Positions 1 to 64,000 of a DNA stretch of 64,000 nucleotides are shown piece after piece. The DNA is taken from positions 23,009-87,008 of the forward strand of contig VCJN01002796.1 of the NCBI GenBank assembly GCA_006384855.1, read 5' to 3'. This DNA comes from Tetraselmis striata. Taxonomy: Eukaryota > Chlorophyta > Chlorodendrophyceae > Chlorodendrales > Chlorodendraceae. A model generated the notes under the pieces. That model had not been told where the DNA came from. It searched no databases and saw nothing but the letters and a program-made list of their open reading frames with translations. Within the stretch, counting starts at the first letter, position 1. Each line of letters opens with the position of its first letter. Both the position numbers and the translations under genes were made by a program.

Positions 1-499
1 GGGAACACCATGATGCACACAACCATGCATTTAAACCATTAAAAAAGTGGTAGTTATTATGCAACTTTGGGCATGTTATGCTAAGTACTACGAGATCAAC
101 CCAAATAAGTAGAGGGGGGGTGGAAACAGAGGGGGAAGAGGGTTCTGAAACATGAAATTAAATCGGACCTACCTTAGGCGACTCAGATTATATCTGTTGT
201 TTTAGGTGGCGGATATTTTGGGGAGAAAAGGGAGGTCTTTCCTTCCTTTTCCGAAAATGTTTCGGTTTTCTTGGAATACACTGCGTAAAGCACTTTTTAA
301 CGATGGTACGCGGGGCTTGTACTCAAGCAAATATCTAATGATCATGGTGCCCACTGCAGTACAAGCACTCACATGTAGTGTATTGATGTTCCAGCAAATG
401 CACTAAAATTAAAATGTACAAGAGTGAAGAATGTAGCATATCTAAGTCGATGTATCTATTACAGTGTTACACACAAGTAGACCCATTGTGGGAGTGTGG

Positions 500-2120
500 A
501 CTCCAGAGCCGCAAGGATCAATCGCGTAGTCAACGCTCGCCGGCATTTGGGGTGTTATTGGCCCCGACCTCTTGGATATGCCCTCCATGCGCACGCAACT
601 GTCTCTCCCGGTCCAATTTGGCGGCCTCGGCATCGGCGATGACGTGGTTATCGCAAATGCCTCCCACTACGTCGGCGCTGCGGCTCTTGTGGTGGGTCAA
701 GGTGAGACTTTCCTCCGTGCTCAACACGCCAACTAAGCGACGCCGACGCGTTCCTTTCCGAGCCGCCAGGCGTATCCAGCCCAAAGATAGCCTCTACCTT
801 GTTAGGGCGTCCTCGATTTTCCAGGCTTTGACCACTACCCCAGCGTTGGCGCCCGATGCCGACGCCAACGTGTCGGCGCCGATGTGGGCTGTCGAGCTTC
901 GCGCTGCTCATACCCGTGTCGTTGACGAGTGTGGAGACGGGGTGCTCGAGTATCTAACGGGGGCGGTGGCATGTGCTGCCCTAAAGTTGCTCCCCTCCAA
1001 GCGCTCTCCCGTTGCCCGCGCCGGCTGCTCGGCCGCTTGGGCTGAGCCGGCGTTTGCGATGCTCTCGGCGGCCTACCTCCAAACTATCCCGCATTACTGA
1101 GACTTCCCCTTGCACTCCATGCGGAAAGTCCAAGAAACCCGGAGCCACCGCGCGCATCCACACGGTCCGCTTCGCAAAGCTCGATGCGCTTATGCCTACA
1201 AGAGGCCCTGACAGTAACCGCTTCTGGGGCCGCCTCTTGCGCGCTGCGACAGGCTGACTGGTCCTCCAAGTGAGGGTCGCCTTGGTGAAGTCCGTGAACG
1301 TTCCCCAGAGTATTACGATTTCATGTTCCGCATTGCGCCCCATTTGGCCTTCCAGCGGCTCATGTCCTCCCCCTCGGCGAGCCCGGCCTTTGTGCTTTTT
1401 GCTCCTTCTCGGTACAAGGCATGGTGGCCCGTTTTGAGGATGCTGGCGTGGAATTCACTCCTTCGGCTTGGGCGGTCGCGTACGGTCATCACGTGGCACG
1501 TTGCTTTGGGGGCGACTCCAATCACGCCGCACACGAGTGGGCGGCACATGGCCTTTCCGACGTGTGCCACGACGCTAAGTCCGCCCTAGGCGTGGGTGTC
1601 AAGATCCTCACGGACCCGTCGGTGCTTGTTTCTCTTCCGAAGGGCAGCGACGGCCGGCCGGCCGATGTTGGGCTTTTTGGGTATGGTGGTATACGCGCGC
1701 GGGAAAACGATACCGCCCATGTTGTCGATACCACCATTGCCCCTATCCTCGGCTTGTCAAGCTCGGATCCAACGACTGCATTGCGGGCCGCAGAGCGCCA
1801 CAAAATCCAACAGTATGACGAGGGTGTCCGAAATGCCGCCAGCATGCTTCGCTTTGTTCCTTTCGCCGTCTCCGAGTTCGGCTCGTTGGCCCCGCACGCT
1901 GAGGCCTTCTTGGTGGAGCTTGCGAAAGCTAGCCACACGCACACTGGCCAGAAAATCGGCCAGCTCTTGTCTACGTGGCGCCGCCGTTTCTCTTTGCTCA
2001 TCAACATGGCACATGCAGTCGTTGGTGGGGTCGTGGCAGCGCGCGCGGCACATTGTGGTGCTCCTGCGCCTGCGTCGCATCGCTCGTGGGTATGTGTTGC
2101 TATGACCCGGGTCATCGGCT
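500..2120 (+). mobile_element. Degenerate non-LTR-type retroelement, 3' part with restriction-like endonuclease
   Basis: Pieces of one retroelement polyprotein C-terminus lie in shifting frames with stops. Around 560-715 a frame reads QLSLPVQFGGLGIGDDVV, resembling the segment after the reverse transcriptase thumb in such elements. From 1421 to about 2090 an open stretch ends in a restriction-like endonuclease pattern: RPADV, then VVDTT about 25 residues later, then AAERHKIQQYD and RFVPFAVSEFGSLAP. This PD-(D/E)xK-like layout is known from endonucleases of R2-like and related algal retroelements. No intact reverse transcriptase core is visible upstream. I infer a dead, 5'-truncated copy. A similar C-terminus recurs at 35.1-36.0 kb, and a shorter fragment at 2.8-3.1 kb. 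Confidence 0.6.
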
Positions 2121-2789
2121 GCAAGCGGACTCGCCGCGGGTGGCCTACCCGGGGGCGGTGGTCCCCATTGGTTTCATGTTTCCCTTTCGGTCTTTTTGGT
2201 CGATCCTTGGCTTCAGTGCTTCACTTTGCTTCAGGACCCTTTGGTTCCTTGGCAGCTTGGCGACTTTGTGGTTCCCTTGGCTCTTCCTTGGTTCTTGGCT
2301 CCATGGCCTCCTGCTTGACCCTTGGTTTCAGGCTTATGTTTCTCGTTCGCTATCAACATCTCACAGTTCAGTTCTTTTAGTTGTGTTTTAAGTGCGCATA
2401 TGTTTTAGGGTTATAGGGTTTTCGAGCGGCCGGTACCCGTACCGGTATTGCTGATAATAAGCGCGACGGGTATTTTGGCATGCACGGAATTATGACGGAA
2501 TATATCATGGATACATGATCAATTTATCTAGTATTATATGGGAAGCCGTTCCGAAAGTCAGCGACAGGCATGCAGGCAGTCAGACAGACAGACAAACAGA
2601 CTCACATACTCACCTCGACATCATCGTTAATGTGGTAGGATATAGTAGTGCACCGCATATCTATCCAGCAGTATAAATATAGTTACATGAGCTAGCTGAA
2701 AAGGCGATCAGGAAATCACCCGAAAAGCAATAGGAAACGTCCATTTCAACAATTGCGAGGTGGAAGCATCACCAGAAGCGGGTGCGGAA

Positions 2790-3180
2790 TTAGCAGCCAC
2801 ATGCATACGCGTCAGACTTGGCCGTTTGCACTCCGGCACAGAGAATGCATGCCGCCCGAGGTACCGCGCACGCAAGCAGAGACACGCTGGAGCAACCCCT
2901 GCCGCGTGTGGGACAGGTGATGGCGGAATTTAGCGGCGCGGGATGGTTGGCTACAAAGTTCCGAAGAGCATGTACGGGCTGACCGCGAAGGAAGCATGAA
3001 GTCGGGGCGGAAGGACCTCCATGGAAGTTGCGCGCATAGCAAGCAACACCGCAAAGATGTAAACCACCGTCAAAGCGGACTTTCCGAGGCGGCCGCGGTC
3101 CTAAACACCAAAGGGTAGTACTGGTAAACATCTTGCACCGGGCGGGCGGAAGACGCCCAGTCCGCCGCTAGCTTGTTGTG
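2790..3180 (-). mobile_element. Retroelement 3' fragment, copy of 35.56-35.95 kb
   Basis: Read on the minus strand, this segment aligns with the plus-strand segment at 35.56-35.95 kb. Both share the stretch encoding RNFxGGPSAPTSCFLRGQ and the following LRNFVA, and a common lead-in (GCGGACxGGGCGTCTTCCGCC). In the 35-kb copy this block directly follows the endonuclease-like motif, so the fragment is the 3' portion of the same element family. It is interrupted and non-coding as it stands. Confidence 0.55.
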
Positions 3181-3389
3181 CTCCGCCTCGGTCGCCGCGA
3201 TCCCCGGGGTGCACCAGCGGTATGTATACCACATGACTATGTACCGCCGCGTTCAGCTGCGTGCCAGGCTGCCGCCGCGCATATACCGCCCGTTTGCATG
3301 TTAAACCTATCCACAAACCCATCGCAGTGGCACATCACCCCCCCCCCCCCCACCCGCCCCATCAAGCGCAGTAGAGTCCCACTATGTGA

Positions 3390-3552
3390 CAGTCGCAAGA
3401 CGCAGCCGCTCTATGCATCACCATATGGGTGGACAACAAACAAGCCTTGGAATATACGTGGATCAAGTATGGCACCGGCAAGTGGGTGGACGGCCGCACG
3501 ACGCTCATGGACCTTCGTCTTATCTCCAACCTCACCGCGAACTCACGTATAT
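3390..3552 (+). pseudogene. Possible RNase H-like fragment
   Basis: About 53 codons are open between stops, with the run ITIWVDNKQALEYTWIKYG and then TLMDLRLISN. The pattern of a D-N acidic pair followed by a Lys/Gly-rich stretch recalls RNase H segments of retroelements, but the fragment is too short to assign. Retroelement debris on both sides supports a mobile origin. It could also be chance coding potential. Confidence 0.25.
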
Positions 3553-3971
3553 AACAATCCCCGCGTTTTAATTGTGCCATCGCCATATAGCGCGCGGTGT
3601 TATGCGGTGTGGATTTGGTGCCATTCATTTTATAATGCGCAGATTGTTATCATGTGCCGGATCCTTATGTTGTACTACTGCATACGAGCATTGCGTCACC
3701 CACATGTCAGGTTTCTTGACGTGCTTTCGAGGTTGGCGTCCCTGCGGCATACGTGACGCCCCGGCGCTGCGATTTTCGCCCGGACTCCACAGGGGCGTAA
3801 TAAATTTGTTGCACTAGGTTCCTCCGCAACATATGCTGGTAAGCTGTCACTCAGGCGGGCGGGCGGCCGCTGCAAGACGGCCGGTCCACGGCCTATGTAA
3901 AAAGACTTTCCCATCGCCGCGCGACCTCATGCGACCTCCTCGCGAGGCACCATCAAACACTCCTCTCTCAG

Positions 3972-4024
3972 CACCCCTCCCCCCCCCCCCCCTGCCCCCC
4001 CCCCCCCCCCCACACACACACACC
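3972..4024. repeat. Poly-C tract followed by CA repeat
   Basis: Two C homopolymers separated by a TG are followed by a short (CA)n run. The same C-tract-then-CA composition recurs inside introns at 9.27 kb and 57.54 kb and, in minus-strand sense, in SAMHD1 intron 1. Confidence 0.9.
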
Positions 4025-4039
4025 AACCAATAGCTATAG

Positions 4040-5600
4040 TCAGCATGCCGTGGTCTTTTGTCGCATTCGCTATGCCAATAACTGGTATGAAGGTCCGATT
4101 GAGGGCCGGACTACATACGGCAGCCGGCCGTCGCTCCGTCGCCGGACGCCATGTCACCCTCGGCGGCATGCTGGCTGTTACCACGGCAGTCACGGCTTTG
4201 TCAGCGGCCAGCATGCTCAGGTGCCGAGCAGCGGTCAAGCGGGTGGACCTGAGCCTGCCGCACATGTGCAGTCGTCGACTGCGCCGGCGGGTCGTGCTGA
4301 GAATTGTGCCGCAGCACCGCCAGCGCAGCCGAATGTGCCGGGCAGCGCATCGTCGGCAAAGCGCGAGAGCTGCTATGTCCACCTCCGCACGGCTGCTGCG
4401 ACATCCCGCCGTGTTGCGGGCGGAGTCGCGATGCGGGGGAAATGTGGGTGGAGTGATAATGATACGACGGGTAGCTGCGGGAGCAGTAGTCGCGGTGTGC
4501 ATTTTGACACATGTACTACACAACTATATAACATACTACATGTAAAGGTAGCTGTCGCGCCCTTTCCCACAATTATTGCTAGCACGGAGGGCCACGGAGC
4601 TGTACACTCAGCCTGGCAGGTGGCCATTATGTAAACCTTTTGTCGGCGAGTGCGTGTGCGGCCTGACGGCGCAGCGTCATCATAGTACCCGTCGCGGTAC
4701 CTGTGGGCTTGGAGACCGCTGCAAGGGCAGTACTATGATGAGCCGCATCTGCCCTCCATGATTTAATTAATGGCCCACATAGTACACACAGTAGCTCCTG
4801 TTGATACGAGATTCCGCGATATCTCCGCGCTAGTCACGAGTTCGCCGTGCTCCCCGCGGACTACTTGCCATTATTGCCAGATGAGTGTCTGATAACTCTC
4901 AAGAACGTGCATGACCCCGACGGGGCGTCCTCGTCCTCGAGCGCTAACCTTCGCAAAGACCGAGATTGCACAACGTTCTTACCCGACTATGCCTTTTACA
5001 ATGTACTCTAGAGTTCTTGCTTGTCGTCGCGATTCTTGAAGTTCGTCATCGAGCGGCCGGTATGTGCTCAACCCGCCCGGGTGAACCCTTTTGTGGCAAG
5101 GATGATGACGTCCTCCGCAAATACTTCCCACCTAATTCCGAAACGCCATGCTCTATTATATTTCTGCTATCTATTGGTTGACATCTGCATAATTATGAAT
5201 GCTTCGTTGTTGCCCTCCTGCATGCTCATATGTAGTTTAATTTGTTGTTTGGTTGCCACTGTTGTCAATGTTGCTCCAGGAAACGTTTTGAGCCACATGC
5301 GTGCATACAAACCAGCATTAACAGTACTTCACTAGTACTTAAGCATAAAATATATTATCAGAAGGGGGCAAAATAAAGGAGGGGGGCACCTTAACCAACA
5401 AATACAATATGAGTCGCCTTATAATAAATTCATTTCACCATCAAATTGCTTGTAAATCATTCACATATATCCTTCTATATTAATTTGCTCGCACTAAAAC
5501 AATCGCACAGTGCACTACGTTGTGATGGAGCGTCTCTCGACTTGAACTCCTGCCCATACCACCACGACGCTGCCCGTGCGGCATTCGCTCGGCCCAGTAC
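4040..5600. other. Region without a convincing gene
   Basis: Overlapping open frames of 160-190 codons exist around 4.05-4.63 kb on both strands, rich in Ala, Arg and Ser, but none shows a family motif or plausible splice structure. GC-rich codon content alone can produce these. 4.65-5.6 kb is AT-richer and shows nothing I recognise. Confidence 0.5.
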
Positions 5601-5606
5601 CATTAT

Positions 5607-6579
5607 ATATGCCCGGCAACGCCGACGGAAAAGGCAAGGAGCGCGAGGCAAGCGCCGGCTCGCCTACCGTCTCTCCTACCCGTTTCGTCGAACTGGAGGC
5701 CCTCAGTGGCGGATCTCGCGGCTTTGCTGCGCGACTCGCTCGCCCGTGACCCCCAGCGGCCTAGCCGCCCAACCCTTTCGAAGCCACGCGCGCCCGCCCC
5801 TATGCAAAAGCGCTCTACGCCTGACGACCCGCCCCCCGCGCCGATACCGTCAGTGCGGCCTCTTCCCTCCGACGGCGACTACCTCACGTGGGAAGATTTG
5901 CCCCCCCCCCCCCCCCCACCCCACCCCCTCATCGCGCGTGGCTTTGCGATTGAGCCGGCGCCCAGTCTCTCTACGCCAACGGATCCCTACGACGAGATTA
6001 CGGCTGAGGGGACTGGCCGCATCCTGACCAAGAAACATCACTAGGCCACGCTTGACCATTACTCCTCCTTGTACTGCTATATCTTTTAGGATGCAGTCGC
6101 GCACGCGGCCTTCAGCGAGACGGCGGTGGCTCCTGGAGCAGCGGCTAGCCAAAAGCCCCCCCCCCCCCCCCCCCCCTAGTGCGTCGGACGTTGGCGTCAT
6201 TAAGGCGGAAATCGCGGCCTTCCGCGCCAGCAACCAACACCGCCGCGATTTCCTCGCCTACCTCCGCCTCAAAGCGGCGGGCGATGCGGACGCGGGGGAG
6301 AAGGCGCTCCGTTGCCGAGATTACACGCTCTCGCCACCTCCGGCCCCGCGGGCGGGCGGTTGGGCCCGCAATTCTGCGGTAATCGGCGACTACATCGACC
6401 CGACTACGCTTCCTAGCTACATGCGCCGTCACGCTCGTGTTTTGCTGGCTTTCTCCCGAAGTGGTTCTCCGCAGCCTTCTTGGCAGCGTTCCCGCTCCGC
6501 TGGGCGCCAACCCGCCGCCTCCGCAGTCCCGCGGAGACCGAGGTGGCTAATCTCCTTTGCCTACCTCCCTTTGAACTGA
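5607..6579 (+). pseudogene. Pro-rich degenerate ORF, possibly element ORF1
   Basis: Three consecutive open stretches in different frames (from ATG 5609, from about 5706 to 6044, and 6052-6579) encode low-complexity Pro/Ala/Arg-rich protein. Within the last is IKAEIAAFRASNQHRRDFLAY, a likely helical patch, before a stop at 6577-6579. Poly-C runs at 5900-5917 and 6160-6177 fall in or between the frames. The composition resembles gag/ORF1-like proteins of retroelements, but there is no zinc knuckle. It could instead be exons of an unrecognised gene. Confidence 0.25.
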
Positions 6580-6744
6580 TTGTTTAGAGTTGTCGTGTTC
6601 TTGGGGGTTCCTTTCCCTCCCCTAAACCTAGGGTATGCGGGTGTCGACGCCGGCTGCCCGGGCCCTCTGCGCCACGCCAGTTTGACGTGGCGTTCACAGA
6701 GCAATGCATGCATGCACGAGCAATCTTGCTGATTTGGCATTTAT

Positions 6745-6897
6745 GCCGCAATACGGCACTTATTTGCGAAAGGTCTCGGGATCGATTCTTGGTCGATGTA
6801 CTTCGGCAATGTCGTCCCGGCGTGTCCTGGGTTCACCCGGTTGATGCACTAGCCCTTCGGGGTTTTAATGAGGCAATGGTCTAAGTAAGGGCTATGC
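6745..6897 (+). repeat. SINE-like repeat, copy 1
   Basis: About 130 bp here match the reverse complement of 11.33-11.46 kb, including GTCCCGGCGTGTCCTGGGTT, GGTTGATGCA and TAGCCCTTCGGGGTT. The companion copy extends into a tRNA-like head with box A-like and box B-like motifs, which this copy has mostly lost. Confidence 0.6.
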
Positions 6898-7344
6898 CAG
6901 ACATACTACTGCGGTTGTCGCAAGAGGTCTAGACAATGTTGAGGCGGCTTCGGCCGATGAACTTTACTTTTACGGCAGTTTGCGTGCCGCCCTCGAAAAA
7001 ACACCGGTCACCCATGTAGCCGTCGAATCTCATAAAACCATCATCGTCCGCTAGATGGGACCACTCTGCTTAGTTTTGTGCCGGCCTCCTGCATGCACAA
7101 CCAGCCCTCCCTCCCTTTTTGTGCTGGCACCTTTGCCGCAAAAGTCCCCTGCCCTTTCCATGTAACAAAGCCTGCGCACTTGTCGGAAAGTAAACAAAAC
7201 GCGGGATTAGTGCTGATTACATGTGGGGCTGATCATATACATATATGAATGGCGCGGTCTGACAGCACAAGCATATGCATCCGGCAATGTAAGATCAATG
7301 TATGTACAGGGTAAGACCAAAAAGCAATTTGCTTCGTGACTGTA

Positions 7345-7460
7345 ATGGAGCGTCGCCTACCCAGGGCTTTCCGTAACTGGATTGCTGCCTAAACGGCCGT
7401 CGTAGAGACGCTGCAAGGGTTTAACTGGTGCCTGTCCTGTCCCGGGGGCGGGAAAAAAAA
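7345..7460 (+). repeat. Dispersed repeat B, copy 1
   Basis: About 110 bp containing AGGGCTTTCCGTAACTGGAT, CTAAACGGCCGTCGTAGAGA, CGCTGCAAGGGTTT and CTGTCCCGGGGGCGGG, followed by a run of eight A. Related copies lie at 28.12-28.24 kb (-), 36.72-36.84 kb (+), 46.76-46.82 kb (+, partial), 50.17-50.25 kb (-) and 51.63-51.75 kb (+). No coding potential. Confidence 0.8.
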
Positions 7461-7548
7461 GACCAAAAAGATCAATGTAAGCAGCACTGCTGCAGTGATA
7501 CAGCACATATATTTCTTACTACGGGTACAGGACTCGTACGGCACTGGT

Positions 7549-7595
7549 GTGAATTACAAAAAGGGCAGTTCCCCAGAATTAGAAAACGGCACTGG
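7549..7595. repeat. Retroelement tail-like repeat
   Basis: TGTGAATTACAAAAAGGGCA followed by GTTCCCCAGAAT is repeated at 34.88-34.92 kb, and the first half again at 34.80 kb and, inverted, at 36.45 kb and 50.12 kb. At 50.12 kb it ends the 3' region of a retroelement, so I infer it is a 3' terminal piece of that family. Confidence 0.5.
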
Positions 7596-8099
7596 TACTT
7601 CCGGATATTCCACGAGCGGTCTCGTCCACTCGCCACAAAACAAAGGCGCGCGTAGATAACCCTACGACTCGTACTTTTGCTTTGTGTATAGCGACCAGTC
7701 GCTAGTCGTACAGTCGTAGTCACCATGCCTGTAGTCCCGCGCGGCAGCTGATGGCGGGTGAATTCTGGCAGACGAAGTGGGGACGACTGCAGCTACAGAG
7801 ATTATTCGCTCTCCCCTGGGTCCTCGTCCGCCGGCAAATCTTAGTAACGGTCCTTGCAGGCAACGACCGTCGTCAGAGTGACTGCATATCCCCAACCAGG
7901 CGCGACCGCACGTGGGCAGTCGGCTCACTGCTTGTCAAATTAACTTCCGCACTTACGTGAGGAATGAGCAGCAGTCGATACAGGTGGACATCCCCGCTCG
8001 GCAGTGGATACACCGCAGTAATCGCCACACCCTTCTGACATCGTTCACGCCTTTCAAAGAGTGTTTGCCGGGATCGCTAGCGCCCATCTCGGACATAAT

Positions 8100-9272
8100 A
8101 TGCCGTGGAAGACGGAGGCCGGGACAGTGCCGCTCATAGCTGCACCCAAGCAAGGATGGCTGGGTGCCGCAGAGTCTCTACACGTCGTGGACATTCCAGC
8201 AGCAGGCCTCAGCTCCGGGCCCGACGGCAAGGCGTCGACCGCGCTGCAAACCTTCCCAAACTCGTTCGTGCCCTTGAAGGGGACACGATATTTCTCCGCA
8301 GAGCAACCGACGCTGCAGCGGTCAGGTAAGTAGCAGAGCGCCGCTCGTTATTCCCAGCAGTGATGCGACTGTTGGACCTTGCCGGCCGGCAGCACTTCAC
8401 GAGCTTTATTGCGGATACATTGTTCCGAGGTCGTAGTTACTATTCATCCCCGTCCCGGGAGTACGAGGAGTAGGCTGTGAGCGTTCATCGGCCCCAGCGA
8501 GACTTGCGACGGGCACAGTGTCACCTGTGTATCTGAAGACGCCAATCTGGCGAAAACGTTGAGAGTCGATTATTAGTGTTTGTATTCATGACTAGCGACG
8601 AGTTTGCCTCTGGAGCAAGTGCTTCAGCACGCTTCTTGTGACACGGCGATGATATGTTTCATATCGGACCGTTGGAAGCTGAGCTCGTCGCCATCGTCCG
8701 CGCAGGTGGGTACTGGGTGCTGAGCGTTGTGACAGCGTATAACGAGTCCGAGGAGGAAATGAACAAGACGCTGCAGTCGATGTATGCGATGTCCCAGGTG
8801 ACCTTCCCAAGATCCGCCCGCTTTGTTCGGGGCACGGTGCAGTCCCTAATTGTCGTCTCCGCATGATTGCCATCACCACATGAGTACCATTATGGCGCAG
8901 CCACTGAAAAAGTACATAAATCTTTCAGAATGTGGTTTGTCAAGCCATGCGAGCTCATCAAACCGTGGTCCATGTTGCCCACCACGCAGAACATGCCAGA
9001 GGGGAAGGAGGTCCACCTGCTCCTTGTCTTTGATGGGTGGAACAAAATGACGGACAGCATGAAGCGGTACCCCCCCCCTCCTCTCTTCTCGGCCCTTCAG
9101 CTTAACAGAGCGTGAGAATACCGAGGCTTCCGGCTTGGATTGATCTAAAACCCATCCCCAGTTTCCTTATGCGCATGTACCCCGAGGCGAATGCTGCCGA
9201 TGCCGGCTTGCACCAAGGCCAGGAGCATGACGCCGCTCCTAGGTGACATATGGCCGCAACGACCCGCCCAAC

Positions 9273-9303
<31 letters not shown>

Positions 9304-12300
9304 ATTTCTATTGCCAAGTATTCGCCGCCTTGGCTCACCAACCTTTGTGGTGCTTGCCACAGTTGGGTTTCTGTCATAGACGGCACTCCGAATGCTACGT
9401 GGTACGAGGAAGCTCTCCCAGTGACGTACACTCTGCAGCGCGTTGACGCCTCTGGCCAGCTTTCCGCTGTAACCATCGCGCCTGGAAGGGACATGTACGT
9501 GTCAACGATCGTCAAGTACGACAACCGGAGGAAGCACAACTCCCACGAATGGTCTGTCCACGCACTCGGGCGATGGTGCAGCCCCAGCAGCATATTACGT
9601 CCAATGTGGCTTTGTTCCGAGGACAGATTGTCGGGGCTGGGTGCAGATTGGGGCTGGGGGACTGGGGAAAGCAAGCAGGTAGGTGGGCCCGCGCACTGAA
9701 GGCTGCCGTCTGCCGGCGCCACAGGTATCTGCGCGCGTTTGCGCAGCAGTATAGCTCGGAGCTGATGTACCTGACGGATGCGGGCACAACGGCCGACAAG
9801 CACTGCTTGGCGCGGCTCACGACTTTCATGGAAACCAACCAGGATTATGCCGCCGTCACTGGGTACCAGCGCATGCAGGTATCAACTTGGCTGGGCACAA
9901 TTCCCGGCTTTAAGCCGCCGGCTCGTACCCCATCAGGCCGGGCCCTACGCAATGGCATACGACCGGCCGCCGGCCATGCATGAACATCGCACAAGCAGCA
10001 GGACTGACACGCGGAGGCTCTGAATCATTTGCACACCGGTAGTCGAGCCTGACTTGACGCTGTGTCTGCTCCGCCGCAAGGACCTCCCGCCTGGCGCGTC
10101 GCTGGTGCAGCGCATCCACTGGGCCGTGCAGGTGTACGAGCTCGGGCCTGCGATGTGCGGCAGCATCAAGGCATCCCAGGGCCTCATGGGGTTCATCCTC
10201 ATCCTGAGCGGCCCGTGCCAGATGATCCGCAGCAAGGACGCCCTGCGGGAGGAGTTCCTGGACGCCTTCTTCCGCATGATCAACATGGAACCGGTGCGGC
10301 GGTGTTAGCGCGGCCGCTTTCCGTCTGGGCTCGTGTGGAAGGGAGACTGCTATTTGGTGATGCAGTGCTAGCAGGCCATTCTGCTTGGGGAGGAGCAAGC
10401 TGCGTCTCCCCTTGGCCACGTTTTGACCCCCCGCCCCGCTTTCTCCCCCTTCCTGCCATCGACAGGCAGATGCAGGCATCATGCACGCAAACTTGCAGCT
10501 CACCGAGGACATGGCCTTCGGCAGCTACCTGTACTCTCTGAGCCCTGGCAAGAAGACAGGCTACGTGCCGGTGAGGCGCTCGCGGCTTGTGGGATGGGTA
10601 CCTGCCATGTCAGCATATACTCACAATCTGCCGTGCAGCTGCTGTCAGTGGATGAGAGCACAATAACACTATGTACAAGAATATCTATACGTATGTTGGT
10701 GTTCATGTTTACATGAATATCATCACGGATGTGGTCGTCATCGGCGCATGCTTAATACGCGCTATCCGATGTGCACGGAGCCGCGCCGATGCCAACAGTG
10801 CGATTTCGAACCGCCTTGAAACACCTATATCGTCGCGGTCCCTTCCGCGCAATTCACCGGCTTCACGTGGACCCTGGCGGAGCTGTCACCTGTCACTGCG
10901 AGATATAAAAACGTCGTATGATGTATCGCTATGTCGACGTCAGCTCGCCCGTGATTTTGCAGCCACGCCCGTGTACTCGTGCAGTAGTCCCAAATACGCC
11001 CGTAGCAGTCTTGGCATTATTATTTTATCGCAGGTACCGAACATAATTAGGGATTCATAGGGCATCATTCATGTTGCGGTTTTTACGGTCATCAGCCCAA
11101 TACCGATTCGACGGTACTAGCAGAACTTGTCGGAATGCTGCCGATACTTACTTACGGGTACTACACCCGTGGCAGTCTCCTATTATTCGACATCAGAATT
11201 ATTCTATCGCAGGTACCGAAAATTCGGGCATCATTAAATAATAAAGTAAAGTAAAGTTCACCCCGGGACGTCGGCCGAAGTCGCCCCAGCACTTGACCCC
11301 TTGCGCCAACTGCAGTCGTAGCTCTGGCATAGCCCGTAGACCATTGCCGCATTCGAACCCCGAAGGGCTAATGCATCAACCGGGGAAACCCAGGACACGC
11401 CGGGACGAAATTGCCGGAAATGCATCGGCCAGGATTCGATACCCGGACCTCTCGCGTACGAAACGACCGCTCAACCGAGCGAACAAAGGATGTACCTTGT
11501 TGGCATCATTAGTAATTTTGCGGTTTTTCCGGTCAACCGAATGCCGATTCGACGGTACAAGTACTTGTCGGAATGCTGCCGATACTGATTACTTATTACG
11601 GGTACTGCCTGTACGTATGGGTACTACCATCGCCGTGTTACCATTATATCGGAATCGCCGCGAAATATCCCTACACTAGCGTGTCAGTGGCAAAAATCTA
11701 AACGGGGTTCCTGCATGGCCGTGCTTTGTCACTCTTCCAGCGTTTTATTTATTTCCTATTTCTATTAGATTCTGGTATTAGTATTGCAGATGTCCTCATC
11801 GTAATAGTCTGTTTGGACGCGATAGTAAGGATTACGTCAAGCGCGTACAAATCGTGAACGTATTCTTATCGTAGTGCGTCCGTACGCATTCCTGTAACGC
11901 CATATAATTCAAAACAATGTACGTAGATTTTCCGGGATAATCATCAGTATACACACTAAAAATGAATTATACTTACCAACACATATTCTGTTCTGTTCTA
12001 TTCTATTCTATTCTATTCTATTCTATTCTATTCTATTCTATTCTATTCTATTCTATTCTATTCTATTCTATTCTATTCTATTCTATTCTATTCTATTCTA
12101 TTCTATTCTATTCTATTCTATTCTATTCTATTCTATTCTATTCTATTCTATTCTATTCTATTCTATTCTATTCTATTCTATTCTATTCTATTCTATTCTA
12201 TTCTATTCTATTCTATTCTATTCTATCCCATTCTATGCTATTCTATTCTATTCTATTCTATTCTATTCTATTCTATTCTATCCCATTCTATGCTATTCTA

Positions 12301-14192
12301 TTCTATTCTATTCTATTCTATTCTATTCTATTCTATTCTATTCTATTCTATTCTATTCTATTCTATTCTATTCTATTCTATTCTATTCTATTCGATTCTA
12401 TTCGATTCTATTCTATTCTATCCCATTCTATCCCATTCTATTATTTTTATCTATTATATTATATTTTGTTATGTAATGCATAGTATATTGTATTGTATTC
12501 TAATCTATACTACTCTATTCCTATTGCATTCTACCCTATTTATTCTGTTATATTCTATTTCATTGAAATTATTCTAGTCTATTCTAGTCTATTCTCATTG
12601 CCGAACTTGCATCTTAATAGACGGGTTAGTTTGCTGACTTGAAAAATACTAAGTTACCGCTTTACCGTATCTTGCGTCCAATGAAATGCAGACCCTCTAC
12701 ATAAATGTACCCGCCATAGCATATTATCCGCGTACAGTTATGAAAAAGTATAAGTTCTGCTGCACCCGCCACATCCGAGCGACATTCGTCCGTTCCGGGA
12801 CATAATCCGACATCTTATAGAGAACAGCTCTTACTGATGGCCCCTCTGTGCTCGGTTCTGCAGGACGCATACTTCAACTATGATGCCGAAACATTGCCGA
12901 AACGGTTCCTGCAGCAGCGCCGCCGATGGTTCAACGGCATCTTGGCCGGCATCAATGGCGAGGTCAACCCTTTCAGCGGGATATGGTGGAACGCGTCCTC
13001 CAAGCCCCTGCAACTCAAGATGAGGAACTTTATCGCAATGATCCAGCAGTACATCCTCGTTTCCCAGGTGAGGACCACGGCAATCCCTTCAGAGTCCTCG
13101 ATGCTCCCCCCCCCCTTCAGCATCTCTCCCTGTCAGTGAGAGATTCCACTTGATGCCAATGGTCCCCCGGAACCTTTAAAAAAAAAACGGTCTCTACACT
13201 TTTTATCTTTGGGACTTTTGTTTCTATGTCCACAAATAAATCCCGTCCACGAGATTTCAAAATTTCATCCCGCACAACAAACTCATTCACCTCCGTCTGC
13301 ATGGACTTGTTGTAGTGCCATGCTAATCAGCGCGCATGTGCCATGCAGTACCTCGTCGTCCCCTCCATCCTGATGCTCAACATCTTCAATGCACTCCGCG
13401 AGGTGCACGCCATGTTTGGCATGCCGGCATACCTGGAGTACGCCCTGCCATGTGCGGGCGTCGTCAGCTACGCGGGAACAATAGCCGTGTGGCTGGTTTG
13501 CCACCGCAGGTAAAAAAGAAGGCGCACCCCGGCCACCAAACGCCCGACCAAGCTCTTGTCGTGCTTGCAAGCAATGCCGTCACATTCTGAGCATCCGCCC
13601 CGCTGATTGGCCTGCCAGGAGCGAGTACATTCCGTGGTTGTATCATGTCATGCTGTTCGTCACGCTTGTGGTGGGAGTGATTGCCTACGCCTTTATGTAT
13701 TTGTTCTTCATCGGCGTCGGAGCCGCGTACGGCCCATACGCCATGGCCGGCGTGATTGCTCTCGCCCTGATCAGCGTCATGGCGCCCGTCGTGTCCTCCC
13801 TCGTGATCGGCGACCGCTACGGCACTGTCGCCAACCTCTACGTGCCCGTTATACTGGCCTTCCTTCCCATGTGGAACCTCATCTGGGCCTACGGGCTGGC
13901 GAGGTTTTCAGACATCACGTGGGGGAACCGGCCGCACGAGAGCGAGTCCCGCGACGGCGCCCGCCGGGACGCCTTCATGAACAAGTCGCATGCCCTGGGC
14001 GCATGGATCATCGTCCTGTACCTGCTCAGCAACGTGGCGTGTGCGGCTCTCCTTGTCGCGGCCGACCGATTTTGGGGCAGCGTCAACCTGGGGCTGACGA
14101 TCTATCTCTCGCTCGTCGCCCCCTTCGCGCTGTCTTGCGTAGGGGGTCTCCAGTACAACATCCAGTACGCGCTCAAGTACAAGTACCGATGA
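8100..14192 (+). CDS. Chitin synthase-like family 2 glycosyltransferase, 10 exons
   Basis: Predicted 710-residue membrane glycosyltransferase that would polymerise UDP-GlcNAc into chitin or a related polysaccharide at the plasma membrane. Exons that keep frame: 8100-8325, 8706-8797, 8885-9066, 9363-9551, 9725-9878, 10048-10293, 10466-10570, 12864-13067, 13349-13509 and 13619-14192. Visible motifs in order: VVTAYNE (about 85), FDGW (about 160), KHNSHEW (about 224), LTDAGT (about 243), GPCQMIR (about 336), TEDMAFG (about 376) and QQRRRW (about 415). These match the donor-binding, acidic and product-binding motifs of chitin synthases. About six hydrophobic helices follow, with WGNRP in the loop where fungal enzymes have WGTK. 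No myosin motor or chitin-binding domain is present. The first ATG is chosen by frame; an upstream exon is possible. The acceptors before exons 3 and 6 lack good pyrimidine tracts and are the weakest joins. Confidence 0.88.
11325..11490 (-). repeat. tRNA-derived SINE-like repeat, copy 2 (antisense in intron)
   Basis: On the minus strand the segment begins GCTCGGTTGAGCGGTCG, resembling the tRNA D-arm/box A region. Shortly after comes CCGGGTATCGAATCCTGG, a five-pair T-stem with one G-T wobble and a box B-like loop. The following 130 bp match copy 1 at 6.75-6.90 kb. A second GGTTCGAATGC lies farther downstream. The layout of tRNA-like head plus unrelated body suits a SINE. No A-tail is obvious. 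Confidence 0.55.
11727..12625 (+). repeat. Dispersed repeat D, copy 1, interrupted by a microsatellite
   Basis: The flanks match 24.28-24.87 kb in the same order: CTTCCAGCGTTTT / CTTCTAGCGTTTT, GTCTGTTTGGACGCGAT / GACTGTTTAAACGCGAT, a CGCATTCCTGTAACGCC / CGCATTCCGGTATCACG block, and CATTGCCGAACTTGCATC / TATTGCCGAACTTCCATC near the 3' end. Here the stretch before the last block has expanded to several hundred bases of TTCTA units. Confidence 0.65.
11986..12440 (+). repeat. (TTCTA)n microsatellite, about 90 units
   Basis: A near-perfect pentanucleotide array of about 455 bp. It starts with TTCTG variants and has interspersed ATCCCATTCTATGC variants at two places in the middle and TTCGA variants near the end. 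Translation yields a meaningless YSILF repeat that is open in frame, which is why long spurious ORFs appear here. Confidence 0.97.
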
Positions 14193-16241
14193 ATGCGCAG
14201 CCGTGCATGTGAATGTGTGATGATGGGGAGGACGCTGCTGACGGAAAGCATCCACCCCACGCCCTCCGTGAAAGCGTAGCACATTATGGACCCGACACCG
14301 CTGCCTCGCGGCCTCTGACGCGGCTACGTAGCGGCCACCAAGCCTTGCCCCCCCCCCCCCCCCCCCCCGGCCCCACTGTTGAGATATAAAGCTCATCAAC
14401 AAATATGCCAATCAGACTTGAATGTCATCATCCGATATTATAGAGCTTGTATACCGATCTGAACCGGGCCGAGGACCACACCGCATCATTGTACGGGGTA
14501 TACTGTCCCAACACCCTTGTTAATTCCAAGGAGAGGGAGGATCGGAAAGTATGGGTGGAGATCCGGTCCTGAGCCTTGATGTAGGAGAATTGACGATTGC
14601 ATCGCCGGAAGCTACGACTCGGACTTAAACCGATATAGCGGAAGGAGAGTCCGTGAAATCTTGAAATTTGTGCTACAAGTCGGAGTCGAACCCCAACCTC
14701 GCCGCTGTAGCTCCAAAACCATGTTGAGATATCAAGCTCGAAGAAGGTGCCGATCAGACTTTGATGTCATCATTTGATATGGTACAGGTTGTACTGAAAG
14801 CGGAAGTAACTCCGGCTATAAAAGACGATTTCAGCAATGAAATGCAAATGTGCATGTTATTTCAACAAGGTGTGTCAAAATACCTTAAAGAATAAGTATC
14901 CGAATAATGCACGGGTTCAGCACAACCGAAGCTTCCAAGTGAGGTGATTTGCCAGATCCGGGCGGTGTGATACCGGCCGAATTCGGCCTTAAGGACCACA
15001 CCACATGACTGTACGAGGAAGTGTCCCAACACCCACATCGCGCGCGCACCGCGCCGGCTCCCGCGCATCGTCATCAACTCCAAGGCGCAAGTCGGTACAG
15101 TAAAGACATTTGGTGTGCGAATATGGTCGCTTCGACTCCACATACGGTCGCGCGCCAAACAAGGTACATACATTCCTGTTCCGCTCGGAACCGGAGTGCC
15201 GTGAACGAGTCGCGGCTATCATGCAGCGAGAGGACCCAGCTGGCGGCCAACCCGGTCTGATCCTGGGCGAGCGGCTACAGTGGCGAGGCGCGCTACGGCG
15301 GCGAGCGTCGCAAAGGCGGGCAGGACCAGCCTGCCGGCCACGGAGCAACGGCACTGGGTCAAGTGGGAAGGCGCCGGGGGGGGGGGGGGGGGGTGGATGC
15401 TCGCCCTTTCCCTCCAATCCCCCTTGGGGCCCCTACCGAGGACAACTTGGGCGGGGGAGATGGCGGCAGCAGCGGCGGACAGTCGGCGCGTTGGGGCGGA
15501 CAGTCGGCGCGTTGGGGCGATCAGCGCCGCGAATGCGGGATACTTTCAGCGATGGCGGCAGGTGGAGCCGAGACGCACGGCGACCGCGAAATTGCGCGGT
15601 GCCGATATATTACTTATGTGAACAAAAGCCTATGGGGGGCGGAGCGAGTAAGACATGAGCGATTCCTGTACTGGCAATTAGCGGCAGTCGCTTAAACTTC
15701 GCGACTACGTGTAGGTATCCAGAAGCTACTGATCACGTGATGGAGGGAGGCGGGGCTTGGAAGCAGCGGATGCCGACCGTAGCTTGAGCTGTGATCACCC
15801 GGTGTTTCCCATGGAGGTTTGAGATAGCAGGCCCTCTGAACAACTCAGTCTGAGCAGTGGAGAGCGGCAGACTAGCACGTCGACACCAGTTTCCTTTTCA
15901 ATTGTCCTGCGACCCCTTATCGCCGGGGCGCGGCGGTCCACCCAAGGCGCGCCCATCTCGTGACCTGGAGTGCGCGGTGGAGGCGCCCGGGGATGCAGGG
16001 GGGACGCGTTGTACCAGTACGCGGCAAACAACTTCTGGAGACTCAACGGCCCGTCCATGTTCGTGACCTGCAACGGCACCCGGTTACGCATGAAAAAGAC
16101 TACTACTCATCGAGCACGCTATGCTCCGAGGTCCACCCTGCCTTGCGACCATGAGGATCAACGCCACGGCGGCGCCGTAAATGGGGTGATTCAGGCGCCG
16201 CCGGCGTTCACGAGGGTGGCGATGCAGGATGCACGAGCACT
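14193..16241. other. Intergenic region with local direct repeats
   Basis: No gene recognised. Two partial repeats are visible. GAGATATAAAGCTC plus GACTTGAATGTCATCAT at 14380-14450 recurs diverged at 14720-14790. AGGACCACACCGCATCATTG plus TGTCCCAACACCC at 14474-14516 recurs at 14993-15035. There is a poly-C run at 14350-14368 and a poly-G run at 15377-15393. A 21-bp tandem duplication (CGGACAGTCGGCGCGTTGGG) lies at about 15476-15518. Confidence 0.6.
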
Positions 16242-19200
16242 CTAGCGGCTGCCGCCCTCCTTGCCCCCGTCGGCTCCTTGCCCCGCCGCCGCCGACTCCA
16301 AGCTCTTCCGCCCGCTCGCGCCCCCCCCGCCGCCCGGCAGGCTCTTCCCCTCCGGCGCCGCGTCGCCGGGAAGCCCCGGCTCAAAGTGCTCGGGGTTGTG
16401 GTACAGGTGCGCGTCCGTCACCGCGGCGCCGCCCGCGTAGGGGCCCTGCAGCGCCAGCGGGCGCGCCTCGCTGGGCGGCGCCGGCAGGCTCTGCGCACCG
16501 GCGGCACAGAGGGGGGTGGGCTGCGTCAGCGCCGCTCTAGGTGGCTAACCAAGGACCGTGCCGGTACAGGTAATGGCACCAAATCGCACGCCTCGGTGCT
16601 GTTATTGGCACACGCTACGCGCGCTTTGAAAACAACTTGCTTATTTGGCTTGGCTTGCGTCGTTATTCGTTGCGACGGCTTTCCCCACCGTAGATAGAGC
16701 CTCAGGTGGCGGAAACGTGTACGTGGGTGCGTCAAAAAGCTTCCAAATAAGCAGTCGCGGGCAGGGCGGTCCGAATCCGAGTTATCGAAATTGCCATCAG
16801 ATGATCCTACAGGCACGGATTACCCAGCTTGGTGGTCTGCCCTCGGTAATCGTAAGCCATACCGTAACATCGAATATCGCCGGTACGTGACTACAATAGA
16901 TAGTAGTGATATACCATTAGCGACTACCGCATGTAATGCAATCCTGACACGCGGATTAAATCGGAAGGCGTGACCAATCATGAGTCTGAACCTTAATAGT
17001 CGCTATATGAACGTCGGGAGTCGGAACCTTCAGCAAAAAACAGACAGACAGTGTGTTCGCCAAGCCAATGCCCCCGCCTGCCGCACTTCACTGTACGTTT
17101 CCACATGCTGCGGAGAGCGTATAGCACTCGGCATAGCGCGGTGCCCCGGGTCGTGCCGTGTCCGTGGAGCATCCCGAGGTTATACAGGTCACAGACGACC
17201 AGTTGGGGCCCACCTTGAGGTCGTTGATGTCGTTGGCGGTGTCGACACCGGAAAGGCCGAGGTACTCCTCGATCTCCGCCTCTGGCTCCTCCTCCGCCTC
17301 CGGCTCCTCCACCGGCTCCGGCTTGCAGCACAGCCACAGCAGCGCCGCCGCCAGCGCGAGGTTGAGCAGCCCCAGCAGCGCACCCAGCGCGATGGCGGCG
17401 GCGCGGGCTCGCGTCGTCGCCTGCAGCGCCGGGCACTCCTCCACCGGGGCGGGCGTGGGCGGCGGCGTGGGTAGCGGCCCCGACCCGGGCGGCCCCACGC
17501 CGAGGTAATACAGGGAGAAGCCGGCCAGCTCGACAACGCCGAGGCCCTGCCCGATGGGCGCGCTCGCCTCGACGCGCTCCCACTCTCCCGCGGACGGGCT
17601 CGCCTTGCGGTAGAACGCGAGCGACCATGTGGCGTCGGAGGCGAGCGCGTTGGAGGCCGCCACGACGTCGTAGTCCATGGCCAAGGTGAGCGGCAGATCA
17701 AAAGCCTGTCCGTGCGGCGTGAGCGAAAAGGTGGCGCTGAGCCGCAGGCCGGCGCTGCTCAGCACCTTCACCGGCGTGCTGGCGGACAGCGCCGGCTCGT
17801 ACTCCTGCATCGCCACGCGCACGGTGCGCCCCGGCGGCACCGCGCCCGGCGGCAGTGTGAGCGTGACCGCGCCGCACGGTTGCGTCGGGCACACCACGGC
17901 GCCCCACACGCTCACATCCGACGCACCGTCCGGCGAGTCATTTTCCGCAATCTCCACTCGCAGTGGCGCCACCTGGCGGGCGGCGGCGCGGCATCGGTGG
18001 GGTAGCGGCCACGGCGGGTCAGAGCCCAATTTTAAAAGACGTGGTAATAAATGGCTATATACATATAGTGTTGCATTGAAATCATAATGTTAATACCGTA
18101 TTCAATGGGTAAATTTACACACGAGGCTCACACAATGGGGAGACGGCGACGAAAGCGGGCACCGCCCTTCGATCGCGTGAAAACCATTGAACATGAGGAA
18201 TGCTATCAAATTGTATGAGCGACTGTTCATTGTAGAACGAGCAGTTTTAAAACTTGCATTAGATACTGCGATCGCCGAATATGAAGGTTAGGGTAGGTGA
18301 GCCGGGTAGTTACCTGCATGCCGTCGTAAAAGGCGTCGGTGGCCTCGACCAGCACGCCGATGTCGTCGTAGTGGATGGCGGCCTCGATGGTGGCGTCGTC
18401 GACCGCGCGCACCGCGACCGGCACTGGTGTCGAAAAGTTGGCGGCGGTGAACACCAGCTCGGCGGGCGACATCGACACCTGCCCGCCCGACAGCAGGCGC
18501 ACGCGCACCGTCGCGCCGGCCACCGGCCGGCTGGCCAGGTACACCGGCACCACCGCGCCGCCGCCGCCCTCCACCAGCCGCAGCAGCTGCCCGCCCTCCG
18601 GCAACCCGGAGCGATCCAGCACCACGCGTGCCGCGTCGTTGTCGTCGACGCGCACCTGGATTGGCGGCGGTGCCAGCGCGGCGTAGGCGGCGTCATCGGA
18701 GGTCACGCTCGCGAGGATGCGCGCGGTGGAGCTGCCGGTGAAGACCTGGTCGTCCGTGGCGGTTGCCACCTGCAGCGCGTACGGGGTGTCCCAGGCCCCC
18801 GGCGTCCACAAAAACTCGGACGCCAGCAGCGCGAGGCGGCCAGAGGGGTCGTCAAGCGCGAAGGTCACTGTCACGTTGCCGAACGGCGTGGTGGCCAGCC
18901 GCACCAGGAAGGCCGTCGGCGCGCCGCCCTCCACTACTACGACACTCGTCTCGTACAGCACCCCCGCGGCGTCGTCATCCACGATCTCTACCGACACCGG
19001 CCAGGGGTACTCCGGCGCCAGCGCCGGCAGCAGCTCGTACTCCGGGTCCGCGGAGGCGATGGAGTGCGTGATTGCCACCTCCCGTGAGCCGTCGGCGAAG
19101 GCGTTATCGGGCACGGATATCTCGAAGCGTTCGCCGGCCTCCCAGTTAATGCCCGCCAGGGCCATCATCGAGCCACCTGAGACGCGCGTGTGCGGGAGCA

Positions 19201-22200
19201 GCATCACGTAGTCAGGAGTCTCGTGATTAAGTTATCCGGCAGCCGACTCGAATACACTCGCCACAAAGGCATTTCCGATATTACAGGGCGGGGTCCGACA
19301 GAGGGGCGCTACGCATAGCGTCGAACGTAAGATGCTAGTAATGTATCCTCACTCATCCGTCTGTATTGCGTTTTAACGCTTGTTACAGCGCTGGTGCTGT
19401 TGTGACGAGCTCTATTTTGGACAATCGGCGGCACCTTGATATCGCCTGTAATATAACAATTCGACATTAAAAGGATTACATGGATATATGTCGGCACACG
19501 GGAGGGTACAGAAGGCCACAGGTAAGTACCACATTTATGTAGATAATCTAACATACAAACGGCAACATGTAAATATGAACTTTTACGTGGGGAGTGGGGC
19601 GTGGGGAGCGCACCAGCGAGACCCCTCTGCGTGCCCACCACGCTCAGGCAGTCGTTTGCAGGCCCCGTCACGGTGGGAGTCGGCGTGGGTGTGTCCGTGA
19701 CAGCGGGTGAGGCGGCGGGCGTGGGCATGCCGCCCACTGCGGCCGTGGGGGCGGGCGCATCCGGTCCCGCTGTGCCGGTTGCCGTGGGGGTGGGAGTCGC
19801 GGGGTCAGGCGTGGCCGCGGGGGTGGCGGTGGGCGTCGCCTGCTGCTCTCGCAGGCACGCCACGGTTGCGTTGAAGGCCACGATCGCCGCGGGGCGGCTG
19901 CCCAGGCGGACGGTGTAGCTCGCGGTGCTGCCCTCGGCGACCCGCAGCCTGCGGGCAGCAAGCGGCAACAACGTGAGCACTGTCTGGCCGCTTCGCCGAC
20001 AGCGCCGCCCGGCGCCCTGGCAAAGCCGCTTCGCCCCAGGGCGGCGTCTCTGTGGGCGGCGCACTGTGGCATGCATGCATGCCAGGCTAGACAGCGCCAG
20101 GCTGCCCGGGATGGAAGCTGCGCACGGCCTTGCCCCAAAACGAATGTTTCTGGGTGCATCATCTTTTCAGCGCAGCCCCCCAATAACCAGTCCATTAGGA
20201 TATAAGTTCAACAATTAGATGTAGGATGGAAATAGGACGTAGCCCCCTTCGCCAGGCTACAGGGTTGACCACCTCGCCAACATCCAGCACGGACCTCCAA
20301 CAGGTCACATTGAACCCCTTTGAGGCCCTAGTCTGGTCATAGGCCCTACTGAGGGTGGTAAGCATGGCCTTGAAGGAGTTCACGGGTGTACAAATAGGCA
20401 GCACGGGCGCATTTTTAGAAATGTTGGCTGGTACCGGTACACGGTATAATAAACTAACGTGTATACACCGCTGCGTAGATACAGGTACATACAGGTGAGA
20501 AATATACATATCACGCGTTGGGAAAGGATTACAAATAACGGCGTGCCTGTATTCAATAAGCAGCATCATCCGTGAAGACATGATGGATGATAGCACAATA
20601 AGCCTGCTTAGTGCCGCTTCAAAACAATCTACTACTGTGAAAGGACTTTAGTAATAATAATAATACGCGAATAGAGTAGCGTAGTAGAATAGAAATCGAA
20701 AAACGCTTAAAGGGTGGCAAATTAAAGACCGCCAGGCCCCGCCGTTTCAAATCATCTGCCACCTACACGCTACTGTAGATTGCTGTTGTCCACTGTTATG
20801 TCCACTATCGGGCCCGTACCGCCGCCGCTAGTGAAAGGGTAATGCACCATACACCCATCCACAGAATGGCCAATAACAAATCCACCGCTACAAGCAGTAC
20901 TAAAGCAGTACTAAAAGATCAACACAGCAAGCGCCCAAACGCGGTCCGCATCCCGCACGAGTACTACTAGTACCGGTACACAGTATAAACCAGCGCGTAT
21001 ACACCGCGTGCATGCAGGTATATACTGGTATAAGGAATGTACATATCACGCGTTGAGTAATAAGGTAATAAGGATTAGAAATGACGATGTGCCTGAAATC
21101 AATAAGCAGTGAAGACATGAATGATAGCATAATAATCTTTAGTACCACGTCTAAACAATCTACTACTATGAAAGGACTTTAGTAATAATAAGAATACACG
21201 AATAGAATAGCGGAGTAGAACAGAAATCGAAAAACGCTTGAAGGGTGGCAAATTAAGACCGCCAGGCCCCGCTGTTTCAAATCATCTGCCACCTACGCGC
21301 TAGTATAGATTGCTGTTGTCCACTGTTCTGTCCACTATTGGGCCCGTACCACCGCCGCTAGTGAAGGGCTACCAAAGTATCATACACTCATCCACAGAGG
21401 GCTGCTTGCCACATAGTAGCCACTGTATGGCTGACTGCGAGATAATTGCACTCCAGCAGTGCGCCTTAACACCAGCAGCTGTGATAATATGAGGGGCAAA
21501 GCAACTGCGACTATTATCATGGTACAGTGGTTTGCATAGCCGGGGCACGGTAAGGAAGGGGACGAGGAACTTTCGGTCAGAGCAATGCTTCAGAGTCCAT
21601 TCGAAGCCGATATTGAATAAATTCCGTCGACCGAGCTTAAGTTCCAATTAACAACCTAAACATCGCATATTCCTGAAAACCCCTAGAAGCCCTAAACACT
21701 AGGAACCCGTATGTTTCCGAACGTTTGACAACGTCGCACAGCCTGGGGGGGTTCAAGCGCACAAAAGCAGCAAACTTTGAGTGGACACGAGGTTTCACGT
21801 CATCGTGTGCAGGTTTCCGGGTCATAACCTACATGTGTGTGCGGTAGCCTGCGTTGCGATTCTACGCCAAGCCTTACTTGAAGGGCAACTCCATCGAACT
21901 TGGCAGTATATTTTCTAGAATGCCCCATCCAAGTGCCGCGAATTCCAAGGGTTACTCACAGTAACTCGTCAGGGGGGAAGGGGGGGGGGGGGTAGGGGGG
22001 GGGGGGGTAGGTCTCACCGCTGCGGGCTGACAAACACGCCGACGAGGTCGTTGTCCAGCACGGTGACGTCCACCGTGTGGTCCGACGGCGCCAGCGCGGC
22101 GTAGTCCGGGTCCAGCTCCGCGTCCACCGCGTGCTGGATGCTGAGCTCGACCGATCCCTCCGCGTCCGGGTTGTCCGGCGCCTGCAGGCCGCACCCGCGC

Positions 22201-25200
22201 CGCACTCAGGCGACAGCACCCCGGCCGTGCCGCCTGGACCAGGGCTCCGCCTAGGGTTGGAGGTACCCTCAAGTTTCGTTGTTCAGCTTAATTGAGCTGG
22301 CGGTCAAATCAGGTGAAGGCAAGTGACCCTCAGGAATCACGGCGCTGTTGGGGGTCGGGTAAATAAAAAACACGTCAAAACGGAGCTGCCCTTGAATCAA
22401 CTGCAGAATGCGGCTTGAGCACGCCAATTAAGCCAAGTGCGGGATGTTATTGACGCTATTAAGCTATAGCATGACTCGGAAGCCCGCAAAGGTTGACGGA
22501 ATCGGCCTTTTTGTCTTAGTAGGTTTGCCACATAAGTCCGCCCATAAATCCCCCGCATAGGTGTCAAACGGGACTACACTGCAGTTACGACGCCAATAAC
22601 AGAAACTCGGCGTAATAAAGTATAGTTCAGTCGGCCCCCCAATGGATTCACGCACAACCCTGGCCGGGGCCTCGTTTTGCGAGACGGTGAAGGCCGCGGT
22701 ACATGCACGTGCAGCAGAGGCGCTGACAAGCGCTGCGTTGCGCCCACCCGCTCGCCCGGCAGCCGGCTGTGAGCGGAACCCGGCGCGAGAGGGGCAGCGC
22801 GCGGGCGGCGGGCAAGCGGCGGGCTAGCGCACCAGCACGGACACCTCAAAGCCCTGCGCCCAGTTGAAGCGGTCAAAGGCGAGGACGCCGGGGTTGACCA
22901 GCAGCGCAAAGTCGGGGTTGTCCGTCGACACGTAGGACAGGTCCACGCGCACGAGGCCGCGCGGCTCGCTCGTGAGCGCCACGCGGTACAGCTCCGCGTT
23001 GTCAAACTCCCTCAGCACGAGCGCGCGGCGGGTCAGGCTCAGGCTCGCCACATCGTCGTCCAGCACCTGGGGCGCCGGATCGCCAAGCGGGCGGCAACAG
23101 CATGCGGTCGGTGACATTGGCCTCTCCTCGCCCAGTCTAGCTGGGCACCTGCACCTGCCTGGGCCCCGAATGCCATCCCATTTTCCGACCGGGCATACGA
23201 GTAGTTGCCGGCAGAAGTCCAAAAACAAGTACTGCAGAAAGTACTGCATGGCCTGTGGTACAGTCTAGCTCGCGGCACGGAAACGACATGTTTCCAACTT
23301 TCGGCTTAGCCCTTTCTGGCTTTTAAGGGTCTTAATCTACACTTAGGGGGGTATGGAACTGGGCTTGAAAGCTCTGGAATCGGGCTGGCGAGTGCGCAAT
23401 GAGTGCTGAATAAAGTAAGGTGTCGGGGGCAACCTCGTGTGGGCGCAGATGGCGTACAAGCTGTATGCCATCCCGCTATGCATCGTGCACTCCATGATTC
23501 CACAATAAACTCTTTCACATAGCTACGTTACCAAAAACATATATTGGACTGCGCACCCCTAGCTTGTCGACACAGTAGTTGGTGGGTTAGGAAAAAGCGC
23601 ATTCGTAAACACCAATAAACAGTAGGGACACTGTGTGTTTTAAAGCCTTACAGCTGTTGCAAGGATGCATGCATGCAAGGAGGAAGGGGATAGAATGAAT
23701 GAGAACTGTGCTGTGGCAGCGCAATGCACACGTCATGTTTTGATAGGGGTTAGGGTTCAAACTAGGGTAGTGTGGTCGAAGTCAAACTGTTGTGGTCTAT
23801 GGAATCGTCAAACGTCAAAATTGTAAGGTTTTACATTTAGGGTTTACTTAGGTCTAAACGTCCTACCTGGGGTTTAAGGTTTTGGTTAGAAGGGTGTGGG
23901 GTTAGGCGGTTAGGGTCCGGGGTGAACCGTAAACCCTGGTGGGGAGCGGGGTGTAGACCGGGCGGCCGGTTGGTGCCCAGGGGGAGGGAGGACACCTGGA
24001 GGTCCAAAACGGCAGCCTCCACCCCGCTGTACAGCTCCCCAGTGGTGCTGACGTCAAAGGGCAGCGAGTACGTGCGGTTCGGCTCGGTCAGGAAGTTTTC
24101 GTTCACGCGCAGCCGCAGCTCCCGCGGCTGCGCCCAGTCGTCGGCCGTGAACCTGCGTCAAACCAGCAGGCCGCGGCGTCAATCGGCAGTCAGTACGTTG
24201 GATGATGTGTGTATGGGCGCGGTTGTATGTTATACTAGCGCGTAGGTGGTCCTCAAACCTAATCGGCGGTGCCTGGCTGTGGTTTGCCACCCTTCTAGCG
24301 TTTTCCATTCTTTTCGGCTATAACATTCTATTCTCTTTCCACTGTTATAGTAACTCTCATCACAGTAGACTGTTTAAACGCGATGAAGGTTACGTAATCC
24401 TTCATGTCCAGCGCACTTTATTACACGGTCATGACACGGCGTTGGCAGTCCAACCGCGCTATGTTGTCCTCACCCGTGTATCTGTATGCACATGACGCGT
24501 ATTTTCTGAGTTTCATCATGACATTGTGCCAGGATTATCTTTGAACGCGGAAAAGTACCGCGCAACCGTTGCCAACATGATTAACGTTGTCGTATTGGTG
24601 TGCCGCGTCGGTCCGCATTCCGGTATCACGATCTACTTTCAAACAATGCCTGTACACCTTTCCTGATGAATAGAGGGGCAACACAAACTCGAACAATGCC
24701 CTTTCTGCCATCCGAATCGACTCGCAACACGACCGAGATTCATCTGTCCGTTTTCTGTTTTAAAAAACCCCAAAAAACGCATCCAAAGTATCAACGCATT
24801 TTTCCTATTATATTTCTATCCCATTTCTTATTGCCGAACTTCCATCCTAATCGACTGTGCAGTATGCAATATACATAATCCTGAGGCTGCGGTACTAGGT
24901 TATGCATACACACAGTAAACAGCTTCGAAATATAGTAGCGCCTTTTTGACGCTGGTGCGATGCGGCCGCCGGTTTGGGCAGCCCACCTCAGCACGGTGTC
25001 CCCCTCGACGACGACCTCCTCCGGCAAGTCGCTCGGCTGCACAAACACGACGCCGTCGGCGAAGGTGGTCAGCCGCACGCGGAGCGTGGCGGCGCCGCCC
25101 TCGCGGAGCGCCACCTGCGCGGGCTCCACCACCACCGCCGCCCGGGTGCACGCGCTGATCGGGTTGCCGGTGGCCGGGGACGCGACGGCGCCGCCGCACG

Positions 25201-25692
25201 TCCAGCCCGGCTCGACGCCGCACGCGGCGGAGCAGCCGTCGCCGTCGTCCGTGTTGCCGTCCTCGCAGGCCTCGTGCACGTCCATGTAGCCGTCGCCGCA
25301 CACGATCAGGCTCGGCATGTCGTACTCCGCAAACACGCCGGGGCAGGTGCCGCCGTTGTCGAGCACCGCGGTCAGCCTGCGCTCGGCCGGGCGAAACCGT
25401 GAGAGGCGAGCCCACATGATCTACGAGACACAGTCGTGCATGTCCCGGTGAACTGTCTTTCGGGCTAACTCGGTGATTCGCCAATTACCTCTCGTAGCTA
25501 GCTCGCTAGCGTAAACGCAGGTGTGTACTCATTTTCGCTCCGAAACCAGAAAGCTCACCGGGAACACCGTACAACAGAAAGCGCCACTGCGCCTAACAAG
25601 ACACGAGCAGCGCTGGCGATAGTTAAGGCAGAGGCCACCATCCGGCACATCAGACCCCGCCCCCTCCTCTGCATAGCCAGCCATGGCGCTGA

Positions 25693-25739
<47 letters not shown>

Positions 25740-27798
25740 GGATGTTGATGTGTACGGGCGGCGTGGGGGGGGTTGGGGGGGGGGGCGCGCCTGACCGCCA
25801 TGGGGCGGGTGGCGGTGGCGTTGAAGGCGGGCGCCGTCCAGTAGGCGGTGTACGCGGTGGAGAGGCCGCCCTCCGTGGCGGAGGGGCTGCGCAGCGAGTT
25901 GAAGGCGGTCTGGGAGCCGGTGTAGCGGCGCAGGCTGCCGTCGGACGGGAAGCGCCAGGTGCCGAGCTGCGGGGCAGGGAGGCGGGACCCCCGCACATCG
26001 CACGTTCCATCAGCTCCATGCCATGTGCCCCTCCCCCCCCCCCCTCCCCCCCCCCCCCCCCCCCCCGTGATCAGCATCAGTGTGGGAAACGTCGCCCCAC
26101 TTCTGGCGGCCCATTCAACTTTGGGCGCAAAGGCCGGCCGGGTCTGCGCCGGGACTGCCCGCGCCTTACTTTGGATGAGCTAGCTTGGCGCATCATTGAC
26201 GACGCCTTCATTTAGTATTGTGCTCGATTAACAGCGCAGCCGTGGCACGGTCCCCTTTAGCGCTTGCCTGCTATGAAAGCGACTAGTATATAGCGGGAAT
26301 TACTTTATTCAGGGTTCTAGGGTTCTAGCGTAATACCGGGACCAAGCTGGCGGCATTGCTATCCCCTCCGCCACATCCTATATTCCTGATCATAATGTCT
26401 GAATTGGGCAGGTTGCATCATCGTTTTCGAAGCTGAAATGAGCCTCAGTCGGCGTATCTATGTCGCTCAACTTGGGAACAGGTCCGAGGGCCATTTTACT
26501 GGAAACTAACCGCTATAAGGTCGGCTCAGTTGAGATGAACCGCGGAACCGCCGAGGAGTAGTGATGCACCGCCCTGGCTGGTCTGGGCGCAGGCAGGCAA
26601 TGCCCATGGCCCGTGGGAGTGTGCTTGCATGGGGAGTCCGGCGGGCAGCGCCACCTGGTTTGCGGCCGACGCGGGGCCGATGTCGGCGTCGCCGTACTCC
26701 GTGCTGAGCAGCACTGCGCAGGAGGAGGGGCAGTAGATGCGTATCCGGTACTCGCGGCCCGGGTAGTAGCGCTCCGGGCAGCAGCGCGCGGGCGGCGTGA
26801 GGTCGGCCTCACTGAGCGGGAACACGTCCAGGCTGATGCGGTCGTCGGTGGGCGCGACCGGGATGCCAAAGGTGCTGCCGTGCAGACCCTGGTGCCATAA
26901 CAGCAGAGGGGCGACGGGTAAGTCCGCCGGCACAGACCTGAGTGGGGAAAAGAGGGGTTTCTTGGGGGGGGGGGTCTTACGCTGGGGCCAAACAGGCTCT
27001 TGGGGTGATAGCCGTAGCCCACAGACTGCAGCCAGCCGCGGCTGCCGCCGTCGCTGCATACTCCCTGCAGCCCCGCCGCCGCGGGGGTCGCCGCAGGCGT
27101 GGGCTGCACCGCCGCTGGCTGCACCTGCGTGAGCCCCCCCGCAGGGTGTCAGCCGATGCCCCTGCGGGAAACCCGCTCTGCCCAGCCTGCCCCGCAGTGC
27201 CCTGCCTGCCGTCGCCTGCTTCCTCCTGCGTCCTCCGCCAGTCAGCCCCCCCTTGAACCCCAGCCTCTCCCGCCATCCTCTCCTTTCCCACCCTTTATAC
27301 CGAATTTGTAGGTGTTTCAGGTGTGAGAGGCTGGTTGCAGAGTCGCCACTAACGCGTTGGCTGCCCCCCAGGATCAGCCTGCCGCTTCCTACCTCCTCCT
27401 GCGCCCTACTCACTGCCGCGCACTTCAGCTGCCCGCCTGCTGCTGTTCCCCTCCCCTCTCGTCAGCTCCTCCCCGCCAGCATAGCCCCAGCCCCCCGAAG
27501 CAAGCCTCGACAACAGGAGCACTAGCCGAGACGGCCGTCTAAAAGCGGCAACCGGGTTGCAGAGTCACCAACGACGTGCTGCGGCAGGTTCGCGTAGCGC
27601 TCGCTGACCGGATCCGACGAGAGGGGGGCAGCAGGTTGCCGAATGCCGCACCGCCACGACGAGCGAGTGCAATACAGCGCGGCATGCCAGCAGCGTACAG
27701 GTACTAGCACGGGTAATGCGGCGAGCGGGGCGCACCCAGCACGCGAGCAGCAGCAGCGCTAGCAGCAGCAGCCCGTTTGGTAAAGCTGCCCCAACCAT
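16242..27798 (-). CDS. Type I membrane protein with Cys-rich and Calx-beta-like repeats, 12 exons
   Basis: Predicted 1261-residue surface protein. In-frame exons, 5' to 3': 27798-27736, 27124-26981, 26888-26655, 25966-25796, 25381-24987, 24152-23996, 23066-22833, 22181-22018, 19948-19639, 19219-18314, 17972-17214 and 16490-16242. Exon 1 encodes a signal peptide (MVGAALPNGLLLLALLLLAC). Residues about 230-265 carry CGDGYMDVHEACEDGN and DGCSAAC, the Myxococcus-type Cys-rich repeat (DUF4215). Calx-beta-like units follow, each ending near a DDD/DND signature (VLDDDVA, VLDNDLV, IVDDDAA, VDDNDAA) and separated by a Thr/Pro stalk. Near residue 1120-1145 a transmembrane helix (GALLGLLNLALAAALLWLCC) precedes a Glu-rich cytoplasmic tail ending in SR and a stop. 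Calx-beta domains usually bind calcium or mediate adhesion; the ligand here is unknown. The exon 9 donor has two phase-0 options and the exon 5 and 10 acceptors are less certain. Confidence 0.8.
20425..21370. repeat. Tandem duplication, period about 530 bp, within an intron
   Basis: Segment 20.43-20.84 kb recurs at 20.97-21.37 kb with high identity. Shared runs include AAAGGACTTTAGTAATAATA, GAAATCGAAAAACGCTT, CAAATCATCTGCCACCTAC, GATTGCTGTTGTCCACTGTT and GGGCCCGTACC. The spacer at 20.87-20.97 kb holds a retroelement 3'-tail-like piece (GATCAACACAGCAAGC, CGCATCCCGCACGAG) that matches the inverted sequence near 50.05 kb. The whole block sits in the intron between exons 8 and 9 of the Calx-beta gene. 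Confidence 0.85.
24281..24865 (+). repeat. Dispersed repeat D, copy 2 (antisense in intron)
   Basis: Colinear with 11.73-12.63 kb but without the TTCTA expansion; at the equivalent place it only reads CCTATTATATTTCTATCCCA. It lies in the intron between exons 5 and 6 of the Calx-beta gene, on the strand opposite to that gene. Confidence 0.65.
25694..25736 (+). repeat. (CA)n microsatellite in intron
   Basis: About 21 CA units just 3' (in gene sense) of the donor-proximal C-rich tract of the Calx-beta gene intron 4. Confidence 0.97.
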
Positions 27799-28117
27799 GC
27801 CGTGTCTACTCTGGCTCTTGCCGTGCGCTGCGTGCGCCATACACCAGGCGAGAGGTGTGGTGAGGGATGAGAGTACGAGTAGGGGTTCGGAACCGCTGCT
27901 GAGTGAACGACGATTATAGCGGAGCGGCGGGGCGCGCATGTCGCGCACCTACCTGCTGCTCCGCGCGCCGCGCAGGTCGTCGTCGCGCCGTACGTACCGT
28001 ACGATAGTGCTGATGATGCGCGCGCGAATGAATAACGCGTCCGCAGTACCCGTGCAACAGACTAGCTACCCTGTAGTACGGTAAGGCGGTGGTATATCCG
28101 AGTCGGGGCTGAGGGTT

Positions 28118-28240
28118 TTTCCTGCCCCCGAGACAGGACTGGCACCAGTGAAACCCTTGCAGCGTCTCTACGACGGCCGTTTACGCAGCGATCCAGTTAC
28201 GGAAAAGCCCTGGTAGGCGACGCTCCGTTGTAGTCATCAA
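28118..28240 (-). repeat. Dispersed repeat B, copy 2
   Basis: Reverse complement of repeat B. It contains CCCTTGCAGCGTCTCTACGA, CGGCCGTTTACGCAGCGATC and CAGTTACGGAAAAGCCCTGG. In minus-strand sense an A-rich stretch follows the GGGGGC end. Confidence 0.8.
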
Positions 28241-28659
28241 GCAAATTGCCGAAGGATTCTGCAAGACTAATTACCGGACAGTGATAAAATTTCCAACACT
28301 ATTGGATCACCGTCTAAAACACTGCCATGAAAGGGGCTGAGGGCATGTCGACGAGTGATATGCGGGGATGATTCCCATATATAATTTCGAGTATAATCCT
28401 GAGAGTGCCTATCATTTATAATTATATACTGACACAGCAGGGGTGGGTTGCATGCAAAACCAATATAATAATCACTCCACAATAATTATCCTTAATGACC
28501 CCCATCAATCAGCCTGAGCAGCACAGCTCCTGCACATCGGGGCCTCGGCGCGGAGCCGACTGTCCCCATACTCGTAAGAGTAATCATTTTAATGAAGCGC
28601 GGCTTTTGTGGATCTCCTGGTATAGGTACTGCTTTTAACGGTGGATTTGTTCCTGCTTT

Positions 28660-28714
28660 TTTTTTGGTGATTTCCTGATATCGCCTTCTGCTGCTAGCTC
28701 ATGTAAATAATATA
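28660..28714 (+). repeat. Dispersed repeat C, copy 1
   Basis: A T-run, then GGTGATTTCCTGATATCGCC, TTCTGCTGCTAGCTCATGTA and AATAATATA. Nearly identical copies lie at 33.77-33.83 kb and 36.03-36.08 kb in the same orientation. Confidence 0.75.
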
Positions 28715-28794
28715 ATTTGTTCCTGCTGGCCTTTTGTAAATATTCAAACCAGTAATCCTGCCATTATGTACTGCTCGTGTGAATTGCGGAAGCG

Positions 28795-29420
28795 CTAGTA
28801 ACAAATCCATCGCTAAAAGCAGGACCTGTACTAGGAGATCAACGCAAAGCCCGCCTGTAACAGTGGCCCGCAGCCAGCGCGAGGCGGGACTACGGGTGAA
28901 TGTTGCGCGTCTAGTTCAAAGTCCGGGCCACCTGTGCACGTGAGTGCGAGTAGGGCAACCGCTGGCCGGGTTGTGCAATTTCGGCAACTTCGGATGGCAG
29001 ACGAATCTTTGCCGTCATATGACGCCGCGAGCACGCTCTCGAGCCGCCAAGCTCGCCACTACTCCGACGAAATCTCCAGCGAGCAAGGCCGCCCTCCTGA
29101 CGAGCTCGGGTGATGCACCGGGTGCCTCGCGATGAGAGGGCGCCCCGGTCCGGTGCCAAGCACACGGCAACGCGTACCGTGCGGCGAACCCCCTTGCTCA
29201 CCTCACCCTCTGTGCCGAACACCATGCCCGTGTACTCTGAAGAAACACATGCTACTGAAGGACGGGTCCGAGCTTACCGAGACGTGGTACCAGGTGGAGC
29301 AGTGCCTAAACGTCCCGTACATCAAGGCCACTTTGGGTGGGCCCTTCTGCGCCGGCTCCGTGCCGTGCCATGCCGCATCCCGCAGCAACCGCCGACCCAT
29401 GTATCCCTATACTCGTACTT
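28795..29420 (-). mobile_element. Retroelement 3' end, minus strand
   Basis: In minus-strand sense it matches the plus-strand block at 49.6-50.1 kb: DAAWHxTxPxQKG, then ADRGALSSRGTRC and TRARQE, then GGSRACS, then GGTTCAGAGTCCGGGCCAC-like DNA. The tail reaches GATCAACGCAAAGCCCGC and AGTAACAAATCCATCGC (in plus orientation), as at 20.88 kb and 34.81 kb. Frames are broken. The copy is 5' truncated. Confidence 0.6.
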
Positions 29421-30114
29421 GAATGCGTACGTCGTAGTTGAAGACGTGATGATGCTACTCGTAGTGACGGTCGTGCGATATGCAACCGGCGCCCGGAGCC
29501 TAGTGCAAAAAGTAGTATGTTGGTACATGCCGTCTCACGCATCGTATTATTACAGGTTCTCATCTTCAGCATGGGATTGCGTTGTCGGTGATGCTGCCGT
29601 AGTACAGTCGAGGATCGGTCGCAGAATAAACAGACGAGATGACGGAGCCGTACTCATAGATCGCTGTGCTCCGAGATTGTGCAGCCGGTCCACTGTAGTG
29701 CAACCAGTCCACTATAGCAGCGGCGCTATGCCGCTTGATAGCAGTGAAGCAGAAGGCGCTACTGAATCTGTTGAATTATTTACAGCCATATGAGCGGGGA
29801 CAACTGCTAGCTGTTGATGCGCGCCCGCATCACGGCACCGGCTGCCAGCCGCCGGCGCGAGGTACAGCAGCACTTGGTTTTACACGCACAGCCGCCGCTC
29901 ACTTCCGGCGGCTGCAATCGATGGAGGCAGCCCACGATGGATACTGACAATCTCTATACTATCCATATCAGTCGATATCCCCAGCCAGGCGGAGGATGCG
30001 TCCGCCAGGATGTGCGCCGCCGGATGCAAAGCAACACATAGCGCGGATGGCATGTGATATGCAGGCAGGGGGCACTTTATGCGAGGTACACTTCACCACA
30101 AAACTCACGACCGC

Positions 30115-33100
30115 CTACAGCCACTGCAGGCGCGGCGACGCGACCAGCTGCTCCCACAGCTGGTCCGGCTCCGCCGTCAGGTCGTCCCACGAGGCGTGCA
30201 CAAAGCCCCAGCCGCCGGTGCGGATCTCGCCCTCCAGCTGCCCGTCCGCCCAGGAGGAAATGCCGTGAAACATGCGCAGGAGGTGCGGCGGGGCGGCCGC
30301 CGGCAGCTGCGTCAGCTGGGCGGCCATCTCGCGGGTCTGCTCCGAGATAAACGCCTGCGGGCCTGCGGCGTCACAAGAGGGGCGGGACGGGGGGAGGGGG
30401 AGGGGGCATCTGTGTCAGTGTGCCACTTCTGTTGCCGCACCGGAGACACAAGACTCGTCGGCGGGGTGCGGCCGCACCGCCCGCGCCGGCATGCGTGATG
30501 TTCACCGGCACTGCAAACGCGGCGCCCGCGTTGGGGACGTCGTGCAGGAGGACGCGCTCCAGCGCGGGGGTGCCCGGGTGCGCCATGCCCACGGGGCCGC
30601 CGACAAAGTGGCGCACGCGGCGGTGCCGCACCGGGTCCTCTGTGCACCCAGGGCCGCCGGGGGCGCGTCAGTCCGGAGAAAGAAAAGGAGGGGGTGGGCG
30701 TGCTGGGGGACGGGGGGCAGAGGAACTGCCATCCCCGTGCTGGCAACGGCAGGCGCAGTTATGGGCCCTCTCAGAGCAGCATCAGGGTGATACCATCGTG
30801 ATGACGAGGACGGACACTCACACAAACATTATATATATATCATACTTACTATACTTTACCATATACATATTATGTTTTCATTATAGATATGTCAGTTTTA
30901 CTGTATATCCTTCGTTTATTTTACATATTCAGTTCATTATATAATTCAGACATTATATTTGCCATACATACTAGCGCGCACCCACATGGCTCCCCAGACA
31001 GAGCGGCGGTCGCAAACGCGAGGTGCTCTGTCTTACCGCACAGTACCAGGGTACATTAAAAAGTTGGCTGCTCGAGGAATCAGCCAGCTATCCCAATTCC
31101 AAACAACATGTGTCGCCATCCATGCCAAATGACACTGCATGCGGTAGCAGCGTCCGGCGGTGGCTCCATCACTCGGCGTCGCACCGCCCTCGGGGGGGGT
31201 GCAGGCGGCGCACCTGGGGGGTACTCCGCCAGGCGGCGCGGGTCCAGCGGCTTGGTGAGCATGATGCCGCTCGCGCCCGCCGCGCTGTGCTGGTACACCA
31301 GCACCACGCTCTGCCGGAAGATGCTGTTGTGCAGCTCCTCGGAGGCCACGAGCAGCACGCCCGGCTGCCGGCAGGGAGGCACCAGAGCTTGTCAGCGGGA
31401 GAACGTTTAAAGAGAGAGTGAAGAGCCGGTGCAGATTGCCCGCGCTGTCGGCGGGCGCCTCACCGCGAGGCCCTCCACGCGCTCGCCGTGCCGGATGAGC
31501 ACCATGCCCAGCCGCCCAAAGCCGTCCACGCGCATGACGACGCGCAGCCCGCGCGCGTGCATCGTGGCCAGCAGGCTGCCCAGGAGCAGCGCCGCCGTGA
31601 GCAGCAGGCTGTGCGACCGTGTGCCCAGCAGCAGCATCAGCATCAGCGCCAGGTGCGGCCAGGGCGGGCCTGCGGCGGGGCGTGCGAGCGGTGGCGCGGG
31701 GCACAGGAGGGGCGGGGGGGGAGGGGGGGGGGAGGTCAGCTCCCAAGCCGCCCGCCGCCCAACGGAGGACAGCAGCACCCGGCTTGACACACAGCGAAGC
31801 AAAGGGGGAACATATGTACGGGGTGCCCCGTGACACGCTGGACGGGAATCGCCCGGCCAGGAAACGAGGCACAACCGGACCGATCGCATCGCCGCACTCT
31901 ACTGGTATGCTCCTTGTGATTGCAGCGTGGTGTCGGTACCGGTGACACCAAAGGAATACTGCGCAGCATGTCAGCACACTGTCCAGGAAGACAGTTTCGC
32001 GGAGTGGTACGTTGATGTCACGGACGGTTTTAGTACACATTTCACACCCGCGATGACGGCGCCACTTGAGGCTGGAGCTGGCGACTCCCGGGGCGCTATC
32101 ACTCTAGATGGGAGCGTGCAGATCCGGCAGATTGCCAAGACAGCGAAAGCTTGGTTGCCCCCGGCCGCCCGGACGCACCTGTGAGGCCAAACGCGAGGAG
32201 GCTGATGCACAGCGCGCCGCCCAGGCCGCGCAGGCCGGCCACCATGCGCGCGCTCCATTCCGGCCGCGGAGGCGGCACGCTGAACTTGGTCTGGCACACG
32301 CTGCACTTCTCGGCGCGCTCTGGCGAGCGGCGGGCGGACATGCGGTAGCGATCATCGGCATTTGAGGCAAGAAGGGAACGGCGGTGAGCAGGTGGTGGTA
32401 GCATGCAGCGACAGCATGTGCCAAACGCATGCCGCCATGTATCGCAAAGCAGGCGCAGCGCATGCGTTGGCCAAGGCCGCTGAGGATCGACGATGGGCTG
32501 GTGACACTCTTGACCGGCATGCGGGCTCACCGTCATCCGCGCTGCGCTGGGATGCCAGCACGCTCTCCTGCCACTTGCGCAGGCACTTGAAGTGCACGTA
32601 CTGCTGGGTCCCTGCGCACAGCATCATGGGCACAGGGAAGCCGCTCAGGCTCCAACATGAGCATGGTTTGGGGGGTGCTGTTTGGGTTCCGAATCGATAA
32701 ACGCGTTGAGCTGCGGATTTAGATGAGCAGCAATTGGGCAGCTGTCGCTGTCGGGCGCATGCGAGCGGCGCTCTGCCAGAACCTGATGCCCTTGGCGGAG
32801 CAACCGCATGCTGGAAAGCGCTCAGTGTCGGCGCAGCTGCACAGCATGTTGGCGACGCATTTTCTCGGACTCGCCGACTACATTCCATGGAAACGCATAT
32901 GACGACTGTACTACAGGCATCAAAATTAATGAGCGGGTGGGTCTTAATCCGTGCGCGCAGGCTGCACCCCACAAGTCGCCAAACCGATTGCTGCCCTGTG
33001 GGCGTACATCCTTATCTTCCCTCGAGCTAGCCGGCCCTAGTAGTCGCACAATGAATGCGATGGTGAGTGGTGGACATATACGCATTTACATCTAGCATTG

Positions 33101-34583
33101 GTGATATGCTACATCTTGCCAGACGTAAATGCGTTATATCGCATGTACGCGGCGGTGTACACCTAGGGTTATCTAGGGTATTTCTATGATGTTGCGGCTA
33201 TCTTGCGTTGCGAGCCCATGGCCGCTCTTGGCACATGCGCTTCAAAAATCAGCGATACCCGCCTGCTAAGTCCGCGCCAAGTCTGCGCACCGTGCTTCGC
33301 CTGCGGGCGGGCCCGCGTCACTACGAGGAAATCTGCCCACTGTGCGAATCAAACCTGCGCACGTGTGTGCGCGCGTACGGAGAGCGCTGCTTAAACGCTC
33401 AGACCGCAGCCCGACAATAACAATGGTGCTTTGTTTTGTTATACATACCCGGTACCGAACGGCCCGTACCCCGTGGGGCACCGATTTGAAGTTGACCTGT
33501 TAAAGAACGTTCATTGCTTTTGACGCATGTAGTAGAGCGATTATTGTCCCTTGCTATGTAGCGATTGCCTGTAGCGCGACCATTAATGCGCGTTACGTCA
33601 TTCTGACTGGATCTGAGTAAATGAATTCCGATCGCGCGTTAGCGCGCACGTACTCATAGTGATGTATGTTAAATGATTTAATACCGTATGCGGGTAGCGA
33701 ACATTCTTGCACAGTTGCATTCCCCTGATATATGTATAGCGACCATATGATACCTGTAGGGACTTTTATTTTGGTGATTTCCGATATCGCCTTCTGCTGC
33801 TAGCCCATGTAAATAATATACCTGTAGGGACTAGTACTGCTGCAATGCTGCGTGCATTGTAAATCACATAATTGGAAATTTGGCAGTCGCTTGATCCCGA
33901 TACCATCCGATGCTAGATGCTATGCGCAACGCCGCCGGTAGGCCTGGCGTCATTCAGCGCGCGTCCTGCGCGGCTGCGAGACGCCGCGCGTGGCCTGTCC
34001 GCGTGTGTCCTCGTCAGCAAACAGCCGTCGACGCGGCGGGGTGCGGAGCTCCGGAACGACGCCGCGTCGAGCCCGGCCCCCCGCCCCCCCCCGCCCCCAC
34101 CCCCCGCTCCCAGGCCAAGAAGGCTACCCCACGCCTAGGCTTGGAGACAACATAAGCGCCTATGGTCGCCCGTAGATATGTCAGCAGCTTTGCCCTGCCG
34201 GTCGCGACTGTCGCACTGCCAGGCACTGCCAGGCACTACTCCGATCGGGCAAAGAAAAACGAAAAACAAATCCCGGAGGACGGAGAGCCAACCCTATGAA
34301 CCGCTCCGGAAGACGGGCACGTAGCCTGTCAGCCGCGCTAAGCCAAGACTCCCCGCACACTAAGGCTGAGGTCCAAGTGATGCCATGTGCAGGGATGGCA
34401 CAGCAATCAAAGCGGTTCGCCGGACGCACCGATGCAGCTGCAGGGCGACAGCAGCTCGCCGACTTCGTGCGTCTCCTCGAAGCAAATCCGGCACATGTAC
34501 AACTCTCCCACCTGCTTGCCAGCAGTTAGTGCGCCCCGTGCCGTTTTCTCCTCCCCCTGCAGCGTCGCTGTCACGGTCATCAT
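30115..34583 (-). CDS. RING-CH (RINGv) zinc finger / membrane / AlgH-YqgE fusion protein, 7 exons
   Basis: Predicted 368 residues. Exons keep frame throughout: 34583-34430, 32611-32531, 32319-32179, 31669-31464, 31364-31214, 30639-30506 and 30354-30115. A complete C4HC3 RINGv finger is visible: C31 and C34 (MCRICFEE), C48 and C50 (SPCSC), H58 and C61 (YVHFKCLRKW), C84 and C87 (CSVCQTKF). Its halves sit on exons separated by an 1.8-kb intron. Three hydrophobic segments follow at about 105-175. Residues about 195-368 match AlgH/YqgE (DUF179/UPF0301): GVLLVASEELHNSIFRQSVV, GIMLTKPL, HFVGGPVG and DGQLEGEIRTGGWGF. MARCH-type RINGv proteins are membrane E3 ubiquitin ligases; AlgH-family function is unsettled. 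I infer an E3 ligase whose cytosolic or lumenal C-terminus is an AlgH fold. Confidence 0.85.
30815..30980. other. AT-rich island in an intron
   Basis: A sharp AT-rich stretch (TATATATATC, TTTATTTTACATATTCAG) lies in the intron between exons 5 and 6 of the RING-CH/AlgH gene, in otherwise GC-rich surroundings. No coding or structured element recognised. Confidence 0.6.
33771..33830 (+). repeat. Dispersed repeat C, copy 2 (in intron)
   Basis: TTTTGGTGATTTCCGATATC then GCCTTCTGCTGCTAGCCCAT and GTAAATAATATACC, inside intron 1 of the RING-CH/AlgH gene and antisense to it. Confidence 0.75.
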
Positions 34584-34794
34584 GATGCGCAGTGGGGACG
34601 GGTCACTTCGCCCGACCGGGGAGCGTGGCAGCTACAGCTGAGGCAAGGCTGGGCGCCGGTGGTTGGAGTCGCACTCGGCTCGCGCGGCAGTGACAAAAAA
34701 ATGCGACCTCGGCACCACGCGCAGCAAACTGAGATTATCAAGAGCATCCTGTCGTCTGGCGGTGTGGCTGTGCGCTGTAGTCGTTACAGGGTTC

Positions 34795-34935
34795 TGGTGT
34801 GAATTACAAAAGGGCCAGTAACAAATCCACCGCTACTGCAGTCGTACTGAAAGATCGACATCGTCGTCACAGGGTAAGGAAACTACTGGTGTGAATTACA
34901 AAAAGGGCAGTTCCCCAGAATATAAGAATGAAACT
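34795..34935. repeat. Retroelement tail repeats
   Basis: Two tail-like pieces sit close together. TGTGAATTACAAAAGGGCCA with GTAACAAATCCACCGCTAC is at 34.80 kb. TGTGAATTACAAAAAGGGCA with GTTCCCCAGAAT is at 34.88 kb and matches 7.55 kb. No gene is seen between 34584 and 35100. Confidence 0.5.
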
Positions 34936-35099
34936 ACTGGTACTCCCAGCAGCATCACGTTCCATCATCGTTCCAGCATTAATATTGTCATCGATGGTCG
35001 CGACTTGATACCCTGCGCCTGTACAGCGCGTGCGGGCCGGGCTCCCTATCGCTTTTCCAGTCGGATCACGAGTCAGCCCGCAAGATTCCCCATGCTGCT

Positions 35100-36005
35100 T
35101 ATTCGGTCGCCGCTGCGCGGGTACTTGGCCTTTGCCCGCGCGGAGGTTCCGCGCTTGTCATTTGCCCTGGGCTCACTTGTGGTATTGATCCCTTATGGCT
35201 TCGCTCTACGGATGGCTCGAACCGGAGCGCTACGGATTTCATCGTGGATCATCTACCCATATGCCCCGTAGCGAACTACAAGCACCGCATGCATACCGCT
35301 TTGAAGAATCTGTGGGCATCTGTGGCAATTGATGCGGGGGCGGTGCTTGACCGGGACCGCTCGGGAGCCGGCGACTTGACCCTTGAGACAAGTGGGCTGC
35401 GCCCAGCGGACCGCTCGCGGCCGTCGGACCTGACGCTGGCGGGGTGGGGGGGAAGGGCGGTGTGCGATTACATGATCGACTTCGCGTGCGTGCGTGTCCT
35501 CCACGACCCCCACTTGGGGCAACGACCCCTGCTGGCGCACCCCGGGAATTGAGGCGACCAAGGCGGAGCATGGTAAGTTGGCAGCGGACCGGGCGTCTTC
35601 CGCCCCAGTGCAGGGTGTTCACCGGTACTACCCTTTTGTGGTTGAGGAGCGCGGCCGTCTCGGGAAGTCCGATTTTGACGGTGGTCTACATCTTCGCGGT
35701 GCTGGTGGCTGTGCGCAACTTTCCTGGCGGTCCTTCCGCCCCGACCTCATGCTTCCTTCGTGGTCAATCCGTTCAGGCACTTCGGAACTTTGTCGCCAGC
35801 CAACTTGCTGAGTTCCGCCGTCACCTGTCGCGCACACGGCGGGGGCTGTTGCAGCGGGTCTCGGCTTGCGTGCATGGTACCATGGGCGGCATTCTCTCTG
35901 CCTGTGTGCAGATGGCCAAGTCTGATGCGTGGGCTCGTGCCCATTCTGCGTCTTCTCATGTTACTGTTCTCATGTTACTGCTTCCACCTCGCAGTCGTTG
36001 TAGAG
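35100..36005 (+). mobile_element. Retroelement C-terminal fragment with restriction-like endonuclease
   Basis: One frame runs from about 35150 to 35820: CGIDPLW, DHLPICPVANYKHRMHTALK, RPSDLTLAGWGGRAVCDYMI, ATKAEHGKLAADRAS and YYPFVVEERGRLG. The R-P-S-D, later D and later K, plus the YPFVVEERGRLG end, parallel the RPADV...DTT...AERHK...VPFAVSEFGSLAP pattern at 1.66-1.92 kb. The sequence after it is shared with 2.79-3.14 kb. The reverse transcriptase part is absent. The copy is apparently dead. Confidence 0.6.
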
Positions 36006-36022
36006 GACCTTTCTGATTGTTC

Positions 36023-36078
36023 TTTTTTTTGGCGATTTCCTGATATCGCCTTCTGCTGCTAGCTTATGTAGCGATCGC
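36023..36078 (+). repeat. Dispersed repeat C, copy 3
   Basis: TCTTTTTTTTGGCGATTTCC then TGATATCGCCTTCTGCTGCT and AGCTTATGTA. It abuts a perfect hairpin beginning at 36068. Confidence 0.75.
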
Positions 36079-36126
36079 TAGTATTCCCGGATCACAGCCG
36101 GGAATACTAATTACTATAGTCGCTAC
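36068..36126. other. Nested perfect hairpin
   Basis: Inner stem TAGTATTCCCGG (36079-36090) pairs perfectly with CCGGGAATACTA (36098-36109) around a 7-nt loop. An outer stem GTAGCGA (36068-36074) pairs with TCGCTAC (36120-36126). Confidence 0.85.
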
Positions 36127-36719
36127 CTGTACGACGCCGATATTTGTTTTACTACGCGGATTGGCCGCGCAGCAGTCGCACAGCGCTGACATCCACTTGG
36201 TTATTATTCACGTATCGTCGTCGGTGGTCGGCTGATTGAACGTAGTACACCGCCCGTCACCGCAACACATATGGATTGACCTGTAGGTAAATTTAGCTAA
36301 ATCCCTCCGTGCTCGGTGCGATGCGCTAGCTCGAACATCCGCCTCTTGCGCGGGGTGCGGGCCCTTTTAGTAGCGGCTGCGCATAGCGACTACTGCTGAT
36401 CTCGTAGCGCCACTGTTTTGGGTGGGTGATTTGATACAGGCCTCTTGTAATTCACACCAGTACGACGACACATTTATGAAGTTATATCACACGTTTGTTC
36501 GTTTTGCGGGGCATTGTGATTTTGTGGACTCGTCATTGTCCCCAGCTACATTTTCTTCTACTTAGTACGTGCGCTGCGGATATGCTGGTCGCTTTTTAGG
36601 CTCAATCCTTAATTAGCCATATAATCCTTCGTCGCAAATGGGGAACAGAACTCAGTCTCTCATCGCCGCGATGTGTAACGCGATGGGCACCAACTGCGTC
36701 CAGGGAATAGTTACGTGGG

Positions 36720-36840
36720 AGAAAAGTCGCCTACCTAGGGCTTTCCGTTTCAGGATTGCTGCCTAAACGATTCTCGGTTGAAAGGCTGCCGTAGAGACGC
36801 TGCAAGGGTGCGAGTGCTGTCCCAGGGGCGAAACAATATA
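36720..36840 (+). repeat. Dispersed repeat B, copy 3
   Basis: GTCGCCTACCTAGGGCTTTC, GATTGCTGCCTAAACG, an inserted TTCTCGGTTGAAAGG, then GTAGAGACGCTGCAAGGGTG and GCTGTCCCAGGGGCGAAAC. Confidence 0.75.
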
Positions 36841-37238
36841 GCAATGCGTTGGGGAAGGAACTACATTCCGTGCATCCGAGAGCTCACGGAAAAATCGAAA
36901 GGGGCAAATTCATATCATTGCCCTCAGCCCTAGTCCCTGCGTCTCCAGCTTTAGAACATGATTATGAGCGGCCAATGCCGTGTTCAGCGCCGTCAACCAG
37001 CGGAATTGCCGATGGCGCAGTGGGCAACATACGAATCAAGCAGCCCCGCTGGTCGCGCAAGGTTTGTGTTGTCAGTCTCCTCACAGTCTCGCAGGTGCTC
37101 GTCTTGTAGCGAAGATGAATTAACGCGCTCACGCACGTAATCCAGCCTCGGCATCCATGGCCGCACGTGCCGTCAACGAGCACGGCGCATAACGGCCACA
37201 GCCTCGCGGCGCGCCAGAAAAGGCTGAAGAAAGGCTAG

Positions 37239-40200
37239 CTAGCGCAGGCCCAGCAGGTCGCCGGGGATGAAGGGGCGCAGCGCGGGTTGGCTCTGCACCA
37301 GGCTGCCAAGCATGCCCGACAGGCACCGCTTGACCTCGTCCATGTCCAGGGCGGCGCTGTCGGTGTCGGCAAACATCGCGGCCAGGTTGGCCCGCAGCCG
37401 CTGCAGCTCTGCGTCCGCCTGCTGGTCCTGGTTGCCGTCCAGCAGGCCGTCCAGGCGGGCCAGGTGCTGCCTGAGCGAGGCCACCGTTGCCGCCCACGAC
37501 TCTGCCGCAGCGCAGCACAAGGCAGCGGGCATCGTTAGTTCTGGCAGGGCCGTGCGGTGGCCATGTGGCCGGCCATTGATGGCAACCGACCGATCCAGCC
37601 ACCGGCCGCCAGACGCCTCACCTGGCGAGGACGCGGGGCTGGGACTTCGCTGAGCTGGCGGCGGCGGCCCGGTAGGTGGCGTACTCGGCGCCTCGGCGTG
37701 GCCTGCGCCTGGCGTGGGCACCGGCTGGGTGCGCCAGACAGGGGAGGCCGGCGGGCCGAGGCTGGGGGAGCTGCAGCCCGACCAGCAGGCGCCCTCGCTG
37801 GCGGGCGGTATGGGCGAGGGCAGCCCCGCGGAGGTCGGGCTGCTGAGGCTGGACATGGGGAGGTCCAGGTCCGGGAAGGGGGGCGGGGCGCCCAGGCGGC
37901 GCTGGGACCCCGACTGGGGGCTGTCCGGGGCGGCCATGCGGGAGGTCCGGTGCGCCACCTTGTCCTGGACCCACCTGCCATGCCAGAGGAACTCAGCCAT
38001 GCGCAGCGGACACAGCGCGTTCCGGCGGGACGCATACGCGAGCCGGGGCAGGTCACCTCAGCTTGGCGTCCGCCGCCTCCAGGTTTGCGCCCAGCGCCCC
38101 CATTTGGCTGGCGATGGCGGAGGCGTGGCGCTGCAGGCGCAGCAGCAGCCCTGGCTCGTGCGCGCGCATCGCGTTGGAGCCAAACGGCGCCGCTTCCGGT
38201 GTGTCGGAGACAGTCACGTCGCGCCGCAGAGCCTTCGCACATCCATAATGGCAGGAGGGGGGGAGGGTCAACACCGTGATGGGCTGATTGCCTATGCAGC
38301 GGGGTGCGTCGCTATACACCCACGCTTTGGCTTCGTTATATACCGCGTTAATGACGCCGCTGCGAGAGGGGGGGAGAACTATACTCATCGGATGCATGTG
38401 GAAATCCAACATAATACAACAGGGATATAGCGCGGAGCCTCCATCATGTTGGGCAAACCAGCTCAAGACCTTGCCGGCCCGCTGACCCAATCACATGTTA
38501 CGGGGCAATGGCAAGAGTCCAGGGTCGGGCCAGCAGTGACAGCCTCCCAGCCGCCGCCTCACTGAGGGGCAGAACCCCAGGAAGCGCGCTGGGGAGAGGG
38601 CCCTCAGGTGCGCCACTCACCTCCACCTTGCGGTCTAGCACCATGAAGGTGGACAGGCTGGCGTCGATGTGGTGCGCCATGCTGGCGAGGTCCGCGGCGC
38701 CCACCTCGGGCAGCGCCTGCATGCGCTCCAGCATGCTGGACACCGCGTGGTCCGAGTCCTCCATCAGGCGCCGGATCTCTGCCTGCATGAGCGCGGACGC
38801 GTGCGCGTGCTGGTCCCGCTCGCCGCGCAGCGCCGTCAGCTGCGCCTGGAGCTGCGCCACCTGCTCGGCGCCCGCCTGGGTGGCGGACACGACAGTGGTG
38901 TGTTGGTGCGCCACCCCATTGCCATGATGGTGCAAGCCCGCGGGTCACCATCGACCCTTGCCTGCAACGCGTCAGCAGGGTTGGGGGTGTAACCGCCGCC
39001 GCCATCCCCCGCAGCGCATCTTGCGGGCCTCAGCCGCGCTCTGCGCCTCCTGCCGGAGAGTCACTACCTCAGCCTCCATTGCCGCCATCTGCTGGCGGAA
39101 CGTCTCCGGCGGCTCTGCCACCGCGCTGCCCTCGGGGTGTGAGCTCTGAACCGAGGGGGGGGAAGGGGGGGGTCACCGGGTGAGCCAAGGCCCCGCTCAC
39201 TGGGCGAATCGTTCCCGGGTGTGATCTATCTTTTTTGGACAGCGACATGCTCTGGCAGAAGTAGGTGATCTTCATACATTTTCCCTTCATTTGGGGGGAA
39301 GGAGGGGGTGGGTACACCTGCTGATTGGGTGATGTTGTGCAAAGGCAACGCACCGCGGCGCCGCACATCCGACACGCCACAGAGCCCTGCGGAGGCAGGA
39401 GCGGGTAACGCCCCCGGGCAATCGCGTGCAGCAGGCAAGAGCCGGGTGCATGTATGGTGGTGACACAGGGGTGTGGCTCGCCTTGCTTCCGGGGCACGCC
39501 TGCTTGCGCCACGCCTTGAAGCGCTCCAGCTCCTGCCCACACTCCGACAGCACGCGGTCCACTGCCTGGGTCTCAAGCCTGCACGTTTGGGCGAGCACTC
39601 GTTTCAAATTCCCGCTGCGCCACGAAAGCAGGTCGCCATGGCTGCTGGTGGATTGGTAGGTGATTGGCGGCGCGGAGAGGCGGCCCACCGTGCATAGAGG
39701 GGCGACGACTTTTTGTGGCGAGTCTCGACCAGTGCCTAGCAGGGGGTTGGGGGGTCAATATGGCAGGCAGGCTCTGGCCAGGTAGCCGCGTGCATGCTGA
39801 AATTTTCATGTTGTCCAAAAATAAATAATACTGACATTTCATTTTTTTCCTGCGCGCACCTGCCGGCACACCGCGGCCACGCGCATCCGATCGAGCAGCG
39901 CCGCATGGCGGGTGAGCTCCTCCACGCGCGCGTCCGCCTCCTGCTTGGACCTGCAAAACGGCGGCGCGGTTGTTGAAAGGGCGAGCCGGTGCGGGGCGCG
40001 CACGGCTTCGAGTGATGGGAAAGCGCTGCTGTTATTGGTAGGAGATACAATATATCTACATATATATCGGTGGCGCGCCCGTTACCTCTTCAGCTCCGCG
40101 TTCTCCGCGCGGGATGCTATCAGCTCCCGCTCCAGCCACACGTCCACAGACGCAGAGACACTGAGGCTGCCCGACTGCGACCGTGTCTTGAGAGGCGGCC

Positions 40201-40261
40201 GGTGCTGTATCCTGCCGTGGGCCGGCGGCGGCGCCGCCGCTGCATGCGACGGCATGGCCAT
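37239..40261 (-). CDS. Coiled-coil, proline-rich protein of unknown function, about 8 exons
   Basis: No family recognised. Exons, 5' to 3': 40261-40086 (start MAMPSHAAAAPPPAHG), 39950-39860, 39571-39500, from 39145 to roughly 39010, 38875-38621, 38232-38057, 37974-37622 and 37501-37239. Most join in frame. Heptad-like, Leu/Ala/Glu-rich stretches dominate (VWLERELIASRAENAELKR, AEQVAQLQAQLTALRGERDQ, ATVASLRQHLARLDGLL). The exon at 37974-37622 encodes a Ser/Pro-rich linker, and the protein ends in LLGLR. It could be a structural or scaffold protein of roughly 500 residues. Exon 3 appears to need a GC-AG intron, and the 3' end of exon 4 is uncertain: GAG-GTAGTG gives an in-frame donor but would cut off a further coiled-coil run. 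This is the least secure of the spliced models. Confidence 0.6.
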
Positions 40262-41389
40262 CCCTTGCGCTCTCTCCCGTGCAGATGAGAAGCTGAATCG
40301 AGCGGCGCTGATTTTTGTTTATGTCTGTTGAAGCCGTTGGGTCGGGCGTGCAACCGAGCCAGGGTGGGGCGGACGTGGTTAGGTGTCAGAAGGCCAGGGT
40401 GGACCTGTCTGACGAACTACGTGCTCGCGACTGCGTGTGCAACCAGACGCCTCTGAACTCCGCGTGCCCACTGATGCAGCTCCGCGCCGGCATCGGGTGT
40501 TGGGTCCGCGTCCTGGCCTCGGGATGCAGAGCTGGCGCCGCGTGCCGCAACCGCTCATGGCTCGGCGACTTGCGCGGCCGCCATACCCGCCCGTACGGTC
40601 TTGTACGGTATATCATCGTACGACGCGCCGATTCAACCGCGCATGCAAGATAATTGCATGCAAGTGCATGGATCATCCGGAATTATGGGCAGGTATGGGA
40701 TACTGCGCCCATAGCACTTTGCCTATACATGACTCTTCCCGCCAAACCCCTCATCATACCACCAGAACGAGTGCCCGGGTTTCGATGGACCCATGGGATA
40801 TGAGACAAGGATCAATCCTTACATCGTGTAGATGGTCGCTATTTATACCACGGGGGAAGGTCGCCGTATGGCGAATACCAGCATACATCAGCGCGGAGCA
40901 TACAATCAGAACGATTCTTCTGATTCAACCCGTACTGATCTGAAGGTAATCCCGTACGACGCTTCTGTACTACCGGTCTACCGCCAAATTAAGCGCCAGC
41001 AGTCCCATCGTAATCGCCACACTCGTACCACCCGTAAGGATTACCCGTAGTAGCAGTCGCTATCTGTACCCTGTGGTCACTGGCGGCTGCCGGAGAAGCG
41101 CGGGCGGCCGATGGCGATGCCGCCGGCCGCCGTCACCGCGAGTCGTGGTTCGCGACCAGTAGGTGGGTAGACAGCAGGGCACCAGGTGCTGGTCACAGCA
41201 ACGCCTGCTGACGACATCACGGTCCAGACCTCCGTCAACCTCACCCGCGCAGCCATCCCTCACAGCGTTTGTGTGCGCCCGGCATCACAGTGTGCTGCAG
41301 GGGGAGCACCTAGCGCCCCCGAGCCCGTCAGTGCCGGTCGGCGAGGAAACTCCACTTCGACCAGAGCGGGCGACCGAGCCGGCGGCGCC
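40262..41389. other. Intergenic region between divergent genes
   Basis: This lies between the coiled-coil gene (-) and the SURF2-like gene (+) and probably contains both promoters. No gene recognised. An open frame runs upstream of the SURF2 ATG from about 41186 but shows no conserved content. Confidence 0.5.
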
Positions 41390-42136
41390 ATGGGTGAAGG
41401 CGGCAAGGAGGCGCAACGGCTGGCGGAGCTGATCGCGACGCACCCGAACCACCTGTCGGCGCTGCCCGACGGCCGGGTGCGCTGCGAGCTCAACGGGCAC
41501 GTGTTCCCGGCGAGCGGCGCGGCGGCCGCAGTGGCGGCGTTCGTGAGCGGCGCCAAGTTCCGCAAGCTCGCGGCCGCGGCGGCGGGGCGCGAGCGGCTGG
41601 CCAAGCTGGCGCCCTTCCTCGTGCCGTCCCGAAACTTCCCGGACCGCCTGTGGTGCGCGCTCACTAGGCAGCTGCTGGCAGCGGACGCCGGCACGGCAAA
41701 GCGGCACATGGCGGGGCGAAAGTTCCAGAACGCCAAGGAGCGCTTTGCGGCGGACGCGCAGGACCTGTACGAGGAGCCGGACATGGAGGAGGACGAGGAG
41801 GGGGCCGATGACGAGGAGGCTGCTCCGATGGAGGAGGACGCTCTGGCGCCGGTGGCTAATAAGGGCAAGGGCAGGGCGGGCGGGAAGGGCGCAGGTGGTA
41901 GACGGGAAGGTAAAGGTACAGGGAAGGGCAAAGGGCAGGTCGCCAAGCAGCAGAAACAGGTCGACACAGGCGAGGACGAGCCCGCCGAGTTCTGGGTCCC
42001 GGAGTGGGCGGAGGAGGCGGCACTGTCAGGGAGCGAGGGCGAGGGCGGCGCGCCTGTGGGGCCGGTGGCCGTCAAGGCCAAAAAGGCCAAGCGCAACCCC
42101 AACAAGCACAAAGCCAAGCGCGTGCGCCCCGCCTGA
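41390..42136 (+). CDS. SURF2: Surfeit locus protein 2-like, intronless
   Basis: Predicted 248 residues from the ATG in GGCGCCATGG context. The N-terminal half has the SURF2 pattern. It opens with LIATHPNHLSALPDGRVRCE, then LNGHVFPASGA, SGAKFRKLAAAA and LAPFLVPSRNFPDRLWCALT, and ends with RHMAGRKFQNAKERF. The C-terminal half is acidic then Lys/Gly-rich and ends in basic KAKKAKRNPNKHKAKRVRPA, plausibly nucleolar targeting. SURF2 is a conserved eukaryotic protein linked to ribosome biogenesis in animals; the function here is by homology only. It is the only intronless gene model in the window. It ends 130 bp from the stop of the convergent SAMHD1-like gene. Confidence 0.85.
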   Translation: MGEGGKEAQRLAELIATHPNHLSALPDGRVRCELNGHVFPASGAAAAVAAFVSGAKFRKLAAAAAGRERLAKLAPFLVPSRNFPDRLWCALTRQLLAADAGTAKRHMAGRKFQNAKERFAADAQDLYEEPDMEEDEEGADDEEAAPMEEDALAPVANKGKGRAGGKGAGGRREGKGTGKGKGQVAKQQKQVDTGEDEPAEFWVPEWAEEAALSGSEGEGGAPVGPVAVKAKKAKRNPNKHKAKRVRPA

Positions 42137-42266
42137 GCCCGACAGGGTCGCCGTGCTGCTATTGTTCAGCCTGTTACAGCGCTGACCGGTGAACGTCTGC
42201 ACTGTAACATTGCTGGGATACAGTGCGCATCGCCGCAAGGCTGCGCCAGTCTGACCCGAGCGGCGG

Positions 42267-45200
42267 CTACTGGCTGGGCGCAAACCGTGAGCGCGGCCGC
42301 TTGCTGCCGGTGACGCCCTCGTGCGCCGTGGCCGCGCCGCGCCCGCCCTCCACCTGCGCAGGCACGGCACGGCACGGCCGGGTCAGGCTGACCCAGCAAC
42401 GCTCATCAAGAAGGTGGGGGGGGGGGGGGGGGGGGGGGAGTGCGGCGCACCTTTTTGACCCAATTGCGGAAGGCGTTTTTCGCTTGCGGCAGCTTGGCCT
42501 TGTCCCGCACAAAGAGCCGCAGCTGGGAAGCCACGCACCGGGCTCAGATGGGCGCTAACAAAGGTAAAAAGCGCCCCAGCAGGCAAGAGAGGGGGGTGGG
42601 GGCTCACCGTGCGGCTCTGCACGTGCTGCGGCGCCATGCTGGCAAGCTCCGACTCTGCCAGGTACTCCTTCGTGTTGGGGCTGTGCTGGCTGTAGAAGGC
42701 GACGCTGTTCAGCGGGTTGAAGCCGCCCATGCCGTAGTTGATCTTGAGGTCGTGCAGGATGAGGTCGTCCGGCTGCAGCGTGCGCGCCTCGCTGGTGCTC
42801 TGTGGGCAGCCGCCGCAGCACGTGGGCGGTCAGTCGGCATGCCAGACTGGACTGAAGAGCCGGGTCAGGGGTGCTGCCAGCGCTCGCGGTTTGGCGGCCC
42901 AGAGGGTGCTGTGGAGTGGCGAGGGTCCGGGGGGCATGCATATGGCACCACAGTGCGCCCCTGCACTGGCGCATAGCACCCGCTACAGGCCTGCCTCCTG
43001 ATCTGCAGCAGCTGCCCTGCCCACTCGCCCAACCACTGCGCCCGCTCTCCTTGCACTGTTGGCTCACAGCGCGGCGACTACAGGGCGAGACGCGCGCGCC
43101 AAAGAGGGCCGCTGCCCGCACCAGGCAACTGGCGATGTCCTGAGTGGAGGGCTTCTGCAGCTCGGAGCCCGGCGGCACGGTGTGCTCGTCGACGAACTTG
43201 TACAGGTCGCGCTGGTGGATGCGGTGGATGATGTTGTTGGAGGCCTTCAAACCTAAAAAGCAGCCCCGCAGTCCAGGCCGGATGGGCAGGAAGGGCAGTC
43301 AAGAGGCATGAGCATGTCGGCCTGGCCACCTCATGGATGCAAACGCGCCTACCATGTGAGGGTGGGTAGGGGGGCGGGGCAGCACACCGCTGTCGCCTTG
43401 CAAATGGTAGCGCTGCTCGATGTGCCGCAGGATCGTGTCGTCTAGGTAGGTGTACTTTGCGGGGTCCAGCCTATGCTCGGCAATGCGCATCGTGGAGTTG
43501 GCCTCCACCAGCGCGTCCACCACCATGTACTCCACCGCCTTCACCTGTCGCGCAGCGCAGACAGTCATTGCAGGGTCAGGGTTGGACAGCCCGAGGCAGC
43601 AGACCCCGGGGGGGAGGAGGGGCATGCAGGGGGGTAGCGAAAGAGGTTCCTGGGGGCTCACCGTCTTGTGGGTGTACACCTCATGGTGCATCCAGGACCG
43701 CGCGCTGAAGATCTCATGCACGCTCTTCCAGCGCTCGCGCTCAAAGCAGATCTCGTCGTCGATGACCTTCAGAATGGATGACGGGGAGGGGACGGGAGGA
43801 GGGGGGCAGCTGTGATGGGGACGCCACATCACCCACAGAACGCAGCCCGCATGGCATGTCGTGCCATTGCGACGGACGGTGTGGACACGGTAGCTTGGGC
43901 CGATTGCTGCAAACGAAAGCAGGTGTGAAGGCTGGGATGGGGGCGGGGTGGCATATAGCCACCAGGCGTGCGCACCCGGCACATGGTGAACAGCTTGCTG
44001 ACGTTGAGGCGCGCCTGGTTCTGCTTGCAGTAGCGCGCGTCACGCGGCAGGTAGTCCAGCTTGTCCACGTCGATGCCGTTGCGCTTGTTGGCGACAATGT
44101 CGTACAGAAACGCGGGCTTGTCGGGGTCGCGCCGAAACTCGGGCTGCGCACCGCGGTGCGCTGCTCAGCGGCCAGCTGCCTGCGGCAGCGCATGCTGAGA
44201 CGAGGGCAATGTGATACTGTAGGAGGCCGGGCCCCGGGGGTCACCGAGTTGGAGCACATGATGAGATCCTTCACAAAGCGGAGCTGCGACGCGTCCAGGC
44301 CGAATGCCTCCGGCCCGCCCACGTTCTCCGCCAGGTGGTCCAGCATGGTGCCGCTCATCTCCTCGTGCGACCTGCGATCCCCAGCAGAAGCAGCAACAGC
44401 ACCTTCAGCCCCCTCTCCCCTTTCGCAAAGACTGCGCCACCGGCTGTGCAGTGCCATTTGGCTGCAGGTGCCACATGCCACGCCGCCATACCATTGCTCC
44501 ACCTCTGTCGGCGACACCACCCGCGGCAAGAACTCGTGGTCGAACATGTGGCTGAATGGGCCGTGGCCCAGGTCATGGCACAGGCCTGGCAGGGCGCGGT
44601 GCGGGCTGCGGTGTCAGGCTATGTGAAGGTGCAGGGGCATGCAAAGACGCAGCGGGGACCTATGCTGCACTTGGAGAGAGAGGAAGAGAGAGAGAGAGAG
44701 GACTAGACAGGTGGGCACGGGGTGGGGGGGGCAACCTGCGACTTCTGTGCAGAGGATGTTGGCACGCGCCTCGTGCGAGGACATGCCTTCTGCCCATGCG
44801 GCTTTCTCCTTCTTGCCGTGGTAGAGCAGCCGGCTGGTGAGGTGGCCTGCCATGCGCGGCCAGTCAGCAAGCCTTCACGGCTGCAGTGATGAGCCGAATA
44901 GATAGGGGGGCTGGGAGGGGGTGGCGCACCCGCGAGGTGGCCGACCCCGATGCTGTGCTCGAATCTTGTGTGATTGGCGCCATGGAAGACGTAGGAGGAG
45001 CAGCCCAGCTGGCGCAGGTTGCGGAGCCGCTGCGGCGAGTGTTGCGGGCGGTGCAGGTTCAGCAAATGTCGATCAGTGAGGGCAAGCCAGCCCGCAGCCC
45101 AGGGTCACCCCCTGCACCCCGCTCCCTCTCCAGCCAAGCGCATCACGCCGGCGCACCTGGAACTCGGGCGAGTCTATGACCTTGGACAGCACCCGCCGCA

Positions 45201-46299
45201 GGCTGATCTCCTGGCTGTGCACCACGTCACCTGAGCAGCCCGGTAGGGGCGGGACGTCAGCTGGAGGCGCCTCTCTGCTGGAGGGGCCCCCGCGCATCGG
45301 GTCACGCAGCAGGCTAGCCAACCCTGATCCGCCTAGCCTGCCGGCATCAAAGCGGACTCTGCGCCTGTGGTGTGCGCAATGAGGTTTGCCCTGCCGAGCA
45401 TGCTACCGGTGCCTCTCTCCCTGAGGTGCCAGTGACGGCAGAGCCATGGGTCCTCCGGGGTGCTGTGAGAGGCGGGGGTGGGGGACACGCACCCTCGAAG
45501 CGCATCTGGCCGAGCAGCCCGCCAGGCTCGGCGACGGCTGCCGTGGCACCTGTGGTGCTGCAGTCCTGCGAGTGGCCGTGCGCTGCGGGCGCGGTGATCG
45601 CCAGCGGCTCGGCGATGGTGTCCATCTGGCTGAATCGGATCTCTGCGTCCCAGACGAAGGTTTGGGGGGGGGGGGGGGGGGGGCAGTCATGGGAGGCTGG
45701 CCACTGTGCTGCACATCAATGCCGTGACATGCAGGGCTGCCTCATTGCCTGCTATAAGGCTACAAGGAGGGCAGGGCCGGGCTGGGGCTGGGCGGCAAAG
45801 TCAGCGAGGCAAAGCCCAGGGAAAGGCAATTCCTTCGAAGCAGGTGGCCTCGTGAGTGACTAGTTGAGTTTGTGGTCGCACTAGGAGGGGGTACGAGAAG
45901 GGGTAGGACGGAGGAGGGTCGTGGTGGCTTGTTGTGTGGGCGGCTAAGAAGGGGGGGGGATGGAGCAGGGCTGCGCAGAGGCCGCTGGATGCCAGTGTGC
46001 CGAACGCGGTCTCCGATGCCGGGTGTACCCTGGGTGCAGCCCCTGCAATGGTGGAATTTTATGCCGGGCTGCTTGGCGACGTCGTCGTATGGCGGCGGGG
46101 CGCGACAGCTCCGAGACGGTGACTGGGGGACATAAGGATTAGTAGCAGCACTCTCTTTCTCTCCTGCCCGCTCGGGTCTCCCCCAGCTCGCGGCGATAGA
46201 GGGCGCAACGCGGCAAATGTGGGCTAGCCTCAAGCGTGCCAATGTGGTTTGGAGGGGAAAGCGGATGAGGGGAAGGTGTGTGCGTGCGTGTGTGCGTCG

Positions 46300-46330
<31 letters not shown>

Positions 46331-46427
46331 TACCATCGTCAAAGTCAACGCCGCAGTCGCTGTCGGTGTACGCGCTGTCCTCCACCAGCGACGCGGCCAG
46401 CACCCCCTTCGCGTACAGGCCGCCCAT
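42267..46427 (-). CDS. SAMHD1: SAMHD1-like HD-domain dNTP triphosphohydrolase, 14 exons
   Basis: Predicted 553 residues. Exons, all phase-consistent: 46427-46334, 45642-45493, 45230-45157, 45029-44930, 44846-44736, 44585-44492, 44371-44245, 44143-43976, 43766-43662, 43544-43388, 43252-43122, 42799-42608, 42522-42451 and 42353-42267. The metal-binding HD set is intact: HTRFEHS (H131), [11 protein letters not shown] (H180, D181) and [15 protein letters not shown] (D280). The flanks match SAMHD1: [43 protein letters not shown] and [15 protein letters not shown]. The enzyme family hydrolyses dNTPs to deoxynucleoside plus triphosphate. No SAM domain precedes the HD domain, so it resembles the HD-only relatives. 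A KRPR nuclear-localisation-like motif lies at residues 543-546, in the C-terminal tail. Exon 1 is joined across a 690-nt intron and is the least certain part. Confidence 0.88.
46299..46326. repeat. Poly-G (sense poly-C) at the start of SAMHD1 intron 1
   Basis: About 28 G on the plus strand, which read as C in SAMHD1 sense, beginning about 7 nt after the exon 1 donor and followed in sense by a CA/CG-rich run. Confidence 0.95.
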
Positions 46428-46764
46428 TCTGCTGGCTACGTACTGGCAATGCTGGGCCGCTTGCGGTGAAGGGAGCGCTGCCTGCGGAGGGGCGGAGGTC
46501 GCCTAATGGTCGCCACGGCCGCCAGCACCTGGTCGGGCGTGTAGATATGATGGTGCGCAGAATGTTGAGGCCTGGAATCACGGAGCCTAATTTTCGCAGG
46601 CTCCGGACCACCAGCACTGCGACGTCCACCGTCCGGGATACAGTACATGTACCCGTACATGTACTACCCGTACTGTAGTACAGTACTGTACCGCCGGTTG
46701 GTCGGGATGCCAGAAGCCCAGAAGTAGGTGACGGGCCGATATAGTAGTGTACGGAAGGTCGTAG

Positions 46765-46820
46765 ACGATGCACGGGTTTCACTATTGCCAGTGCTGTCCC
46801 GGGGGCGGGGGGGGAAGCGT
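46765..46820 (+). repeat. Dispersed repeat B, partial copy 4
   Basis: Only the 3' half is present: ACGGGTTTCACTATTGCCAG, TGCTGTCCCGGGGGCGGG, then an A-containing stretch. Confidence 0.6.
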
Positions 46821-47264
46821 AGCAGATACATATATAGGTAACGACGGCAACGATTGACAACTCGTTTATGGGGTTTCCTCCTTTCCTAACAAATTTTCCG
46901 GCTACCGTTGCTGCTAAGTGGTACGGGTTACCAGTTCCCCTATCGTTGCGCCCTTTTGGGTGTAGCACGAGCAGACACAAAAGCAGCCGTAACAGCGGAG
47001 CCTGCCATCTTCGAGTTTCGCTGTGTTACACGCGCAGCGATTAACTGTCTCGTAACATGTTGCAAGGTGACAAGGTGTTTCAAGACCACACCCCGCTCAC
47101 CATCCGTGTGTGAAATTCCCATCCGCACGTCCGTGCGTCATCACCAGCCATGCCAGATGGATGAGAAGAACCCGTTGTTGAGCCGACGCTCGAATCGCTA
47201 CAAACAGATGTGAAGTCTTCATTACTGCGCGAGCTTGCAACAACGTTAGCTCAATTAACGGCCC

Positions 47265-48110
47265 GTGATCGTGTTGTTGATGGAGACGGAGCACATGGCT
47301 CTAGCTAAGGGCAGCGTGTCACGGGACAGCCGACATGCAGCGGGGGGGCCACAGAGCGCCCCGACTTGCTATAGCTCAAAGCGGCCGTGTAGGTCGAAGC
47401 AAAATCCGCGTGACGAGAACGACTACCTCGCAGTGCCAGAGCTACGGCAACGAGCAGAGCGTGATTACGAGGCCGTTCGACCGGTGCGCCGAGTGCATGG
47501 GCTCTTCCCTTTGGGCACCGACATGACGAACGAGTACCTCAAGGAGGATGACCGGCGCAAGCCGTCCTAGGAGGAGTATCTTTGGATGTCGTGTTTCGGA
47601 GCCTACATGGTTGCTCTTTTCGCGGCTCTCGACGAGCTGCTACCTTATTTACGTCCCTAATGCTAATCAAGACTTCACCCCCTACCTCGCGCGCGCTCGG
47701 AATCACGCCGAGACTACCACCGACAAAGGCGTTTCGCTTTCGTCTAGCCTTCTATTGCGGAGGCTTAACGAGATCAAGCGTGCTGTACACGGTGACCAAG
47801 GTCGTGTTCGGGACGTGCTTTGGGCCCAACATGTTCAGCCTGCCGCCGACCAAGCATCTTGGCTGCGATTTTCGGGGACCTGATGAAGGACTATGAGCGT
47901 CGCGTCTTCGAGGCGACGGTTGTTAGCAGCGCAAAAGCTACCGCTATTGCTGCTCGGGCGGCAGCGGCGGCGTTCGCAGGATGCGGGCATGGACGTGGAC
48001 GTGGCGGCGGTCGCGGGCGTGACTGCGAAGGTGAGCACGAGGGACGGTGCGGGGCGCCTTTCGTCGGAGCTGCTGGCGTATTGCGAGGTTACCTTTTGGT
48101 GACCGCCGCA
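47265..48110 (+). pseudogene. Degenerate gag/ORF1-like sequence
   Basis: Consecutive open stretches in different frames read EYLKEDDRRKPS, stop, EEYLWMSCFGAYMVALFAAL, then TPYLARARNHAETTTDKGVS and LLLRRLNEIKRAVHGDQGR, then LMKDYERRVFEATVV. They look like one helical protein broken by a nonsense codon and frameshifts. The position upstream of the retroelement block at 48.6-50.1 kb suggests its first ORF. No diagnostic motif is present, so the assignment is an inference. Confidence 0.3.
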
Positions 48111-48432
48111 CGACAAACCCTAGCAGCTCAGCGGCGGGTCTTACCCGTACAAGGATCACCCCCATCCTATCTACCCCCGAATCGACCACTAGCAGGGCCC
48201 TCGACGCGAATCACCAGCTATAGAACACCATCACTGGCCCCTAAGAGGCTAGGGGTTATATATGGGCCGAGTCGTAGTGTGGGATTTGGCGAGGCACAGG
48301 TGAGTAATCGTGCGATGGATTCAGCTGCTCGTGTCTCACCTCCGCTCGAAAACCGCATTTCCTACATTTTTGAAGATTATTACTGCTACCCGTCACTCCA
48401 TCGGCTCCTGGTGCACCTACAAGCCGACGAAT

Positions 48433-48453
48433 CGACCCCCCCCCCCCCCCCTC
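48433..48453. repeat. Poly-C tract in intergenic retroelement region
   Basis: A C-run (with one T) in 48.43-48.46 kb shows that homopolymers are not strictly limited to introns. Confidence 0.8.
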
Positions 48454-48629
48454 CCTCCGTGAGCCGACCGGGCAATTCCCGTCCGCAATTACGGCCGACA
48501 AGAGGCCGTTTTAGTGCAGTGCTATACGCAACACACGAGCGGAACATACGGGTATGTAAGCGATAAAAACGACACACTGTTTTAGAGTACTAACTATAAC
48601 GTACCGCGACATTTATAATTCGCTATTTC

Positions 48630-50140
48630 CCCGATTTGGAACCCGATGGGTGCGCCCTGTCCGACAACCCAAACTTTGGCTTCTTTGATCCACAGCTTGA
48701 GTCCGCCGTACTTGCCCGAGGCAACATCAACGCATCTTCTTCCGCCCGCGAGTATGATTCCTTCCCCAACGATGCTCGTGGATCGGCCAGCTACGCCGCG
48801 GCGGTGCGCGAGGCGTGGGGGCGCCTTCAGACAGCTATCGTTGGCCATCTCGGCTATGCAAACGCCCGCGTGATGGAGCGGGAGGCGGAGGCTGCATGGG
48901 GCTCGCAGAAGGAGTTGGTGGAATTCATGGATCTGGCCAATAGCTCCCTGCTTCAGAATGGGGTGCGCACTCTCCATGACACATGCAAGGAACGGATATT
49001 GTTTGGCCAACTCGACGCGGCGTCGGGCAAGTGGACGGTGTTGGCCATCCCCACTGCGCGGACGGTCATGACTCCGCATGAGCTGATGCAGGAGGTTGCT
49101 GCCGGGTACTTCTTTCTGTCTAGCCAATGCTTGGCCCCGGTGGTTGGGGCCAAATAATTATGCCCTCGATAGAACACAACCCCGTCACTATCGACCTCTA
49201 TATCGACGCGCGCTCATTAACCTTCCGGCACCAGGAGAAGATCACTTGTGTGTACAACACGATGGTATCGCAGACTGATACGCCTTCCGCGTGTTTACGA
49301 TCCGGGTATCGTTGTACGCCCGGATGCCGCTTATTGATCCAGCAGGCCGTGCCTCTCGGCAACACCGTACCTATGGATGGACTAAAGCATTTGTTGGTGC
49401 CGGACGCGGAGCTCTCCCTCCCGGCGTTCCATGCCGTGACAGGGAGCTATCATTCCCGGAGCTTGTAGCCCACGATGTTGCTGGAGTTCAATATTGCTGC
49501 GCGGTACGGGGTAAAGTACATTGCGGTGCCCCGGGCCACGGCTGTGCACGAGTGGATCCGTTTGAGCGCTCTCTGCTGGGCGACATGCAATGGGGGTTGG
49601 CAGTGCGGGATGCGGCGTGGCACAACACGGTGCCGGGACAAAAGGGCTTACTTCGAGACATCATGGACATGTCGGAGTATTAGGGCATGGTCTTTCTTGG
49701 CACAATAATGGCCGGTGAGGTAAGCAAGGCGGGGGTGCGCCGCAATATGCGTGTTATTATTGTCTCATGCTGCTTGGCCGCGGATCGGGGCGCCCTCTCA
49801 TCGCGAGGCACTCGGTGCACCACCCGGGCTCGCCAGGAGGCCTTACTCGCAAGAGATTTCCTCGGAGTCGCATGAGCTTGGTGGCGGCTCGAGAGCGTGT
49901 TCGCTGCCTCATCATACGGCCCAGTCGTCCTTCATCCCGTTGCCCAAGTTACACAGTGCGTCCGTGAATCGCTATCGCACACACGTGCACGCGTGGCCCG
50001 GACTCTGAACCAGGCGCGCATCACTCATCCATCCCGGCTCGTGCGGGATGGGGGCCGCTTTTAAGCGGCTTGCTGTGTTGATCGTTTAGTATTGCTTTAT
50101 TATCGGTTTTTTACTGGCCTTTTTGTAATTCACACAAAAC
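48630..50140 (+). mobile_element. Degenerate retroelement, 3' half with tail
   Basis: The frame from 48636 to 49157 encodes 173 residues including YAAAVREAWGRLQTAIVGHL and WTVLAIPTARTVMTPHELMQ. That last motif resembles the region before the endonuclease-like domain in R2-like algal elements. After a stop, broken frames continue to DAAWHNTVPGQKGLLRDI at 49.6 kb and ADRGALSSRGTRCTTRARQE at 49.8 kb, shared with 28.8-29.4 kb. The 3' tail passes through CATCCCGGCTCGTGCGGGAT and ends near CTGGCCTTTTTGTAATTCAC. Confidence 0.5.
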
Positions 50141-50171
50141 GGCACCATGCATATTACAGTAGTCGTATTTT

Positions 50172-50250
50172 TTTTTCCGCCCCCAGGACAGAACTGGAAT
50201 AAGTGGAACCTTCGCAGCGTCTGAGATGGCCGTTTGGGCATTGCCCGTCG
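50172..50250 (-). repeat. Dispersed repeat B, diverged copy 5
   Basis: It contains CGCCCCCAGGACAGAACTGG, CCTTCGCAGCGTCTGAGATG and GCCGTTTGGGCA, the inverse of the repeat B consensus. In minus sense it is followed by nine A. Confidence 0.65.
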
Positions 50251-50366
50251 TGTTGATATATAATGTAGGGTTTGGTTACAAGGATAGTAGCGTCCAGACG
50301 ACGAGAAAGCACGAAAGAAAAAGCATAAGGACACCCCCAAGCTAACTCCACAAGGACTAGGGGAGT

Positions 50367-50654
50367 GTGCCGAAAAAGCGTAATAATCGTGTGTATGTCT
50401 TTAAGACATGTATGCTAGCGGTTTACGGGTCTGAATTATGGTGTATGGATAAAACTAGCGGCACAAATAAATTACGAAACGGCGTACTCAATCAGTGCTT
50501 GCGGTGCGTTATTGGGGTGGTTAAAAACTCCCTTGGAGTGGCCACTGCACCGATGATGCGGGAATTGGATATTGTGCCCATAGAGGCTAGGGCCGTTGCA
50601 GCACGGGCTCGGGCGTTGCTAAAAGCATCCGACTTGAATACACGTATAACCTAG
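50367..50654 (+). pseudogene. LINE-type reverse transcriptase C-terminal fragment
   Basis: About 95 residues match the conserved post-thumb region of LINE reverse transcriptases: TCMLAVYGSELWCMDK, NGVLNQCLRCVIGV, MMRELDIVPIEARAVAARAR. In intact LINEs this follows the catalytic domain (the YGSELW signature). Upstream catalytic motifs such as YxDD are absent, so it is a truncated copy of a different family from the endonuclease-type elements nearby. Confidence 0.7.
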
Positions 50655-51186
50655 TGAGTAGATCAGCCAAGTCAGGCGCGCCCTATCTCTTGGATGTCGG
50701 GGACTGTGCGGTGGTTAGATCGACTAGCTAGGGCGAACGTAGGGCTGCTAGCTAAGTAGGGGACGCACCTTCCACTTGAGTGGAGGTCACTAGCCGCGCG
50801 CGCGCGATGCCGCTAAACAAGTAAAGGCATCGGTGTGGGCGCGTTTACTTACGAATCGTCGGCATATGAGTTTGCCCGTACTACAACCTAGGGTATATAT
50901 ATGTCCATGCGTCTTGTGCGTCAAACCCGTTGCCACAATACATTGTGGATGTCCTGCGGCGGGGGTCGTGGCCGGGCTGCACATATGATACGATTACGCA
51001 CCTGAGTATTTCCTACCACCCGCCGATTGGCCCGGATTCACGCCATTCCTGAGCGGTGTTCCTTGAACACTGCCATGCATATGGCGGAATAATTTATGAG
51101 TGTAAGTGAATATGAGCCTATCGAACATATGTTGGTGGAGACAGTGCCCTCGGTGGGGGTAGGTATCACCGCCGTCATAATTTGGG

Positions 51187-51468
51187 GTGTCAGTTCTTGA
51201 GTTTAGGGATTTTATTAGTGGTCATCAGGTTATTGCGTCAACTACACATGAGGACTTAACTGCCTTTATTTTGGGTGCCCCCCCCCTTCCCTTCAGCACG
51301 GCGCCCTGGATTTTACTGGGAATTGGAAAATTTTCTAGTTATGGCTTCGGGCCCTCCCTCACATTGATTTCTTTGTTGCACATGTATCGCACTCCCGAAA
51401 TGCTTCGCTCCGCGGGATGGGGCTTGCCCCAACTTTCATTACTCGAATGGGCCGACGCCCACAGGTAG
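51187..51468 (+). other. Short open frame of unknown nature
   Basis: About 93 codons read as a plausible globular protein (LEFRDFISGHQVIASTTHED, ILLGIGKFSSYGFGPSLTL, LPQLSLLEWADAHR). No ATG supports the start, no family is recognised, and repeats lie on both sides. It may be a remnant of a mobile element. Confidence 0.25.
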
Positions 51469-51629
51469 GGCGGCCTTTTCGTTGTCAGTGCCGGGTATTT
51501 TGATGACGGCAGTGTTTTAGACGGTGATCCAACAGTATTGGGAATTCCGTCTCTGGCCTCTAATTAGTCTTCGAGAATGCTTTGGCGATTTGTATGTTGA
51601 CGATTTGCATGTTGCGATTTGCATGCACG

Positions 51630-51750
51630 AAGCCTCGCCTTTCCAGGGCTTTCCGTAACTGGATCGCTGCCCAAACGGCCGTCGTAGGGACGCTGCAAGG
51701 GTATCACTGTTGCCAGTGAATCCTGTCCCGGGGGCCAAAAAAAGCCTAAT
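51630..51750 (+). repeat. Dispersed repeat B, copy 6
   Basis: CTCGCCTTTCCAGGGCTTTC, CGTAACTGGATCGCTGCCCA, AACGGCCGTCGTAGGGACGC and CCTGTCCCGGGGGCC, then seven A. Confidence 0.8.
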
Positions 51751-52296
51751 AATCGCGTCTTTAGGATCACCGCGTCTTTAGGATCAACCCCCATATTTTC
51801 AGGAGATGAGGTAGCAGCAGTACTGTATTTTCATCAGGTATTTTCAGGATATATTTTCAGGATAAGGATAACCAGCAGTCCTTATTATAGCGACTTCCAG
51901 TCGCGGAAAACAGCAAAAGAAAGGGTCGTCGTACTACGGGTGACCCATGGCCTGGTCGTACTGCTCGTACGTGGGCTGGCACCCCTTTTAGCCTACCTGT
52001 ACTTGAATCCGTCGCGCTGACTCGTCCCGATCGTCGTCGTTGGGTACCTGCAGCGACAAAGGATGTGCCCGCGCGACAATCCACTTTTTTTTGAAACGGT
52101 AGACGCTGCTGAGCACACTTGCGGTACAATACCTGGTAGGCCACTAGCGGGATCCCGTTCACCTGCGACGAAGCCGCTCATCTGCTACGAGTACCGGCAC
52201 CTTCGGAGCTGGGCGGCGAGAGGGCCACGCGGCGCACCGTAGCGGGCGCCACCTCCCAACCCGACCAACCGCCGCGGCGGCGGATTCGTCCCGACG

Positions 52297-52507
52297 ATGA
52301 TGGCTGCTCGCCTGCGTCACCCGCGTGCCTGGGCTGGCCTGCTGCTGGCGGTGGCGGTGGCGGCGGCGGTTAATGGTTCCCCCGCCACGGAGGTTGCATA
52401 CCAGGCGCTGGGGCTGCCACCGGGCACGCCGCCGGGCGAGGTTGTGGACGCCTTCGTGGACCTGGTGATGCTGCAGCGCAGCCTGGCGATGGACGGCGGG
52501 GTGACCT

Positions 52508-52539
<32 letters not shown>

Positions 52540-55500
52540 CCGGTTACGACCACCCACCATGCCGTCCTCCCTCCCCGGCACAACCCCGCCTTGCCTCTGG
52601 TATTGTGGGCACACACCTCTGCCAACTAGGCACGGCGGCTACTGACCCCGTCCACCGCCCTGTGCAGGGGGAGGAGGAGCTGGCTGGTTCCTACCGAGAG
52701 CTCAAGGTCCGCCTGGCCCCGAGGGCTGAGAGGAGTGGCAGCCCCGACCACCGCAGCATGGCGCGCATGTGCGCAGCTGGGGTGCATGTGCCGCGCCCGC
52801 CCTGCTAAGTCCCCTTTTCCGCCCCCCTCCCAAACAGGAGGCGCTGCTGGCCGTACTCGCTGCCGCCGGCGCCTCCAGCTGCCCCGCCAGCTATGGGGAG
52901 GAGCCGGTGCGGCGATCTACCGACTCACGAGTCCCCCCGGGGGTTGACGGAGAGCCAAGGGGGGCAAAGGGAGCGGGGGGGCTGACGCATGCGTGTGTGA
53001 TCCCTTACAGGATACTGCCGACACGGCCGCCAAGCAGATGCCAGCGGTGCCGGAGGTCATGGACGGTAGCGTGGTCTCTCAGGCCATTGAGCATGTACGC
53101 CCCCCGCACAGCCCCAGCCCGTGTGCACGGATGCCGTCTCCCTGCCTGCCGCCCTCCCTGGCTCCCTCGTGCACACAACGGGAGCTGACTACCCCCCCAC
53201 TCGCCCCCACCACCACCCCTCTTTCGCGCCCTATTGACGCACGTGCAGCTCAATGCCGGGAATGTCAAAAGTGCGCTCTTCCTGCTCAGCAAGTACCTGG
53301 AGGTGCACCCCAGGGACCTCACCGCCCTGATGGTGCGCGGCACGGGCTTGGCGCTCCAGAAGCAGCTGCCGGTGGGCGCCCCCGCCCGCCCTCTGCTACA
53401 GTGCAGTGTGGGCGCCGCCGTTGGCGCAGCTCACCTCCCCAGGCCCCGTGGCCCCAGCCCTGCCTTCTGGGTCCGGTGCCTGCGGCCGGGGCGCCAAGCC
53501 AGGCGGCGCAGCCGGCCAGCTCCCCGTCAGCACCCAGGATCGGGCTCGTGATGGCCTGTCCTGCCGTGCTCATGGAGGGCAGCCAGCTGCGCAGGGGGGA
53601 ACTGACGCCCCCGCCGGACCGGCAACACCGCGGCAGGAGGCCAAGGCGGACTTTGACACCGTCGTCGAAGTGGCGCCGCAGCTGGCGGAGGGGTACAAGC
53701 GCCGGTCGCAGGTGCGTCCCTGGGCGCATTGTGGGGCAGGGGCAGCGCCGGCAGCTTGGCACCGCCACTCTGGCGCCCCCCCACCACAACCACAACCACC
53801 GCCACCACCACTCGCTCACCGCCCAACCACCTCCGCCCACCCAAGGTCGTGTCAGCGCTCGGCGACGACGATGCCGCCATGGCGGACCTCGTCATCGCGG
53901 AGCGCTACTGCCCGCCGAACGAGCGCTCGCAGGTGCTGGGCATCAAGGCGATGCTGCAGCACAAGATGGGGGACTTCGTCTCGTGCGAGGCCAGCTTCCA
54001 GGTGACCATCCCCACCCCCCGACCCCTCTGGCCCAAGCCCGAAGATGTCTATACCTCTGACGCTCAAAGCTGCCGCCCATCTGTGGCGGGCTGCGCAGGA
54101 GCTCACCCGGCTGGAGCCCACCAACGCGATCGCCTGGAACATGCGCGGCCTGTGCGCCGCTAGCCAGGGGAAAATCAAGGTGCGGCACATCCCCGGATGA
54201 GCGCACCGATAGAGAGGGCCGCCGTATGGTTTTAGCTGACAGCACCGCTGCCTTGGCTGCGGGGACAGGCGAGCCTGCCCTTTTACCGCAAGTGCATCGC
54301 GCTCAACCCGCACATCCGCGAGGCGCACTCCAACTACGCGGACGCGCTGAAGGAGACGGGCGACCTGGCGGCGCTGGAGAAGGTGGTGCGCGCGCCGGAG
54401 CTGCAGGGCACGAAGGACAAGCTGGCGGTGAAGGCGTTCCTGCACCTCGTGGAGAGCCACCAGGTGGCGGGCAACCACGCGTACTGCGTGCAGCTGCTGG
54501 ATGAGTACAACCCCGCCACGTGCGGGGACCTGGTGCCCCCCCCCCCCCCCCCCCTTGCAGCTCACTATGCCCTCTCCATGCATCCTCCCTTGCTCCATTG
54601 CGCACACATTTGCATTTGGGTTTGCAGTTACGCATCACCGTTTTCGACGCCCTCGGAAAGGAGCTGGGGACCGTTTAATCATCTGGAAATCTATGCGAAT
54701 AGACCGCAAGTAGAGCACGGAACCTCTGACTCATTGGTGCAGAACAATTCATGTGTTTGGGAGACTCAAAAACCCAGTCAGATGCCTTTGGTGCGAGCAC
54801 AGCTGACTGCCTCCCCGCCCCCCTCCTCGCAGCAAATCCATTGCTACTACGTGCGGGGGCACTGCATGCAGGCGCTGGGGCAGTACCGCCAGGCGGCCGG
54901 CGAGTACGCCATGGCGCTGCAGAGCCCGCTCGGGCCGGGCGTGGACCGGGACACCGCCACGCGGCAGGTGCAGTCGTTCTACATGAAGGTGCGCCGCGGC
55001 TGGGGCCCTGCGCCGAATGAAAACCGCAACGACGCGCAAACCCATCCGCGTAGCAGCCGCCCCAGGCGCATGCCCCGAGGAACACCGGTGTGGCACCGCC
55101 TTGATGCCACGCCCACAACATCCATTCACAACACTCTGCCGAGCCGGCCACGGGCCGGGTCAGCAGCACATCCTCGGCGTTGCCCCCCCCCCCCCCCCAC
55201 ACACACTGGCGGAAAGACTGCATTCATGCGCACGTCTATCAGACTGTGCCATGAACACAGCACAGCGTCATCGACTCCCCTCGGTCTACACAATTCATTG
55301 GCTCCAGTGAACGGCCGATGAAATGGCCCTGCTGGCTGCTGGCGCCCGTGACTGTGCCTGAACACCCCCATCGCCCGCTCCCCACGGAATCCCGCCGACC
55401 CAGGAGCTGGCCCTCTACTACGGCAACCACGTGGACAGCAACCTGACCGAGTGGAACATGGTGGGCAGGGCGCCAGCCCGGGCGCTGCTCGAGTGTGCGG

Positions 55501-57543
55501 CTGTCTGTGCCTGCATCGGCAAGGGAACAGGGGGCTGCGGGCTGAGCGCCTGCGCTGCGCGGGGGTCCAGGACAACGACGTCGAGCCGCAGCTGAAGGAG
55601 CAGTGGACCAAGCGAGACGCCCCTACCAGCGAGTTTCTGCAGACGTACAAGATGCAGCCGGGGCTGTACCCGCTGGACATCCCGCCAGCGGTGAAGGAGC
55701 ACCCAGGGGTGCGCCGCGCCGCCGCTCCCTCGCTGCCCATGCGGCGCCAAGGGCGCGTGGACCATGACGGAGAAGGGCATATTTAGCTCCCGCGCCTCCC
55801 CCAACATACATGGGGCGCATTGTACCCTCCCATGGCCCCGAATCCTGACCACGGCGTGCCTCTTCCCCCGAGCGGCTAGGTCCCCACCCTGCTGGAGGCC
55901 GCCGCTGTGCTCGGCCCCATGATCCACTACCGCCAGGCGGGCTTTGCCGCCAACCGGCGCACGCAGCGCATGGCCGGCCTCGCCATCATCGAGGCCGCGC
56001 AGGCGCTCAGGCAGGCGATAGACGCGCACAAGATCGGCACACCGGTGAAGCCCACCTTTTTTCAACCCCCCCCCCCCCCCCCCCTCCCCCTGCTGTTGGG
56101 AGTTTCTGGCCCCTTTAGGCGGCTGGCTTGCTGGAGTGGCTGATCCCCCCCCCCCCCCCTTCCCCCTGCTGTTGGGAGTTTCTGGCCCCTTTAGGCGGCT
56201 GGCTTGCTGGAGTGGCTGACCCCCCCCCCCCCCTTCCCCCCTCTCATTACCCCGGTGCGCCGCCGCAGCTGCAAGTCTCAAACGCCGGCTCCTCGGGCGT
56301 GTACGAAGACAGAAGCGGCAGCCACGAGTTTGGCTGGCGCGACATGTACGACATCCTCGTGCGCTGGCGGCAGCTCACCGAGCCCAACGACGCGGTGGGT
56401 GTGCCTCCGCTGCCGCCGCTACGGCGCTCGCTGTGGCGGCGCAGAGGCCCGCGTGCCCGCCGCCCGCGGAGCGAAAGTCAGCTGACTCTGCGCGCGGTGC
56501 GGCAGGTGATCTGGATCGACCGCCTGTCGGACACGGGGCTGACGGAGGGCTTTGGCGCGCACACGCCCATCGTGATCGGGCAGTACCTGAGCCAGCGCTA
56601 CGGGAGCAACCTGCCGCGCGGCATCGAGCTCTTCAAGGAGGAGGTCGCGCAGTCGGGTACCCCCCCCCCCCCCCCCCTCCCCCTTTCGCTGGCACCCTCA
56701 GCCGCTCCACCCCCTGACGCCGCCAGCCTCCCTGTCTCTGAACCCGGCCCTGCCCCTTCCCGCCAATACCTCGGCACCCCGCTGCAGGCGGCTTCTTCAG
56801 CGTGGACAACCAGTGGATGCCGCTGGAGGCGGAGCAGCTGGGCGCGATGGCGCAGGCCACCACCCTGTCCGACCTGTACCGTGCCATGCAGTGGGTGCCC
56901 TGCCCGCCTGCGATCCGGGAAAAAAGGGGGGGGGGGGGGGGGCGCCTGCTGGTGGGGTGGTTGCGCGCAGCCGCCGTCTGAGCCTGCTCGCCGCTGCCAG
57001 GACCTCGGGCTGGACCACCATCATGATCAACAGCACGCGGGAGCCGGAGCTGCGGATGGAGGCCACCCGCTTGACGCTGCTGCGGCGGCCAGGGAAGGTA
57101 CGAGGCCCCGGGGGGGGGGGGGGGGGGGGGGGTTTCTCCGCTGTGCGGTGGCTCGCCTGCGGTTGTGGGGCTATTGGTGCGCAGACATTGGGCTGGGTGG
57201 CGCCAGGGTCGCCGCATCACACCACAGACGACTCTGTTGATGATCGGTTCCTCTAGGAAGAGGCCAATCGGATTAAACGGCGCGGACAGGGACGGCGAGA
57301 GCGAGGTGGCGCGCGGCTTGCGATTCCGCGCAGGAGGCAGCCAAGCCTAACAGGGCAGCGCTGACCGCTGCGGCTGCCCCCCTTCTTCCCCGCCCCCCCC
57401 TCCCCGCGCGGCAGGCCGACTCGTTCGACTTCTCCATCCGCACGCCCGTGACCCCCTCGCGCATCGTCCTGTTTGCCAAGGAGATGGACGCGCTGTGGGA
57501 CATGTTCATGGAGGCCGCCGCCGCGGGTGCGCCCCGACTCCCC

Positions 57544-57574
<31 letters not shown>

Positions 57575-58165
57575 AACCCCTTGCCCGCTCACTCCTTGAC
57601 CGTATGTGCCAGGCAACCTGCCCGCCGCGGCGCGCGTGACGCTGCAGATCGCCTACTACTGGTACAACCTCATGTCGCTGGCGCGCGGCACCGCCGCCGT
57701 GGGCTTCATCGGCATCCACGCCATGTTCCTGGCGCTGGGCATGCCTGTGGTGGAGTACGCGCCCAAGGTGCGTGCGCAGCCGCGCCAAAGGGAAAGGAGG
57801 AGGGGGGGGGGGGGGGGGGGGGGGAGGTCGAGAAGGGCGGCGTGCTGGAGCAGCTGAGCCGGCGGGTAACTCAGCGCGCCCGCCCGCACTCACTGCAGGG
57901 CTTCCAGCTGGACTGGGCCGCCATCTTCAACCGCGACCCCGAGCCCTTTGTGGAGGCCGTCAGCGCGTGGCTGTACCCGCCCGCAGCGCGCGGCGAGGCG
58001 GTGCCGGCGGCCGCCGCCAGCGACTGCGGCGCCGCGTTCTGCTCGCCCGCGGACATTTCGGCCCCGGAGCTGCCGCCGCTCGCGGAGGCGCTGCCCACCA
58101 TCCGGCAGCGCGTGCGGCTGCTCAACGATGCCGTGGCGGAGCAGCTCAGCCAGATGTCAGACTAG
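52297..58165 (+). CDS. TTC13: TTC13-like tetratricopeptide repeat protein, 20 exons
   Basis: Predicted 873 residues, phase-consistent from ATG to stop. Exons: 52297-52500, 52668-52706, 52838-52906, 53011-53094, 53249-53371, 53637-53711, 53846-54001, 54099-54179, 54269-54532, 54833-54988, 55404-55460, 55571-55708, 55880-56044, 56269-56394, 56506-56656, 56788-56890, 57001-57097, 57415-57526, 57613-57767 and 57899-58165. A signal peptide (AGLLLAVAVAAAVNGS) starts the protein. TPR-like helical pairs follow (SALFLLSKYLEVHPRDLTAL, LEPTNAIAWNMRGLCAASQG, PFYRKCIALNPHIREAHSNY). The C-terminal half matches the TTC13-specific region: GWRDMYDILVRWRQLTEPND, then a WIDRL motif, IAYYWYNLMSLARGTAAVGF, and LPTIRQRVRLLNDA near the end. 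Length is close to animal TTC13 (about 860). Molecular function is unknown in any organism I can cite. The signal peptide implies a secretory-pathway location. Confidence 0.88.
56080..56231 (+). repeat. 76-bp tandem duplication inside an intron
   Basis: The unit TGCTGTTGGGAGTTTCTGGC-CCCTTTAGGCGGCTGGCTTG-CTGGAGTGGCTGA with its poly-C flank occurs twice, 76 bp apart, in the intron between exons 13 and 14 of the TTC13-like gene. The copies are essentially identical. Confidence 0.92.
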
Positions 58166-58314
58166 TGAGGAGCACCTGTACATATCACCCCCTTGCAGAT
58201 ACCCGGAAAGGCAGGCATAGGCGCCAAGAACCGATTGGCATAGGGACCTCCACCACCCTCCCAGGTGTCCTCAAGCGACCTTTACTGTGTTGCCACAAGA
58301 CAGTCGACCATGTT

Positions 58315-58521
58315 AACTTTTTGGTTACAGGGAGAGCGTCCAGAGAATGCACGCAAAGTACTGGGGAAGGAAAAAGCCTACATTTAAGCAGAACCCTCTT
58401 AGCGCCGGGCCGCGGGGCTCGGCGATGCGGCGCAGGTGAGGATTCAAGATCGATGTAGGCTTTTTCCTCCCCCAGTACTTTGCGTGCATTCTCCGGACGC
58501 TCTCCCTGTAACCAAAAAGTT
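58315..58521. repeat. Inverted repeat with 69-bp arms and 69-bp spacer
   Basis: Left arm 58315-58383 (from AACTTTTTGGTTACAGGGAG to AAGCCTACAT) is the reverse complement of right arm 58453-58521 at 67 of 69 positions. The spacer 58384-58452 is GC-rich. It starts 149 bp after the TTC13-like stop codon. It could be a foldback/MITE-type element or a hairpin RNA precursor. Confidence 0.95.
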
Positions 58522-58569
58522 CATGAGGGGAGCCCGATTCCGTCCGCTGTTCAAATTATCGTAAGGGCA

Positions 58570-58604
58570 TTAGGGTTTAGGGTTTTCGACAACCCAAACC
58601 CTAA
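58570..58604. repeat. Head-to-head telomere-like motif
   Basis: TTAGGGTTTAGGGTT is followed after six bases by AACCCAAACCCTAA. This is G-strand telomere-like sequence joined to C-strand sequence. More TTTAGGG-like debris lies at 23.75-23.93 kb. Confidence 0.6.
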
Positions 58605-59988
58605 CTCCCTAAAAACCCCACGGTGCCGACTGACGCCGGCGTTACACCCCGGGCAGGAGTACCGGGAAGCCGAGCAGCGCGCTTTCGTGCCGTGCCAGCC
58701 CAGGGCGGCCGTGACGATGCGCATGCCTAGCGCACGCGTGTCCCGCTATGCTGGCGTTGTGTGTGTGTCGGAACACTCGTAGGGGCGTTATTATAGTTAT
58801 CCCAGTTGTGGATGGAGGGAGGGCATCAGCCGAGCGTCAGCGTGTGCTGCGCATGTTGCTGATTCACAACGGGCTGCGCATTACAGGTTTGTGATGGGTT
58901 GCTTGGGCGGAATCACCGATCGAAAGCATCGCAGCCGTCTATTTAGAAACACTTTGGGGCGGGGGAGCGGTCACAAGCACCATCGCCTTTATACTATTGC
59001 CGCGCAGAAAGTACCTGTACCAGCCGGTGGGCGCTGCCGGTGTACCTGTTGCCGTAGACACGGCGTCTCTATAAGATGATCATCAGGCGTGCTTGCGTGA
59101 TCCGGTTCTGCAGCATAAACTGCCTAGCCATCGCGTGTCTGTACCTGCTGCGCGCGGCGACTATATTAACACGAGTACGGACTCTCGACAGTGGTCATTC
59201 ATAAACATTAATGAAATGCAGTAGGATGGTGGGTAGGTATGCGGGTGTGCATTTCTTCCTACAAGAAAAAAGGAATTGGTTAACGCGACAATCCGGCGCC
59301 GTCAGCTTTTGTGGCTGTTCGCGCCCCTGCTGGTCAGGCAGGGCACCGCGGGAGGTGGTGCTAGAGCTAGAGCTGCTAGTGACTGTGATCATTCTGCTGA
59401 AAACTCTGACTCAGCAGCGTCGTCTCCCTCTGCACAATGAAATCGCACAGCGCGTTCTGCACGCTCAGAGGGGCTGCAGTTAATTGGTCACCGCCCACTT
59501 CAGCGGCAGCTCTGTAACACTTGATGCTGCTGATGTAGATTGGGATGGTGTGCATTCTGGATGTTCGGAGGGTGCGTATGAGTGATGCTGACGTGTCGTG
59601 CTTTACGTGTGCACGTGCCGCCGGGTGCATGCCACCATTGAATTGGGTCTTTCGCCGCTACATGTGTCCATGTTGCGCCTACTTTGTCCAACAACGCCTC
59701 TCGTATCAAAATAACGTGCACCGCCATACACACGGGCACACACACACATGCACGCATGCGCCCAAGCCGCGAAGGCGCACAAGCACCCACATTCCCCCAT
59801 TCCCATGAACAAGAAAAGCGCAATATTATAGCGTAAACGGTAGAGGCCTCTATACTTCACTTTTGACTCACTGAAAATGGGACAATTTACTAGCTCACGG
59901 CCAAACAATGTACTACAGACATACATATACAGCGCAAAGTACTGTACTCGCCGTCGCCGCCGCCATCCCTTCTCTCGCCCACTCGAGT

Positions 59989-60024
<36 letters not shown>

Positions 60025-60147
60025 CTGCGCAGTACCACTACCTTTCCACCACCGCCAAGGCCGCCCCAGAACCCAAACCGTGGCCGACAGCCGTTCATAG
60101 GATCCCACGCGACACTCACTGGCCTGCGGGGTCTTAACTTTCATAAA
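58605..60147. other. Intergenic region upstream of the cassette gene
   Basis: Open frames here show no recognisable family. There is a CA-rich stretch at 59.73-59.76 kb, and a poly-G run of about 32 bases sits at 59993-60024, about 125 bp before the predicted start codon. Confidence 0.5.
59993..60024 (+). repeat. Poly-G tract upstream of gene
   Basis: About 32 consecutive G, one of the longest homopolymers in the window; potential quadruplex former. Confidence 0.95.
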
Positions 60148-63100
60148 ATGGCGGAGACGCCCGGATCCGTGACAGGAATGGACTCCGCCTACCTTCGGCG
60201 TAGGTCTGCACGGCTGGTGAGTAGGGATGCTGCCGCCTCTTACGTCCCTGCGTCCCTATCCCTCCTGCCCTACTTCCTATCGAGAGTCGCAGCTCACGCC
60301 CTTACTTACTGCCGTGCAGGCTGGTGTAGGCCCCATCCCGCTGGAGCTGCCTAGCACAGCCCCCCCCCGCACGCGACAACCCTCACCAGAGTCCGCCAGC
60401 CGGCCCGCCCGACCCTCTCGGCCAAGGGCTGTGTCTGCTCGACCTGCCCGACGCTCCCGTCGCGTGGCGTCCCTGGCCGCTGGCCGTAGCCAGGCCGACA
60501 CGCAGTCAGTGGCGGGTCAGGGTCAGGGCCCGTCAGCGGCAGAAAGGTTGCCGAGCAGCTTGGTTGCAGTTGGCGATGGAGCCGGTTTGGTTGCTACGCC
60601 TGGCGATAGCAACGCTGGCGAGAGCGGCGGGCAGGTAGCCGGCGCGTCGGCAGTCACACCCTCAGGACATGCGCCCGTACTAGGCCGGGGTGAGGGCGTA
60701 CCGGATACCACAGGCTCGGAGGCTAAAGGCGAGACATCCATGCGCACGGTAAGACCTGTGGAATACACGGGATGTGGGGGGGGGGGGGGGGGGGGGGGGG
60801 GGGGATGGGCATGGTGGTTCATGAATTAACACTCTTGCATTCTATCTGCCCCGCCACAGGTTCCAACAAAGGACGACGCAGGACCCAGTACCTCTAGGGC
60901 TGCGCGAAGTATTTTTGCGCCCGTGGCAGTGCGCCCCACCTTCCACAACCACCCCGCGTGCTGTTATTGGGTAGTCTCGAATGCGTTCTGTCCTCCTTCG
61001 GAACGGAATGGCGGGAACCAAACACAAATGTCGTCGTGTCAACCTTGTGCGACAGGTACCCCCACCCGACGAGGCAGGCCCGAGTACCTCTAGGGCCGCA
61101 ACATTTGGACTGCCGAATGTGGCGGTACGCCCCCCCCCTCCCGCCTTTACTTAGTTGTCTCTGTTTCGTCAGGCATGGAGTGGTAATTGCTTCATGTCCC
61201 GGCCGGCGAATTAGTTTGCGCGTGAAACTGACACAAAACATTGCCGCGTAGGCAGTCAACCCCATCCACCGAGACCCGGCAAAAGGCAAAGGACCAGCTA
61301 ACCCACTACCATCTAACCCACAGGTGGAGAAAGGCAAGGCCAAAATGCTGTCGCCTATTCCCGAAGAACTTCACTGCGCATTTCCGCCAAAGACTGAGGA
61401 AGAGGTCGAAAACGATTGGCTCACCGAGCGCGCCAACCACATAGTTCATGAGAGAAAAATAGAGCACCAGAAGTACGTCCAACTTGCCATTCAAGAGTGG
61501 CAAGACGCAGGGGAACACAGAGGTTACCTCGAGGACTACATGGTAACCGCAAACGTGGGGAAACAACTTGCTGAGGAAGCAGAGGCGGAGTACTCGCGCC
61601 TCGTGAACAGAGGGGCTCGGCTGATGCAGGTTACCACCCATGCCTTGCCCACCTATGTTCCCAACCTGATGGTCTCCAGTATGACCTCGTAGGTAAGACT
61701 TGCATGGACTGCTGCGTACTAAAGACCCCTTCTCCGGTTTACTTGAAACGATTACACCCTTCGTGGGCAGGCGAGGACAGCGCGGAGCCCTCTGTACAAC
61801 AACCGGCTGAGGGCGTAGCCGGACCTGGGCATGAGGAAAGATCGCCTGAGCCGCGTGCCTCGCAATCGACTGTGACCAACTCTTCCGCACGCGGTGCGTC
61901 TGTTTCTCAAGACTCGTTGTACGACGCTACCCCACCCGAATATCACCCCAGTTCGGACGGGGGGGTTTCGGAAGAGGACGAGCCGGCTCCGCCAATGGCA
62001 CCTGCGTCTCCGGCTATCGAGCTTCTCGACTTACCCACGCCTGAGGTACTGCCTTGCTTTGGCCCTCCTGCAAGCGTGAGCCTTAATCTTCTTTAATTTC
62101 TTGTCTGCAAGTACTTATGCGGTGCCCCGTGTTGCCCAGCCTGGCCGACCACCTCTGCAAGTTGATCTTCGTCTACGCCGCGGCTGGGACCCCAATTACG
62201 AGAACTTCGACGACTGGTTCTCGGTATGGTATGGCCCGAGCCTGAGTCGTTGTACGGCGAGGATTACGGCGACTTGCACTATGCGATGTGCAAGTGGCTC
62301 CGAGATTGGGAGTTCGATAAATTTGACATCGAGTATCAGTACGCCTTCCTGGAGGGTTTCCTGCGCTTATGCCCGCCGCCGCCTGGCGTGGAGTTTCGTT
62401 TATGTCGTGCGAGCATGGACTACTCAAGGCGAGGCTTTCCGAATTTTGTGTCTAGGCACGAGTCGTCATGTGGCCGCCGAGACCCGGCCCCCGAAGGCGT
62501 ACTTGTTTTTTGGTTCCACATAACGTATCCCTGGGGTTCGAGGGCATGGGAGCGGCCAGAGTCGTTGCCGTTTCCCAAGTCCACTGAAGCGGGCGGGCAC
62601 TTCGCCATCGCGGTATGGACAACTCGTGACGGGCGTGCAGTTGCGCCGGTTTTCCTATATGACAGCTTGTATCGTGTCCCATCGGGTGGTGTATGTCGAC
62701 CAGCGCCAATACGTTGGTTGCGAGAATGCCTTGTGGGAGATTCTGCGCACCTGTTACTTTTACGGCATGCTGATTGAGTCGCCATCGCACGTTGCCCCCC
62801 GCAGACCCCGAGCGCAGGAGCTGGTCCGAGCGGCGCACCCCCTCGCGTGTTTGCTGCCGAGCCGCAGCCCGCATCGACAGGGGCCAAGGTGGGATGGCCG
62901 CGCTGCAACTGTGTTGCCACTGCGCACCTGTTACTTTTACGGCATGCTAATTGAGTCGCCATCGCACGTTGCCCCCCCCCCCCCCCCCCCCCCCCCCCCG
63001 CAGACCCCGAGCGCAGGAGCTGCTCCGAGCGGCGCACCCCCTCACGTGTTTGCTGCCGAGCCGCAGCCCGCATCGACAGGGGCGCCGGCTGTCGCCAAGG

Positions 63101-63872
63101 TTGGATGGCCGCGCTGCACCTTTGCTGCCGCTGCGCACCACTTACTTTTACGGCATGCTAATTGAGTCGCCATCGCACGTTCCCCCCCCCGCAGACCCCG
63201 AGCGCAGGAGCTGGTCCGAGCAGCGCACCCCCTGGAAGCGCTCCGCACGATTTGCAGCCGGCATCGACAAGGGCGCCGGCTGTCGGCAAGGTGGGATGGC
63301 CGCGCTGCAACTGTGTTGCCGCCGCGCACCACTTACTTTTACGGCATGCTAATTGAGTCGCCTTCGCACGTTGCCCCCCCCCCCCCCCCCCCCCCCCCCC
63401 AGACCCCGAGCGCAGGAGCTGGTCCGAGCGGCGCACCCCCTCGCGTGTTTGCTGCCGAGCCGCAGCCCGCATCGACAGGGGCGCCGGCTGTCGGCAAGGT
63501 GGGATGCCCGCGCTGCACCTTTGTTGCCGCTGCGCACGAGTTACTTTTACGGCATGCTAATTGAGTCGCCATCGCACGTTGCCCCCGCAGACCCCGAGCG
63601 CAGGAGCTGGTCCGAGCGACGCACCCCCTCGCGTGTTTGCTGCCGAGCCGCAGCCGGCATCGACAGGGGCGCCGGCTGTCGCCAAGGTGGGATGGCCGCG
63701 CTGCACCGTGTTGCCACTGCGCCCCTTGATACTTTTACGGCATGCTAATTGACTCGCCATCGCTCGTTGGCCCCCGCAGACCCCGAGCGCAGAGGCTGCC
63801 CCGAGCGACGCACCCCGTCGCCCGAAACAGAGCAAGACTGCAGAGATGCTCGCCAAAGTTACACAGCAAAAG
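60148..63872 (+). CDS. Multi-exon gene with possible Ulp1/C48-like region and exon-cassette array, 3' incomplete
   Basis: Exons ending in phase 0: 60148-60216 (ATG), 60320-60748, 60860-60922, 61056-61118, 61324-61629, about 61776-62075, a central block about 62112-62732, then cassettes to 63872 and probably beyond. Early exons are Ser/Pro/Ala-rich; 61324-61629 is helical (EEVENDWLTERANHIVHERK). The central block includes GGHFAIAVWTTRDGRAV and PVFLYDSLYR, recalling the His and Asp motifs of Ulp1/C48 cysteine proteases. A Gln/Cys motif (QRQYVGCENALW) that would complete the triad lies just downstream but in another frame. The block also changes frame near 62223. So it may be a pseudogene, contain indels, or be a coincidental match. 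It could be a host gene or a transposon-encoded protease. Confidence 0.5.
60860..61118 (+). repeat. Duplicated pair of 63-nt phase-0 exons
   Basis: 60860-60922 encodes VPTKDDAGPSTSRAARSIFA plus P, and 61056-61118 encodes VPPPDEAGPSTSRAATFGLP plus N. Each is preceded by CAG and followed by GTGGC(A/G)GT. Both are exactly 21 codons. Confidence 0.75.
62733..63872 (+). repeat. Tandem array of six intron-exon cassettes
   Basis: Six units of about 190-210 bp. Each has an intron (GTGGGA donor, then a conserved CTTTTACGGCATGCT(A/G)ATTGA, GTCGCC, a C-tract of variable length and CAG) and a short exon beginning ACCCCGAGCGCAG. Exons: 62805-62888 (84 nt), 63004-63099, 63195-63290, 63403-63498, 63591-63686 (96 nt each) and 63780-63872 (93 nt). 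Frame 0 reads TPSAGAGPSGAPPRVFAAEP. The last unit diverges after its first half into a Lys/Gln-rich end (RRPKQSKTAEMLAKVTQQK) followed by a GTGTGT donor. Confidence 0.85.
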
Positions 63873-64000
63873 GTGTGTACGTGATTTGTGCCGTTGCCCG
63901 TCACTCATCATTTTAAGCTGTAGGTAAGACTTGCGCGCTTTGTCAGGGCCTGAAGGGTGGGCAAAGGCAACCGTGCAAGCATAACCCGGCATTTGTGAGC

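Follow-up and report, generated by a model that had tools for sequence, protein, structure and literature searches.

What is the run of short, evenly sized exon-like units at one end of this Tetraselmis striata sequence, and do the units belong to a spliced gene? The window analysed here is the whole stretch of 64,000 nucleotides from contig VCJN01002796.1 (assembly GCA_006384855.1, 224 Mb), and its end coincides with the end of the contig. The six exons and five introns of the original prediction were reproduced in all positions and lengths, and the introns (92–115 nt) do differ in their C-tracts as it had described, with longest C-runs of 5 to 28. TRF independently called the same array as a tandem repeat (scores 1280 and 1624), and a search with the array DNA, in which 40 of 382 candidates were scored, gave at least 130 genome matches; the array is therefore not a product of chance. 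An assembly artefact was ruled out because separate copies carry arrays of different units. The features of the window copy are as follows.

~59812..64000, + strand: damaged transposon copy, running from the left end of the element up to where the contig stops; the contig does not include the right part
61252..61689, + strand: 146-aa open frame, free of frameshifts and stops in the window copy
62080..62742, + strand: 5' part of a 504-codon exon, aligned with positions 1–669 of this exon in copy L020, with two frameshifts and truncated by a deletion; its left limit marks where the open frame begins, no splice site being demonstrated there
62743..62751, + strand: 9-bp microhomology where the deletion joins long-exon and cassette-intron sequence, present in both
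62743..62804, + strand: what is left of a cassette intron at its 3' side, including a branch-like TGCTGAT at 62768–62774 and the acceptor CAG
62805..62888, + strand: cassette exon 1, 84 nt, of a 12-nt-shorter type also present in L028, L034, and C1487
62889..63003, + strand: cassette intron, 115 nt, longest C-run 28
63004..63099, + strand: cassette exon 2, 96 nt
63100..63194, + strand: cassette intron, 95 nt, longest C-run 9
63195..63290, + strand: cassette exon 3, 96 nt, with a central block of an alternative type
63291..63402, + strand: cassette intron, 112 nt, longest C-run 27
63403..63498, + strand: cassette exon 4, 96 nt
63499..63590, + strand: cassette intron, 92 nt, longest C-run 5
63591..63686, + strand: cassette exon 5, 96 nt
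63687..63779, + strand: cassette intron, 93 nt, longest C-run 5
63780..63872, + strand: terminal exon of the array (93 nt), whose end is distinct; going by the frame, a donor at 63873 or 4 nt beyond is possible

The 1.5 kb upstream of the array had 41 matches on 39 contigs, the window included, of which 36 showed at least 92% identity, and the flanks were mostly ca. 97% identical to that of the window. The array thus belongs to a dispersed family and is not a one-off segmental amplification; a local segmental duplication was ruled out on the same ground. The window copy and the copy on C705 are not alleles, since their left flanks differ. The left limit of homology fell at 59804–59812 in the seven loci reaching that far, and L036 aligned only from 60714. 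The right end of C2232 corresponds to the inverted left end of other copies over ca. 75 bp, with different outermost bases, and the same inverted right end was found in L021 and C1487. Target duplication was examined in these last two, the copies with both ends present. The 9-bp sequence ATTCGGTAT occurs on both sides of L021, a deletion derivative. In C1487, no flanking duplication of 9–11 bp was found, the one 8-bp match lying off the ends.

On the right side of the element, a minus-strand ORF gave a weak match to the MULE domain (PF10551; 19 bits, E 0.0019, below the cut-off of 27.6) in a 137-aa fragment. A CxC...CxH motif, which characterizes the SWIM-type zinc finger in MULE transposases, was recognized by eye in this ORF, for which Pfam returned no SWIM-type hit. 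The element is a DNA transposon with terminal inverted repeats (TIRs) that looks Mutator-like. Its full length would be about 13.5 kb with 16 cassettes, an estimate obtained by adding the absent left portion to the coordinates of C2232. Elsewhere in the genome, 45 MULE-domain matches were detected, several with open frames of >300 aa; none of them is on the contig of a parsed copy. A search of viral contigs for relatives of two proteins, with scans that reach close relatives only, confirmed none, and five pattern-matching stretches failed in tblastn.

On the plus strand, the 146-aa frame is followed by the 504-codon exon, then by the array and, further downstream, by a methyltransferase-like frame. 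In L020, the long exon comprises 1512 nt and ends in phase 0. This exon is under purifying selection, with a pN/pS against L020 of 0.58 within the family and 0.41 for the diverged relative L043. The corresponding values were 0.68 for the 146-aa frame (family copies against L020) and 0.41 among copies for the methyltransferase-like frame (L020 8547–9341), which is likewise under purifying selection. In contrast, the frame directly after the array is not (pN/pS 1.01). By eye, the long exon is protease-like, of the Ulp1/C48 type. The catalytic residues of Ulp1/C48 cysteine proteases follow the order His-Asp-Cys, and the 20-row alignment of the long exon contains H (20/20), D (19/20), and C (20/20) in this order, although 308 of the 504 residues are invariant anyway. 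Searches of Pfam (to E 5), NCBIfam (to E 1), and PDB sequences (to E 5) yielded no Ulp1/C48 match for this exon. The downstream plus-strand frame looks like an adenine methyltransferase, again by eye, with no match in the Pfam, NCBIfam, and PDB sequence searches.

The phase-0 donor predicted at 62733, upstream of the array, turned out to be wrong. This position is internal to an exon, next to a deleted stretch, and is no exon end: a longer exon aligns across the region in 18 of the 19 other parsed copies, the exception being C1487, whose stretch does not align. In two copies, the distance to the true donor of the long exon was measured as a further 843–844 nt, and this donor is GT in 19/19 other copies and CAG|GT in 14/19. 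Compared with L034 and L020, the window copy lacks ca. 844 nt of the long exon together with the donor part of the first intron, so the donor at 62733 is an artefact of the deletion. The window copy also lacks a number of cassettes. Since the long exon bears both this deletion and two frameshifts, the window copy is probably dead, and it is unlikely to make the protein. Being near the contig end, the deletion could instead be a misassembly.

To describe the array across the family, we parsed 20 copies, namely the window and 19 picked non-randomly from the array matches that had enough flanking DNA; because of this selection, the presence of an array in 20/20 copies is no test. A profile search recovered 298 units, and removal of the last unit of each array left 278 complete cassettes (in L025, the last unit is no terminal exon). 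Counting the last unit, the arrays contain 6 to 44 cassettes, that of the window being the shortest. The variable copy number that had been proposed therefore exists, between copies of the element. L020, L023, and L029, which are ca. 99% identical downstream of the array, have 16, 18, and 15 units. Exon length was 96 nt in 224 cassettes, 102 nt in 12, 84 nt in 8, and 90 nt in 1, and not a multiple of three in 33. Thus, 245 of the 278 exons preserve the frame, in support of the proposal that a module of intron plus symmetric phase-0 exon has been amplified. Intron lengths ranged from 69 nt (at the edge of L025) to 130 nt. The 96-nt exons encode 28% Ala and 24% Pro. Unit identity in sampled pairs of ordinary length was ca. 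96% within one array and, between elements, 90.4% for exons and 92.6% for introns. Set against flanks that are mostly ca. 97% identical, these between-element values indicate a faster turnover of the arrays than of the remaining element sequence.

We then weighed whether the cassettes are spliced as exons. GT was kept in all 278 complete cassettes and AG in 273, and the branch-like ATGCTAAT lay upstream of the acceptor as an exact match in 206/277. Against splicing, the host part of the window had no excess of branch-like motifs before a pyrimidine tract plus CAG (1/16 and 0/10 sites). We consider it roughly 65% probable that the array consists of tandem phase-0 exon-intron cassettes within the plus-strand gene of the transposon, which would encode an Ala/Pro-rich linker of variable length. 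In intact copies, the constrained 504-codon exon would, once transcribed, be joined by phase-0 splicing to a series of N cassettes, each of ca. 32 codons, and these in turn to the terminal exon. The translated cassettes would form an Ala/Pro-rich linker, probably disordered. N changes quickly, most likely because the near-identical units undergo slippage or unequal exchange, and the linkers encoded by separate copies of the element would thus differ greatly in length while the frame stays intact.

Another explanation is that the array is a satellite-like repeat within one long intron, so that the upstream exon is joined directly to the terminal exon and the splice sites are passengers from a founder unit. 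This reading agrees with the behavior of the cassette peptide: within the family, the pN/pS of the cassettes was 1.52 in frame and 0.92 and 0.79 in the two wrong frames, that is, their amino acids are without purifying selection, and the exons are conserved no better than the introns. The 33 cassettes whose length is not a multiple of three also fit it. The retention of GT and AG noted above speaks against it, as does the pattern of indels. By eye, only the 84-nt type (four elements) and the 102-nt type (three elements) are identical exon indels shared by at least three elements, and both preserve the frame, whereas one-base length variants are widespread in the 5' part of the intron (45 nt in 5, 46 nt in 16, and 47 nt in 14 elements). 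By length alone, 95-nt exons occur in six elements and 97-nt exons in three; inspected by eye, these represent different indels, except for a T deletion common to L025 and L027. Frameshifted cassettes accounted for 7/113 in copies with an intact long exon and 26/165 otherwise (Fisher P 0.022), in a comparison whose grouping is post hoc and whose cassette units are not independent. No spliced exon-exon copy turned up in the genome, which counts against splicing, and retrocopies were dropped as a proof of it: the search had 13 loose matches, and its reversed control had 7.

Two diverged relatives, L043 and L044 (75% and 73% DNA identity), bear on both readings. In L043, the 96-nt exons and the 93-nt terminal exon recur, with ca. 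78% identity in the cassettes, no boundary separates the first unit from the upstream exon, the two being fused, and all five exons with an acceptor have lengths that are multiples of three. The same applies to 6/7 exons of L044. Frame preservation at such low identity argues against the long intron. On the other hand, 5/7 exons of L044 contain stops, and TGCTAAT is not kept in the cassette introns of L043; these two observations give more weight to the long intron and less to spliced cassettes. Compared with L043, the cassettes had a pN/pS of 0.65 in frame, the other two frames giving 0.76 and 1.20; the values for the comparison with L044 were 1.30 in frame and 0.82 and 0.73 in the wrong frames, and L043 against L044 gave 1.02. 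We also observed a second family (L037, L039, and many contigs) with related arrays, represented by at least 211 matches. Its copies were 92–94% identical to the L037 piece among the best matches listed. These arrays are 64–67% identical to that of the window in most rows and 84–85% over one 390-bp stretch. They keep the splice motifs, and their exon lengths are often not multiples of three, which again favors the long intron. On the whole, we regard the long intron as rather unlikely.

A different possibility is a role at the DNA or RNA level, such as binding proteins or regulating splicing, the coding capacity of the array being incidental. The introns are conserved about as well as the exons, or better (in L044, exons 75.0% and introns 84.0%), and the second family keeps its arrays despite poor reading frames, both in favor of such a function; the frame is, however, mostly kept in the window's family and in L043, which makes this very improbable. 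Least credible of all is a continuous, unspliced plus-strand coding repeat of ca. 63 residues, which suits copies such as L020, L029, and L023, with 11/15, 9/14, and 8/17 introns that are stop-free and a multiple of three in length, and fails in most cassettes because the introns are spread over the three length residues (138/103/37, just the 138 being multiples of three) and 189/278 contain an in-frame stop in the exon frame, among them 5/5 of the window copy; unit length (ca. 189 bp) is likewise a multiple of three in just 132/278. In the subfamily of L020, L023, and L029, intron retention would keep the frame, many introns being of this type.

Under spliced cassettes as the preferred reading, what seems to be retained is the arrangement for splicing and not the peptide, which would suit a low-complexity linker. 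It is conceivable, though we are inclined to doubt it, that selection keeps the splice sites and phase, not the amino acids, and that linker length is an evolvable trait of each copy, possibly widened by exon skipping.

Tandemly repeated exons encoding 81-base repeats were reportedly described in Schistosoma mansoni by Davis et al. in 1988. Tandemly repeated exons and micro-exon genes of Schistosoma are treated in PMC10526429; as here, short exons, mostly multiples of three, are repeated in one gene, but those are genes of an animal host and this is a gene of a transposon. The titin PEVK region (PMC6469411) similarly uses many small exons to encode a repetitive, elastic segment, and its exon number differs between species; in contrast to this single host gene, it is the dispersed copies within one genome that vary here, and the units are ca. 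96% identical within an array. Plant Mutator-like elements with a ULP protease domain, KI-MULEs for example, have been described in which the protease gene lies opposite to the transposase, and with 9-nt duplications (PMC2528002). The present element may resemble them in its 9-bp target duplication (one copy), its MULE-like transposase (a weak hit, below the Pfam cut-off), and a ULP-like gene opposite to it (protease identity by eye); it differs in the methyltransferase-like ORF downstream (by eye) and in the exon array, which the accessible part of that paper does not mention. Tandem genomic duplication of AGGT segments is described as generating introns with usable sites (PMC3443670). The origin by duplication is alike, but what is present here in many successive copies is an entire exon-intron unit. 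Human genes in segmental duplications are altered by internal tandem repeats with units averaging ca. 30 bp (PMC2812944); there too, the repeat number changes exon/intron structure among paralogs, whereas the units here are splice-complete cassettes of ca. 189 bp.

Repeated-exon arrays are thus already known in a few host genes, and what is found here are dispersed copies of one transposon gene. Among the matches listed in our literature search, there was no paper on such an exon-intron array in a transposon, which is not proof of absence. Within a single genome, the number of cassettes varies strongly among copies whose identity outside the array is mostly >92%, and these copies provide a natural series for studying the amplification of exon-intron modules. 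They also offer a system for asking how the splicing machinery handles dozens of near-identical consecutive introns and if linker length influences the success of the element.

TRF detected two other tandem repeats in the window, a TATTC pentanucleotide array at 11984–12595 (ca. 122 copies, 85% match) and a 76-bp minisatellite at 56069–56240 (2.3 copies) with C-tracts inside.
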